Shown here: piece after piece, positions 1-64,000 of the stretch | How the letters are laid out: every line of letters begins with the position of its first letter | How positions within the stretch are numbered: the first letter of the stretch is position 1 | From: Obelidium mucronatum | Taxonomy: Eukaryota > Chytridiomycota > Chytridiomycetes > Chytridiales > Chytriomycetaceae | NCBI GenBank assembly: GCA_025765595.1 | Contig: JAIVFH010000018.1 | Coordinates: 298,501-362,500 of the forward strand | Direction of reading: 5' to 3' | DNA: 64,000 bases | The notes under the pieces: model-generated | Database searches by the model: none | What the model was told of the DNA's origin: nothing | What the model saw: only the letters and a program-made list of their open reading frames with translations | Position numbers and translations under genes: made by a program

Positions 1-1685
1 CTTCTTGAAGAATTAATTGGAGAAAAGGTTTCGAGGATAAATCGACTGGCTGCAGTCAGTGCAGAATTCTACAAACTCCTCAAAGCCCTCCATTTCCCAG
101 AAGATGATCCTCTTAGTTCATTTTTACAAACTCTTCCAGCGGGCTTGTCAACAGATAATCCAAACCGGCGACAGCTTCAACTTCGTGCCAAACAACTGTT
201 TACAGCCTCACTGTCGTCAACAAAAGCTCTTCCCAAACCATTTGTCTTTACAAGAGCTTACATTGAAGCTCTGGAAGATCGGCGTGATGAAGTTCGTGAT
301 CGTGTAATGGAACAAGAAGCGAAAGAAGGGGAATGCAAACACATCATGGATGAAATTGCCAAACTGTACGATCAGCTTAATATTCCAAACGAAGAGAGAA
401 AATCACTCACGTTAGATGTTTCACAAATTGACGAATATACAATCATTGTCAAAGAACTTCGAGAAAAGTGGGATGGCATAAAACAGGGAGAAGTTGATAA
501 AGATAGGCTACAATCTGTTCGAGATGAGCTTTTGGATTTGAAGGATTCCGAATTCGCGCTGGTCAGATCATTTCGTTTTCTTTTAAATCTACAGGAACTA
601 ACTTTGCATGCAGAAGGATGCAACGTCAAAAGAAGAAAGGTGGTCAAACCTGGAGCTATTGGTGACTGAAAAAGTTCGCCGAATCACAAATATTGCCAAC
701 CTATCAGCCGAGCTGTACCTACTGTACATAAATACATCTGGTATCCCAGATAAGACCATTCAAGAAACACTCTTGAAATCTTTCTTGATTACACTTCCAT
801 CCGGCCTTCCCGATCCTCCATCTCTAGATGCTCTTCAAGCACATGGCAAAGAAATGCTGACTTCATACTTTGCATTAAATCATACATTGCCTAAACCTTT
901 GTCAATTGCAAGAACTTGCGCCGAAGATTTGAAGTCCAAGATTGATACTATTAAGAAGAGTCTGAAAGAAAAGGCGGAGAAAGAAGAACAGCTGCGAAGA
1001 CTGATTTCGGATATCAAAGAATTGTATGATCAGTTAAGCATTTCTGAAAAGGAGAGAATTGTACTTGTGGAAGACGTCTCTAAACTGAAAGAGGTTTGAC
1101 GTTTTGGTCTCTTGGCCTTATGTACTTACTCAACCCCTTTGAATACAGTATACTGCTATTGCGGACAAGCTCCGTAAAAAATGGTCTGAAACGATGAAGC
1201 TTGAAATTGATGGGGTCGTTGAACAACTGAAATCTGTGTGGGTGGATTGTGGTACACCAAAAGAAGAGCAAGACGCCTTCTGGGCTAAATGTAAACCAAT
1301 CTACTCCCCTACGTCTCTGGCGGAGATGCGAAAAGAAATCGCATCGGCAACCTTGCGGCGCGAACGAGGCTTGAAAATCAACAAACTCATTCAGGACAGG
1401 AAAGACTTCCTCCAGAAGCTTGTCGAGTTTGAGCTGGCAGCTCAAGATCCCACTCGATTTGCGGGGTCCTCACTGCGTTTGCTGGAAGAGGAAAAGTTTA
1501 GAAAGAGTGCATTACCAAATTTGAAGAAGATGGAGAATGCCATCCGAAAGCAGCTGAACGAATATGAAGAAGTGTCTGAACGTCCATTTTATGTGGGCGG
1601 CCGGCCTTATATTGAGATTCTTGACGACGAAGTCAAGGACCGATTGAGTAACACATCCGTCTTGGTGTTTTTTGCGAAGAAGTAA
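1..1685 (+). CDS. Ase1/PRC1/MAP65-family microtubule bundler (5' end missing)
   Basis: Exons <1-561, 614-1093 and 1149-1685; the reading frame is open from base 1. The family cross-links antiparallel microtubules in the spindle midzone during anaphase and cytokinesis. The 3' half shows the PRC1 signature: a LYDQL-x-I-x-x-x-ER helix, then a W-x-x-C segment, an EFE-x-x-x-x-DP-x-RF motif, an LL-x-EEK-x-RK motif, and finally RPF-x-V-x-G-x-x-Y-x-E. Intron 562-613 has a good branch site (ctaac) and acceptor (gcatgcag). Joined this way, the region from 'EKVSRIN' through 'LYDQLNIPNEER' to 'LREKW' occurs twice, the second copy as 'EKVRRIT', 'LYDQLSISEKER' and 'LRKKW'. The rod region is therefore internally duplicated. 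Family assignment is firm. The single-gene model rests on the inferred intron 562-613; two adjacent partial paralogues are the alternative. Confidence 0.8.
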
Positions 1686-1720
1686 CCAGCAAGCAATTTA
1701 TTAATACATCATTTAAACAA

Positions 1721-2683
1721 TCAGCGAATGTATTTGAAATATATTGCAATTAATATCAAGATTACGAGAACTACAATGGTACCCTTCTGTATCAAAGAAC
1801 CTTTGGTAATTCTAAGTAAAAACCGTTGTGAGTATTTAAGGAGTCAAATATGTGAATCAACGTAACTGCCACTGCATGCCACGCAAAACTCCTGTGGATT
1901 GAGCAATCCAAGTATCGGCACCACTCAGCTATTAGTTGTTCAGAACATTTACGTCAGTCACATGCCAACAACTAACCGTGTCCCTAGTTCGTACAATCTG
2001 CTCGCGTTGCCTATTGAGATCACTAAGAGTATTAACTCCAACTTCTTCGGTTTCTGCAGCGATTCTCTGAATATTCATGAGGCGTTCCGTTCCGGTTTGT
2101 AGCTGGTCTGTGCCTTTCAATAGACGCGTTCTCTGGTTGTTATCAGATGAATTGATGTTGACCACGTGAGAGCTGGAAGCTCCACTTAAAAGCTGGGCGC
2201 GGTCTGCTTGACTGGTGTCACCACCTGCCTTCTGTCATTACAAAGGGGTTGTCAGAGCCCTCCACCACGACTTCCCCTCTCCCTTCATTCTCACTCGTAC
2301 TTGTAAATCTTTGCGCGAGACTCGAATAGATTCTCTCCATGTTCGCACGAGGGCTGTCGCTTTGAGTTTATCGCTGTGGGGAAGTGTCTTTGCTTTGAAC
2401 TCCATCTCAGCAACCTGTGCAAAGAAACATCAAATCATCGATAAGACACGAATATGAGTGAATAGAGTTTAAATATCCACCAGTTCATCTGCTTCTTCGA
2501 GGTCGCGAGCTGCTTGGTTGATGACCAGTCTCCGTTCTGCATTAAACGCTTAACAGGTGGTCCGGTGTGCAAAAAACACCAACCTTGTGCGGATTCTGAG
2601 CTTGTCAGTTGAGGAAGGCGAGTGTCAATCTTTGCACGAATCGATTGACGCAAAGTCTCGAACTCTATCTTGAGCTGCTCCAT
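1721..2683 (-). CDS. VTI1: Vti1-type Qb-SNARE
   Basis: Six exons on the minus strand: 2683-2584, 2536-2481, 2414-2295, 2231-1977, 1928-1873 and 1811-1721, giving 225 aa. It would act in Golgi-endosome-vacuole membrane fusion. The N-terminal Vti1 helical domain carries 'INQAARDLEEADEL' and 'KLKATALVRTWRESI'. The SNARE motif 'AAETEEVGVNTLSDLNRQR' continues to 'TRDT' and holds the expected zero-layer glutamine. The protein ends in a single membrane anchor ('VVLVILILIAIYF') plus four residues, typical of tail-anchored SNAREs. All exon phases agree and the total is a multiple of three. Small exons such as 1928-1873 ('LSGADTWIAQSTGVLRGM') were found by eye. The gene shares a 331 bp divergent promoter with the PKA-like kinase. 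Confidence 0.9.
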
Positions 2684-3014
2684 TTTTTCTCAAAGTATAT
2701 TATTACAGCACGAGAGGAAGGCATATACAGACGGTTTTACAATAACTCTTCATAAGTGTAATTTAAATATCCAAAAAGAGAAGAAAGAGTAAAAAAAAAT
2801 CGAGAACAATGGCGTGAATGGGATCTGCTGAAACCACTCTTTTTTCAGCTGAAATCCTTCTTTGCCACCCCAATCGTTCCACAACAGCAAGGAAAGACTC
2901 TTTTGCCATTGAAGAAAAAAAAGCAAGAGTGACCAAACAGTTTGTATCGCCTCACAGTCAAAGATCCGCCGATTGTGTGACCCCTTCCGGAATCATCATC
3001 ATCATCATCAACAA
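2684..3014. promoter_or_regulatory. Divergent intergenic region between VTI1 and the PKA-like gene
   Basis: This 331 bp region separates the two start codons and must hold both promoters. It is A/T-rich with a short ATC repeat near 2992-3010. I see no clear TATA box or other recognisable element. The open frame across it (2818 onward) is not conserved-looking. Confidence 0.5.
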
Positions 3015-5379
<2,365 letters not shown>

Positions 5380-5539
5380 AGAAAAAAATTAGTCTGAGAA
5401 AACAACCTCAGGGGAAGAGACAGGGTGCATTTTATTTTATTATAGTTATTTAACGGTTATTTACTTTTTGATTCTCAACATACATTAAACATTTTTTTTT
5501 CAAACAGTATTTTTTTTATTTACACTATACTTAAGACTT

Positions 5540-6538
5540 CTAAAAAAACACCACTTCTGCGGCAATAGACTCTTGAAGGCTGAGTTCGATTCCAAACACT
5601 TCTTTCAGCAAACTGTGGAGACGGTTCACACCACCCATCTTGATAGTTGCTTCCAAACTCGAATTTTCCCTGAGTTCCCGTCGTCGATAAACAGTATCTG
5701 TAATGACGGCATTTCCAAACGAAGGCGTTATAATTGACACAAGCAAGGTATTTTTCAGTTTGTGTGTTGGATCCAAGGCAACTCGGCGATTCAGGTCCTC
5801 ATATTCTTTCAAGCTGATAAAAAATAAGAAAGTTAAATCGCCGACACCCCATTGCCCCATTGTTAAAAAGAAAAAAAAAACAACTTAAAGAGTAAAAGAT
5901 AAACAGTCTTTTTACCTTGCGACTTTGTCAGTGAAGGAGAAGACTGGAGTGAACCCATCTCTCTGAACACCATCCGCCAAAGGAGCCCAAGGTGCTCGTT
6001 TATGAAATAAAATCCAGCATTCCCCCATCATCTTTCGTAACTGATACGTTTCTCCACCAGCACAAACAACCGTCGAATTGTGGCTCACCAACACAGCACG
6101 TGACCATCGAAACCCACCCAAATCAACCAAATACTTTGAGGCACCAATATGCACAAACAGTATCATGTGCAAAGGGTTCTTGTACTTGAATTCATTTTCA
6201 GAGGCGTCCCAGTAGCTTAGACTTGCGATTCCAGGGGAAACGCGAAACCCCATGCTGAGAAGAGCTGACACCACAAGGAGATTGTTTTGGAAGCAATAGC
6301 CGCCTCGCTTTTCAACAACGAGGCGATCGAATATCTTGTCAAGTTGGATGGGACCGGGTTTGTTGAGTAATAGGAGTTCTGTATTCTCAAAAGGAATGGA
6401 GGATGCATGATGGCGCACAATTGTATCCAATGTGTCTAACGTGGCGGGAGCAGTGCAAAATGAGGATGGCAAGCGAATCCTTTCAAAGTATTGAGATAGC
6501 TGCTTTTTGGTCATTGCGGGAATCTGGGTGGACATCAT
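5540..6538 (-). CDS. Arylamine N-acetyltransferase (NAT)
   Basis: Two exons, 6538-5916 and 5813-5540, with a 102 nt intron (phase 2), give 298 aa, close to the family's usual ~280. The enzyme transfers acetyl or acyl groups from CoA to arylamines and hydrazines; in fungi it is linked to detoxification of aromatic amines. The catalytic cysteine lies in 'RGGYCFQNN', the histidine in 'PLHMILFV' and the aspartate in 'YLVDLGG', so the Cys-His-Asp triad looks complete. Two in-frame ATGs sit at the start (6538 and 6535); either could be used. The gene is convergent with the PKA-like gene, with 160 bp between stop codons. Confidence 0.88.
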
Positions 6539-6803
6539 TTTTCTGCGGACAAGGAAAGGGGGGGAATGGTGTCGAGTGATGTTTTTTCGCTGATAATTTT
6601 TTCACATCTCTTTTCGCTGATGGCTGATCCCACCTAAATAACCCATTTGAAACTCAAGTTTGAATTCCATTGTCTTGTTTGGGTGCGTTTTTTCGCTGGT
6701 TTTTGAAATTCGCGTTTGAAACCACAAAAAAAATTTAAAAAATCAACATGACGGTATACTTTCAAATGTATCTTTATGTAAATGAGTTTTCATACGTCGT
6801 TTT

Positions 6804-8129
6804 TTACTCCTCCAATTGAGTTGCAGCTAGAGATTGCGCCCAGTCAAACAAGTTGCAGCCATCTGCTTCTGCATTTATGCAACACTGGTGCTCTAGCAAC
6901 ACATTTGGCTCAGGTCGATCGGTATGGTCCTTGATTACACTTGTGAAAAATGAAGGCATGAAGGATAAGTAAACTCTCGGAGAGGAAAGAAAAAAAGAGA
7001 GATTCATTGGTGGTAGGGGAATTTGGAAAATTCACCGCCTTTGACGGTAGGGTCTCAGCCGTTTAAGGCCGACCGTAAGCGGCAGTAGAAGCACCAGTAT
7101 GCACTCACCACAAAGCCACTAAATCTTCAAAATCTTTCCCAAACTTTCCAGCTGGCAAAGAGGGAGCAGGTCTCTCTTTGATGCAAGTAATCAAATCAAA
7201 TAAACTAACGCCGGCTTCGCTGTATGGAAATAAACCCGTAGCAATTTCCATGAGCGTGAGACCCAAACTCCAAACATCGCTGACAACACCATAGATTTGA
7301 CCACTATCGATTCGTTCTGGCGCCAAGTAACCTTGAGTTCCAGTAAAAGTTCTAGCTTGAGTGTTAACTAGTTCTTTGCTGACACCAAAATCGGCAATTT
7401 TGATTTGTCCTTGAGAGTTGAGGAGGAGATTGCTTGGCTTGATGTCTGCAAAATTAAGGGAAAGTCTCATGAATTCAAAGTCCATGGCATTCAATCATGG
7501 CACAAGAGAGTTTAAAGAGGAAACTTTTGCTCTAACCTCGATGGACAATGTTTTCTTGCTGAAGGTACACAAGCCCTTTCAAAGTTCTGACGGCAATCTT
7601 TGCAACATACTCCTCTTTGATTGGACCCCATGTCTTGTATACATTATCCAGCGAGCCCAGATCCATGTATTCCATGACGACATTGACGCCGCCTTCCGAA
7701 ATGTATGCGCCAAACGAGCTGACAATGTATTCTGAGCGGCACTTGAACAAGCACTTGAGCTCGTTCTTGAGGTTTCGCTCGGCCTTCTTGCGGTCCTGTT
7801 CGGCATCGACATTGACGCTCAGATGCTAGAGGCGAGGGAGAATTCAGTGTTTCAGCTTGGCGATCGATCGGCGCACACCACAACACACACACGCCCACCT
7901 TGCGCGCCATCACGGCGCCAGACGGCAGATGCACCACTTTCGCCACGGAGCCGCCCGCGCCGTGGCCCAGCTCCTCGCAGAACTGCAGGTCGTCGTCGCG
8001 GAACTTGAGCTCGCCCTCGGGCACAAACAGCGGCGTCTGCGTGCGCATCAGCGTGCCGGCGGTGCCCGGCCCGGCGCGGATGGCGATGCCGAGCTTGAGC
8101 TTGAGGTTGTGGTTGGGCGGTGCCTGCAT
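6804..8129 (-). CDS. MAP kinase kinase (MAPKK)
   Basis: Exons 8129-7899, 7825-7537, 7445-7109 and 6939-6804 give 330 aa from the ATG at 8129. Kinase motifs: glycine loop 'ELGHGAGGSV', lysine in 'VMARKHL', 'IVHRDIKPSNLLLN', 'IADFGVSKEL', and an activation segment with paired Thr ('NTQART') before 'FTGTQGYLAPER'. The late 'SDVWSLGLTLMEIATG' is characteristic of MAPKKs (Ste7/Pbs2/Mkk group). An alternative first exon at 8232-8176 (starting 'MDSSTVAATAAAATSG') splices in frame with a good GTGAGC donor and would add 17 residues, but it would overlap exon 1 of the ERD1-like gene on the other strand. The long third intron (6940-7108) holds GC-rich hairpins. Which MAPK pathway it serves cannot be read from the sequence. 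Confidence 0.87.
7033..7084. repeat. GC-rich hairpin cluster in MAPKK intron
   Basis: Three short inverted repeats lie in a row inside intron 6940-7108: accg-cctttga-cggt, gcc-gtttaa-ggc and gccg-accgtaag-cggc (approximate arms). They stand out from the A/T-rich intron and resemble the hairpins at 18070, 30344, 32156-32224 and 60215-60255. Confidence 0.55.
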
Positions 8130-8161
8130 TGAATAAAACAAATAAACAAAATAAATAATAA
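8130..8161. promoter_or_regulatory. Very short head-to-head gap, MAPKK / ERD1-like
   Basis: Only 32 bp lie between the ATG of the minus-strand MAPKK (8129) and the ATG of the plus-strand ERD1-like gene (8162). The gap is A/T-rich. Either each gene's 5' leader runs into the other's coding exon, or the upstream MAPKK exon at 8176-8232 is used and the two genes overlap. Confidence 0.5.
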
Positions 8162-10251
8162 ATGAAGCAGCTCACCGTGTCAGCGCCGCTCGTGGCCGCC
8201 GCCGCCGTCGCCGCCACCGTGCTGCTGTCCATCGTCTACTCGCTGCTGTCGCGCCTGGTCGTGGTGCTGACAAACCAGCTGCCCGTGTACTTCCAGTGCG
8301 TTTCGTTTCGCTGATTTGATTGGCTCACTGACTCCCACCCCCCCACAGCGTGCTGCTGCTGATCAACCTGGGTCTCTTTTGCTGGGCCTCAAACGTCCAC
8401 ATCCTGCTGGTCTCGGGAATCTCTCCAAACAGGATCCTGCAGTTCAACAATCCAGCTGCAACGGGTTCGGCGTCGTCAAACAGCCATTCACAGGATTCTT
8501 CACTGCTCTCTCCTTCGCACAATCTTCCAATGCACTCTCATTACAGCTATGGCCAGCAGCTGTCTCTTGTACCTGCCAATCTATACACGATCGCAACAGT
8601 CTATTCGGCCGTTACTGTTACCGCAATTGCTCTGTTTTCTTTTGTTGTTTGGCTTTCCGGCGGCTCTGAAGAAACTGCTGAATTTGTTCCCTTGCTCGCT
8701 TATATTCTCATGATAGTCTTGCTTGTTGGATTGAAGGAAAATAGGTTTTTTGGCAAGGAGCGCAAATGGTTTTTGAGGTACATCTTACTTTTTTCAACGC
8801 CTACATGTGTACCGCCAAAGGCAGCGGATCCCTACTACTGAAGGCGCTGAATCTTTTGATTATTTTTTTTGAAACATATACACTCACTTACGCACCCACA
8901 CCCACATAGTTCATTGAAACGAATTGCCTTTGGAACTCTGACATCTGCTGTTCCATTCTGTGATGTTGTCTTTGCCGATATCCTGACTTCTTTCAGTAAA
9001 GTTCTGGGCGACTTGCATTTGGTTGCCGAAGATTTGTTGTCGCATGAATCTAGCCATGACCTCCGATATTCCCACCATTCAATCGCACCAGAGAAAGTGG
9101 GAAATGTTTCGGGATTACCTCAAACCTCACCTGTAGTTGCCAGCGGCGGAACTATGGGCGGACGTATCATTGAAGTTATTGGTATTCTCTTGGTTTGGTA
9201 AAAATCTCATGTTCTTATATTCCTCGGCTGATTATAGTGTTTGCTGACGATTTTTTTGTGAAGCCTTCCATTTGTATTTCGCTTGCGACAATGTCTGGCA
9301 GAATATTTCCAAACAGTCAACAACCCAAGTGCACAAACTAGACACTTGATGAATGCGCTCAAATATTGTACTGCATTTCCTGTGATTGCGTCGTCGTGGT
9401 TAATCAACTGGGTTAGAGCCGAAGTATCCTTTGTTGCTCAAAACAAATCACATGCGGTGGATGCAAAGACAAAACTTTTGGGTGCTCTTGTTGTGGATGA
9501 TTCTCAGCGAATAGACGAGAAAAGAATTGAATTTGTTCTCAACTTTGCGATCGGGATATGGTAAATACTTTTTTTTTTGTTGAATTATTTCAAACGGCTA
9601 TTGACTTGGTCTCGCCGCACAAAAAGGATATTTTTCTCCATCATCAACTCTGTTTATTCATTGTACTGGGATATTTTTGTTGATTGGCAGTTGGGGCAAT
9701 GGAATAGAAAACCAGCCAACTATCCAGTAACCCCACGCCGAGTGAATTCGACATCACGCCTCCCCATGATTCAACTCAATTCTTTGTCTACCCCATCTCT
9801 GCAACAGCAGCAGCAGCAATCTGTCGGATTATTGTCCACGAGCAGCCAGGATCAAACATTAATAGAATCCGATGGCTCCTTGGACTTGAATCTGCCAGCG
9901 TCGTCATCATCAACGTCATCATCACAGCAGACGCCTCAACCGTTCCCCTTCTTTCTCCGGAAAGTCCTGCACTTTCAATATCCGCAAGTATACTACGCGG
10001 CCATAATCTTCAACACATTACTCCGAATGAGTTGGATCGTGCGGGTAGCCATCTTGCAAACGCTATTAAAAGAAAGTTTTTGGGGAGGTGGAGACGACAC
10101 AACGAGTGGGATCCGTGGAACGCTGTTGGGTGTTGATTTGGGGTTGAAGGGGTTGGAAGTGTTGAGGCGGTGGGTGTGGGTCTTTTTCCGAGTTGAAAGG
10201 GAGTGGGTTCAAGGGAAGGAGAGGGGCGTTGTTCGGGAAGTAAAAGCATGA
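8162..10251 (+). CDS. ERD1: ERD1/EXS-domain Golgi membrane protein
   Basis: Exons 8162-8295, 8349-8777, 8910-9197, 9264-9560 and 9627-10251 give 590 aa. Erd1 proteins are Golgi multi-spanning proteins needed for retention of ER/Golgi residents and for phosphate recycling. The EXS domain is clear: 'DVVFADILTSFSKVLGDL', 'FVFRLRQCLAEYFQT', 'NSVYSLYWDIFVDW' and the terminal 'RRWVWVFFRVEREWV'. Exon 1 is mostly hydrophobic ('TVLLSIVYSLLSRLVVVL') and joins in frame to 'VLLLINLGLFCWASNV'. Two low-complexity insertions (Ser/His-rich around 8470-8530, Gln/Ser-rich around 9780-9930) interrupt predicted loops. Exon 1 lies antisense to the possible upstream MAPKK exon. Confidence 0.85.
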
Positions 10252-10346
10252 ATCTTAAATAGAATGAGGAAATTCCACCTTCGATTATTTTAAATATTTG
10301 TTTCGCGGAATCTGAAAAAAAAAAATTCCATCTCAGAACTTGGGAA

Positions 10347-12486
10347 ATGAGTGGAACACAATCGAGTCCTCCAACGGGTGATGGAGAAGGCGAGAGAGTT
10401 CCAGGAGGAATTGCAGGTTCGGGGGCTTTTTTTGGCTTGCTTAGGCTCTGTTTGATGGTTGGTTCCCCTTCCGTTGTTCAGAATACATCTGTGCGTTTCA
10501 ATCCAAAGGGTTTCCCGTTCAAGGAAGGCTGCGAATTACATCGAATGCAGTCTTTTTCTATGCCAATATTCTTGGGATCTTGAAGGAAGAGGTGAGGAGG
10601 TGGAGAGCGGCGGTGAGTGGGGGGGAACTTAACACTGTTTCCAGCTGGAAGTGCAAGTGTCTGACATCCAAGGCATCTACAAGGCAAAAACTGCATTTAT
10701 ATTTCCAACATCAATCAAGATCCGAACAATGACGGAATCTGTGAGTGTTTGGCGATGACACCCTCCTACCCTCTTTTTTCCTTGCGTCACTTGAACTGAA
10801 ACTTCCCGTTTTTCTCCGCACCAGTACACTTTCACATCGTTTCTTCAACGAGATGCGTGCCACTCTTTATTGAATTCACTGGTGCAAGCTTATCGGCAAC
10901 GGTCGAAACTCAACAGCAGGCAATCAGACACTGGCATGAACTCAACAACAACCAGCCTGAAACATCGCTTAACAACAGACCCAAACTTTTATTCTACTTC
11001 AGCATTCAACTTAAGTCATAACCATCATCATCATTACGACCGTATCAGCAGCAAACGAATGTCCGTGGACTCATCAATATCCAGTGTCGTTGCAGTCACC
11101 AACCAAGTTCACACGATCGAAAGTCTCGAACGTAAATCCTACTCACTCATGGAAAACAACAAGAGTTTCCACGCTATTGAGACGCCAAGGATTCAAATCG
11201 AAGCACCGTCTCCACCGGCGTCGTCATCATCAAGATCCAAAAGAGGTGGGGATGTTCCTGCTGGATCCACAAGAACTACTACTACTGCCACTACCGTTCT
11301 TGTTCCTACTGCACCTCCTTCGCCTATAGAACCATCGCCATCGTCATCACGTTCGCAGACACCGCTTGCTCGAAAGCTCAAATTCAATTCTATACAGGAA
11401 ATGGCGGCGCGTCCGGGTGAAGTAGAGAGTCGAGGAATCGAGTCGTTTGATGGGTTTACTCAAGCGGGAGGGCTTTTGAATGGAGGTGTTACGGCAAAGA
11501 GTATTCAGGACTACACGACTCGATTTACTTTCTCTCGTCGTGGAAGTGCTGCGACGAATGAAAGTGGGAGTAGTAGTAATGTTGGGTCGAAACTGTTGAG
11601 TGCGTTTAGTTCGATTCGAAGGGGTAGCTCGGCAAGGGCAGTGGGTGGTGGTGATGGTGGGAGTGCGAGGAGTCGGTCTGGAAGTAGCAGTGATGGTTCC
11701 TCAGGGATGGAACTAGGAGCAACCGCGAAAGGCGTTGTTGCGAAGCCAGTTCGTCCTGCGTTTTGGAATCTTGCGGCGGATACAACGGATTTGAACGTGT
11801 TAAGACGTCGACGTATCTTTCGGCAGAAGACGCAGGGGGACAAGGAAGGGCAACAACCAAAAGTGTCTCCGAAACCGCAAGTTCGTCATCAAGATAGTAG
11901 CGACACGCTGTTTTCTGGCAGTGCTGTTGAAGATGAAAGTTCGGCTACTGCTGCTGTTTCTCAGAGCGATTATTTCTTCAGCGACCGGAAGACTCCTAGC
12001 AGTCTCCCACGTTTGAGCAAAACATCAGCGTCTCCTGTGAATACACCGACCAACTCATTGCCTCGACCATTAGCCTCTCTACTTCCACTGAAAGGAATTG
12101 AGGGTGACGAGACGTCAATTGGATTAACCGTTGCTGGATCTACTGCTACCAAATCACAACTGAGAGTCCCGTTGAGATCCGTTCAATCATCTCGCAGATC
12201 AATTACAGGCGTTGGGTCGAATTTGAGACGGAGGTCCAGGAGTTCTGGCAGGCACAGTGCCTATTCCGAAGCCGCTGCCGCTATGGAAGCGGCAGCAGCA
12301 AATGCCTCAAATAGTGTTTCCATTCAGAGTTCTTCTGCTGGATGGGTTGGGTTTATGGCTGGAACCAAATTCACGGTGGCCATGTTTTTGATGGTCCTGT
12401 TTTGTTTCATGCTGCTGACGGGGAGTTTGGGACTTTTGATGAGGGTGAATACTGTTTTGGAACAGCTGGAGAACATTTCAGTGTAA
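10347..12486 (+). CDS. GRAM-domain protein with C-terminal membrane anchor
   Basis: Exons 10347-10416, 10482-10591, 10645-10740 and 10825-12486 give 645 aa. The GRAM domain spans about residues 24-115 and is spread over four exons: 'EYICAFQSKGFPVQGRL', then 'RITSNAVFFYANILG', 'DIQGIYKAKTAFIFPTSI' and 'YTFTSFLQRDACHSLL'. About 480 residues of Ser/Thr-rich, probably disordered sequence follow. One transmembrane helix ('FTVAMFLMVLFCFMLLTG') lies near the end, then 'VNTVLEQLENI'. GRAM plus a C-terminal anchor resembles GRAMD2/3-type ER-plasma-membrane contact-site proteins. No VASt/StART sterol-transfer domain is visible, so it is not a full Lam/Ysp protein. The next gene upstream ends only 95 bp away. 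Confidence 0.8.
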
Positions 12487-12601
12487 AAAATAGACGTTTT
12501 TTTTTGGCTTGATGTATTATTATTATTGTAACTTTGAACTTTTTTTTTTCTTGCCGGATAAAATATTCAGCCAGAAAACAATAAAATTAAAAAAGGAGCT
12601 C

Positions 12602-14066
12602 ATGGCACCCCGAACTCGAAACATGCGGAGAATGGAGACCACCAGTGATGCAACGATGCTTACGAGTGATGATCAGGAATCCAGTGTGACGAGTAGTCTC
12701 TGTGATCCTCGATCAAAGTTGACGCCATCTCAAGAGCGAAACTTGCACGAAACGATTTCTGTTAATCAGATTCCTCAATGGATGTAAGCGAAAACGAAAT
12801 CACTTCCAGTTGTTGTATGTATAAAGCAAGAGGAACTCAGCAAAATCTTTTTCAGGTTTGACAATGCGTATATTTTGACAGGATATCGACAGGAAATGGG
12901 ATCTTACATTGATTGTCTATATTCGCTTCTCTATGTTCACAACGAAACTGGGAATATTTACTCGTAATATTCTTGCAGTAGTGGAGCTATTCATTGTATT
13001 GAAACCACAAAACAAAACACAACAAAACAGTCACTTGATTGGATCGCTGCTCTATGTTGTTTGGCTTGGATATCTGTTGACTACCTCTTCAAACTTGGTC
13101 AAGAGCACAATATGGGTCACTGGGGCGACAAACTCCGCCGATGCAGATATCATCAGTTCCATTACATGGAAAGACTTTGCAGTAGTTTCTGCATTCTTGG
13201 TTTCTGCAATCGCATGTATGGGATTGAGTGCTGCATTCCATACGTTTCATTGTCATTCGTTTTCGGTTTCAAAAGTATGGAATAAGCTGGATTTTGCGGG
13301 AATTGCGGGTTTGATCGCGTAAGTTTTGGGAATGTTTCCCCCCACATGAATAACTGTCAATTAATTAACTCATCAATCCATCTCCCTTGTTTTTTTTTTT
13401 TTTTTGTTACAAAAATCAGAGGCAGCAACATTCCGTTCATTTATTATGCGTTCTACTGCGAAACAAGGTTTCAAACAATGTATATCGCCTTCATGACAAC
13501 ATTTGGTGTTGTTACTGTAAGCAAGCCTTTTTGTTTCTATTACAAGATTTTAAAAAAAACATATACTCCAAATACAGACATTAATCACTGTATCAGAAAA
13601 ATTCTCGACCCCTAAATATCGACTATTGAGAACGAGTCTCTTTGTAGGGATGGGATTAGCGTCCGTCATTCCCATTATCCATATCACATTGGAACATTCT
13701 TATGAATACGCCAACTTGACCATGGGTTTGAATCATGGAATTTTTGGAGGAATCTGTTATTTGGTTGGCGCTTTTTTGTACGCGAGTCGTGTCCCAGAAA
13801 GGTTTTTCCCTGGAAAGTGTGACCATTGGGTAAAAAAAGCATTTCGTTTTTTATTTTTTTATTTTTTTTTTTGTTTCTCTTATCCGCCAATAACTTGACT
13901 CACCTTTTTTTTGCTTATTTTTAAATATTTTTTTATGTATTAGTTTCAGTCGCATCAGATATTTCACGTCTTGGTTTTGGTTGCGACTGGGGTACATTTT
14001 CGAGGGATTTGTTTGTCAGTTATGCATCGGCATGTTGACCAAGTGTATGCTTGTCCAGTCGAATAG
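12602..14066 (+). CDS. AdipoR/Izh/hemolysin III-family seven-TM protein
   Basis: Exons 12602-12783, 12856-12963, 13031-13318, 13420-13516, 13578-13829 and 13944-14066 give 349 aa. The PAQR family includes yeast Izh proteins and adiponectin receptors, proposed zinc-dependent hydrolases acting in membrane lipid and zinc homeostasis. Diagnostic motifs: 'YILTGYRQEMGSY', 'YVHNETGNIYSHLIGS', 'GLSAAFHTFHCHS' (metal-site region), 'DFAGIAGLIAGS', and C-terminal 'SHQIFHVLV'. The metal-ligand histidines (the AAFHTFHCHS and SHQIFH motifs) are kept. Start taken at MAPRTRN because the upstream in-frame codons are homopolymeric leader. The intron acceptor before FQSHQIF (attag, at 13943) was chosen to keep the SHQIFH motif in frame. 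Confidence 0.9.
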
Positions 14067-14252
14067 ATGCTCTATTGGTTGAAAATAAAGTTAAAAGTAC
14101 TGAAAGGCGAGAAGTTAAAAACGGAAAGGAGGAAGAGGGGGTGGAAGCGAGAACAAAGATTTTCCCCCCAAGAAATCCGTTTCTTTACCATCCAAAGAAA
14201 AAAAGAACCCCCAACAACAACAAGCACACTACCACTCACTCACTTCCAAAAG

Positions 14253-16175
14253 ATGATGCAACAACCAGTCATTGTCATGAGTACGCTATCTTAATCCGGG
14301 GCTTTTTCTTTTTGGCCCTGTTTTGGAGTGTTGTGGCATTGCAGGCTGACGGTGGTTTTTTTAAAACAGACACGAACATGGAGCGCGAAACCGGTCGCAA
14401 GGCTCAAATGTCAAACATTAATGCTGCCAAGGTTTGTTTCTCGGGCCTGCTTGATATCCCGCTCTTGTGGGAGGGCGTGTTTTTGCTTGGGGCGTTTTCT
14501 TTTGTTGACATTTGAAACTCATAGACTGTTGCCGATATCATCCGCACGTGTTTGGGACCTCGCGCAATGCTGAAGATGCTTCTGGATCCAATGGGTGGAA
14601 TTGTATTGACCAACGATGGAAATGCCATTCTGGTAAAGCGACATTGTTTTTATGCTGAGTGCTTGGCTTTTTTTTTTTTTAAACCCGTCCCGTCCCTCCA
14701 TGTTCCTCCCGTATCTTTTGAACAGCGAGAAGTCGAGGTTGCCCACCCTGCTGCCAAGTCTATGATTGAGTTGTCTCGAACTCAAGATGAGGAAGTTGGT
14801 GACGGAACCACATCAGTTATTATTCTTGGTGAGTTTTTCTTTTTTTGGCTTCTCTCTTTTCCGGTCTCCTTTTGTATTTCCTTTGTCTTTTTTTTTTGGT
14901 TGGCTCAATACTAAATCATTCCCAGCTGGTGAAGTTTTGTCTGCCGCACTTCCATTCCTTGAACGCTCCATCCACCCAATCACAATTATTTCCGCATACA
15001 AAAAGGCACTTGAAGACGCGTTGAAAATGACTGAATCCTTTGCCGTGCCCGTCAACACTGAAAACAAGGAAGAAATGCTTCGCCTCATCAAATCCTCAAT
15101 TGGAACCAAAATGGTATCACAGTGGTCCGACTTGATGTGTTCTCTTGCCTATGACGCTGTCAAGTGTGTTCGTATGGAAATTGATAACGCTGGAACTGTT
15201 GGAGGAAAGGTGGAGGTTGACATTAAGCGATATGCGAGAGTTGAGAAGATTCCTGGTGGAGAGATTGAGGAGTCGTGTGTTTTGGATGGGATTATGATTA
15301 ATAAGGATGTGACACACCCAAAGGTGAATTCAGTTTTTGTTGTTGTTTTTTTTTTTGTGGTATTTATTGCTTGTTGTTTTTGTTTTTGCTCTTTAGATGA
15401 GACGTCGTATTGAGAATCCACGTGTGGTTTTGTTGGATTGTCCATTGGAGTACAAGAAGGGTGAATCGCAGACCAATGTGGAAGTTACTGATGAAGCGCA
15501 CTGGGCACGTCTTTTGGAGATTGAAGAGGAGCAAGTCAAGGAATTGTGTGACCACATTATTAAGGTTAAGCCGGACCTTGTCTTTACTGAGAAGGGAGTT
15601 TCTGGTACGTTGTTTTATTTTTTTTTAAATGAGTTGTGGTGTAACTTCTAACAAATTTTGGTAGATCTTGCGCAACACTACTTCAACAAGGCTGGTATCA
15701 CTGCTATTCGTCGTATTCGTAAGACTGATAACCACCGTGTCGCTCGTGCCACTGGTGCCACTATTCTGAACCGTGTCGAAGATTTGAAGGAGGAGGATGT
15801 TGGAACAAAGTGTGGGTTGTTTGAAGTTCGCAAGATTGGAGACGAGTACTTTACATATCTAGTCAAGTGTGAGGACCCCAAGGCCTGTACTATTGTTCTT
15901 CGTGGTCCTTCCAAGGACGTGTTGCAAGAGGTTGATAGAAACTTGCAAGATGCCATGTGTGTTGCACGTAACGTGATGTTTGAGCCCAAACTCTGCCCAG
16001 GTGGAGGTGCCACTGAAATGGCGTTGAGTGTACTTCTTTCTGAGAAGGCCAAGAGTCTAAGTGGAGTTGAACAATGGCCGTACAAGGCTGTCGCAGAAGC
16101 ATTGGAAGTGATTCCAAGAACTCTTGTTCAAAATTGCGGTGGAAATGCCATCAAGACTTTGACTCAACTTCGTGT

Positions 16176-16207
<32 letters not shown>

Positions 16208-16506
16208 GGTTTTGAGTGAATTTTAATTTTAAAATATGGAAACAGGCCAAACATGCTGAAGGCCATCACACTTGGGGAATCAATGGAACAACGGGTGCGA
16301 TTGTTGACATGAGAGAGTATGGAATTTGGGAGCCACAGGCTGTCAAGTCACAAACCATCAAGACAGCAATTGAGTCTGCGTGTCTGTTGCTCCGAGTTGA
16401 TGATATTGTATCTGGTCTTTCGAGAAAGAGTCAACAGCAAGGTGGCGGTCAGCAAGGAGCGCCAATGGATGGCGGAGAGCCAGAAGGAGATCCACGTGAG
16501 GGATGA
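14253..16506 (+). CDS. CCT3: T-complex protein 1 subunit gamma (CCT3)
   Basis: Eight exons: 14253-14280, 14370-14431, 14525-14632, 14726-14828, 14926-15323, 15397-15604, 15665-16173 and 16246-16506, giving 558 aa, near the family norm of about 540. It is one of eight paralogous subunits of the cytosolic CCT/TRiC ring, which folds actin and tubulin with ATP. Seen: 'TVADIIRTCLGPRAML', 'NDGNAIL', the ATP-binding 'DEEVGDGTTSVIILAGE', 'PGGGATEMALSVLL' and 'WGINGTTGAIVDM'. The gamma-specific start 'MMQQPVIVMNTNMERETG' needs the tiny first exon of 28 nt. The tail is Gly/Gln/Pro-rich. Introns contain long T runs (for example 16184-16207). Confidence 0.95.
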
Positions 16507-16895
16507 TTGGGAGTATTTAAAATATTGATGTTTGTTTTTTGTTTTTATCACGTGTTTTGTGCCCCTTTGGCAGTAATACAGTGTACAATGTTTGTCATGA
16601 TGTATTATATTTATCAGATTGTTATTTATATTTTATTTACTTAGATATATTTTATTTATTTATTTATTTATTTTTTCTGCTTTGGAATCTGTCAATCTGG
16701 CTTTCTGGAAGGTTTGGCCACACAACAATCAAACAATTGCACCTTCCTGCACCTGCACGTGAGTGGAAGCACTAACCAACAACGTTGACCGTCGCGACGC
16801 ACGGCGGGTCAAAGGCGTTTGCAACTTTGTACTAAACCGATTTTTAATTTTTATTCCGTTTGTATTAGTTCTCTCTCGTCAGTAGTAGTTTGCAG
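16507..16895. other. Intergenic region CCT3 / phosphodiesterase fusion
   Basis: These 389 bp must hold the CCT3 3' UTR and the promoter of the next gene. An (ATTT)n tract lies near 16643-16675, followed by a GC-rich patch around 16785-16815. No ORF or RNA gene is evident. Confidence 0.4.
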
Positions 16896-19800
16896 ATGAG
16901 GGACAAAGACCAGCCTGGCTCGGACGCCAGCGCCACCAACAACAACAGCAGCAACAACAACAACAACAACAGCAACAGCAACAGCAGCAACGCGGCGAGG
17001 AAGAAGGCGGGCGGCGCAACCACGGCGACGGCGACGGCGACGGCGGCGGCGCTGCTGTACGGCGTGCCGGGCTACGTGTGCACGGAGGTTGTGTACGCGT
17101 CGTCGGCACGCGCGGTCGACGTGGTGATCCAGCGCGGCTACTCGCTGGCGGACGCGCGCGTGAAGGTGATCTGCAAGGGCGCCGGCGTGCTCGACGAGGC
17201 CGCAAACAGGCGCATCGAGCACGAGTACGAGACGCTGCGCTTCCTGTACGCGAAGGCCGCCGCCGCCGTGCGCGTGTCCGAGGCCGCGCCGCCGGGCGCC
17301 AGCGGCGCAAGCAGCAGCAGCAACCACAACCACTCGTTCATCCCGCGGCCCATCGAGATTGTCAAGGACCGCGGGATCTGGACGCTGGTCGTTGAAGACG
17401 TCGGCGGGTGCAGTCTGCGGAAGTTCCAGGACCTGTTTCGGCAGCCGCCATCGACAGCAATGTCAGTGTCAGCATCATCGCCGTCATCGTCCCTGCGGAA
17501 ACTGCCTCTCGAGACCATCCTGCATATTGCTATTCAAATTGTAGAGGCGCTGAAACTGACAATCACTGCCGGCGTCATCCACAAGGACATCAATCCAGAT
17601 AATATTGTTGTTGTTCCGCTACCGAACGACCAACTGGCTGTCCAACTGATTGATTTTAACCTTGCCTCCATCACCGTTACAAATGATTCTTCCACAAACG
17701 ATAGCAATATTCTTCAAGGAACAATGGCCTATATGGCCCCAGGTTTTTTTTTTTTTTTCGTTTCCTTCTTGGGTTTTCACTGGACGTGTATTGAAGCCCC
17801 ACACCTTTTTTTTTTCTAGAGCAAACTGGAAGGTTACAGCGAAATACAGATTTTAGATCAGGTAACTCAAAAAATTAACTCAAAATATTTTGAACCTTTT
17901 TTGTTATTTCTTATTTGTCTGGGTTTTTAACTTTGTTTTCACTGCAGACTTTTATAGTTTGGGTGTTACCCTGTGGGAAATTGTGGTTGGGAGGCCAGCA
18001 TTTCACTTTAATGATGTCATGGTACTGATTGATTTTTAATGTCCTTCTTTACTGCCGAAAGGCCAACCCCACCACCAAAGGCGGTTTATCTCTCACTCTC
18101 AGGATCACCCGCACATTCCCATTACAAAACAAAAAAAAAACTAACCATCCAAAACATTGATATTTAGGAATACATGCACGCTCATATCGCAATCGAAATC
18201 GAACCTCCGGCGAAAGTGGATCCAACAGTCCCTGAAACCCTCTCCGAAATCATTCAAAAACTCGTTAAAAAATCACCTGAAGCGCGGTATCAATCAATCT
18301 ATGGCTTGAAATACGATTTGATGGCATGTCTCAAAACAATCATGAGATTTAAAAAGGCTCAGCGAATTCCGGCCGACCAGATTCTGACAGACCAAGACGT
18401 TCTAAAGGCGTTCATGATGCCTCTTTCGGATGATGGTGATGGTGGCGGGGTTGTTACCATGGAAAAGTTTGAAATTGGAACCAAGGACTGCTCCAAAACT
18501 GTTCATATCCCGAAAGGGAAACTCTATGGACGAAACTCTGAACAAGAAATGTTGTTGGGTCATGTGGAAAGAATTCTAGAAAACTCCTCAGGAGATTTAA
18601 CCAATTTTATTCTTGTTGTTGGAGAACGAGGGATGGGAAATAATTCTCTGTTGGGTGTTGCAAGGGCGAAAGTTGTTGCATCTGGCAACTTCTGCAGTAT
18701 GCGACCTTTTTTTTGTTAATTTTTACACTTGTAACTTAGTCACTAATGATCTCTTTTTTTTGAATTCTATTTCCCCAGTTACTGGTGCATACACAGAAGG
18801 ATGTCTACCTCTTCAAGGATTGGTGCAGGCATTGCAACAATTTATTGGAATTCTCCTTTCATCGCAAACTGAAATCTTGGAATCATATGTGGCCAAGTTA
18901 AAGCAGAACCTGGGTGTAGAAATATCCCGCTTGGAAACTGTTATTCCAGACCTCCGACTTCTTTTTACAACAAACTACAGTATATATACTGAAGACAAAG
19001 TGCACAAGGCAACTTATCCCGAAATGGTTGCTGATGTGACAAAGATCTTTAAAGTAATTGCTGGTTGCGATAAAGCGATTGTCTTGTGTTTGAAAGATAT
19101 CGAGGTTGGTTTCTTTAGATTCAGAGCTTTTTTTTACTTCTTGTTGGGTTTGATAACACATTTTAAATTTCCCACCAGTCCGCTGATGAAGAATCGTTCA
19201 CAGTGCTGGCTTGCCTGGCGAATTTTTCGAGCAGGTTCCTTGTTATCCTCACTTCATCAGAACCCGAAACAATATCCCCATTGGTTGCAAACTCACTACA
19301 AAACGTGCTTGACATACACAGCAAAAACTTTCACCTCTTCACCTTAAAGCCCCTCACCATCTTTGATATTCAAGAACTTCTTGAAGACACTGTCACGCCC
19401 TCTTTAGCGCCATTACACAACTTGGCAGCCCTGATTGAACGCAAAACCTTTGGAACACCCGCCTATGTGCACCAGTTTTTACTGAAAGCGGAAGCAAAAG
19501 GATTGTTATGGTTTGACGAAGATGAAGTTGAATGTGGATGGAATTGGGATATTGCCACATTGGATAAGAATATTGACGTTAGCGAGAGCGTTCTGAAGGA
19601 TATGACAAAGAGGATTAATGCCTTGTCCAAGGAATCTAAAGATGTTTTGGAGAAGGCTGGTATGTTTGTTGTTGTTATTTTTTATTTTTTATTTTTATTT
19701 TTTTATTTTTATTTTTTGTTGACATTGTTTTTTTTTTTTTTTTTTTTTTTTTTTTCGCGTCGAATTAGTGTGCATTGGTGCCAACTTTGACGTTCGGCTA

Positions 19801-22800
19801 CTCTCATTACTATTGAACCAAAAGACAGCCGTTACAACAAATATGCTGTGGGACTTTTTGAAGGCTGGGTTCATTAAGCCTGTACCGTTTTTGGAGTCAA
19901 AAGGACCCTGGAAAGATGTAGTGTTGGATGGTTTTGCTGCTAATCCTGAAGGCGCTGTTATTGAGTACAAGGTATATGAGTGTGCGGGTGTGTGTGTGGG
20001 GTGTGGTGGCGTACTAAGGGATATGTCTTTTACTAACCCGTTTTTTTTTAAGTTCGCATTCGACGTGGTATACAAGGAAATCTACGAGTCACTGGGCGAA
20101 TTGACGCTTGGCGTAAACCATTTAAAAATTGCCAGAATTCTGCACTCCATTGCGACATCCAAAGGACTTGTAGGTCAAGAAATCGTAATCTGCAAACATT
20201 ACAATTTAGCGAGACCTGTATCTCTTGGAGCTGAAGAAAACCACTTGATTGCTACGTTGAACTTGATTGCTGCAGAGCAAGCCATGTCAATATGCGACTT
20301 TGACAACGCCAAGGAGATGCTGACACATGGAACCAAGATTGTAGCCGTCCAAACAAGCAATGATCCTTGGTCTGGATCCTCGGCGTCCTTGTACTTTAAC
20401 CTGAACCTGCTGTTGGCAAAGTGTTTGATTGTCGATGGAGAGTTGGAGGAGGCAAAGTCGTTGTTGAGAATGATGGAACGTCACTCGAAAAGCAACAAGT
20501 CCCATATATACAAGGTGTTTTACTTGCAGCGTCATTTGGATGCCATGTTTGGCGATTTTAATGCCGTATTGACGGAAGGGTTGTCGAATCTGAAGGAGCT
20601 TGGGATCCAGATACCTACCACTGGTCAAGAATGTGAGCAGATGGCCTTGGGGCTGAGGTCGAAATGTCAGAGTCTTATTGATGAATTGGGGGTTGCTAAG
20701 CTTTTGGCGGTTGGGAAACATGCTAATGAGGAGTGTGATATGATTCAGGCTATTGTGTTGATTGTTTCTTTTGCTGCGAGTCGGATTTCTTGTAAATTCT
20801 TTTTCTCTTGCTTGATTGCGATTGTGAGTTGTTTTTTTTTTTTATTTGTTTTGCATTATTATTTTGTGACTGTTGACGTTTTATTATATGTTAAGGGATG
20901 CCATCGCAGCTTGACTGATGGGTTTGGGCGATCTTCCAGTGCTTTATGGACTGCGTATCCTTGCCTTCACTTTTACCTGTCGGGCGGTAACAGATTCAGT
21001 GCCATCAAAGTATCCCAACAAATGGCTGATGGAATCAATGCCATATTTGTCGACAAATCAGCCGAGTTTGAGGTTATTTACAAGACGTCCTGTGGTCACT
21101 CTATCCACTTGTCTATCCATCAAAAGATTGAAATGATGGAAGCACTCATTCAAAATGCCCGGCATTCTGGCCACAACCTGTCAATGAATTTCCTATCACC
21201 ATTACTGATTGTGATGGGAATGATGAGTGGGAGGTCCGCAAGCTGGCTCAAGACTACCATTACAAACCAACGTGAGATTTTGGAGCTTTCTCAATCCCAA
21301 AGCATCCCTACGATTGACTTGCTTTCCGATATGGTGGACGCGTTCATGTCGGGGGAAGCCCCACAACCAAGAGGTCAACTGCTTTGTCAAGTTCTGGCTG
21401 TTTTCCAGGCTTTGGTGTATGAAAAACCAGAAATGAGGAGTCTCCATGCACAGCTTCATGAAGGCGATAGATGTGTGCCGATTGATAAGACGGCTGATTT
21501 CTTTTTTGTGGAAGCGATGGCCCATGTGTTGGACTATGATGCAACACCAGGAGAGAAGGAAAAACAAGGTATCGAGGCCAAACTTGTCCAACTACTTGCT
21601 ACATTGGAATCACATACGCAGCATGGATTCAAAGACACGTTGGGCAAGAAGGATTTAGTTCTTGCAGAGTATGCCCGAATTAAAGGAAAGACTGTAGATG
21701 CAATCAAGCTTTATGAGTCTGCGATTGAGACGTTTAAAAGTGAAGGGTCTGTTTTGTTTGAGGCTTTTACGTTGGAAAAGTTTGCAATGTTTTGGCATAA
21801 TTCTGGGATGAAGAAGATGGCAAAAATGTGTTTTATTGAGTCTGCGAATAAGTGGGGAGAGTATGGGTCGAATGGGAAGCGAGTTCAAGTTGCTAGCAAA
21901 TTCAAGATTTTGTATGGCGCGGCCGACTTTGCGGAGATGGAGGCAGCGAGTACGTTTCATCGAACGTCGCCTACAAGGCAACTCGTCTTGGATCCGTCGC
22001 TTGGAAACAGGAAGGGTGGCACTTATTCCCCGTCTGGCTCTTCCTCTATTAGTAGAAGTGTTTGTCAGTCTTCTCGGTTTGGGGATTCTCAAACGACGAA
22101 TGGAACGGTTAGCTTGGATGTTGATGCTACCACTGCATTGAAAGTGGCTCAAAGTATTCGTGAAGAGATCTCGCTGGATGCCTTGTTGCGTAAAATCATG
22201 AAGTACGTGATGGTGAACACTGGAGCCACGAAAGGCGCACTCGTGTTGAACGACTCTTCACGTTTGATGATTGAGGCTATTGCAGAGTTCAATGATAACA
22301 AGGAAGTGATTGAAGTGCTTCAAAGCCATCCAGTGACGGCCCAAGTACCTGGATTCCGGTTGCCACTCAGTGTTATTTACTACACTTTCCGAACGCGCAA
22401 GTCCATTGTTTTGACTGAACCCAGCAATGATCCGACACATGGGGGGGATGCGTATATCAAGGAATTTATGCCTCAAAGTATTTTGTGCTGCCCAATCATC
22501 AATCAATCAAGTGTGACTGGTGTGGTGTACTTGGAAAACAAGCTTCAAGGGGCGGCGTTCACGCCAAAGCGAATTGAAATCATTCAATCGTTGATGCCAA
22601 CTGCTTCCGTGTACATTAAGAATGCAAAGCTGACCAAGACGAATGTAGAGTTGACGGAAGCTCTCAAAGACTCTGGGAATGCTTCAAATGCTCCAAAGTA
22701 CAAGATTGACGCGCCTGTTCAGCGTGCAATCGATATTTTGCAGTCGCTGAAGGGGAGAATGGTTGCTCAGGGAGATCCTGCAGTTCGTCAGATTGATTTT

Positions 22801-24847
22801 ATCATGATGTCTTTGACTTCTTCTGACTTGTTCATGTCCTCCATTGATGAAATCAATGATGAGAATGGTCGCGGGATTGATCAAGACACCAAGAATTGGA
22901 TTGAAAATTCTCTGCTGCAGAAAGCTTCCAAGCCATCTAAAGGTTCTGAAGTTGATGGAGACGCAATGTTTGTTGTTGGGAATCGTAGGCCTACCATTGT
23001 TAGCGCCTTGGATGAGGGAGGGTTTTCTTCCATGTTGCCATCTTCTGGGTCTCCTCATTTGTCGCCAAAGTTCTCGATTCAAAATCAAGAGGAAATCAAC
23101 GTTTTTCTTGAGAGCTCTATGGACTTTGAGTTTGATGTGTTTCGGCTTGGGGAACTTACCAATGGGCAGCCCTTGTACTACTTGTCCATGCATCTTTTGC
23201 AGTACTACGGACTCATTGAGCATTTCAACATTGATATCGATGTTGCAAAAACGTTCTTCCGTGAAGTCGAGTCGAATTACAGAGATCTCTCGTATCACAA
23301 CAGGTTCGTTGTTTTTTTCTTCTTTATTTTTTTGGTGAAGTGTGAAACTAATACGGTGTTGCTCAGCTACCACGCCGCTGACGTTTTACAAACAGTCAAT
23401 CTTTTGTTGCTCTCAGACCCTCAAATGGCTCAAAACTTTACAAAACTTGAAATTTTGGCGGCCTGCATTGCTTCTGCTGTCCACGACGTTGACCACCCCG
23501 GTGTCAATAACAACTACTTGATTCAAAGTTCTCATCCTTTGGCTATTTTGTATAATGATCTCTCTGTCCTTGAATACCATCACGCCAGCAAGGCATTTGA
23601 AATCATGCAAAAACCAGGAATGAACATTTTCGCGCACTTTCCAAACGACCAAAAACGAGATATCCGTAAGCAAATGATTAACATGGTCATTGCAACAGGT
23701 ATGTGGGGGTGGGGTTATTTATAATTTTGATTAAAATTCTTTTCGTATAGATATGTCGCAACACTTTACGTACATTAATAAGCTGAAAAGCAAAATTTCT
23801 GCGTCTGCGTTGAAGCTACAAGAAGCTCCTGATCGGGCTCTTGTCTTGGATATGGCCATTAAATGCGCAGATTTGAATAATCCAGCCAAGTCTCTTGAAT
23901 CATGCAAGCTGTGGGCGTTTAGAATTATGGAAGAGTTCTTCCAGCAGGTGTGTGTTTTTTTTTTGAGGAATTCGATTTAAAAGATTTTTTTGGAACTGAT
24001 GTTTTGCTTGCTCAGGGTGATCGAGAACGCCTGAACGGATTGAACGTTTCCATGTTCATGGATCGCAAAGAAACTAATATTCCAAAATGGTAAGCAGTTG
24101 ACAGGAGAGGGGAGGGGGGGGGGGGGGGGGGGGGTCGTCCCATCATTTTCCTAATCTCATTCATAATACAGCCAAGTGGGATTTGTTGATATCCTCGTCA
24201 CACCTTTGTTTGAAGCATGGTCACAATGTATTGCAACCGACTTTACAAGACTCTGTATGAAGAATATTTCCCTGAATCGAGCGTATTGGGAATCCATCTT
24301 GGACAAACCAGACGCCATTCCAACTTTTAACCCACCAGATTCGCAAGTACTCGAGCAAGAATTATTTGCGACAGTGGGAAGTCCAGCTACTCTTAAGAAA
24401 AAGCTCATCTCCATGCAAAAGAGTGGGAGCGAAACATCTGACTCCATTAAGCAGCGAACAAAAAGTAATGGCACTACGCAGAAGCCTAAAGTAGCCCCCA
24501 GTCCGCCAACTGCTTCAAAGATATCATCTGGGCCTATTTCAAAAAACTTCCAGAAGCCTGCTTTACGTCCGGAACCAACCCCAGTGAAACCGACAAGTTC
24601 AACGACAACATCAACAACATCAACAACAACAACAGCAACAACAACAGCTCAAACGAAGGGAGAAACTTTGGAAGGAAGTAATCGTGGTACTCTTTCGTTT
24701 AAGCAGGATGGAAAGCAGGTTCCAGTTACTCCTAGAATGGGGAGGCGGACTAGTGGAGTAGTGGATATGATTAATCCTGTCAAAGCATCACCAAACGCAA
24801 GAAACCTGCCGGAACTTCCAAAGCACGACTCATCGGGTGGGGTTTAA
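16896..24847 (+). CDS. Kinase-like / AAA-like / GAF / class I cyclic nucleotide phosphodiesterase fusion
   Basis: Thirteen exons: 16896-17742, 17820-17861, 17948-18021, 18168-18696, 18779-19104, 19179-19659, 19769-19971, 20053-20823, 20896-23303, 23367-23698, 23751-23947, 24016-24089 and 24172-24847, giving 2,319 aa. An Asn/Ala-rich N-terminus leads into a Ser/Thr-kinase-like domain ('HKDINPDN' near 229, 'IDFNLAS' near 253, 'GTMAYMAPEQTGRL'). An AAA-like ATPase plus helical region follows (about 420-1400). Its Walker A reads 'GERGMGNNS' near 473, without the usual lysine. A GAF domain lies at about 1515-1673. A complete PDEase_I domain (about 1820-2140) has HNSYH, 'HDVDHPGVNNN', 'KCADLNNP' and the purine-clamp glutamine in 'CQVGF'. 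The last 170 residues look disordered. The kinase-AAA-GAF order is that of fungal multidomain hybrid histidine kinases, but here a phosphodiesterase stands where the histidine kinase should be. It likely hydrolyses cAMP and/or cGMP. Confidence 0.85.
18070..18085. repeat. GC-rich hairpin in phosphodiesterase intron 3
   Basis: The imperfect inverted repeat acc-acc-aaa-ggc-ggt lies within intron 18022-18167. It matches the aaa-ggcggt half of the hairpin at 32213-32224. Confidence 0.45.
24112..24134 (+). repeat. Poly-G tract in intron
   Basis: An almost pure run of over 20 G lies in intron 24090-24171 of the phosphodiesterase gene. A similar G run lies at 63669-63695 in another intron. Confidence 0.8.
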
Positions 24848-24972
24848 AGTCTATTTAATAATTATTAGGGTCGTCTCTTTCTACCTTTTTTTTAGCGCAG
24901 GTTTTTTAAATTTCATTTCAATATAATATTACCATGGCGGCTCCTATTTGAAAATAAAGCAACTTTGGGTTT

Positions 24973-25189
24973 TTATGGCTGCGCCTTTTTCAATGTCTTT
25001 TCCAAGAAGGACTCACGTTGCTTGCTAGTTTTATTTTTGAAAGTAAGAAAAATATTTACATCTTTTTCCTTCTGAATTTTTTCCATTCGTTCTTCAAAGA
25101 CACGTTTGATTCGAAGGGCCATATCGTCGTACTCCAGTACAATGGTTTGAGTACTTTGGTTACTCACATCTTTGAGCATTTCGGAGAAT
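24973..25189 (-). pseudogene. Duplicated 3'-end fragment of the channel gene
   Basis: Reading on the minus strand, this stretch repeats the end of the upstream channel gene. 'FSEMLKD' mirrors 'FSTILKD', followed by a GTGAGT splice donor in both. 'YDDMALRIKRVFEERMEKIQKEKD' (25 residues, split here as 'YDDMALRIKRVFE' plus 'ERMEKIQKEKD') mirrors 'YEDMALKIKIVFE' plus 'ERMAKIKKEKD'. It then ends 'TLKKAQP' and a stop. Exon 8 of the channel could splice in phase to the tac at the start of this copy, so it may be an alternative last exon. Joining it after exon 9 breaks the frame. I read it as a partial tandem duplication, either decayed or used as a mutually exclusive terminal exon. Confidence 0.6.
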
Positions 25190-25267
25190 CTTAAAAAAAA
25201 CCACGGCTAGCAATAAAACCAAAACAAGAAGTTTATTTGCAATAAATTGGAAGCAAATGCGATAAAA

Positions 25268-28200
25268 TTATGATGGCTGCTGTCGCTGGAAGGTACCTAA
25301 TATTTCGATATCCCTCTGTTGTTTGGCGGCTTCCATTTGCAATTTGGCGTCTTTTTCTTTCTTGATCTTGGCCATCCGTTCCTCAAATACTATTTTTATT
25401 TTGAGAGCCATATCTTCGTACTATATTGTGGTGTTAATATTTCCATGTATTACTAATGTGGAAAAAGTTTTTTTGGTCACTCACGTCTTTCAAAATGGTT
25501 GAAAAATCAGAACGACCAAACGAATATAGAATCGTATTTCCTGCTGCAATAATAGTTGCGGTTCGAGGCATTTCTCCAAGCAACGCGACTTCGCCAAAGA
25601 ATGCCCCATCTCTGAGCTCGCCTACTCGATTCCCATTGACTATAATAGCAACACACCCTTGCTGAATAAAGTACATTTCATTTCCAACCTAAGTTACAAC
25701 TAGTTAGTTGTTTCTACGGATGTTTTTTTTTTTTTTTTTTTAGAATAACGCACCCATCCTTGATCAAAAATTAAATCGCCCTTGATAAAATATACTGGTC
25801 GCAATACTTTTGCGATACGTGCCAAAAAGAGAGAATCTCGTCCGTCTCCTACTTCTCTCTTCAAGAATGGAACTTTTGCAATGAGGTCTCGACAATTGTG
25901 AACCGCGATTTCCTATGTTGTTGTTATTGTTGTTCAATCGCGGTCTCCTCCATTAATCATTTCATACCTGTTTAAGCGACTCATTCATTTCACTCAAGAT
26001 GGCGTCTTCATCAAAGTACTTGCCCTTGTATTTCAACTCATAGTACTGTCTCACTTTAACTTTGATTGGCTCGCTTAATTTTCGGTATGTCATGTATTCA
26101 TGGACTTCGTCGATTTTCTCCTTGTACCGTCGACCTGACGAATCAAGCCCAAAACTGAAGGACGAAATAGTACCAACGAGTATAGCATACAAAACTGCCC
26201 CAACTAGTGCAGCTACTATTGAAAACACTTGTTCAAATGGATCTGAAGGTCTAGAAAAAGAAAAGAGAGAGAGAGAGATGGTGAAGTGTGTGTCAGAGGC
26301 TTGGGTGTTTTCTTTTTGTTTTCTTTTTTTTTTTTTGAACGAAAAAAGCAGTTGGACTCAACTGATATCCTGTAATTGGGAAAGTGTTTGCAACGGCAGC
26401 AAAATACGCCCAAATATATTGCTCTGACATTGGCACTTCAAGTACTTCATGAACAGCGCGCCAACTAGCAGAATCAAAATAAGCCAACTTTCCAAATAGG
26501 AATATGAAACATCCATGCAGATGCAAAAATGTAATCAGCACGCCTCCGAGCATAAATATACTCATGAAACTCGATCCAACTTTAAACGTCTTTTGCAAGA
26601 AATGAGAAATCGATACATAGATTGGGTTGTGATTGAAAATGTGCACTACATTTCGAACATGGAGTAATCGAAGAAGTAGTAGTGTGTCGGGGAAATTCAT
26701 GCGTCCAATACAAATGATATCAAATGGAACTGTCGCCACAAAGTCAAGAAGGAACGAGCTTGTAAGGTAGCGCAGAATATTCTTTTGAAGGTCAAGGGAT
26801 AGTGACAGTGTGACAAACTTCATGATTGTTGTGAACCCAAATATTCCTGTGAGGATTTGGGAGACCGGAGTTGATCGAACCGCTGTTTTTGAGAAAGACG
26901 CCACAACAGGAACTTCGAATAGGACACACATATATATAACTGTTTAGAAGAATAGGGTTAATACTCAATCATCATTCAATTTTTTTTTCATAATTTCATT
27001 ACTAGATAGAAGAAATTCCCAGATGACATTATATCGGGACAAAGGGTGGATTCCAGAATGTACAATTGGTGCATCGTTGTCTAATGCAGCCTTTCCAGCG
27101 TTCCCAAAATCATGATATGCTGGCTCAAAAAAGAGGAATTTGATGACAGATACGAAAATACTATCCTCAGCAGGCTCTGCCTTTGCAGGATCGTCATGTA
27201 TTGCAGCTGGCTCTACTGGCGGACCAATTGATCTTCCAGGATCAAGTTCATTCGTTGTTAGCGCTAAAACTAGCTCGTTGGATTGCTGGGGGGCCAGTGA
27301 CATCTCAGTTTGATATATTGATGAATGAATATTATCGCAAGTAGCTCCACCAGATACTGGAGGTAAATCTAATGTTTCATTATTATTTTTTTGGAGTGAA
27401 TTAGTTCAAGGTCTTTCATTTTTGGTAATTTTGCTCTCAAACCTCCTCCACTTTGTTCTGACTTGAACAAGTTTGGTACTTGGTTTCGAAGGAATGACGA
27501 CCTCCGACGAGACTTGGAACCCCTACCACTTTCGTCTTCGGGTATGCTCACCGCTGTTAATTCAAAGTAGTATACGCAATTTAAGTAGGAGGCGAAAAAA
27601 GAATATTTCATCTACCATATGGTTGGGGGGGCAAGCTGCTTCGTTGTTTTACACTTCGTGGGTATTCGGATATATTCGAATCACTTGATTTGTCTATTCC
27701 CAAAATAGTTGACTTGAGTGGTCAGCACAAAAGAATAAAGAACGAAGCGCAAGAACGAGAATAATACTTTTTAGCTCAATAATGTTATCTGGTTCTCCAA
27801 TTATCGCCGCAATAATGGAGCTACGCCGTCTCTTATCTTTATCACTAAATTTGCTGGATGTATCGAATCCCTTTGTTTTCGTAGGCGGTTTGATGCTTTT
27901 GGTCTCCAAGTTTTCTGCAGAAGCTATACTGTCGTCTGAGTAATCGGCGACTCTTTGTTTAAAAAAAAAAAAAACAAAGAACCAACCTTGAGATCCTAAA
28001 CTATTCCGAGAAGCCGCAACATCTCTTTCTCTTTTCTCTCTGTATTTCTTTGCAGCCGTTTCTATTGTGTCTGCAATCGATAGAGTAGATAGTTTTCCAA
28101 ACACGTCATTTGCACCAAGTCTTTGGCCAGCAACACTAGTTCTGAACCCACTCGTCGCACCACCACCACCACCACCAGCTCCATAAAATATAGAAGTATT

Positions 28201-28503
28201 GCTTTCCATTCGAGACATTTTGTTCATTTGCAAGAAAGCTGCTGTTTGATCACTCGTTATCACGGTACCAGGTTTCACGCGTTCAATATATTTGGCCAAG
28301 TTCACTTGCAAGCCCTTCAAATGTTGCTGCTGAGTTTGAAGCTGCGAGTCAAACATATTCAGTTGTCGCAGACACTCTTCGAAAGTAACTTGATCCAAAG
28401 GGGAGGTTTGTTGTTGGTGGTGGTGTTGTTGTGTTACTGATTGACGCGACGTACTGGACGCTTGTTGTTGCACCACAGAGTTACGTGATCCAGTTTGATC
28501 CAT
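25268..28503 (-). CDS. Cyclic-nucleotide-gated / HCN-EAG-like cation channel
   Basis: Nine exons: 28503-27987, 27950-27768, 27553-27443, 27368-27003, 26939-26363, 26250-25968, 25912-25754, 25688-25485 and 25420-25268, giving 850 aa. The N-terminus is Gln-rich. The channel core has the pre-S1 'HPLSRYNVIWEFLLS', S1-S6 and a pore. A C-linker ('YKEKIDEVHEYMTYRKL') follows, then a cyclic-nucleotide-binding domain with 'FFGEVALLGEMPRTATI', where the phosphate-cassette FGE and RTA are intact. S4 ('LLLLRLLHVRNVVHIF') has few basic residues, suggesting weak voltage sensing. The pore reads 'ANTFPITGYQPSDP', so the usual GYG is GYQ. A short coiled C-terminus follows the binding domain. It lies tail-to-tail with the phosphodiesterase gene. 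The N-terminal exon joins (27951-27986 and 27554-27767) are less sure than the core. Confidence 0.82.
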
Positions 28504-28723
28504 GATCTTGATTTTTTCTACTTCTTCTTCTTCTTGGCTGCTGCTTTTCGTATGCTATGTCTTCACACCTCTTTTTTAACCTCCTTTCTTTTTGATTTTT
28601 TTTTTTTTTTTTTCAATGTGTAAATCCGGAAATCTCTCTCAAGTGCAACAACAAGAAAAATCGACACGGACAGCCACCTCTTTTTTTTATTATTATTTTT
28701 ATTTCTTATAATATATATTTATA
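28504..28723. promoter_or_regulatory. Divergent promoter region, channel / SCAMP
   Basis: These 220 bp separate the two start codons. The region contains T runs on the channel side and an A/T-rich patch before the SCAMP ATG, but no element I can name. Confidence 0.45.
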
Positions 28724-29553
28724 ATGGCAGATACCTCACCTAGTTCAGCAGCAGCATCAGCAGCAGTTCTCAAACCCAGCGCCAGCACCGCGTCAGCGTC
28801 GTCCTGGATTCCATCGTTCCTCTCCCCCAAACTGACCACCAGACCCTCCCTCCCGCAGGAAGAAGACGAAGTCGCGCTCACGGCGCCCACAGACGACTCC
28901 GACGCGGCCAAGCCCGCCACCCCCACACGGGCCCCCACACCAACCCCCACACCGGCGATCGCCGCCGCAACCGCCGCCGCTGCAACCGCCGCCAAGGAAG
29001 AAGCGCTGCGCAAAAAAGAAGCCGAACTTCACCTACGCGAGCAGCAGCTCGCCCACGCAGAAAAGAACGCGCAAGTATCACGCGTGCCCAACTTCCCATA
29101 CTGCTGGCCCGTCATGTTCCACAACATCAAAGTCGATATTCCGCCACGCAACCAGTGGAACATGGTGTGGATGTACCGCAGCTGGATGTTTGTGAGTCTG
29201 TGTCTGTTTTTCAATACGGTTGCAGCTTTGACTGTGATGCTGTCGCACCCCACGGGTGTGACTACGGCTGCTAGAGATTTTGGAGTGAGCGTTACTTATT
29301 GGGTTGGAATTATGGTGTCTTCGTTTTATCTTTGGTATCGGTAAGGGGTTAAAATTCACCCCTTTTTTTGACCGTGTGTCAAGTTAATAAGTGTTTTTTT
29401 TTCCCCGTTCTACTCAATACTACTTAGTCCTGTTTACAACGCGTACATGAAGGAATCTTCAATGTACTTTAATTTCTATTTCTTTTTCGGTGGATGGCAC
29501 ATGTGAGTTTTGCAACACACAACAATTCAAACAATGACCCTAACCTAACCACC

Positions 29554-29597
<44 letters not shown>

Positions 29598-29909
29598 AAT
29601 TTAACAAAACACAGATTATTCGACTTTTACATGTTCCTTGGAATCCCTGGCTCAGGATCCAGTGGCGTGATTTACGCAATGTCCCTCCTAACAGACGACA
29701 AATCGAAATTGGCAAGTGGCATCATGTGTTCAATCAGTGCTGGGTTGTGGTTGCTTTCGGGTCTCTGGTCATTGTTCATGTACCGCGCCACGCACAAGCA
29801 TTACCGATCTCAAGGATTAACATCCGAAGAGGCGCAAAATGAAGCAATGAAGGGTGTCGCCAAATCAGGAGTATTCACAACATTAGTCAAGAGTTCGTTG
29901 ATGGCATAG
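28724..29909 (+). CDS. Secretory carrier-associated membrane protein (SCAMP)
   Basis: Exons 28724-29340, 29428-29502 and 29615-29909 give 328 aa. SCAMPs are four-TM proteins of post-Golgi and endocytic carriers. The N-terminal third is Ala/Pro/Thr-rich. It is followed by a short coiled coil ('ALRKKEAELHLREQQLAHAE') and 'NFPYCWPVMFHNIKVDIPP', which matches the family's pre-TM segment. Four hydrophobic spans follow ('MFVSLCLFFNTVAALTVML', 'VTYWVGIMVSSFYLW', 'FNFYFFFGGWHMLFDFYMF', 'GIMCSISAGLWLLSGLW'). The C-terminus is short and cytosolic. Intron 2 (29503-29614) contains a run of about 40 A. The gene is absent from most Dikarya, which supports an early-diverging fungus. Confidence 0.88.
29557..29596 (+). 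repeat. Poly-A tract in SCAMP intron 2
   Basis: About 40 consecutive A on the plus strand lie between the donor at 29503 and the acceptor at 29614. Length is likely polymorphic or assembly-sensitive. Confidence 0.85.
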
Positions 29910-30054
29910 AAAAAAAAAAAAACAACAAGCAGTCATTCTAGAGAAGTTACTTTTGGTGAGGAGATGTTATAAAAATTTTTCAAGTTTAACTCATAAAAAA
30001 AAAGCTATTTTATATCAAATCACTTTTTAATTTTTTTTGAAGAAAAAAAGAAAC

Positions 30055-31105
30055 TCAATCCTTCTTCAAATCATGTCTTTCCACCGTAACTCCTTCCTTC
30101 TTGATGATAAAGATTTCAACAAAGTCACCAGTGTAAATATCACGTTCAGTGGCTCCGTTGAATGCGTCCTTTACAATCTTGAGAACTTGATCCAGTGGAA
30201 GTAGGTGGTGCTTTACATTGCTTTGATGCTTGTGTCCGACCTATTGCGGTATGTAGAGCATTAGTGATGTGACTAGGATGGGTATACCGGCATATCAAGT
30301 GGAAAAGGAAGAGAGTATACGGGACAAAAAGGGAATACACACAATCGCCTTCGGCGATAGATTACCTGGTTATCCAAAAACGGTTGAATCAAATGGCCAG
30401 CACTACCAGCACATGACCAAATCTGCTTTTCAAAGTTCCCAACAGGATCATAACTAAAGACGCAACCTTTCCCATTTTCATCCAGACCACCAAGCGTGTT
30501 CCAGACATAGTAAGGAAAGAAACGCTTAGAGTACAAGATTGTACTCAGCATTTGAGCGAGAGCGGGAGCACTCATATTCTTCTCGTGTTTATGATAGTAC
30601 CACTTTTTTTTGGGGGGGTGTGAGTTGAATGAGAATCAAAAAATAAAAAAAATAGTTAGTAAAAGGAAGGGATATGCACGTGAAGCGGGTTGATGGAGAG
30701 ATGTTGGGTATGTATACAATAAAAAACGCAACGCGTTCAAAACACAACTAAAACATACATCCAAGTTCTGGCCAAGACGTTTTACAAGAGCCACACCGTC
30801 AGCATGCATTCCACCGGTTGCGAGAACAGCGTTATTTGACATTGCGTATACTTTGGGACTGTATCTGGCATTGATGAGGTATCCTTCGCTTTGACGAGTG
30901 TCTCCAGCCACGACGCAAAAGTCTTCACCAGCAATAGCGAGAGTGGTACTTTTCGCAGCATAGAAAAAAAAAGCGAGAGGGGGGGAGGGAGAGTCAGCAG
31001 TTGTTGACGCAAAGCATCGCTCTCTCTCTCTCTCTCTCGCTCTCACCCTCCGTTGTCCGTGTATGGCGAGAAGCGGTGCTCAATGTTTCCAGCAGCGGTA
31101 TTCAT
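30055..31105 (-). CDS. PRE7: 20S proteasome subunit beta type-1 (beta6)
   Basis: Exons 31105-31047, 30948-30759, 30602-30366 and 30240-30055 give 223 aa. It is a structural (non-catalytic in eukaryotes) beta ring subunit. The joined protein follows human PSMB1 and yeast Pre7 closely: 'RFSPYTDNGGTTLAIAGED', 'VVAGDTRQSEGYLINARYSP', 'AQMLSTILYSKRFFPYYVW', 'LGGLDENGKGCVFSYDPVG', 'QPFLDNQVGHK' and 'GATERDIYTGDFVEIFIIKK'. The propeptide is only about 20 residues. Intron 1 has a (CT)n tract on the plus strand near 31018-31043. Intron 3 (30241-30365) holds a perfect GC hairpin at its donor end. Confidence 0.95.
30344..30358. repeat. GC hairpin in proteasome intron
   Basis: Perfect inverted repeat ATCGCC-TTC-GGCGAT, just 7 bp inside the 5' end of intron 30241-30365. 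The same core (CGCC-TTC-GGCG) recurs at 60243-60255. Confidence 0.8.
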
Positions 31106-31293
31106 CCTGTTGGTGTTAATAAATATTAATTTCCGAGGATGCCGATGGGGGCGATGGCTTGCGGGGGAGGGTGTCCAGGTCTGGTTGGGGATTGTTTGGG
31201 AACACGCGGCACCTTCTTTCTTCTTTTTTTCTTTATTATTTTATTTTAATTTATTTTATTTTATTTTATTTCGCTTTTCTGCAAAGCAAAGAA

Positions 31294-32112
31294 ATGATAA
31301 TAAACCGCATCTGCCGGCGGCGGCAGTCGTCAACGCCGCCTTCAGCGCCGGCGCACCCGTGGCTCGTCGCGTCGGCGCCGCCGGCAGCAGTGCGGCTGCG
31401 CACTGCGGCGTCCGCGCACGCGCCGGCGCAGGCGTCGCTGTGGCAGCTGCTGAAAGCGCGCAACGCCGCGCACATGGGCCGCCACTTTGCGCGCACGCAC
31501 CTGCCGGCCTACGACTTCGACGCCGCCTTCGCCCGCGACGCCGCGCGCTCCGCCGCCGCCTTCGTCGCTGCGCTGGCCGCCGCAGACGCCCCGCTGCTGC
31601 GCCACGTCGCAACTGCCCGCATTGCTGACAAATTCGAAGCCGCCGCCGCCGCCCTGGCCGCACAGAACCTGCGCGCCGAGTACAAGCTGCTGCTGCCGAT
31701 GCCATCGTCAATGCCTCCATCGACACCTTCACCTTCATCGTCATCGTCATCGGCACTCTCGGCCCTGCCCGTCGACATGCCAAAGATTCCCCACTCCCAG
31801 GCCCTGATTGCCTCGGACCCCCGCTTTGCCCACTTGCCAAAACTTAAATCTCACATCACCTCCTGGCACTGGATCTTTGGTCCCTGTCCTCCTCCGCCCG
31901 ATCATGTCTACCAACACTGGTTAAACTTTTATTCTGTCATTATCCCCGAATCCGTCTCGAACCAAATGGAATATCATGAATTGAAGGATATTAAAGAAGA
32001 GGCCGTTAATAATGGCATTATTTGTCGTCTCTATGTCTCTTTTGATTGTCCTATCGAGTTTTCTTTGATTGATTTGGATACTGGTTGGTTTCCTCTCTGT
32101 TACTTGTTACTT

Positions 32113-32152
<40 letters not shown>

Positions 32153-32580
32153 CCTCACCGCCGAAGGCGGTGTCCTTTTTTTTTCCTTTGGCCGCCGTAG
32201 GCGGCATTCCTTCGCCAAAGGCGGTGTATCCCTTTCAGTGAATATACGAGAGAAAAAAAAACACACTAACCCTGTCATTAAAAAAAAAAAAAGGAATCCC
32301 CATCTTCAAAGACACTCGGCCGCGATTCGACCTGCAATTCACAAGTCCCCATTACTCTCCATGGGACGACGTGTTGGAACCATACACTCCTGCGTTTGGT
32401 GTGGAAATGGGCAGTGGCAATCCCAAAAATGGCTCTTCTTCATTCTGGAAACCAGAATTGAGACCTGAAGAATGGCGTTTAAAATGGGACTGGAAAGTAT
32501 GCGATGTAGATTACTTGCTCTATCAACCAATTGGGCAATCTGTGAATCTGTGGGGTAGTAGTAAACGAAAAGAGAGTTGA
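31294..32580 (+). CDS. Unrecognised protein, possibly mitochondrial and Tim44/mL45-like
   Basis: Exons 31294-32083 and 32294-32580 give 358 aa. The first ~15 residues ('MIINRICRRRQSST') are basic and hydroxylated, like a mitochondrial presequence. An Ala-rich, very GC-rich helical region follows (about residues 20-125). After a Ser/Pro linker comes a non-repetitive domain with 'SHITSWHWIFGPCPPPPDHV', 'LYVSFDCPIEFSLIDLDTG' and 'EEWRLKWDWKVCDVDYLLY'. The helical part followed by a beta-rich domain is reminiscent of the Tim44-like fold, but I do not recognise the family, and this is a guess. The GC content of exon 1 is far above its neighbours. It is divergent from the proteasome gene (188 bp between ATGs). 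Confidence 0.7.
32114..32224. repeat. Poly-T plus triple GC-hairpin array in intron
   Basis: Intron 32084-32293 contains about 38 T followed by three hairpins: CACCGCC-GAA-GGCGGTG (32156-32172), GCCGCC-GTA-GGCGGC (32191-32205) and CGCC-AAA-GGCG (32213-32223). Arms are perfect and loops are always three bases. This is the densest cluster of these elements in the window. Confidence 0.85.
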
Positions 32581-32819
32581 ACGATGAGTTGATTTTTTTT
32601 TCGTTTTTTTTTTTTTTGGTTGGAGAATAATAATATATAAAAAGGAGAACGTACAGTATTTTTTTGTATTGATGAATGACGAATGACTGTTGAAGTCACG
32701 AATTTTATTTTTCGAATTATTTTTTTTAAGTTATACAGGAGAACAGGAAAAAGAAAACAAGGCATAATAATAACAGGAATATAGAGAATGCATTGATTTG
32801 AATGCGGATGGTCACTTGC

Positions 32820-33056
32820 TTAAACGTGATCAAAGTGGCGCCAGTGTGGCGCGGCACAATTACAGCAGGAGTCGCACAGTTCCCCTTGCAGCTCACTGCA
32901 GATAGATGATGCAAGACTTGCTGAAGGTGCTGAGGGTGATGAAGGATACCCAAACGGCCTACTAGTGGATGTGGCGCTTGTCACCACCACCACAGTCTTG
33001 GCACGAGAAATGGAGGCTGTTCGGCTTTCAGTGGTTGGAATCACAATGGCGGGCAT
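32820..33056 (-). CDS. Small hypothetical Cys-rich protein
   Basis: A single-exon ORF of 78 aa with a favourable start context (aaccATGcc). The first 50 residues are Ser/Thr/Pro-rich. The last 25 contain five cysteines in 'ICSELQGELCDSCCNCAAP' and end 'HWRHFDHV'. It has no signal peptide and no match I recognise. It lies alone in about 800 bp between the gene ending at 32580 and the alpha-galactosidase. It could be chance, but base composition and codon use look coding. Confidence 0.4.
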   Translation of the reverse strand: MPAIVIPTTESRTASISRAKTVVVVTSATSTSRPFGYPSSPSAPSASLASSICSELQGELCDSCCNCAAPHWRHFDHV

Positions 33057-33389
33057 GGTTCTTTGGTGTGTTTTTTAGATTGAGTTCTGAGTTGTTTTCT
33101 TTTTCAGCGTGAGACAAGGGATCTATTTATGCATTCTCAAAAGCAGGGTTTCACCAACGTTCGACAAACAAACGAAAAACAAATGAAAAAAACACGTCAT
33201 GGCCGTTCACCAAAATTGCGTCAACAAAAGCACGCCACTTCCAGAAACTCAACCACCCCTTTCTTGCCTTTTGAATTAGATTCACCTGTTTGGTGGTCCT
33301 GTAGTGTAAAGTATTACAACAATAACACAAACAATATTTTGTCAATTCAAAGATATCATTTTTAATTTATATATACAAGAGTTTTCTCT
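33057..33389. other. Intergenic region upstream of small ORF
   Basis: These 333 bp lie between the alpha-galactosidase stop and the small Cys-rich ORF start. I see A/T-rich sequence and no RNA gene or repeat. Confidence 0.3.
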
Positions 33390-35153
33390 CTACTCCAAGT
33401 ACACATATGAAGGCCTCTTTTGACGAATCACAACAAATACAAGAACAAGACAGCTGACAACAACAGCAATTGGGATATAACCAATGTCATGCAATTCAGA
33501 TACAAACTCGTTATTCAGTTCCACATTGTCGAGTGCAGGAAAAGCCCCAGTTTTTGATCGAATCTGAAGCAAATTTTTTTACGTTCCACATCAGTCATTT
33601 CAAGCAACGTCAAAAGTCAACCCATAGAAACAAAAAAAAAAACAACATACCCTCAGAACCCGGGATCCATGGGCAGGAATCGCACTCAATCGCATACTTC
33701 CAACAAATGTGCCCAACTCTTGCTTCAACCACAAGTCACGCGCCTCCACAACATAAGTTGCACTAGCAACAACATCTTCTTGAGTCACCGCGAAAACACC
33801 AAATTTGATATTCAAACTGACAGGAGTTTCGCCCGCATTCATCACCAAGAGAACACGATCCCCTCCCTCCAGCTCCCCAACCCATACCCATATCTTGTCG
33901 AGAATAGCGCGAACATGGGCACTTTTTCCAAGTGCATCTTGATTGATGGCGATTATTTCAGTGTTTCCAATGATTTCAAAGGTTTCTGGTGTCATGGATC
34001 GGATGTCGTGGCCAAGGAGTAGAGGGCTCTTGAGGGCGGCCCATACACTGAAGTGAGTGCGATATTCAATGTCAGTCATTTGTCCGTTTCCAACTTCCAA
34101 CATGTCCATGTCGTTGAAGCCTCCTGTTGATAAGGAGATTGTTAGAGTTTTTTTTTTCTTCATATTTGAGCGCCATCTCGTACCAGGGGCAGACCATTTC
34201 GATAAATGCCAATTTCTGTTGATGAGGTCTTGCACGCTTTCCCAGCTATCCCTAATGTTGCCCAATTTTTTTTAAGTTGATTTTAAGTTGCCAAACCAAA
34301 AAAAGATAAATTAAAGAAATAAAAAATAAAAAAAAATAAAAAGAAATTAGAAAACAAAAGGAGATAAACCCCATACCGAATATCTCCCGTAGTTCTCCAC
34401 GAATTCCCAAGAGGTTCTCCAAATTCCCAAATGGACGCTTCTCCCCAATTACAAATTGCATAGTTGATTGGACGGCCCGTCGCGTTCATGGCGTCTCGCA
34501 AGGCCCCATATCGGCTAATCGTGCCTCCCTTGTCACCCATTCCTTCGTTGTGGCAGTTATCGTACTTGAAGTAGTCGATTTGCCATTCGGCGTACCGTTG
34601 GGCATCCTGCTTTTCAAAGTGGAGACCTCCGGGTCGCATTTGGCATGTGTATGTTCCTGCGGATGAGTAGAGCCCAAATTTGAGACCCTTTGAGTGCACT
34701 TTTTTTTTTTTTTTTTTTTGTTTTGCAGGGTTTTTACAAGTCTTTTACTTTTCGAAATCACAATTGCAAAAAGGGAATGGTTTAAATACCGTAGTCTGAG
34801 AGAGCGCGTATTCCCGATGGAAATGCTTTTGGGTCTGCTTGGATAAACCCATCGCCATCGCGCGACAGTTGCCAGCAATCATCGATGTTAACATGGTTAT
34901 ATCCAAGTTCCGCGAGTCCTTTTAAATATGAATTGTTATATAATACATATTCTAGCTTTTTTTTTTTTTTTTTGATGGTGGGGTGGACGGTACCTGATGA
35001 AACAATGGCATCCGCGTGTTCTCTGATGAGTGCTTCGTTGATATTGCAATCAAACTTATTCCACGAGTTCCATCCCATGGCAGGTGTACGCCCGACGCCG
35101 TTGTTTAATGCGTACACTTGAGTGGCAGTAGAAATAAGGCCAAGCACAAGCAT
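33390..35153 (-). CDS. GH27 alpha-galactosidase with C-terminal membrane anchor
   Basis: Exons 35153-34994, 34918-34790, 34698-34377, 34251-34184, 34123-33651 and 33563-33390 give 441 aa. It hydrolyses terminal alpha-1,6-galactosyl residues (melibiose, raffinose, galactomannan). A short signal peptide ('MLVLGLISTATQVYA') precedes 'GRTPAMGWNSWNKFDC'. Active-site elements are present: nucleophile Asp in 'YFKYDNC', acid/base Asp in 'GFNDMDM', plus 'NIDDCW' and 'WAALKSPLLLGHDIR'. The beta-sandwich C-domain ends near 385. Unusually for GH27, it continues into one TM helix ('IPIAVVVSCLVLVFVVI') and a short basic tail, so the enzyme should stay at the cell surface. Confidence 0.9.
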
Positions 35154-35313
35154 TCTCTTTTTGTGGAGAAAAAAAATTTGACTAAATAAATAAAATAAAA
35201 AAGGATTTTTAAATGTGAAGGGGGAGTTTATCAACGCTTTATTCAAAAGTGAGCTCATAGCGAAAGAATAAAAAAACACACACACACAGAACGGGAAAGG
35301 AATCCGCTTTTTT

Positions 35314-36171
35314 TTAGAACATGGACAAAAGCAAGGCAACAACAGTGGTAGCAGTGACGGCCATCACACCGTTGGCACCGCTGTAGAGACCAGTGGAGGG
35401 TGGGGCAACGTAAGCCTTCTCAGTGGTAGCGGCAGCAGCAGTGGTGGTAGCAGAAGCAGCACCGTAGCTTGGAGCTGGACGGTTGTCCTTGAGCGTCTGT
35501 TGGAGAATTGACATGATTAACGCTCAATGTGATGTTAAAACCGCGAGCGAGTTAGCTCTAACTTACCAAGTCTCCGCACAAGTGGAAGATGGTGGGGCCA
35601 TCGTAGAGAACCATTTGGACAGTGACTGGAGCACCATCCTTGGCGCCTGGAACATTGGAGAAGTCGACTGGGACGGAAAAGTTTCCAGCAGAGAAGGTAG
35701 CGTTGGCACCCTTGTCGTTGATAAAGTACTTCTGGAATTGAGCGGCAGTTGGGTCGGTTTCAGAGACAACGGCAGAAATGTGGCCGGTTCCGTTGTGTCC
35801 GTAGTTTCCGTTGATAACTCCGCCAACTGAATAAAAAAAGGGTTTGTTTGTTTTTTTAACATCGGGATAGAAAGGGAGGAAGTAGAAATGGAAGGAGGAT
35901 GGTCGATGCTTGACTTACCGATTGGGAACTCGGTTCTGGCTCCAAGAGGAATGTTACCGCATGGAGAGATCAACTCTGGCTTTCCAGTTCCAGGGCGGAA
36001 CTTTGGAGAGTATACCTGCGCATTGTCATTCATTAGATCATTGTAAGGCGGCATAGATAAGGGAGCAACACTATTGCCGCCGGAGCAGCGCTTTGCAATC
36101 GGTAGGCAACTTACCTTGAAGTGGGCAGATACGGTGCTGATGAAGATAGCGAGGACAAGGAAGCCGTTCAT
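35314..36171 (-). CDS. BIM1/X325-like copper-binding, LPMO-related GPI protein
   Basis: Exons 36171-36115, 36015-35919, 35826-35567 and 35496-35314 give 198 aa. A signal peptide ('MNGFLVLAIFISTVSA') is followed directly by His ('HFKVYSPKFRPGTGKPEL'). A mature N-terminal His is the hallmark of the copper site in LPMOs and in the BIM1/X325 family, which serves copper acquisition rather than polysaccharide oxidation. Conserved-looking parts: 'SPCGNIPLGARTEFPIVGG', 'GHNGTGHISAVVSE' (second His candidate), 'VQMVLYDGPTIFHLCGDL'. An Ala/Thr-rich stalk and a hydrophobic tail ('GVMAVTATTVVALLLSMF') suggest a GPI anchor. It lies close to two iron permease genes, fitting a metal-uptake role. Confidence 0.8.
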
Positions 36172-36375
36172 GTTTCTGGTTTTCGGGTGAGATATTTTTG
36201 CGCTTTTTCACAACACCTTTTTCCTCTTGAGGCACAAATCCCATTGGTCGAAAATTTTCATTTCTAACAACCTGCAAGACACTTGTGTGATTAATTCGTT
36301 GGATTAAATAGAAATACAGTCCAGCAGCTTCAACGCTCTCACGGGTACCGTTGATTGAATACCGTCTTTATTAAT

Positions 36376-37082
36376 TTACAATGAAAGCAGCAAATTCAAA
36401 GAAAGAAAAAGGAAGAAAGCCTTCGCCAAAGTCGCCTCATTCACTTCTGCTTGTTTTTCATCCGATTGAACACTCTGTATAACGGCATTGCCAGCTGTAC
36501 TAAACTGTTTCATAGGCGCCAAATCATCAACTGGATCTGCCGCTGATTGCAAAGCTCTGATTGGGGAATCATCAGAAACATCTGTAGAGATGCACGAAGT
36601 TTCCTTGGGGTAATTCATGCTCCCAGGTTCAGAAAGTGAAAACCATGTGACGTAATCCAATGTCACAATAGTGTTCTTCGAATTCAGCCCGTGAAAAACT
36701 AGCGTGTAATTTTTATCCACTGACAAGTTCGAACGCGGTATCCACAAGAAACAGTTGGTAGTTGGGTATGAAACGTTTCCGACAGAGTAGAGCGACTTCA
36801 CTTGATTTTTGGTGCCTGCGGAAGTATACAATAATACGCAGTGAAGCATGGAAAATGAGTCTGCAATCAACAACATAACTTTGATTATTTCAAACCTGTT
36901 CCCAACCAGATGTCCAAAGATGAGATTGAGTCTGTTGAAGGCGAGACGGTGTTTGTCCAGGAAATTGCATTCGGTTCGCCGATACCAAATATCGACCCTT
37001 GCGAAACGCCAGGAAACACAGCCCCGCTCGAGGGACTATTGACAATACCGCCAGAACCTCTAGATTGTGTTACAAAAGACAT
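36376..37082 (-). CDS. Kre9/Knh1-like Ser/Thr-rich surface protein
   Basis: Exons 37082-36896 and 36815-36376 give 208 aa. An Ig-like Kre9/Knh1 module is suggested by 'GIVNSPSSGAVFPGVSQG' and 'EPNAISWTNT'. It is followed by 'SLDIWLGTGTKNQ' and later 'NYTLVFHGLNSKNTI'. Members act in cell-wall beta-1,6-glucan assembly or as GPI proteins. The C-terminus is hydrophobic ('AKAFFLFLSLNLLLSL'), compatible with GPI attachment. Oddity: from the only nearby ATG the N-terminus ('MSFVTQSRGSGG') is not a signal peptide. Either a further 5' exon was missed upstream, in the 169 bp before the FTR1 stop, or the start is wrong. Confidence 0.6.
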
Positions 37083-37251
37083 TTGTTTTGGGCTCTTTTT
37101 TTTTTGTTTTCTTTCGTTTTGGCGGGACAGAACTTGAAGACAGTCTCAACAACAGATAATTACTACTTGATTTATTCTTACAACCATTGTATAGATAATA
37201 GGGTGAGAGAGAGAGTATTCGAATAATTCTTCATGCAAGAGTTGTGCCATA

Positions 37252-38529
37252 TTAATGAGCAGCCTGGAAAGTTCCAACTGCTCCATTTCCTCTTGCAGCC
37301 TTGCGTTCTTTCAACTTCAGCACCACCAAAGCCACAGAGACAGTCAACCAAAACAAAATGTATGAAACAACAGTTCCAATGGTCGCGTTGTTTGTCCATC
37401 CAAAGATTGCTGAGAACATTTGCCATCCTCCTTGACTCTTGTCTTCAGGGTTACAGCATTCAATGTGCCTGAACCAAAAACAATTAGAATACAGCTAATA
37501 ATCACAAAATTACAAATACCCACCAAACGTTGGTGAAAATGTTGTAAAATACGGCATCATCGGAGTCCATGCTTCCAATAGCTTTGTTCCAGGTGTTGAT
37601 TTCAAACATGGCAACAGATTTCGACAAGAGGCCAGCAGCGAGGTATAACAATAAAATTGAGGCCGAAACGAAGAAGGTGTGCAGTTTCATACTGTTTCCT
37701 GCACGATAAATGGCATAGCCAATCAAACCACCACAGACGAGGCCAATAATTGCAGCAAGAGGAATGGATCCAGCTTCTTCTCCAATAGCAGTCTTGTTAA
37801 TTTATAAGAAATTGGTTATTATTCAGAATTTCGGCCAGAATTTGAGATTTTGTACTCACCCCACCCAAGAAGATCATTCCCTCCAGCCCCTCACGAACAA
37901 CAGTAACGAAGGGAACCCAAAACAATGGGCTTTTGAAGCTGAAGATTGCATTACTCCCGGCTTCTTCGAGCGCAGCTTTGGTCTTGCCCTCGTTGAGTGG
38001 CTGGCTTGTTATTTGTACGGCATTCTCATCCAGCTTTTTGTGTAGTTTCTTTTCCCATTTTGCAGTCAATTCGTCCGACTTCAGGAATCCATAGGCCATC
38101 ACAGTCAAGAGAACGCATGCAATGAGCATAAAGACTCCTTCCCAAATTGCCTCAGCTTGAGCCCTTTAAACCGAGGCTGTTAGAAATATGGCAGCCAAAA
38201 AGGCAAATGCTCTTTCTTACCATAAGTCAGTGGCATACTTCAATAGAATCACAAGGAAGGCGGTTCCAATTGCAAGGGACAAGACAACTCCCGCAACAGT
38301 TCCAAACCAAACAGATCTGCTCAATGTCTTTTGCATTCCAGCATCATGTCTGAACTTTGACTTGACAAACGAAAGAAGGACAGAGATAATGATGGAGGCT
38401 TCCGTGCATTCTGGTCGAAAACAAAGACAATGTTCAGATAACAAGCAAGCACGGACTTGCGAAATGATTTTTTTTTTAAAAACCTCGGAAGATCACAAAG
38501 AAGACGGGTAACGAGAATCCGACGGCCAT
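37252..38529 (-). CDS. FTR1: High-affinity iron permease FTR1 (copy 1)
   Basis: Exons 38529-38484, 38410-38221, 38163-37860, 37792-37524 and 37468-37252 give 341 aa. FTR1 moves Fe3+ across the plasma membrane, normally paired with a multicopper ferroxidase (Fet3), which is not in this window. Both iron-binding signatures are present: 'FFVIFRECTEASIIIS' in TM1 and 'VVREGLEGMIFLGG' in TM4. There are about seven TM spans. The conserved extracellular segment 'IECCNPE' lies near the C-terminus. The intron positions and phases equal those of copy 2. The gene lies downstream of copy 2 on the same strand, 460 bp from its stop. Confidence 0.93.
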
Positions 38530-38989
38530 TTTTTGAGTACTTGGTTTTTGAGACTGAATGATTTGAGGCAGATGGTATCGCTTGACTGGCTCTTTTTGTT
38601 TGCTTTTTGGGTTTCGGAACAAGCCCTCACAACAATTTTTTCCATCTGCTCTTTCATTGGTTCAACTGTTTCCGCACCAAGCAACTCTAAGCCCACGGAA
38701 CCAATGAGAAGAGAGGAGGAAAAGGATGCCTCACAATGACATGTGATCATACAAGGAGGATCAGATATGGCGTCTGGAAAAGGAACACGCAAATCGTCAA
38801 AGGTGGCAATCAAATTTAGGGATCGCATTTCCATTATTATATGAATGGTGTGGAAACAGTATAAACGCACAAAGCGGAAAAAGTACTTTTTCCCAGGAGA
38901 TTTTATTTAAGTTTTTTAAGAAGCATTCTTAATGAGGTAAAGAATAAAAATTATCGCACAAAGTCCTGTATACCCAGACTTCGCAGCTT
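38530..38989 (-). promoter_or_regulatory. Upstream region of FTR1 copy 1
   Basis: These 460 bp between the FTR1 copies hold the copy 2 3' end and the copy 1 promoter. An ORF of 125 codons (38870-38493) overlaps exon 1 in another frame and has no recognisable features. I do not see a clear HGATAR-type iron-repressor site; a GATA core occurs near 38762 (cagatatgg), without the flanking context. Confidence 0.35.
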
Positions 38990-40286
38990 TCATTCAGCTG
39001 CACGTGTGCTCTGTTTCGCACTGTTTCTTCGTTCCTTCAGCTTCAACACAACCAAGGTCACAGAGACAGCCAACCAAAACAATATGTATGAAACAATAGT
39101 TCCAATGGTCGCGTTGTTTGTCCATCCAAAGATTGCCGAGAACATTTGCCATCCTCCCTGGCTCTTATCTTCCGGGTTACAACATTCAATGTGCCTATCG
39201 AAATAACAAAAAAAAAAAAAAAAAAAAAAAAAATAAGCTCCGATACTTTCACATGAGGGCTTAAACATACCAAACATTGGTGAACACGTTATAAAACACG
39301 GCGTCATCCGAGTCCATACTTCCAATCGCCTTATTCCACGTGTTGATTTCGAACATGCCGACAGATTTCGACAAGAGGCCAGCAGCAAGGTAGAGCAAAA
39401 ATATTGAGGCCGAAATAAAAAAGGTATGTAGTTTCATGCTGTTTCCCGTTCGATAAATAGCGTATCCAATCAATGCCCCGCAAACAAGACCAGCAACAAC
39501 AGCTAACGGAATACTCCCAGCATCTGTGGTTACAGCGGTCTAGGAAAAAAACAAAAATGAAATTAAGCTAAAAATCAAATCAATTCAATTCAATTCAAAA
39601 GAAACACTCACCCCTCCCAAAAACACCATTCCCTCCAACCCTTCACGAACAACAGTGACGAAAGGAACCCAAAATAAAGGGCTCTTGAACCCGGCAAAAA
39701 AAGCGCCCATTCTAGACAGTGCTTCCTTTTCGCTTCCTGCGTTTGAGTCAAGCTGCTGTTGTTCACTGCCAGCTCCCAACTTTTTATGTAGCTTCTTCTC
39801 CCACTTTGCCGTCAATTCATCCGATTTCAGGAATCCAAAAGCCATCACAGTCAATAAAATACATGCAATGAGCATAAAGATTGCTTCCCACAATGCTTCT
39901 GCTTGTGCCCTTTCCCCCAACAAGTCAGTCTTGACGAAACAACGGGCACCCAAAAAACCATTTTCCAAAACTTACCACAAGTCAGTGGCATACTTGAAAA
40001 GCATAACCAAAAACACTGCTCCAATGGCAAGCGACAGAAAGAGTCCAAGACCAGTACCAAGCCAGACTGACCGACTCAAGACTTTCTGCATTCCTGAATC
40101 ATGGCTGAACTTGGATTTGACAAACGAGAGAAGCACGGAAATGATAATGGATGCTTCTGTGCATTCTGTTGTATGTGTGTTGGCAGGGTCAGTGGGGATG
40201 CAAACGGTTTCTGATTGATTGTCCAAGATTGTACACAGACCTCGGAGAATGACAAAGAAGATGGGTGGTGAGAATCCAATGGCCAT
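38990..40286 (-). CDS. FTR1: High-affinity iron permease FTR1 (copy 2)
   Basis: Exons 40286-40241, 40165-39976, 39909-39612, 39539-39271 and 39194-38990 give 335 aa. It has the same motifs as copy 1: 'FFVILRECTEASIIIS' and 'VVREGLEGMVFLGG', plus 'IECCNPEDKSQGGWQ'. Exons 1, 2 and 4 are identical in length to copy 1 (46, 190 and 269 nt). The cytosolic loop after TM3 differs most ('GAGSEQQQLDSNAGSEKE' against a shorter, different loop). The proteins are otherwise very similar, so this is a tandem duplication with divergence in loops. Intron 4 contains about 22 T on the coding strand (A-run on plus, 39209-39231). Confidence 0.93.
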
Positions 40287-40524
40287 CTGATCAGATTTGG
40301 AGATGATGGAATCGGTTTGTTTGTTTGTTTTTGTTTTTTTTTTGGTTTATAGGGCAGCTGGAAATTATGCTTGGGTCTATCCTCATTTTCTATTGGCTGT
40401 CCATGATCCGCATCAGCCCTTGTATAAAAAAAAAACTAGAAGTTTTAAATAGCCTTTTCCAAATCGAAAATGGAACCCAAATGATTATCCAATAGTTCTT
40501 TAATACAATTATTTCTCCATCGAG

Positions 40525-40526
<2 letters not shown>

Positions 40527-40566
<40 letters not shown>
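40527..40566 (+). repeat. Poly-T run of about 40
   Basis: It lies in the intergenic region between the FTR1 copy 2 start and the GT61 gene stop (40287-40588). I see nothing else of note in that region. Confidence 0.9.
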
Positions 40567-40588
40567 CTTAAATTTTCCCATGCAATAC

Positions 40589-43405
40589 TTAAATCAAATT
40601 ATCCAACATTGCTTCCACTTTCTTCTCGATCTGTACAAGCACATTTGCAGGAACATGGTCTGACACAAGCAAATTCACGAAATCATACATGTGTTCCAAC
40701 TGTATCAATGCTTGGTTTTTAGAGTTGAAACCAACCAGAAAAAAAAAAAAACACATCACAATTTTTTATATACCTTCTTTGCCAAATTCCCAAATTGAGA
40801 ATTTCCAACAGACCGTTCTCTCGGTTTCAACTCCAACACAGCAGCCACAGGCCTCCTCCTCAAATAAATCAACTGCGCAAACACTGCTCCATGTGGTCCA
40901 ATAAAGAAATCAGTTCCCTGGGAAACTGCCACTTGCTCTTCAAACGTCAAGGTTGAAAAATCAACCGCCCGGAATCGAGCATAAGGCACAGTCTCTGATG
41001 ATGATGATGATGCCTTCAATTGCGAGGAGGGGTGATGATGAGGGTCCTGAAAAAAAAATAGGTTCCACCAGTTCCAACGCTTTTTTGCTTGTTGCTCGCG
41101 TTCAGCTTTTGGCATCCAATTCTCAACTTTTTTTTGAAGGCGGTGGATTAATTCTTGTTCGTTTCTGAGTGTCCGAGACACTTTCTTCGATGCTGTAGGC
41201 GGTTGCTGTAATGGTGCTGCTGAGAAGGACTCAACAGTGTCACGCTCGCCGCCGAGTTGTGTAGGTGTGGTTGTTGGATTATTACTACCACCAGAACTGT
41301 CAGTACTGTCGCTACCACTACCACTACTACTATGTCCAACTTCTTTCCCTTCTTCATCCACTTCAACGACTCCACCAGGCAACGGCCATCCAAACTTTGT
41401 ACTCTCCCACAACACACCTCGTTCATTCACGGCCCGGTTCCCACCTTTTCGAACGGCATATGTGACTGTGATTGGTCGCTGCCGCCGACTGCGCCACGAC
41501 TGTTGCTGTCCATCAAATCCATGCTCGCCGGTTGGAGCGGCGCCAGCACCACCACCACCACCAGAATCTTCTTCCGGAAACGCTACATGTCGAGGAACAG
41601 GAAGACCACGTCCTTCAAGAGGATCTAAAACCCGCTCATACGTTTCATCCAAAATCCCCAAAACAGATCTCCGGAACCCAGACAACATGAAGGCTCGAAA
41701 TGCAAGGAAGAGAGGGGCTTTAGGTAATACCGACAATGATAATGATGATGATGTTGATGGTGATGTTGATGACAGTCGTGCTGCCTGTGCTGCATTCTGT
41801 CGTTGGTTTAGTGGTCTTGGTGCTTTCATCCACTCGGCAGCTCCGTATCTTGCAAGTGGGCTGACTCCACCGTGCACATTCCATACGCTTTCTTTGATGC
41901 ATATCGTTTTGCTTTTTTTGTTCCCGTTGTTGTTGCTTTTGTTGTTGTTGTTGCTTTGAGTGCTTTCTGTAACGGCTGAAATCAAATCAGACAACGTAAT
42001 AAACCGTTGAGATGTGGAAAAAACGTGTGTCCATGCATTGAAAAAGGGCCCATTGGGGGTTTTGGGGTCAAGAAATATGGGCTGGATGGAATCAACGCTA
42101 AGGTTCAAGGCAGCATAGACTGAAAATGCATTGAAAAAATCTTGATGTGCCTGGTATGGATTCCCAGTGTCCCATCTGGAGATCATGAATAATGGTGTAT
42201 CGACCCAAGCATCGCAATTGATTTGTGCAGAGTCGTTTGAAGTCGTCGGCGTATCGATTTGGAGGGCATCAAAGAACCAGCGGGCGGCGCCATTTCCCAT
42301 GATTCTGCCTTTGAACCAGTTTTCCTCGTCCAAGTTTGAACATGTTGCTTTTAGAGTGCCAAATTCAGGTATTTGGTTTTCATTCAACAAGTTCAAGAAG
42401 GAGGGGATATCGTCAGGCAGTTGAAAGGCGATATTTTCCGCTTTGCAATATCGGAGCGGGATATCGTGATCCAAGAATGAACAAGAAATCTGTGAGCTGT
42501 TCTGACTCGGTGTTATTGGAGAGAGTGTTGTTCCTGGTTTTGGAACTCGAATGATGTGTTTTGGAGTTGTAATCGCGTCTTTTGCTGATGAAGTTGGCGG
42601 TACACTGTCGAAAGGAGGCAATACTTTGGTTTTTGACTCTGCGATTACTCTGGGCGTCTATTAATGCTCATCAAGTTTAAGCAATGACGAAGACATCAAC
42701 GGGTGATAGAAGAAAAAAGGAATAGTATTTGATACTAATATTTCTGATAGTAGCAAGAGACTCACCCAATTCCGCATATCCTCTTGGTTTCCCCACCAGA
42801 GGCGCCAACCCCCATTAATCTTTTCAGCATCGCGCAAGTGCGGTTCAAAGAGCTTGTTGGGGTTATACTTCGGTAGCCGCGAAATGTAGTTTTGAAAGTA
42901 GTTGAGTTTCGAGCTGTATGTTATGGTCTCGTTTCTGACTGCGGCGTCTTCCAAGTCCGACACGGCTGCCCAGTCGATGGGGCGCGCGTGTTCCCCGCAC
43001 ATGTCGAGGGAGTCCGCGCGAGCGCGCAGCACGTAGTCGCCGCGGTGGTCCATGGCCTTTGTTTGTTTGTTTGTTTGTTTGTTTGTTTGTTCAAGTCGAA
43101 CGCACCTTAGTCAGCGGCAGCACGACTTCGGCGACGGCGGCCGCCAGCAGCGCGCGCGCGGCGGCGGCGTCGGCGTCGGTCTCGGCGACTTCTGTCTCGC
43201 GGCCGCGTGCGGCCAGCAGCAGCGCCAGCGGCCGGCGTGCGTCGACTTTGACGTCGGCTGCGACGTTGACGTTGACTTTGACTTTATCTTCGACGGCGCC
43301 TTCGACTTTGTCGTTAACGTCACCGCTGCGCCGCGAGACAACTAGAACAAGCAGAACTAGAACGCTGACAAGAAGCAGCAGCAACAGTCCCCGCGATCGT
43401 CTCAT
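40589..43405 (-). CDS. GT61-family glycosyltransferase (EOGT-like), type II membrane protein
   Basis: Exons 43405-43106, 43056-42766, 42657-40774 and 40699-40589 give 861 aa. A basic N-terminus plus one hydrophobic helix ('LLLLLLVSVLVLLVLVV') predicts a Golgi/ER type II anchor. The catalytic part carries GT61 motifs: 'MISRWDTGNPYQAHQDFFN', 'LNLSVDSIQPIFLD', and near the end 'GTDFFIGPHGAVFAQLIYL'. GT61 enzymes add xylose or GlcNAc to glycans or proteins; the sugar here cannot be told. Two long low-complexity insertions (Asn/Lys near 41900-41960; Gly/Ser/Thr, 41220-41580) interrupt the domain, so it is larger than usual. Intron 1 is a (GTTT)n microsatellite. The last small exon ('EKKVEAMLDNLI') is inferred from phase. 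Confidence 0.82.
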
Positions 43406-43594
43406 TTGTAAATATTTAATCAAAATTTAATTGGGCATTAAATTAAAAAAAATGCATCAAGGACAAAAATAGAAATATATCAGGTTGCCCTGTTTATTGT
43501 TGTTGTTTGCCTTTGTTCCATGCTGAACACCTTTCTCCCCCATCCATTCATACACAAAAAAATCACATTCTTGCACAAAAAGAAATTGGGCATT

Positions 43595-44000
43595 TTAGTG
43601 TCCGGCACGACGAGATTCCGCAATAACGTTGCTGAGGTCATCAATCTTCTTCTTGGCACGGAGGAATGTTCCCAATCTTCTCTTGGCAAGCTTACGGGCA
43701 CGCTTGTCCTTGGAGTTCTTGAGCAATTCCATCACACGACGTTCGTATGGAGCGAATCCAGCAACTTCACGGATCAAAGAACGAACAAAAGAGGTTCTCT
43801 TGGAGAGAGCCTGAAAATCGATTGTGTCAGCCAAAACATACAAAGATAAAACTCCTACAAAAAAGACTGCTGCTACTTACTCCCTTTCTGTTGGATGGCT
43901 TGGCACGTGGAACACGTGGAGTCACAACGTGTCCCTTGTTGAGTCCAACAAAGAGACCGGACTTTGGAGCTTTCAACTCTCTGTAAGACTTGGTGGCCAT
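43595..44000 (-). CDS. RPL36: 60S ribosomal protein eL36
   Basis: Exons 44000-43881 and 43810-43595 give 111 aa. Clear eL36 throughout: '[22 protein letters not shown]', then '[19 protein letters not shown]', '[20 protein letters not shown]' and '[13 protein letters not shown]'. The intron falls between KPSNRKG and ALSKR. A poly-pyrimidine stretch followed by ccatcaag directly before the ATG could be a 3' splice site of a leader intron, which is common in ribosomal protein genes. If so, the transcript starts further upstream than 44050. Confidence 0.96.
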
Positions 44001-44050
44001 CTTGATGGAAAAAAAATGAAGCAGTTGTGTAAGTAATATGCTACAGCAAC

Positions 44051-44202
44051 TTAAAAAACAGAGCAGGAAGCAGCTGCAGCATCAGTAGTTGCATTGCCGT
44101 AAGGATTGGAGAGTTGACGCTTCCTTGTTTTTCCATCCACCAACTGCAAATCGATCTCGATCGATCCTTTCCAAAATGCGAGACTTGACTCTTCGAACAC
44201 CA
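44051..44202 (-). CDS. Possible terminal exon ending in a CaaX-like box
   Basis: Behind a good acceptor (tatatacgcag) there are 50 open codons reading 'VFEESSLAFWKGSIEIDLQ', then 'LVDGKTRKRQLSNPYG', ending '...ASCSVF' and a stop. Codon use looks coding. Cys-Ser-Val-Phe at the very C-terminus fits a prenylation box. A plausible preceding exon is around 44360-44400 (minus), with 'DESIQTRDG'. I could not build the rest of the gene or name the family. It ends only 50 bp before the eL36 ATG, so it may instead be part of that gene's leader. Confidence 0.35.
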
Positions 44203-46463
44203 CTGCGTATATACATCCGTTTTCGAGTTATTATCTTTTGATTCTTGTTGTTTTGAGGTGTTTCCGTTTCACTGGGAAGATGCCATCTTCAGGATCAAAA
44301 ACACCCCTCCTCCTTTGTGCAGTCCCCATCCAACAAGGTCCCAACGTCCATCTCTAGTCTGAATCGATTCGTCCAACGTCATTTCACTGATGCTTCTTGA
44401 TGGCGATGGGCAATGTGTGGTGGTGATGGGTGGGGGATGGGGGTTGTGGTTTCTCACTTTGGTGTGAAAATGATAAATCGGGAAATCGGTGGGAGGGAAA
44501 CCAACAAAAGACCAAAAAGGAAGATAGAGTATTTACAAAAAAAGGATTTATTTCTATTTTATTTATCTTGCATTCATTGTTTGTTTGCCTGTTTTTTTCA
44601 CTGCAAGACAGAACAGACAGTAGTTTTATTCAATGGTTGAGGTTTTGGCTCAATAGCCCGGCACCCAGACTAGCAGGGGAGAAGAGAGGAAAAGAAAGAG
44701 GAGTGTGTGTGTATGCGGTGTGGTGTGCGTGAATGAGTGAGTGAGTGAGTGAGAGGGTAAGATGTGTGCAAACCAAATAAAAACCTCAACGTCAACCTTT
44801 CCATATTGCCCGTAATCTTCTCTTCTTTCAAGCGAAAAAAAGAAAACAGGAGAAAAGGATGAGAGAGAGAGGCAATAATTTGCAGGGTTTTTATTCGCAG
44901 TCCCCAACGCCCATCATTTGTCCAAACCTCTGCTCTAGCAATTCCCTTCCCAACCCGACGATACCAGCTCGATAGGCGGAACAAAAGAAAGAAGATATAG
45001 AGGCGGCCAAAAATGTAGATGGGGAGGTCACAATATACACTTTGTACATCCAAGGATGCTTACGGATGCAGAAGCACCATTTTGTGGCGGATAAATAATG
45101 TAAAAATAACATGTGTAAAAAAAATAAACAAAAAAGAGAAAGAGTGCATACACTCTCAAAAATTTTACAATCTGGAACGCACGAAAGTGTGCGTGTACGA
45201 ATAGAACGTTTGGGTTTTTCCGGCCGGTACAGTCAATCAGGCATGTTGGTTTACCAAACAGTTCAATCGATTTTAAATACCAGGATTAAGGATTAGCTTC
45301 GTGTTAACGAAAAAGAAAAAAAAATAGCGAACTTAAAAGCGTTAGTTACAAACAAAAACAAATTCAATTAGAGAAAACAAAGAAAGTAACACTTCTCACC
45401 AGACTTCAGTCCAAAACTACCCGCATTTTGCCCACATACAAATATAAACTATGCGATTCTTTTGAGCCCATATCTTCAAACCTTTAATAACAATATAAGT
45501 TTGCAATTTTCCACCAATTTTTTGTTTTCATTTCTGTTTTCCCCTTCACCAAAAAAGGATAGTAGGAGATATCTTTCCTCTTTCCGCACTGCACCCAAAT
45601 CTCCAGAACTCATAAGCCTTTTTTTTGCTTTTGGGTCCTGAATGGCCAAAATCGCCAAAGTTCAGTATTGACAGCTCCGGACACGTTTCCTGAAGAGTAT
45701 ACAGATAACTTTGGCTACTTTGTTTGCTCAGATGTCATAACTTATAACTGAATTTGTTCTTTTTTCTTCTGGTGATTAAGTGGGTGGCACCCTTACCAAA
45801 AAAAAGAAAAAAGAACTCCCCAATTTCAAACATTGGAGAATAATCTTCCCCTCCGTGTTCTGGACAACGTTTTACATACTAATTTTCCAGGATAAGATGT
45901 ATATTTCAATTGGACTTCCTAGGGTTTGAACACTGTGTGAATTGAATTGAGGTCAAGCCGGGGGTGTCTCCACTGTCCAGCAATCGATTTGAACTTCCTC
46001 GGACAATATCAAATATCAAAATGCCTTCCTACCAACGTGAAAAGCGCATTGGGTTTAAGCCGGAAAGAGCAAGGAAATTGAATAAAAAAGAAGGAAAGAA
46101 GGAAAGAAGATGGAAACCGGTGGTTTATTTCAGGACCAGTGATTCATTTCAGACACGACGGAATGATGGCATTCTCTAGAAAGTTTCTCGACTGATACAG
46201 AGCTTTGCAGAGCGGACTCCTCACATTTGGCATTTTGCATTTTGCATCTACATTTGAAAGCAAAACTAAAACAAGCTGGATATTCTAAGTTGAAACGGCG
46301 CTTGCTTCAACATTGCGTCACAGATATGTCTGTAAGAAACACCCCCCCTTATTTTTTGGTCGAACAAAGCCCGCGACAAGCCTCTGGCAAATTTTCACTG
46401 CGAAAGTAGAAAATCCGATCCAACAGTCTTCCCCAAATCTCTCTTCCAAAACGCACACCCCAT
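44203..46463. other. Gene-poor region of 2.3 kb
   Basis: This is the longest stretch without a convincing gene. It has short minus-strand ORFs at 45112-44891 (contains 'SAYRAGIVGLGRELLEQRFG') and 45658-45476, and A-rich low-complexity sequence around 45090-45400. A (GAGT)n patch lies near 44734-44755. No tRNA, snoRNA or transposon signature was recognised. It may contain exons of the CaaX-box candidate, the EXORDIUM-like gene's promoter, or non-coding RNA. Confidence 0.4.
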
Positions 46464-47883
46464 ATGATCGCTCACACAGGGATCGTCATCGTAACCTGCC
46501 TGGCAATGAATGTTGCGGCTGCTACTTGGGGCTACGGGGGAACACCGGTTAGTTGGAGAGGCTGGCTGATGGGCTCCGTCATTATCTAACCGCCCGTATT
46601 TTTTCTGGTTTTGTTTCCAATGCTTTTGCTGCTCTATAGTTGATCAAGGGAGTCAGAGTTCACCCTGTTTTTATCGGTGAGTCACTGTTTGTTGTCTCAA
46701 TGTCTCTGTTGGTGGGTTGATTAAATGAGTGTGTGCACTATAGGATCGTTTGAATTCTCTAAACAAATCGAAATGTTTCTCGATGCATATCTCAGGTCTC
46801 CTTCCTTTGGTGGATGTAAGTACCATCTGCTCTTCAAAGGTCCCATTTAAGTAGTTGCTAATATGAGCATATAAAGTGAACCAGTACAACGTTTCTGCTT
46901 CAAACTATATTGGATACGGCGGTTTGGATAGATCCTACAATGCAACATTCTGTCCAGAGACGTCCAAAACGCTATGTGGTATCATCAACGAAGGCAGTTA
47001 CCGATCGGATGCATGGAAGCTCCTTGCCAACTTCTTTACAAAAAGTTCTCAGGGTCCTTTCACTGGTCGTACGCAGTTCTTTCCCATGTTTTTTGGAAAG
47101 GAGTACGACGCATCCTTCAAGGATTGTAAAGAAATGACTGCCATGCATGGTCAACTGAAAGTCTACAACGACCTTGTGTACTACTCCTTCCACCCATACT
47201 GCTCCTACAAAACATGTGTCGGGTGCAACCGTAATGGAACTCAGAACGGGTTCAATCGTCAAGTCGACGGATACACTGTAGCTCTCTCCCACGAAATTGT
47301 GGATGCAGTGACAAACCCATCCACTCAAAACGGATGGGTTTCTTACGATTTCCCTGGAAATGCAATCGCCGAACTCGCAGACCCTTGTGATCACCAGGCG
47401 GCCACCTTCACTTCGTATGTGAATGGTAGTCCTCTGAGCTTTTATGCACAAAAGTACTGGTCGGAAAAGGACAAGGACTGTGTCTTGACGCCAAGTCCAA
47501 CCAAATTTGTTATCCCACCGTACAGCGGTCCTCCTCCACCAGTCCCGAACCCAAACAACCGGCCACGTCCTTCCAAGTTGATGCCTTACCTCGGTGACGG
47601 AAAAACTGGTTGCAGGTTCAACGGCGCGCAATTCCCAAAGTTGCCTTACAAATACGTCATGGATGATGGAACTGGATTGGCGCAATACTGCTTTGATAAC
47701 TCTACGGGTATCGATGGAAAACCCGGTTTCACGACTTACTATGGATGCAACTCTGATAACTGTGATCCATCTATGCCAATCTGTGAGACTGTGAACCCAA
47801 ATGCACCATACACTTGGGAGCCTTGCTGTGTTGTGAATATTAGTTTTGGAGAATTCAGTTGTCCATTCTGGCCATGGCCTTGA
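46464..47883 (+). CDS. Secreted EXORDIUM/phosphate-induced-like protein
   Basis: Exons 46464-46547, 46640-46676, 46744-46815 and 46877-47883 give 399 aa. A signal peptide ('IVIVTCLAMNVAAA') is followed by 'HPVFIGSFEF' and a domain with 'GYTVALSHEIVDAVTNP', then 'NAIAELADPCDH'. This SHEI-D-x-VT-P ... E-x-AD-x-C pattern is typical of the EXORDIUM/Phi-1 family and of similar fungal secreted proteins. A Pro-rich linker ('PPPPVPNPNNRPRP') leads to a Cys-rich C-terminal module with 12 or so cysteines ('YYGCNSDNCDPSMPICE'), which looks like a second, perhaps binding, domain. The biochemical role is unknown; in plants the family is linked to growth and phosphate status. Confidence 0.7.
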
Positions 47884-48054
47884 TTCCTTCTTTTTCCAAT
47901 TGTTTTTTTTTTTTTCTTTTTCGTTCTCTGTCCCCCTCCCCCTTTAAATAACCTGTTTATGAGCTTTCTTGTTGAATAGATTTTGTATCAATCTTTTGAT
48001 TCCGCGTTTTTATTTATTTATTATGTAATATTTATTTTTTTAGTAGAAAAGGGA

Positions 48055-50299
<2,245 letters not shown>

Positions 50300-50418
50300 T
50301 CAAATAAACAATACATAGCCGACAAACAAGCACATTATGCAGTTTTATTTCTAAGGTATACTGAGGGGTGAATACGGTTATGAAGAAAAAAATGAGCGAG
50401 TCCTATAAGAGAACGAGA

Positions 50419-53400
50419 TTACTTCTTGTCATGAATTGAGAATCGGGTGGGGAACATTTGCAGTCCTTCGATCTGATCGGCGTATTGAATTGGTGCGTAC
50501 TTCAACTTCAAGTAAGAACGAATGATTGCGTAAATATACAAAAGCAAGCCCCATGCCAGACCAATCAACCAAACGTAGGGAGTCAGTTTCCAGCTGGTCA
50601 AAAACGCAATATTGACAGGTGGAACGTAAACAATCAGCAGTGAGAAGATACCACCTCCGAAAATACCAACAAAAGACCACTTGTTCTTGAACATAAACGA
50701 CCCATACGGATGGGTCAAGCGGGCCTTGCAAATAAAATGGTTGAAGCACTGTTGGAACATCAGCCCAACATAGTAGGCCGACTGACCGAATGCAAGCGCT
50801 TCAACTTGATCAGCTGCCGTCACAAGGCGACCACTGTAGTTGTATGGATTGACTCCCCAGTCCGCACCAAACTTCATGGCTTCATAAGGAGTAACCCCTT
50901 TATGGTACCACATCGCGAAAAAATAGCAAGTCAGACAACCAAGCGTTTGAATGGTTCCAGCTTCAAGATACGAGTAAGACAAGACGTTTCCATCAATCAA
51001 CACTTCATCTTCCGTCTTTTCGAACGTTTCTGCCCAGAATCTCTTAGAGAAGAATTTCTTCACTCCACGTGCAAACTTTGTTCCCTTGGATAGCTCTGGT
51101 TCGCGCCCTTCTTCATGGGCAGCTGCATCTTCTGGGTATTCTGCGTGATCAAGTGCACGGCGGCGATACAGGCGCTCAATGGATTGGGGAGTAACTGGCT
51201 TGCGTGGCGGCAACTTCATAAGCCCGGCTGGGTTTTCCGACACATCAAAGGCATACGACAAGGCAATAATGAGTTCGAAACCCAAGTCAACAACCAGGAT
51301 GAGAATGGAGGAAAGCGGCAGCGGAATAGACAGAATAATGTAGAGCAAGTTGGCCCACACTTCAGGCATTGTGTGCGTGATGGTGTATTGCACAGACTTC
51401 TTGAGGTTTTGGAAAATCAAGCGTCCTTCTTCAATACCAGAGACTGCAGAGGCAAAGTTGTCGTCCAATAGAATCATGGCCGCAGCCTCCTTTGACACAT
51501 CGGATCCAGAGATGTTCATGGCAATACCCAAGTCGGCCTTCTTCAATGCGGGAGAATCATTCACTCCGTCGCCGGTGACACCCACAATGTGACCTCTTCC
51601 CTGCGCCCGCTTGACAATATCCAACTTGTGCTTCGGCGACGTGCGTGCAAAAATAATCTCTTCCTTATCGAGAATAGTCTCCCATTCAGCGTCAGTCAGT
51701 CCATCAATCGAATCACCATGAACAACAACAGCAAGAACATCCGACTCTGGAACTTCGGCCTCCGAAATGCCTCGCTTCTTCGCAATCATTGGTTTGGTAT
51801 CAGTAAGCATCATGTTAATCTTGCGTCCAATGGCCTCAGCAGTCAACGGATGGTCTCCCGTAACCATCATCACACGAATACCAGCGGCACGGCATTTACC
51901 AACAGCCTCTCGCACTCCGTGCTTGGGTGGATCCTCCAACGATGTAAGACCGAGGAACGTAAAGTTGGATGTGGGGTAGTTGATTGGATCTTTTGAGAAT
52001 TCAAAGTTTTCAGGGAACTGGGTTTCAGGAAGTGCGAGACACGCAAACGCCAACACACGGTGGCCCTTGGAAGCAAACAGAGTATACATTTCGTCAAACT
52101 GGGCCTTGTGGGTGTCTGTCATGGGAACAGCCGCCTCTCCGTCATGGATGGATGTGCAGAGCTTCAAGACACGCTCAGGTGCACCTTTGATGTAGAGCAT
52201 CAGCGATCCTGTTGCATGCCTCTTCTTGTGGATGGTCATGGCCCACTTGTTTGTGGAGTTGAATGGGATTTCAAGAACTTTCGGGTATTCGTTCAGTGCA
52301 GTTTCAAAGTTTGGCAACTTGACGGCTGCAAAGCGAATCAACCCGGCCTCTGTCGCATCTCCAAGAATCTCACGAGTTGCAATGGGTCCTTCGATGGATG
52401 TGAATTTGGCTGTGGGATTGATGGCGGCAGCATGGAGGAGTTCATTCGCGGCCGCTGAAGCATTTTGGTCAAATGGAACTGCAATTTGTGCCTCCGCAGA
52501 TCCGCTAGGAAGGTTCTGAGCAAAGTAGAGCTTGAGACCGGTCCATACAAACGTAAGAGTCATTTGGTTACGCGTCAAGGTTCCCGTCTTATCGGTAGCA
52601 AGGAGCGTAATGGCACCCAGCGTTTCAACTCCTTGCAAATCTTTACACAACACCTGGCGCTTGGCCATGCGGGCCGCAGCGAAAGACAGCAACATGGTTA
52701 CAGTCGCTGGCAGTCCTTCTGGCACGAAGCTGACAAACGTCCCAATAGCAAAGTTGAGCGAGTTGGAGATACCAGAGTTCTTGACAGTCATGGAGATGAT
52801 AAAAAATAGGATGGCCGTAGCAGCAGCAATGGTGGCAATCAGTTTGACAAACGCCTCGATTTCTACGGAGAGCGGAGATTCACGGCGCTCTTCATTGGCC
52901 GTCAAGGAGGCGATTTGACCGATTACAGTGTTGTCACCGGTACGGATCACAATTCCATAGCCGTTTCCAACAACGGCAAGCGTACCATTGAACGCCAAGT
53001 TGGTTGCCTCAAGTGGGTTCTCGTGGGTGTTTCGCTTACTACGTTCTTGAGGGTCGGCTTCTCCCGTTAAAGAAGAGTTATCAACTTTCAAATCCGTCGA
53101 AGCAATGATAGCCAAATCCGCTGGCAGCTTGTCTCCCGAACGAACAACGACAATATCTCCCAACACAAGCTCCTTTGCAGAAATCTGCTGCGTTAGCCCA
53201 TCACGAATCACATAACAGAGTGAAGGAATTAAGTTCTTAAAAGTTAAGGAAGGCAAAATGCGGATTAGGGATGTTCATGGCACGGTCTTCAAACGGTCTT
53301 CAAAAAATTTACCAGAAATGAGTCGAGAATGGCGGCCGACTTTTGCATTTGGTAGAACTCCATGAATGCATTCCCAAATGCCACGAGCAATAAAATAGCT

Positions 53401-54015
53401 CCTAAATACGTCTAAAAAAGTGAATGATGCGGAGGTCAGATAAGAGAAAATAAGGGTGCCTGTCAATAATGTCACCCACATTTTGATAATTCGCTTCGTA
53501 ATTGATTCCAAGGAGGATGTAACAAGCAACACCCGAAACAATCAACATCAGGTTGAATAAGCCCAGCAAAATATCCAAGAATCGAAGTAGCCAGTGACGT
53601 TTCTTCGGTGGCGTCAACTGGTTCGGTCCGTTTTCAGCCAAACGTTTGGCAGCTTCGGCGGCTGTCAATCCAAAAGAATCTTGTGGTTTCTCTTCATTGA
53701 TTTTTACGTTGTATTTGGCAGCAACTTCACTTGCTGATAGGAGATGTTCGGTCTAATTTAGTGAAGGGGAGAATCATTCATGAGAATGCAAACTACTATA
53801 TAACCAATTTGAATTTTACTTACAACAGAAACAGATTTGGTGGATTTCTTGGAGGGCGATTTAACAAGTGTTGTCTTTGTTGTTTCTGTTGATACGCGCA
53901 ATCCCACCACATTAGCAACGCAGATCACAGTCGTCATGATGCATTAATTGTCATGAGATAGAAACTTACTGACAGCTGCCTGCGGCTCAACAAAAGCAAC
54001 ACGTTGTTCAGTCAT
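50419..54015 (-). CDS. Na+/K+-ATPase alpha-like (type IIC) P-type ATPase, copy A
   Basis: Exons 54015-53970, 53885-53824, 53752-53480, 53411-53313 and 53235-50419 give 1,098 aa. The pump couples ATP hydrolysis to cation exchange at the plasma membrane. Motifs: 'FVPEGLPATVTM' in TM4, phosphorylation site 'DKTGTLT' (preceded by 'LLAT' instead of the usual CS), 'TGDHPLTAEAIGRKI' and 'VTGDGVNDSPALKKADLGIAM'. IIC-type 'IPLPLSSILILVVDLGFE' lies in TM5-6, and 'MFQQCFNHFICKAR' near the C-terminus. The N-terminus has 'LTAAEAAKRLAENGPNQLTPP'. In TM6 the animal DLGTD reads DLGFE, and in TM5 the SNIPE-equivalent reads THTMPE, so cation choice may differ from the animal pump. No beta subunit is seen. It is a tandem paralogue of copy B. 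Confidence 0.9.
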
Positions 54016-54399
54016 TTTGATGAACAGGGATCAATTCAACGCACTAAAAAAAAGACTGGAAATTTTTATCACACACTTTTAAATTGGAAGTTAACAATCA
54101 CGGGCATTTTATAATTTTGAAAATGGGAGCATTTTCTTATGGAAACAAGGAGCATTAAAGTGACACGCAGGGAAAACTCCAAGTGTCTTCCTTGCCCTCC
54201 ACTGTGACGCAATTGGATTTCAATATCAAACTCCGAATTCCGTGCTTCTGGTTTCCTGCTTATTTCCTGCTTATTTCCTGCTTATTTCCTGCTTATTTCC
54301 AGTTGAATTTAATGGCTAGAAATCACGTGATTCAGCCCCCAACGTCAAAGTGAAATCTGGATTTTATTGGAACAATCATTAAACCAACAGACACAAGAT
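54016..54399. other. Intergenic region between the two pumps
   Basis: These 384 bp hold the copy A promoter and the copy B 3' end. They contain a perfect 11-bp tandem repeat (see 54252-54300). No other feature was recognised. Confidence 0.4.
54252..54300 (+). repeat. 11-bp tandem repeat, 4.5 copies
   Basis: The unit tttcctgctta is repeated perfectly at 54252, 54263, 54274 and 54285, with a final half copy. It lies about 240 bp upstream of the copy A start codon and 150 bp downstream of the copy B coding end. Confidence 0.95.
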
Positions 54400-57300
54400 C
54401 TACTTTGCACCGCCAGTAGACCATCTGGTGGGGAACATTTGCAGTCCTGGAATATCATCTGTGTACTTGATTGGGGCAAATCTCCGTTTGATAATGATAC
54501 GAGCAATAGCATAAGCATACAACAGAATTCCCCACGCCAACCCAATCAGCCATACATATGGCGTCAAGTGCCAGCTCGTCAAGAACGCGATATTAACCGG
54601 TGGAATATAGACAATCAACAACGAGAAGATACCACCAACCAAAATCCCCACAAACGACCACTTGTTGGCAAACATGAAAGATCCCCATGGGTTTGACAAA
54701 CGCGCTTTGCAAATAAAATGGTTGAAGCACTGCTGAAACATAAGACCCAAGTAGTACGCAGACTGTCCAAGTGCCAGGGCTTCCACTTGATCTTCAACTG
54801 TAACTTGACGACCTTGGAATTCATACGTATTTCCAACCATTCCCCAATTTCCTCCAAACTTCATGGCTTCATAAGGAGTGACCCCTTTATGGTACCACAT
54901 AGCGAAAAAGTAGCAGCACAAGCATCCCAAAGTCTGCAACGTTCCAGCTTCAAGATACGAATAAGACAAGACATCACCATCAATCAAGACTTCATCTTCC
55001 GTCTTTTCAAACGTCTCTGACCAATATCTTTTGGAGAAGAATTTCTTCACTCCACGTGCAAACTTTGTTCCCTTGGATAGCTCTGGCTCACGCCCTTCTT
55101 CATGGGCAGCTGCATCTTCTGGGTATTCTGCGTGATCAAGTGCACGGCGGCGATACAGGCGCTCAATGGATTGGGGGGTAACTGGCTTGCGTGGCGGCAA
55201 CTTCATAAGCCCGGCTGGGTTTTCCGACACATCAAAGGCATACGACAAGGCAATTATGAGTTCGAAACCCAAGTCAACAACCAGGATGAGAATGGAGGAA
55301 AGCGGCAGCGGAATAGACAGAATAATGTAGAGCAAGTTGGCCCACACTTCAGGCATTGTGTGCGTGATGGTGTATTGCACAGACTTCTTGAGGTTTTGGA
55401 AAATCAAGCGTCCTTCTTCGATACCAGAGACTGCAGAGGCAAAGTTGTCGTCCAATAGAATCATGGCCGCAGCCTCCTTTGACACATCGGATCCAGAGAT
55501 GTTCATGGCAATACCCAAGTCGGCCTTCTTCAATGCGGGAGAATCATTCACTCCATCGCCGGTGACACCCACAATGTGACCTCTTCCTTGCGCCCTCTTG
55601 ACAATATCCAACTTGTGCTTCGGCGACGTGCGCGCAAAAATAATCTCTTCCTTATCAAAAATTGTGGTCCATTGGTCCTCATTCAAACCGTCAATTGTGT
55701 CTCCGTGAATAACAATTGCATTCACATCCGACTCTGGAACTTCCGCCTCCGAAATGCCCCGCTTCTTCGCAATCATTGGTTTGGTATCTGTAAGCATCAT
55801 ATTAATCTTGCGTCCAATGGCCTCAGCAGTCAACGGATGGTCTCCCGTAACCATCATCACACGAATACCAGCGGCACGGCATTTACCAACAGCCTCTCGC
55901 ACTCCGTGCTTGGGTGGATCCTCCAACGATGTAAGACCGAGGAACGTAAAGTTGGATGTGGGGTAGTTGATTGGATCTTTTGAGAATTCAAAGTTTTCAG
56001 TGAACTGGGTTTCAGGAAGTGCGAGACACGCAAACGCCAACACACGGTGGCCCTTGGACGCAAACAGAGTATACATTTCGTCAAACTGGGCCTTGTGGGT
56101 GTCTGTCATGGGAACAGCCGCCTCTCCGTCGTGGATGGATGTACAGAGTTTCAAGACACGCTCAGGTGCGCCTTTGATGTAGAGCATCAGCGATCCTGTT
56201 GCATGCCTCTTCTTGTGGATGGTCATGGCCCACTTGTTTGTGGAGTTGAAGGGGATTTCAAGAACTTTCGGGTATTCGTTCAGTGCGGTTTCAAAGTTTG
56301 GTAATTTGATGGCTGCAAAGCGAATCAACCCGGCCTCTGTCGCATCTCCAAGAATCTCACGAGTTGCAATGGGTCCCTCGGCTGAGGTAAACTTGGCTGT
56401 GGGATTGATGGCGGCAGCATGGAGGAGTTCATTCGCGGCCGCTGAGGCATTCTGGTCAAACGGAGCTGCAATCTGCGCCTCCGCAGATCCGCTAGGAAGG
56501 TTCTGAGCAAAGTAGAGCTTGAGACCGGTCCATACAAACGTAAGAGTCATTTGGTTACGCGTCAAGGTTCCCGTCTTATCAGTAGCAAGGAGCGTAATGG
56601 CACCCAGCGTTTCGACTCCTTGCAAATCTTTACACAACACCTGGCGCTTGGCCATGCGCGCCGCAGCGAAAGACAGCAACATGGTTACAGTCGCTGGCAG
56701 TCCTTCTGGCACGAAACTGACAAACGTCCCAATAGCAAAGTTGAGCGAGTTGGAGATACCAGAGTTCTTGACAGTCATGGAGATGATAAAGAAGACGATC
56801 GCAGTGACGGCGGCGATTGCAGCAATGAGTTTGACGAACGCATCGATTTCCACGGAGAGCGGAGACTCACGACGCTCTTCATTGGCCGTCAAGGAGGCGA
56901 TTTGACCGATTACAGTGTTGTCGCCGGTACGGATCACAATTCCATAGCCGTTTCCAACAACTGCAAGCGTACCATTGAACGCCAAGTTGGTTGCCTCAAG
57001 TGGGTTCTCGTGTGTGTTTTTAGTGCTACGCGACTGTGGGTCAGCTTCTCCAGTCAAAGAGGAATTGTCGACCTTGAGTTCAGTGCAGCCTATAACGAGA
57101 ACATCGGCGGGTAGCTTGTCTCCCGAACGAACGACGACAATATCTCCCAGCACAAGCTCCTTTGCGGAAATCTGCTGCGTTTGTCCATCACGAATTACGT
57201 AACAGAGTGAAGGGATCAAATTCTGCGGTTAAAGAAGCATCAGCGAATCGCATTTCTCTTCCTTCTTACAATACATCATTGCTTACCATAAAAGACTCTA

Positions 57301-58116
57301 GAATAGCGGCCGACTTTTGCTGTTGGTAAAACTCAATGAAAGCATTACCAAAGGCAACAATAAGCAAAATAGCCCCCAGGTATGTCTTTTGGAGTGAAGG
57401 TGAAAGTACGTTAAAAAAATGTTAGACGCGAAAAAGAAAACCTCGCAGATTTATATAGGCACCCACATTTTGATAATTCGCTTCGTAATTGATCCCCAAC
57501 AGAATATAACAGGCGATTCCAGATATGATCAACATCAAGTTAAACAAACCCAGCAAAATATCCAAAAACCGAAGCAGCCAGTGCCGCTTTTTTGGTGGTG
57601 TCAGCTGGTTAGGTCCGTTTTCAGCCAGTCGTTTGGCAGCTTCGGCAGCAGTGAGTCCCTGAGAATCTTGCGGCTTCGACGCGTCAATCGACACGTTGTA
57701 CTTGGTGGCCACTTCAGAAATAGTCATGAGGTGTTCCGTCTTTTGATTGCATCGGAAAGATTAGATTATGAGTGCGGAAGGTGGAAGTTGGGGTGTCAAA
57801 ACAATATGGGCAAAAGAGAATAAAAAATAAAAGTGTGACTCACGACCGACAAAGCCTTTCCCTTCTTTGGAACATCAGTGTCAACAATAGTCGCGTGCGA
57901 TGCATCACCAGTTTCTATGTACAGATAAAAAAAAACGCAGTTTGCGAGTTAACTTCAATTTTAGAGGGGGCCGACGGTTTTGTTGGATTGTCACCCAATA
58001 CAGGCGTGTAAAAGTAATCCACATGTGACTGACTGAAACGCGACCTGAACGGGTTCTCTCTAGATCGCTTCTTACTTACTTGGCTCTGCGAATGTGATGT
58101 TTTTGGCTTCAGACAT
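54400..58116 (-). CDS. Na+/K+-ATPase alpha-like (type IIC) P-type ATPase, copy B
   Basis: Exons 58116-58080, 57914-57844, 57739-57467, 57385-57287 and 57222-54400 give 1,100 aa. Exons 3 and 4 match copy A in length (273 and 99 nt). Exons 1 and 2 together are 108 nt in both copies. Same motifs as copy A: 'FVPEGLPATVTM', 'DKTGTLT', 'VTGDGVNDSPALKKADLGIAM', 'VDLGFELIIALSYAFD'. The middle of exon 5 is almost identical to copy A at the DNA level. The first 50 residues, the last ~220 residues and small internal islands differ ('VIHGDTIDGLNEDQWTTI' here against 'VVHGDSIDGLTDAEWETI'). This is a tandem duplicate, probably with gene conversion. Confidence 0.9.
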
Positions 58117-58439
58117 TACTATCTGGGTTGTGTCGCTTCAAGTGGGTGTTTCTGTTTTTTTTTTGGACAATTTTCGTTTCCCTCCCATTTTAAGTGGCTT
58201 TGGGGGCTGTGGAAAAAAAAAGCACCGCAGATGGCAGCTGCTTTGTTCTTTTAGTGGAGGCTGCAATTTCGGAGCGCTTTTTTCAATGTTATTCTCGTTT
58301 TAATTTAAAGTCTTAAAGGCCACTCTCTTCTGTTTCTCTCTCTCCTTCACCACACACTCTCTCTCGCATTCACTCAATCACTTCTCTTCCTATCCTCCTT
58401 TTTTTTTCTATGGTTTTTGGTATGTTCGCAATCATCTCC
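58117..58439. other. Intergenic region pump copy B / PH-domain gene
   Basis: These 323 bp hold the copy B promoter and the next gene's 3' end. A CT-rich tract lies at about 58325-58405. No gene is evident. Confidence 0.35.
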
Positions 58440-61044
58440 TTAAATAAACTCCCTCAAGATATTCTCAAGCTCCACCATCGCGTCCTTTGTTTCAGCAGTC
58501 ACATATGCAATTCCACTAGCCTCCACGACCGCGTCCCTCCATCTCTGTTCATGTGGCTGTAGCGACACTTCTTGATCTGCAAATGGCGTCATAAAGTCCA
58601 GTTGAAGACAGTTGAGCGCGCACATTTCTTCAGGATCAGGACGACTTATTCTGGCAAGGTGGCCTTGTAATGGAACCCAAGATATCATTGGCTTGTTCTG
58701 TGTATGTGTGTGTGTGTGTGTGTTTGTGTGTGTGTGTTTTTTTTCTTCGTGAATTCCAAAAATTACTCTAATTATTTTTTTTTCAGTTACCTCCTTGTAT
58801 TCAAAGTCATATACGTGCATGATTCCTTTTTTAATCATGACCCAGTATTTTTTCCAAATCTTTATGGAAGGAGTTAGACATTATTCATGGTTTTTGGCCA
58901 CCACAAAAAAAAAATAATAATAAGAAAATGGAACTTACACCACCACCGCGATTTGACATTTGGAAGTTCAAGAAAGTTGAATACTCAACAGGTGGAATCT
59001 ATTTTTTAAAAAAAATATGAGCAAAACCCACCAAAAAAAAAAATTAAAAAAAATAAAAATAAAAATAAAAATAAAAATACTGACCTCAACGATAAGTGGA
59101 TACGTCTCATCCAAAAACATCCCAACCTGCACCGACACAATCGCCACTTCCTTCTCACTCTTTTTGGTACCACCCAACTTCAAACTACTCAACCCAAACG
59201 CACCCTCTGGCTCCATATTATAAACAACTTTTTCAAACGTGGCTTTCGCGTCTCCATTCAGCTGCGGCACCAACACAACTTGCCCCAAAAGCGTCTCTGG
59301 AATAACCACATCGGGAACATCGTCGTTTCCATAGTGGAATAGATTCGAGTGGCTTTCACTCTTGCAAATCGTGGAGCCATAGTAGCAGGGGATATCGTAG
59401 GTTGGTTCAAATGGTGGGGCAGCGGTCGAGGCTGTTTGGTGTTTGGAGGATGCTGCTGACACTGCGGCGGTGGCTTCAGCGGCGGCGGGAAGAATATTGT
59501 CTGACGGTGGAAGCAAAGTAGCGGAAGAGGTTGCGATAGATGATGCCATTGCTTTGGTGGTGGTTTGTGGGTGCTTTGAGCGGAAGGGACTGCTAATGTT
59601 GAGTGTCATTCTGCGATTTCCTGCTCCTCCTCCTCCTCCTCCCCCGTTTCCGCTGCCATCGACATTGGCATTGTTGGTATTTCCTCTAATCCCTCGCATT
59701 AATCCAGTTTTGAAGTTGCTAAAGGTGGATGAGATGGAGGCAATGGAATGAGCGACTGAATCGTTTGACTTTTTTCTACGGTGCTTTGAGGCCGCCTTTG
59801 TTGAGGAGTAGCTTAAATTAGAACTACTGCTGTAGGTGATTGGCTTTTGTGACATTGTTTGAATGTTTGAAATGGCATTGTTTGGTGGTGGTGGGCCCTT
59901 GTGGATTTGGATCAAAATAGGGTAGGGAGAAGGTGGGTCGATTGATGGAATATCACTATGTGAGTTTGTTTTTGTTTTGGTGAGATATACATTTTAAGAA
60001 ACTAGAAAAAAAAAGGAGGAGGAGGGACTTACAAAAGAAATCCTTCTCGTGGGCAAATTACAAGACCAAATCCCTTGCGTGACTCCTGTGAGAGAGGGAG
60101 TGGGCTACTGAAATACACTTGGTTTCCAACTTGGATAGTACAATATACATTGAATGCTGGTAAAATGCAGGGTTTATGAGTCAGTATGCCTTATTTTTTG
60201 TTCTTCAAGAGAAATGCCTTTGGCTTTGGTAAACAAAGGATGTCGCCTTCGGCGATTATAGAACCACAATTCACAACTAAATAAAAAATAGGCATGAAGT
60301 TTACCTTGTGTTGAAGTCTTGAGTCGAAGATCAATTACTAAAAAACATGAATATCAGTTAACCACGAAGGTTCGGAAGACCATAAAATAGGAACTCACAT
60401 TGAACAAATAATCTGGGAATCGATGGTTGAACGTATGTAACTTCTCGGGTTACGATTGGGCGTGTATCCTTGCGAGGTGGCAAAGGAGGGGGGTTTTCAA
60501 CTGGTTTCCTAAAAAAAAAATAGACACCGGCCGGAAAAATCAGAAAACACTCACATCACTTATTCCAAATCATCATCATGATTACCTTTGCTTCATACTT
60601 CTCGGAAGGTTTGAAACAGAGCCAAATGCACTTAGTGAAGGCCCCTTGGAGCAGAAGGATGAGATGCTGGGATTATCTGACAGAGTGCTGGCGCCTCCTA
60701 TGAAATACAAAACAAAAAGGATAAATAAACAAACTCAACAAGCGAACGCAAACAACTTAAGAAAAAAGAATACCGAGGGCAGCCAGGTGGTCGGGTACGG
60801 CCCACAGATTGGCGTCGACGGAATACAGACGCGTTTCGGCGGCGGCGCGCCGCAGCACGGGCTGGTCCGGCGGCGCGCGCACGGCAGCGGCCGACGGCGG
60901 CGGCGCGCGCGCATCCGGCGCAGCGGCCCACACCCACAGCCGCGGGCTCAGCGCCGCCGGCCCGTCGCCGCGCAGCGACGCTGGCAGGTGCAGTGCCGCC
61001 AGCGCGGCGGGCCCGCGCGCCGAGGCCGCGGTTCGCGCCACGGG

Positions 61045-61077
<33 letters not shown>

Positions 61078-61119
61078 TGCGGGCGCGTCGGCGTGTGTCC
61101 GATCAAGCACAGACGTCAT
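58440..61119 (-). CDS. Anillin/Bud4-like protein with C-terminal PH domain
   Basis: Exons 61119-60774, 60697-60586, 60508-60399, 60337-60305, 60156-60033, 59955-59085, 58998-58939, 58859-58791 and 58697-58440 give 660 aa. The N-terminus has a (TP)n repeat and Ala-rich, very GC-rich sequence. Then comes a beta-rich segment 'IPRLFVQLIDLRLKTS', 'FNVYCTIQVGNQVYFSSPL', 'PILIQIHKG', resembling a C2/anillin-homology domain split by a ~150-residue Ser/Asn/Gly insertion. It resumes with 'LLGQVVLVPQLNGDAKATFE'. A PH-like domain ends the protein ('IWKKYWVMIKKGIMHVYDFE', 'EQRWRDAVVEA'). That order suggests the anillin/Mid/Bud4 group, which links septins or actin to the division site. PH is fairly sure; anillin is inference. 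Intron 60157-60304 has GC hairpins. Confidence 0.6.
60215..60255. repeat. GC hairpins in intron of PH-domain gene
   Basis: TGCC-TTT-GGC (about 60215-60224) and the perfect TCGCC-TTC-GGCGA (60243-60255) lie inside intron 60157-60304. The second shares its core and loop with the proteasome-intron hairpin at 30344. Confidence 0.8.
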
Positions 61120-61332
61120 TTGCTTTGGTGTTTATTTATTTGTATGTGTTTGGTTGGTCCTGACAATTCCAAGAATACTTCTAAGAATAATAAAAATAAT
61201 AACCTGATTTCTATCATTTTATTCTTCAGTATTTGGAAATTGACAACAAACAACTTGGCTTTTCTTTGCTTGATGAAACACTACAGTAATCACATACACA
61301 CATACCCAAACATAAACAAAAATACTTCCAGA

Positions 61333-62751
61333 TCAATCAGCAAAAGGATCAGCAAACGGGTCTGCATCGTCTTCTTGAGATTGATTATTTCGGTTTCCAT
61401 TGGAAGAAGCCTTCTGGGCCCAGCCACCAGACAATCCTGACGCCCCATGCCCACTGCCGCCGCCAACACCACCCCCACTACCAGAGCCTCCACCTTCAAG
61501 CATTCCCATTCGTTTCAAATCTTCAATACTCAAGAACTTGTTTTCGTCCACCTTCTTGCTTCGAGCAGCTTGTGCCACATCGACGGGGCCAACACTTTGG
61601 AATGGATTCACAGTTCTTACGACAGGTTGATGCTGATAAGAGGACGCGGGGGAAGTAGAAAAAGCAGCGGCCTGAGGAGGCAGTTGCTTGGACAGGTATG
61701 AATTTTGATGTTCTCTTGGACTCGCACTGTAATCATGGACCTGAAGTTTGTTTTCAAATGAAGACGAGAGGGCCGACACTTGATGTTGAAGCTGTTGAGG
61801 GACATATGTGTGGGAAGGAACAGTGAAGGCGGTGTCAATCAGATTGGCGCTGTATGTATTGTTGTTGCTGCTGCTGCTGCTGCTCTTATTGCTGGTGCTG
61901 TTGCTTGGCTTCGTGGGACTCGTGGTCGCACTCGACGAAGTGGGAGACTTGTAGCTGTTGGAGTTGACGTACGAGCCCGATGGAGACGACGTGCTTCCGG
62001 CCGTGTTCATCCGCGAGCGCGCAGGCACCGGACTGCTTTTCGCGGCCTTGAACAGCTCCTTGACGTCCGCGTCGCCGGTCTTGTTGATGAGCCACTCGAC
62101 GGCCTTGTCTGTGTCGTAGAGCGACTGTGTCGCGTGTATGATTTGTCATCTTCTGCAATCAAAAACAAAAACAAAAACAAAAACAAAAACAAAAAACAAA
62201 CCTCCCTCAGCGCGCGCCGATTCAGGCTCTCGTCCGCAAAGCCCATCGACTTGAGCGCATTCAGCTGCCGGCGCTCGCCGTCGTTCGTCTGCTGCGGCGC
62301 CTCCTTGCCGCGCACGTACGCCGCCAGCGACTCAGAGTCGACGCCCTCCGCCGGGATCGAGTCCGTCGTGACCCAGTCGATCGCTAGCTGCACGCGTCCG
62401 CCGCTGCGCTGCAGCGCTGTTTTTTAATCAAAGTTAATTACTAAAAGTAAATAAATAAAATAATGTAAAATAAAATAAAATAAAATAAAATAAAGTAGAA
62501 CCACTTGCCAAGTCGGTTCTTGGCCACATCCGTGAGTCCCATGCTGGCCATCTAGTGTGCGCGCGTAAGCATGAAGTGCCGCAAGAATAATGGCAAGTGC
62601 CTCTTCATCATCCCAACCCGCATCCACTTCTTATCCAAATCCTCCTCTCTTACGATTGATGCATTGATGAATTGATTCGTTGATTGATGGTTCCTGAAGA
62701 GTAAACCATTATCCCACATACCAGTTTGAGCTGTCCGCTAAAGTCGTCCAT
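61333..62751 (-). CDS. Tandem-UBA protein with NPF/DPF endocytic motifs
   Basis: Exons 62751-62722, 62551-62509, 62416-62202 and 62124-61333 give 359 aa. Two ubiquitin-associated domains are readable across exons: 'MASMGLTDVAKNRLALQRSG' with 'VQLAIDWVTTD', and 'LNALKSMGFADESLNRRALR' with 'LYDTDKAVEWLI'. The rest is Ser/Asn/Gln-rich with 'NPFQS' (EH-domain ligand type) and ends exactly in 'DPFADPFAD' (AP2/appendage-binding type). Such a protein would link ubiquitinated cargo to the endocytic coat; this is inference from motifs. The second intron (62417-62508) uses a GC donor (g|gcaagt), needed to continue the first UBA domain. Intron 62125-62201 is a GTTTTT-type microsatellite. Confidence 0.72.
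62417..62508 (-). other. GC-AG intron
   Basis: On the minus strand the exon ends ...cgactt g and the intron begins gcaagtgg, the strong consensus for GC donors, ending aaaaacag. No GT donor nearby gives the in-frame UBA continuation 'NRLALQRSGG'. The intron also contains an (ATTTT)n tract. Confidence 0.75.
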
Positions 62752-62810
62752 TGTTACTTATTTTCCACGTTTATTTTATTGTTTATTAATAATTTTATTC
62801 AAATCCCAGC
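62752..62810. promoter_or_regulatory. 59-bp divergent promoter gap
   Basis: Only 59 bp of A/T-rich DNA lie between the ATG of the minus-strand UBA gene and the ATG of the plus-strand dipeptidyl aminopeptidase gene. Confidence 0.6.
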
Positions 62811-64000
62811 ATGATGGACCCAGCACCTCAAAACCATGCCCGCGTGAGATCCAACGGAACACCTCAGATTGACTATGACATTGAAGGCGGCACGGGTCCA
62901 AACTCAAACAACAACTACAGCAGCAACAGCAACAACAACAACAACTCAGATGAATCTCCCCTTGTTGGTGGTCAATCCGACCCACAAGAAACCAGGCGAA
63001 AACTAAGACAATACGTTCGTACTAAAAAGAGACTTGTTCGAAACAAACGCAAATCAACGTTCGCAAATCGATTTTAGACCCTGTCGAGTCTGAAGGCCCG
63101 TTTCTTCATCACTCTGCGGAGTCCAGCCACGCTTATGGCACTTCTTGCCGGAATGTTGATTACAATCATTCTGCTTTCACTTCCACATGATTCTACTTTG
63201 AATTCCGAATCTAGTAGTAGTTCGAATTCAACGGTAATTTAAATTTATTTATTCAGTTTTAATTAATTTTAATTTGTTTTTATACATATTTCAGGATTTG
63301 TCTCTTTTGCCGTTTGGATTCGATTCATTGTATTCGGGACTGTTTCAGCCGGATCTGGCGTCCCGCGAATGGGTTACTGGAGGTGAGAGATTGTGAATTT
63401 TTTTCCCCCCCCCTTCATACTTGCCGTAGCCAAGTGTTTGCAAGAGTGGTGTTCTCGATGATAACACTCCACCAGTCCCTTCTGTTGAGAAAAATCCCAT
63501 TCTTTAATACGTTCGACACCCCCCTCCCTCCCTCCCCACCAGCCAAGGACGGAACCTACCTTGTCAAAGACGCAGAATCAAACTTGGTCCTACATCACGT
63601 AGACAGTAAAGAAACCGCCACTCTCGTATCTCACTCTGATCTTGTAGTTGATGTGAGAGAGTTTGTTTGGGGGGGGGGGGGGGGGGGGGGGGGGGTTTAT
63701 ATTGCTAAAACCGAGTTTTTTTTTTATTTCAAAAAAATCTCTCTGTAGCATGCGCCTCTCCCGTACTCAAGGTATCTCCTTAGTCCCACTCTTGCGCATG
63801 TTTTGTTTGAATCTAGTGTGGAGAAGGGGTGGAGACATGGGTATTTTGCAACGTATCATTTGTTTAACGTTGAGAAAAAGACTTTGAAGTTGTTGACTAG
63901 CGGGGCGAGTAAAGTAGGCGGTACTGGTACTGGTGGTGGTGGTGGTGGTGGTGGTGGTGGTGGTGGTGGTGGTAGTGGTGCTGCATCTAGTGGGGATGAT
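62811..64000 (+). CDS. Dipeptidyl aminopeptidase, STE13/DAP2 (DPP IV)-like, 3' end missing
   Basis: Exons 62811-63014, 63078-63233, 63295-63382, 63543-63652 and 63749->64000. These Golgi/vacuolar type II membrane serine proteases remove X-Ala/X-Pro dipeptides; in yeast Ste13 matures the alpha-factor. The cytosolic N-terminus is Asn-rich. One TM helix ('TLMALLAGMLITIILLSL') is followed by the start of the beta-propeller: 'GTYLVKDAESNLVLHHVD' and 'HAPLPYSRYLLSPTLAHVLF', then 'WRHGYFATYHLFNVE'. The window ends inside a (GGT)n repeat coding a Gly run (from about 63931). The catalytic domain lies beyond the window, so the protease call rests on the N-terminal half. Intron 63653-63748 contains a poly-G run. 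Confidence 0.8.
63669..63695 (+). repeat. Poly-G tract in intron
   Basis: About 26 consecutive G lie in the intron before the fifth exon of the dipeptidyl aminopeptidase gene, close to the donor GTGAGAGA. Confidence 0.85.

Follow-up and report, generated by a model that had tools for sequence, protein, structure and literature searches.

A class I phosphodiesterase in the place of the histidine kinase on a kinase-AAA-GAF scaffold of chytrid fungi

Introduction

What output can a sensor scaffold of the hybrid histidine kinase type drive when the histidine kinase itself is missing? The question is raised by a gene of the chytrid Obelidium mucronatum that lies in a 64,000-nucleotide stretch of contig JAIVFH010000018.1 (hereafter, the window), where an earlier note, made from the letters alone, read the N-terminal architecture of fungal hybrid histidine kinases followed by a class I cyclic nucleotide phosphodiesterase (PDE). 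We asked whether this layout belongs to a single gene, how widely it recurs, and what the protein might do.

Results

Gene model and domain order

The gene runs from the ATG at 16896 to the stop codon ending at 24847, the coordinates first read being borne out by a model from the sequence with 13 exons and 12 introns (two more than the ten originally counted), all bounded by GT...AG, a coding length of 6960 nt, a single, terminal stop and a product of 2319 aa. This product is identical (100% identity over 100%) to an annotated public protein of O. mucronatum, BDR26DRAFT_1005825 (P0001). Exon 9, for which the earlier bounds are exact, by itself holds the end of the helical region, the GAF domain, the linker and the beginning of the PDE. 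The features are the following:

16896..24847, plus strand: entire gene from ATG to stop, 2319 aa in 13 exons (sequence model; identical annotated protein P0001)
17058..18374, plus strand: domain resembling protein kinases, exons 1-4, about aa 55-390, with VICK, HKD, DFN and APE (Pfam; motifs; residue counts)
18519..19232, plus strand: ATPase-like domain of the AAA_16 type, aa 439-624, no lysine in Walker A (GERGMGNNS) (Pfam; motif and residue counts)
19341..21972, plus strand: helical-repeat region, about aa 661-1450, its exon 9 part being model residues 1-356 (model; structure comparison)
20896..23303, plus strand: exon 9, unbroken, from the helical-region end through GAF and linker to the PDE start (gene model)
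22174..22611, plus strand: GAF domain, aa 1518-1663 (Pfam; model and structure comparison)
22618..22932, plus strand: signalling helix and linker, aa 1666-1770, conserved nearly like the catalytic domain (alignment; model; conservation)
23293..24253, plus strand: PDEase_I catalytic domain, aa 1891-2122, exons 9-13 (Pfam; PDB phmmer; motif alignment)
24254..24847, plus strand: end of the catalytic region, then a low-complexity, Ser/Thr-rich, poorly conserved C-terminal tail (sequence; conservation)

In the Pfam search of the 2319-aa protein, the domains appear in the order Pkinase (aa 145-363, E 1.1e-21), AAA_16 (aa 439-624, E 2.7e-10), helical repeats, GAF (aa 1518-1663, E 2.7e-9) and PDEase_I (aa 1891-2122, E 5.6e-84), which confirms the PHK-like succession. 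HisKA, HATPase(_c) and the receiver have no Pfam match in this protein up to E 0.1, so that a hidden histidine kinase was rejected, and a missed histidine kinase or a second gene boundary within exon 9 was searched for and not found, the GAF domain, the linker and the PDE start all being encoded there. Thus, as originally proposed, a complete class I PDE occupies the HisKA-HATPase-REC position; neither REC nor PAS was found by Pfam ahead of the PDE catalytic domain.

The kinase-AAA-GAF order is that of Candida Chk1p (2471 aa; PMC9069115) and, matched less fully, of S. pombe Mak2/Mak3 (PMC9069115, PMC5383687). As far as the cited passages describe them, these fungal PHKs share with the window protein the N-terminal S/T-kinase-like domain, AAA_16 and then GAF, but end in a histidine kinase and a receiver, whereas the window protein ends in a PDE. 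The earlier comparison therefore stands as to the order found in Chk1p, but the label of a fungal hybrid kinase architecture is too narrow because the scaffold is also common to bacterial proteins. Among the matches listed, bacterial and other relatives with 24-29% identity combine kinase, AAA_16 and GAF and have outputs that include HATPase, SpoIIE, GGDEF, class III cyclase, sigma54 and others; PDEase_I is present in none of the 97 non-chytrid rows among the best 120 of 447 matches. We suspect that the bacterial relatives are dual kinases of the HstK/cbSTKIII type, for which the cited passages give kinase plus GAF plus HisKA and mention no AAA (PMC2176072); kinase and GAF recur in the window protein, and HisKA does not.

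A family conserved across Chytridiomycota

Among the matches listed, the family comprises at least 27 chytrid records from 24 organisms, and the search for the same order in other chytrids that the earlier note had proposed gave all four domains (Pkinase, AAA_16, GAF, PDEase_I) for 21 of the 27, a recurrence far beyond chance, with a histidine kinase or receiver listed in none (0/27). The layout is thus conserved across Chytridiomycota, and the PDE tree and the scaffold tree each group the chytrid family together, which would suit one old fusion. Batrachochytrium, Blastocladiomycota and Neocallimastigomycetes do not appear among the named matches (29 of 34) of a shared-word sequence search. 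As the earlier note supposed in knowing of no described family with this layout, we found no paper describing such a protein in the open-licence PMC literature. One record, P0002, carries the NCBI flag UNVERIFIED_CONTAM, and three (P0017, P0123 and P0124) stop at ...NIPKW, which corresponds to the end of exon 12 in the window gene; retention of intron 12 would produce such an ending and may account for their cut PDE.

In an unrooted scaffold tree, the chytrid family, the ascomycete-type pieces (12 rows, including P0191 from Letrouitia) and the bacterial and other rows form three separate groups; from the 27 family records this tree omits P0004, P0016, P0021, P0022, P0122 and P0124, and P0134 is added. 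It is therefore compatible both with a fungal PHK and with bacteria as the source of the chytrid scaffold. The ascomycete-type N-terminal pieces have HGE/HGD and NFG in 12/12 rows, as against mostly HKD and DFN in the chytrid family.

A paralogous PHK in the Obelidium genome was sought and rejected: kinase, AAA-helical and GAF HMMs, which did recover the window gene along with other kinases within the window, matched nothing in 16 regions (the surroundings of 8 HisKA places and of 8 other PDE loci), an absence that holds at the search sensitivity used, at which intron-split domains may escape. When one bacterial relative was searched against the whole genome, with 26 of 98 first-look candidates scored, GAF was placed in the window gene only and kinase matches elsewhere; near the one strong kinase place inspected (C35), there was no match to AAA or GAF. 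Another place, C3, is AAA-like and has cyclase-like sequence nearby.

The N-terminal half

The kinase-like domain of the window protein retains K, D, N and D, with DFN instead of DFG. Across the family, the third DFG position is N in 20/23 rows, the catalytic Asp is kept in 23/23, and the beta-strand Lys in all 22 rows with a letter there. Because the catalytic residues are kept but DFN replaces DFG, the domain may act on the linker as a kinase or do no more than bind ATP. The Walker A lysine is kept in 19 of the 23 family rows with a letter at that position. Obelidium and Siphonaria have N in its stead, as does the Physocladia piece P0134, and another two rows have R or H. The intact Walker A by which STAND (MalT-type) ATPases are recognized is absent from the window protein (GERGMGNNS), a qualification of the AAA-like assignment made earlier, and the AAA domain of O. 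mucronatum likely lacks ATPase activity. The exon 9 part of the helical region resembles MalT domain III in structure comparison, tied with other TPR-type folds. The AAA and helical parts evolve fast across the family.

GAF, linker and phosphodiesterase

The expectation of a complete class I PDE after the GAF domain held: besides PDEase_I, the window protein has the metal ligands (HN..H, HD, D) and the clamp glutamine, in the motifs YHNSYH (interrupted by intron 9), HDVDHPG (23482-23502), KCAD and KCQVGF. The metal ligands are invariant in every family row covering those positions; the clamp-Gln stretch is absent from 7 of 27 rows, and most of the PDE is absent from P0020. In a PDB phmmer search, PDE4, PDE7 and PDE8 rank first for the catalytic domain, which is most like PDE4/7. 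These three enzymes are cAMP-specific. The assignment to class I cyclic nucleotide PDEs thus stands, but given the PDE4/7-like catalytic domain, cAMP is a better guess than the cAMP/cGMP named originally; the protein is most likely a high-affinity cAMP enzyme.

Conservation across the family is 52% for the GAF domain and 62% for the linker, which is modelled at about pLDDT 50-70 only, in a model with pTM 0.48. The GAF model resembles the GAFs of PDE5, PDE10, PDE2 and Lcd1. NKFDE is the motif of the GAFs in GAF-PDEs (PDE2/5/6/10/11); here, Arg, not Asp, stands four residues after the Phe in 27/27 rows. The window protein shares with GAF-PDEs the GAF fold and the succession of GAF, long helix and catalytic domain, but differs in its single GAF without NKFDE, its PDE group and the extra kinase-AAA-helical half. 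A linker HMM gave weak matches at two other Obelidium PDE loci (1.2e-5 and 0.001). Animal PDE4 and PDE8 (REC-PAS-PDE), in the passages of the source (PMC13095499), likewise have a PDE4/7/8-kind catalytic domain with a regulatory part upstream, PDE8 differing in the REC and PAS that Pfam did not find in the window protein. The linker weakly matches insect PDE8, at about 0.05 per domain in hmmsearch of a nine-sequence set; homology of the linkers was rejected on this match, which is too weak and suggestive at most.

Discussion

The reading that we consider probable is that the protein acts as a one-component intracellular sensor: a class I PDE, most probably of the high-affinity cAMP kind, joined to an input scaffold of histidine kinase type (kinase-like domain, AAA_16, MalT-like repeats and GAF). 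The helical repeats, the GAF domain or both would sense a cytoplasmic signal, and the scaffold would rearrange in response; this rearrangement would travel via the long post-GAF helix and the conserved linker and free or block the PDE active site, so that cAMP (and PKA) would fall or rise without any His-Asp phosphorelay. We infer that the protein is a single polypeptide in the cell, degrades cAMP, and has its PDE controlled by the scaffold in response to a ligand, in one direction or the other. In RegA of Dictyostelium and Acanthamoeba, histidine kinase-type sensing also acts on a class I cAMP PDE (PMC3906536); as described in that source, RegA consists of a receiver plus the PDE and is driven by separate histidine kinases, whereas in the window protein, for which the search gave no receiver, sensor and PDE form one chain. 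Direct switching of cAMP breakdown would replace such relays.

It is unlikely that the scaffold is only a targeting or assembly platform, with inert kinase and AAA domains and an N-terminal half that places a constitutive PDE at a cell site. The loss of the Walker A lysine in some members, the prevalent N at the third DFG position and the fast evolution of the AAA and helical parts are in keeping with a platform, but the retention of the kinase Asp and Lys throughout, and of the Walker lysine in most rows, argues against it, as does the conservation of GAF and linker. Less probable still is a cGMP (or dual) PDE that ends a rhodopsin-guanylyl-cyclase signal in zoospores together with the adjoining channel, although the adjoining opposite-strand gene resembles HCN/CNG channels and includes a cyclic nucleotide-binding domain (PDB phmmer and a CNBD piece; Pfam on two single frames of this gene gave no match), rhodopsin guanylyl cyclases appear in the cited passages on the related chytrid Rhizoclosmatium globosum (PMC7655827), and the GAF resemblances include PDE5, PDE10 and PDE2; the top rank of cAMP-specific enzymes for the catalytic domain speaks against it.

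We regard as very improbable a prediction chimera of two adjacent genes (kinase-AAA and GAF-PDE), or a gene that gives distinct products through an alternative end in the vicinity of exon 8. Six chytrid records carry one half of the layout only, as such a chimera would have it: no kinase or AAA is listed for P0122, P0021 or P0004, the last of which represents 20 member sequences, and P0134, P0135 and P0136 are N-terminal pieces. Of these, P0134 and P0136 both stop shortly past the position of the exon 8 end, and P0135 (R. globosum) is on a 389,915-base contig, so that a contig end does not explain its missing half. The contig of P0136, however, has 3138 bases, the cut records start at differing sites (aa 373 in P0016, 792 in P0004 and 856 in P0021, in window-protein numbering), unlike a shared start, the whole layout is predicted in 21/27 records, and exon 9 is common to GAF and PDE.

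With the one-component sensor as the preferred reading, the balance tips slightly towards an ancient output swap in chytrids, whereby a histidine kinase sensor scaffold became a direct, phosphorelay-free cAMP-PDE sensor that was kept across the phylum, coupled by a strongly conserved linker dedicated to this task. In the isolated GAF-linker-PDE half, such coupling would be open to study in vitro. To our knowledge, little is known of the biochemistry of the kinase-AAA-GAF scaffold. The scaffold would be an exchangeable input module in eukaryotes as it is in bacteria. Amoebae, as far as the source on RegA goes, link histidine kinase sensing and cAMP turnover via a relay that ends in a receiver-PDE; in the chytrid protein, sensor and cAMP enzyme would be one chain and, if regulated, a one-component shortcut across a fungal phylum with flagellate zoospores.

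Gene model and domain architecture

The gene under study joins an N-terminal scaffold, comprising a kinase-like domain, AAA_16, helical repeats and GAF, to a C-terminal class I cyclic nucleotide phosphodiesterase (PDE). All 12 introns (52–146 bases) carry GT...AG at the hand-read splice sites, and the translation is identical, over its full length, to the public Obelidium mucronatum (Chytridiales) protein BDR26DRAFT_1005825 found by protein search, so that the model has support independent of the hand reading.

Scaffold-PDE gene and the Pfam domains of its product
16896..24847, + strand: scaffold-PDE gene, 13 exons, 6960 nt, 2319 aa, one terminal stop; splice sites read by hand
aa 145-363: Pkinase
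aa 439-624: AAA_16
aa 1518-1663: GAF
aa 1891-2122: PDEase_I

The Pfam search thus recovered the four domains in the order read in the earlier note, and the expected histidine kinase and receiver, noted there as missing, are indeed absent: HisKA, HATPase_c and receiver gave no match up to E 0.1 in the 2319-aa protein.

The scaffold-PDE family in chytrids

Two protein searches (the best 120 of 447 matches, and the 34 matches of the second) underlie a family that, among the matches listed, includes 27 chytrid records from 24 organisms, counted by name. The same domain order, which the earlier note had proposed to seek in other chytrid genomes, is present there: by listed Pfam domains, 21 of the 27 records carry kinase, AAA_16, GAF and PDE, P0003 is without AAA, P0016 without the kinase and P0020 without the PDE, P0004, P0021 and P0122 have GAF and PDE only, and HisKA, HATPase and receiver are listed for none of the 27. 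Record P0002 carries an UNVERIFIED_CONTAM flag. The organisms with checked taxonomy (11 of 24, one by genus) cover Chytridiales, Spizellomycetales, Rhizophlyctidales, Lobulomycetales, Cladochytriales and Rhizophydiales, together with Quaeritorhiza and Blyttiomyces, which are incertae sedis. Among the 34 matches to PDE-bearing proteins of ~1275–4058 aa, 25 have a kinase, AAA or GAF listed, all of them from named chytrids, and the remaining nine list none of the three. Another cyclase-PDE fusion is the long protein P0133, whose listed domains are class III cyclase, PH and PDE. Three Entophlyctis helioformis members (P0023, P0123 and P0124), all listed with a 128172-base contig, may stem from a local triplication, and in P0124 several of the kinase motifs have been lost.

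Exon 9 (802 aa) by itself encodes, in this order, part of the helical region, GAF, the linker and the first PDE residues, and we consider it highly improbable that the layout is a gene-prediction chimera or that the gene yields separate products. A search with aa 55-834 brought three further chytrid N-terminal pieces, P0134–P0136. Two of these, P0134 and P0136, extend beyond the site where exon 8 ends, and their sequence from there on is unrelated; we read this as a missed splice, but it may be an alternative natural end. P0135 (Rhizoclosmatium globosum), an N-terminal piece on a long contig, and the 20 member sequences behind the GAF-PDE record P0004 speak against one product.

Catalytic residues

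Counting only rows with a letter at the site among 24 family rows, the kinase beta-strand Lys is kept in 22/22, the HxD Asp in 23/23, the following Asn in 21/23 and the DFG Asp in 21/23. Among the 97 listed bacterial or unnamed relatives, 52 have G and 42 have D at the DFG Asp position, and many of these are therefore degraded kinases; the chytrid kinase is thus less degraded than many relatives. The third DFG position is Asn in 20/23 family rows, compared to G (80), S (11) or A (6) in those relatives; on these alignments, DFN is a private mark of the chytrid family. In the ascomycete-type kinase-AAA pieces (P0181–P0195 and P0200; 12 rows examined), HGE or HGD accompanies NFG in 12/12, so that this kinase-like domain is probably catalytically dead. 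The Walker A lysine, K in all 97 listed relatives, is K in 19 of the 23 family rows with a letter, N in two (Obelidium and Siphonaria), R in one and H in one; the position is also N in the Physocladia piece P0134.

In the 27-row PDE alignment, the metal ligands His 1896, His 1933 and Asp 1934 are invariant (26/26 rows with a letter), as is Asp 2045 (25/25), and the clamp Gln is kept in 20/20, with gaps in P0017, P0018, P0020, P0022, P0023, P0123 and P0124. The Asn of HN..H is replaced by E in one row and S in another, and one row has N for the second D of HDxDHPG. Among the best 60 of 151 matches to solved structures, human PDE4D (1.5e-74) comes first, followed by other PDE4s, PDE7A, 'Phosphodiesterase' (6fg5, 6ezu), PDE8A (on PDE8, see parts of PMC13095499), and then PDE1 and PDE3. 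This PDE4/7/8-like sequence suggests cAMP as the likely substrate; chytrid cGMP signalling is treated in portions of PMC7655827, PMC4046227 and PMC12264004.

Descent

In a PDE-domain tree of 44 rows, eight of them Obelidium paralogues pieced together from their exon matches, a branch (87/91; present in 94% of 200 bootstrap trees) separates the 27 family rows from the rest. Their neighbors are the scaffold-free protein P0125 and the Obelidium paralogue C53 (91/85); the deeper joins, on long branches, are unsure. The family is again one group in a quick-method scaffold tree (27 family and 30 of the 97 bacterial or unnamed rows) and in a second one (99/99; 22 family, 12 ascomycete-type and 18 bacterial or unnamed rows). 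Because the PDE and scaffold trees both group the family and share inner groups (Obelidium-Siphonaria-Entophlyctis luteolus, Spizellomyces-Geranomyces-Powellomyces and Polyrhizophydium-E. helioformis), the data suit a single fusion within the history of Chytridiomycota, passed on as a unit. The scaffold may have come from either a fungal hybrid histidine kinase (PHK) or bacteria.

Genomic neighborhood

The upstream neighbor is a TCP-1/cpn60 chaperonin gene, and downstream lies a channel gene.

~25485-27400, - strand: HCN/CNG-like channel gene (HCN1 2.9e-31; cNMP_binding 1.2e-15)

The channel has S4-S6, a C-linker, the pore sequence FPITGY and a cyclic nucleotide-binding domain, a piece of which ends ~640 bases from the PDE stop; given the opposite strands, the two genes lie tail to tail. 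The gene of a second-messenger enzyme is adjoined by that of a candidate receptor for the messenger. Elsewhere in the Obelidium genome, sequence beside an AAA-like match (G000:C3:252000-261900, L054) presumably resembles soluble adenylyl cyclase, and STAND-type ATPases may be linked to both cAMP synthesis and breakdown there. The window holds other kinase genes, since the kinase HMM also matches frames 3463-5376 (+) and 7108-7825 (-). Repeated frames with REGLEGM motifs at ~37797-40218 (-), perhaps tandem copies, presumably resemble FTR1-type iron permeases, and other frames at 33600-35363 (-), with a GMGWNSWN-type motif, presumably alpha-galactosidase.

A putative one-component sensor

Defining parts of PHKs (layout in sections of PMC9069115 and PMC5383687) and of HstK (HstK/cbSTKIII and bacterial dual kinases, in sections of PMC2176072 and PMC1262709) were sought in the window protein and not found, so we do not class it with either; it would work like a sensor of PHK/HstK build with a different output. 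The available part of an account of histidine kinases in early diverging fungi (PMC5285503) mentions no PDE-ended member. Among the matches listed, bacterial or unnamed relatives carry histidine kinase, SpoIIE, GGDEF, class III cyclase or sigma54 on the same scaffold. We take the scaffold as a putative input module with exchangeable outputs, here the PDE. The receiver-PDE RegA is a target of histidine kinases in both Dictyostelium and Acanthamoeba, as described in part of PMC3906536. The chytrid protein would do, in a single chain, the job of this multi-protein relay, and we lean towards the view that it is a one-component sensor switching cAMP breakdown.
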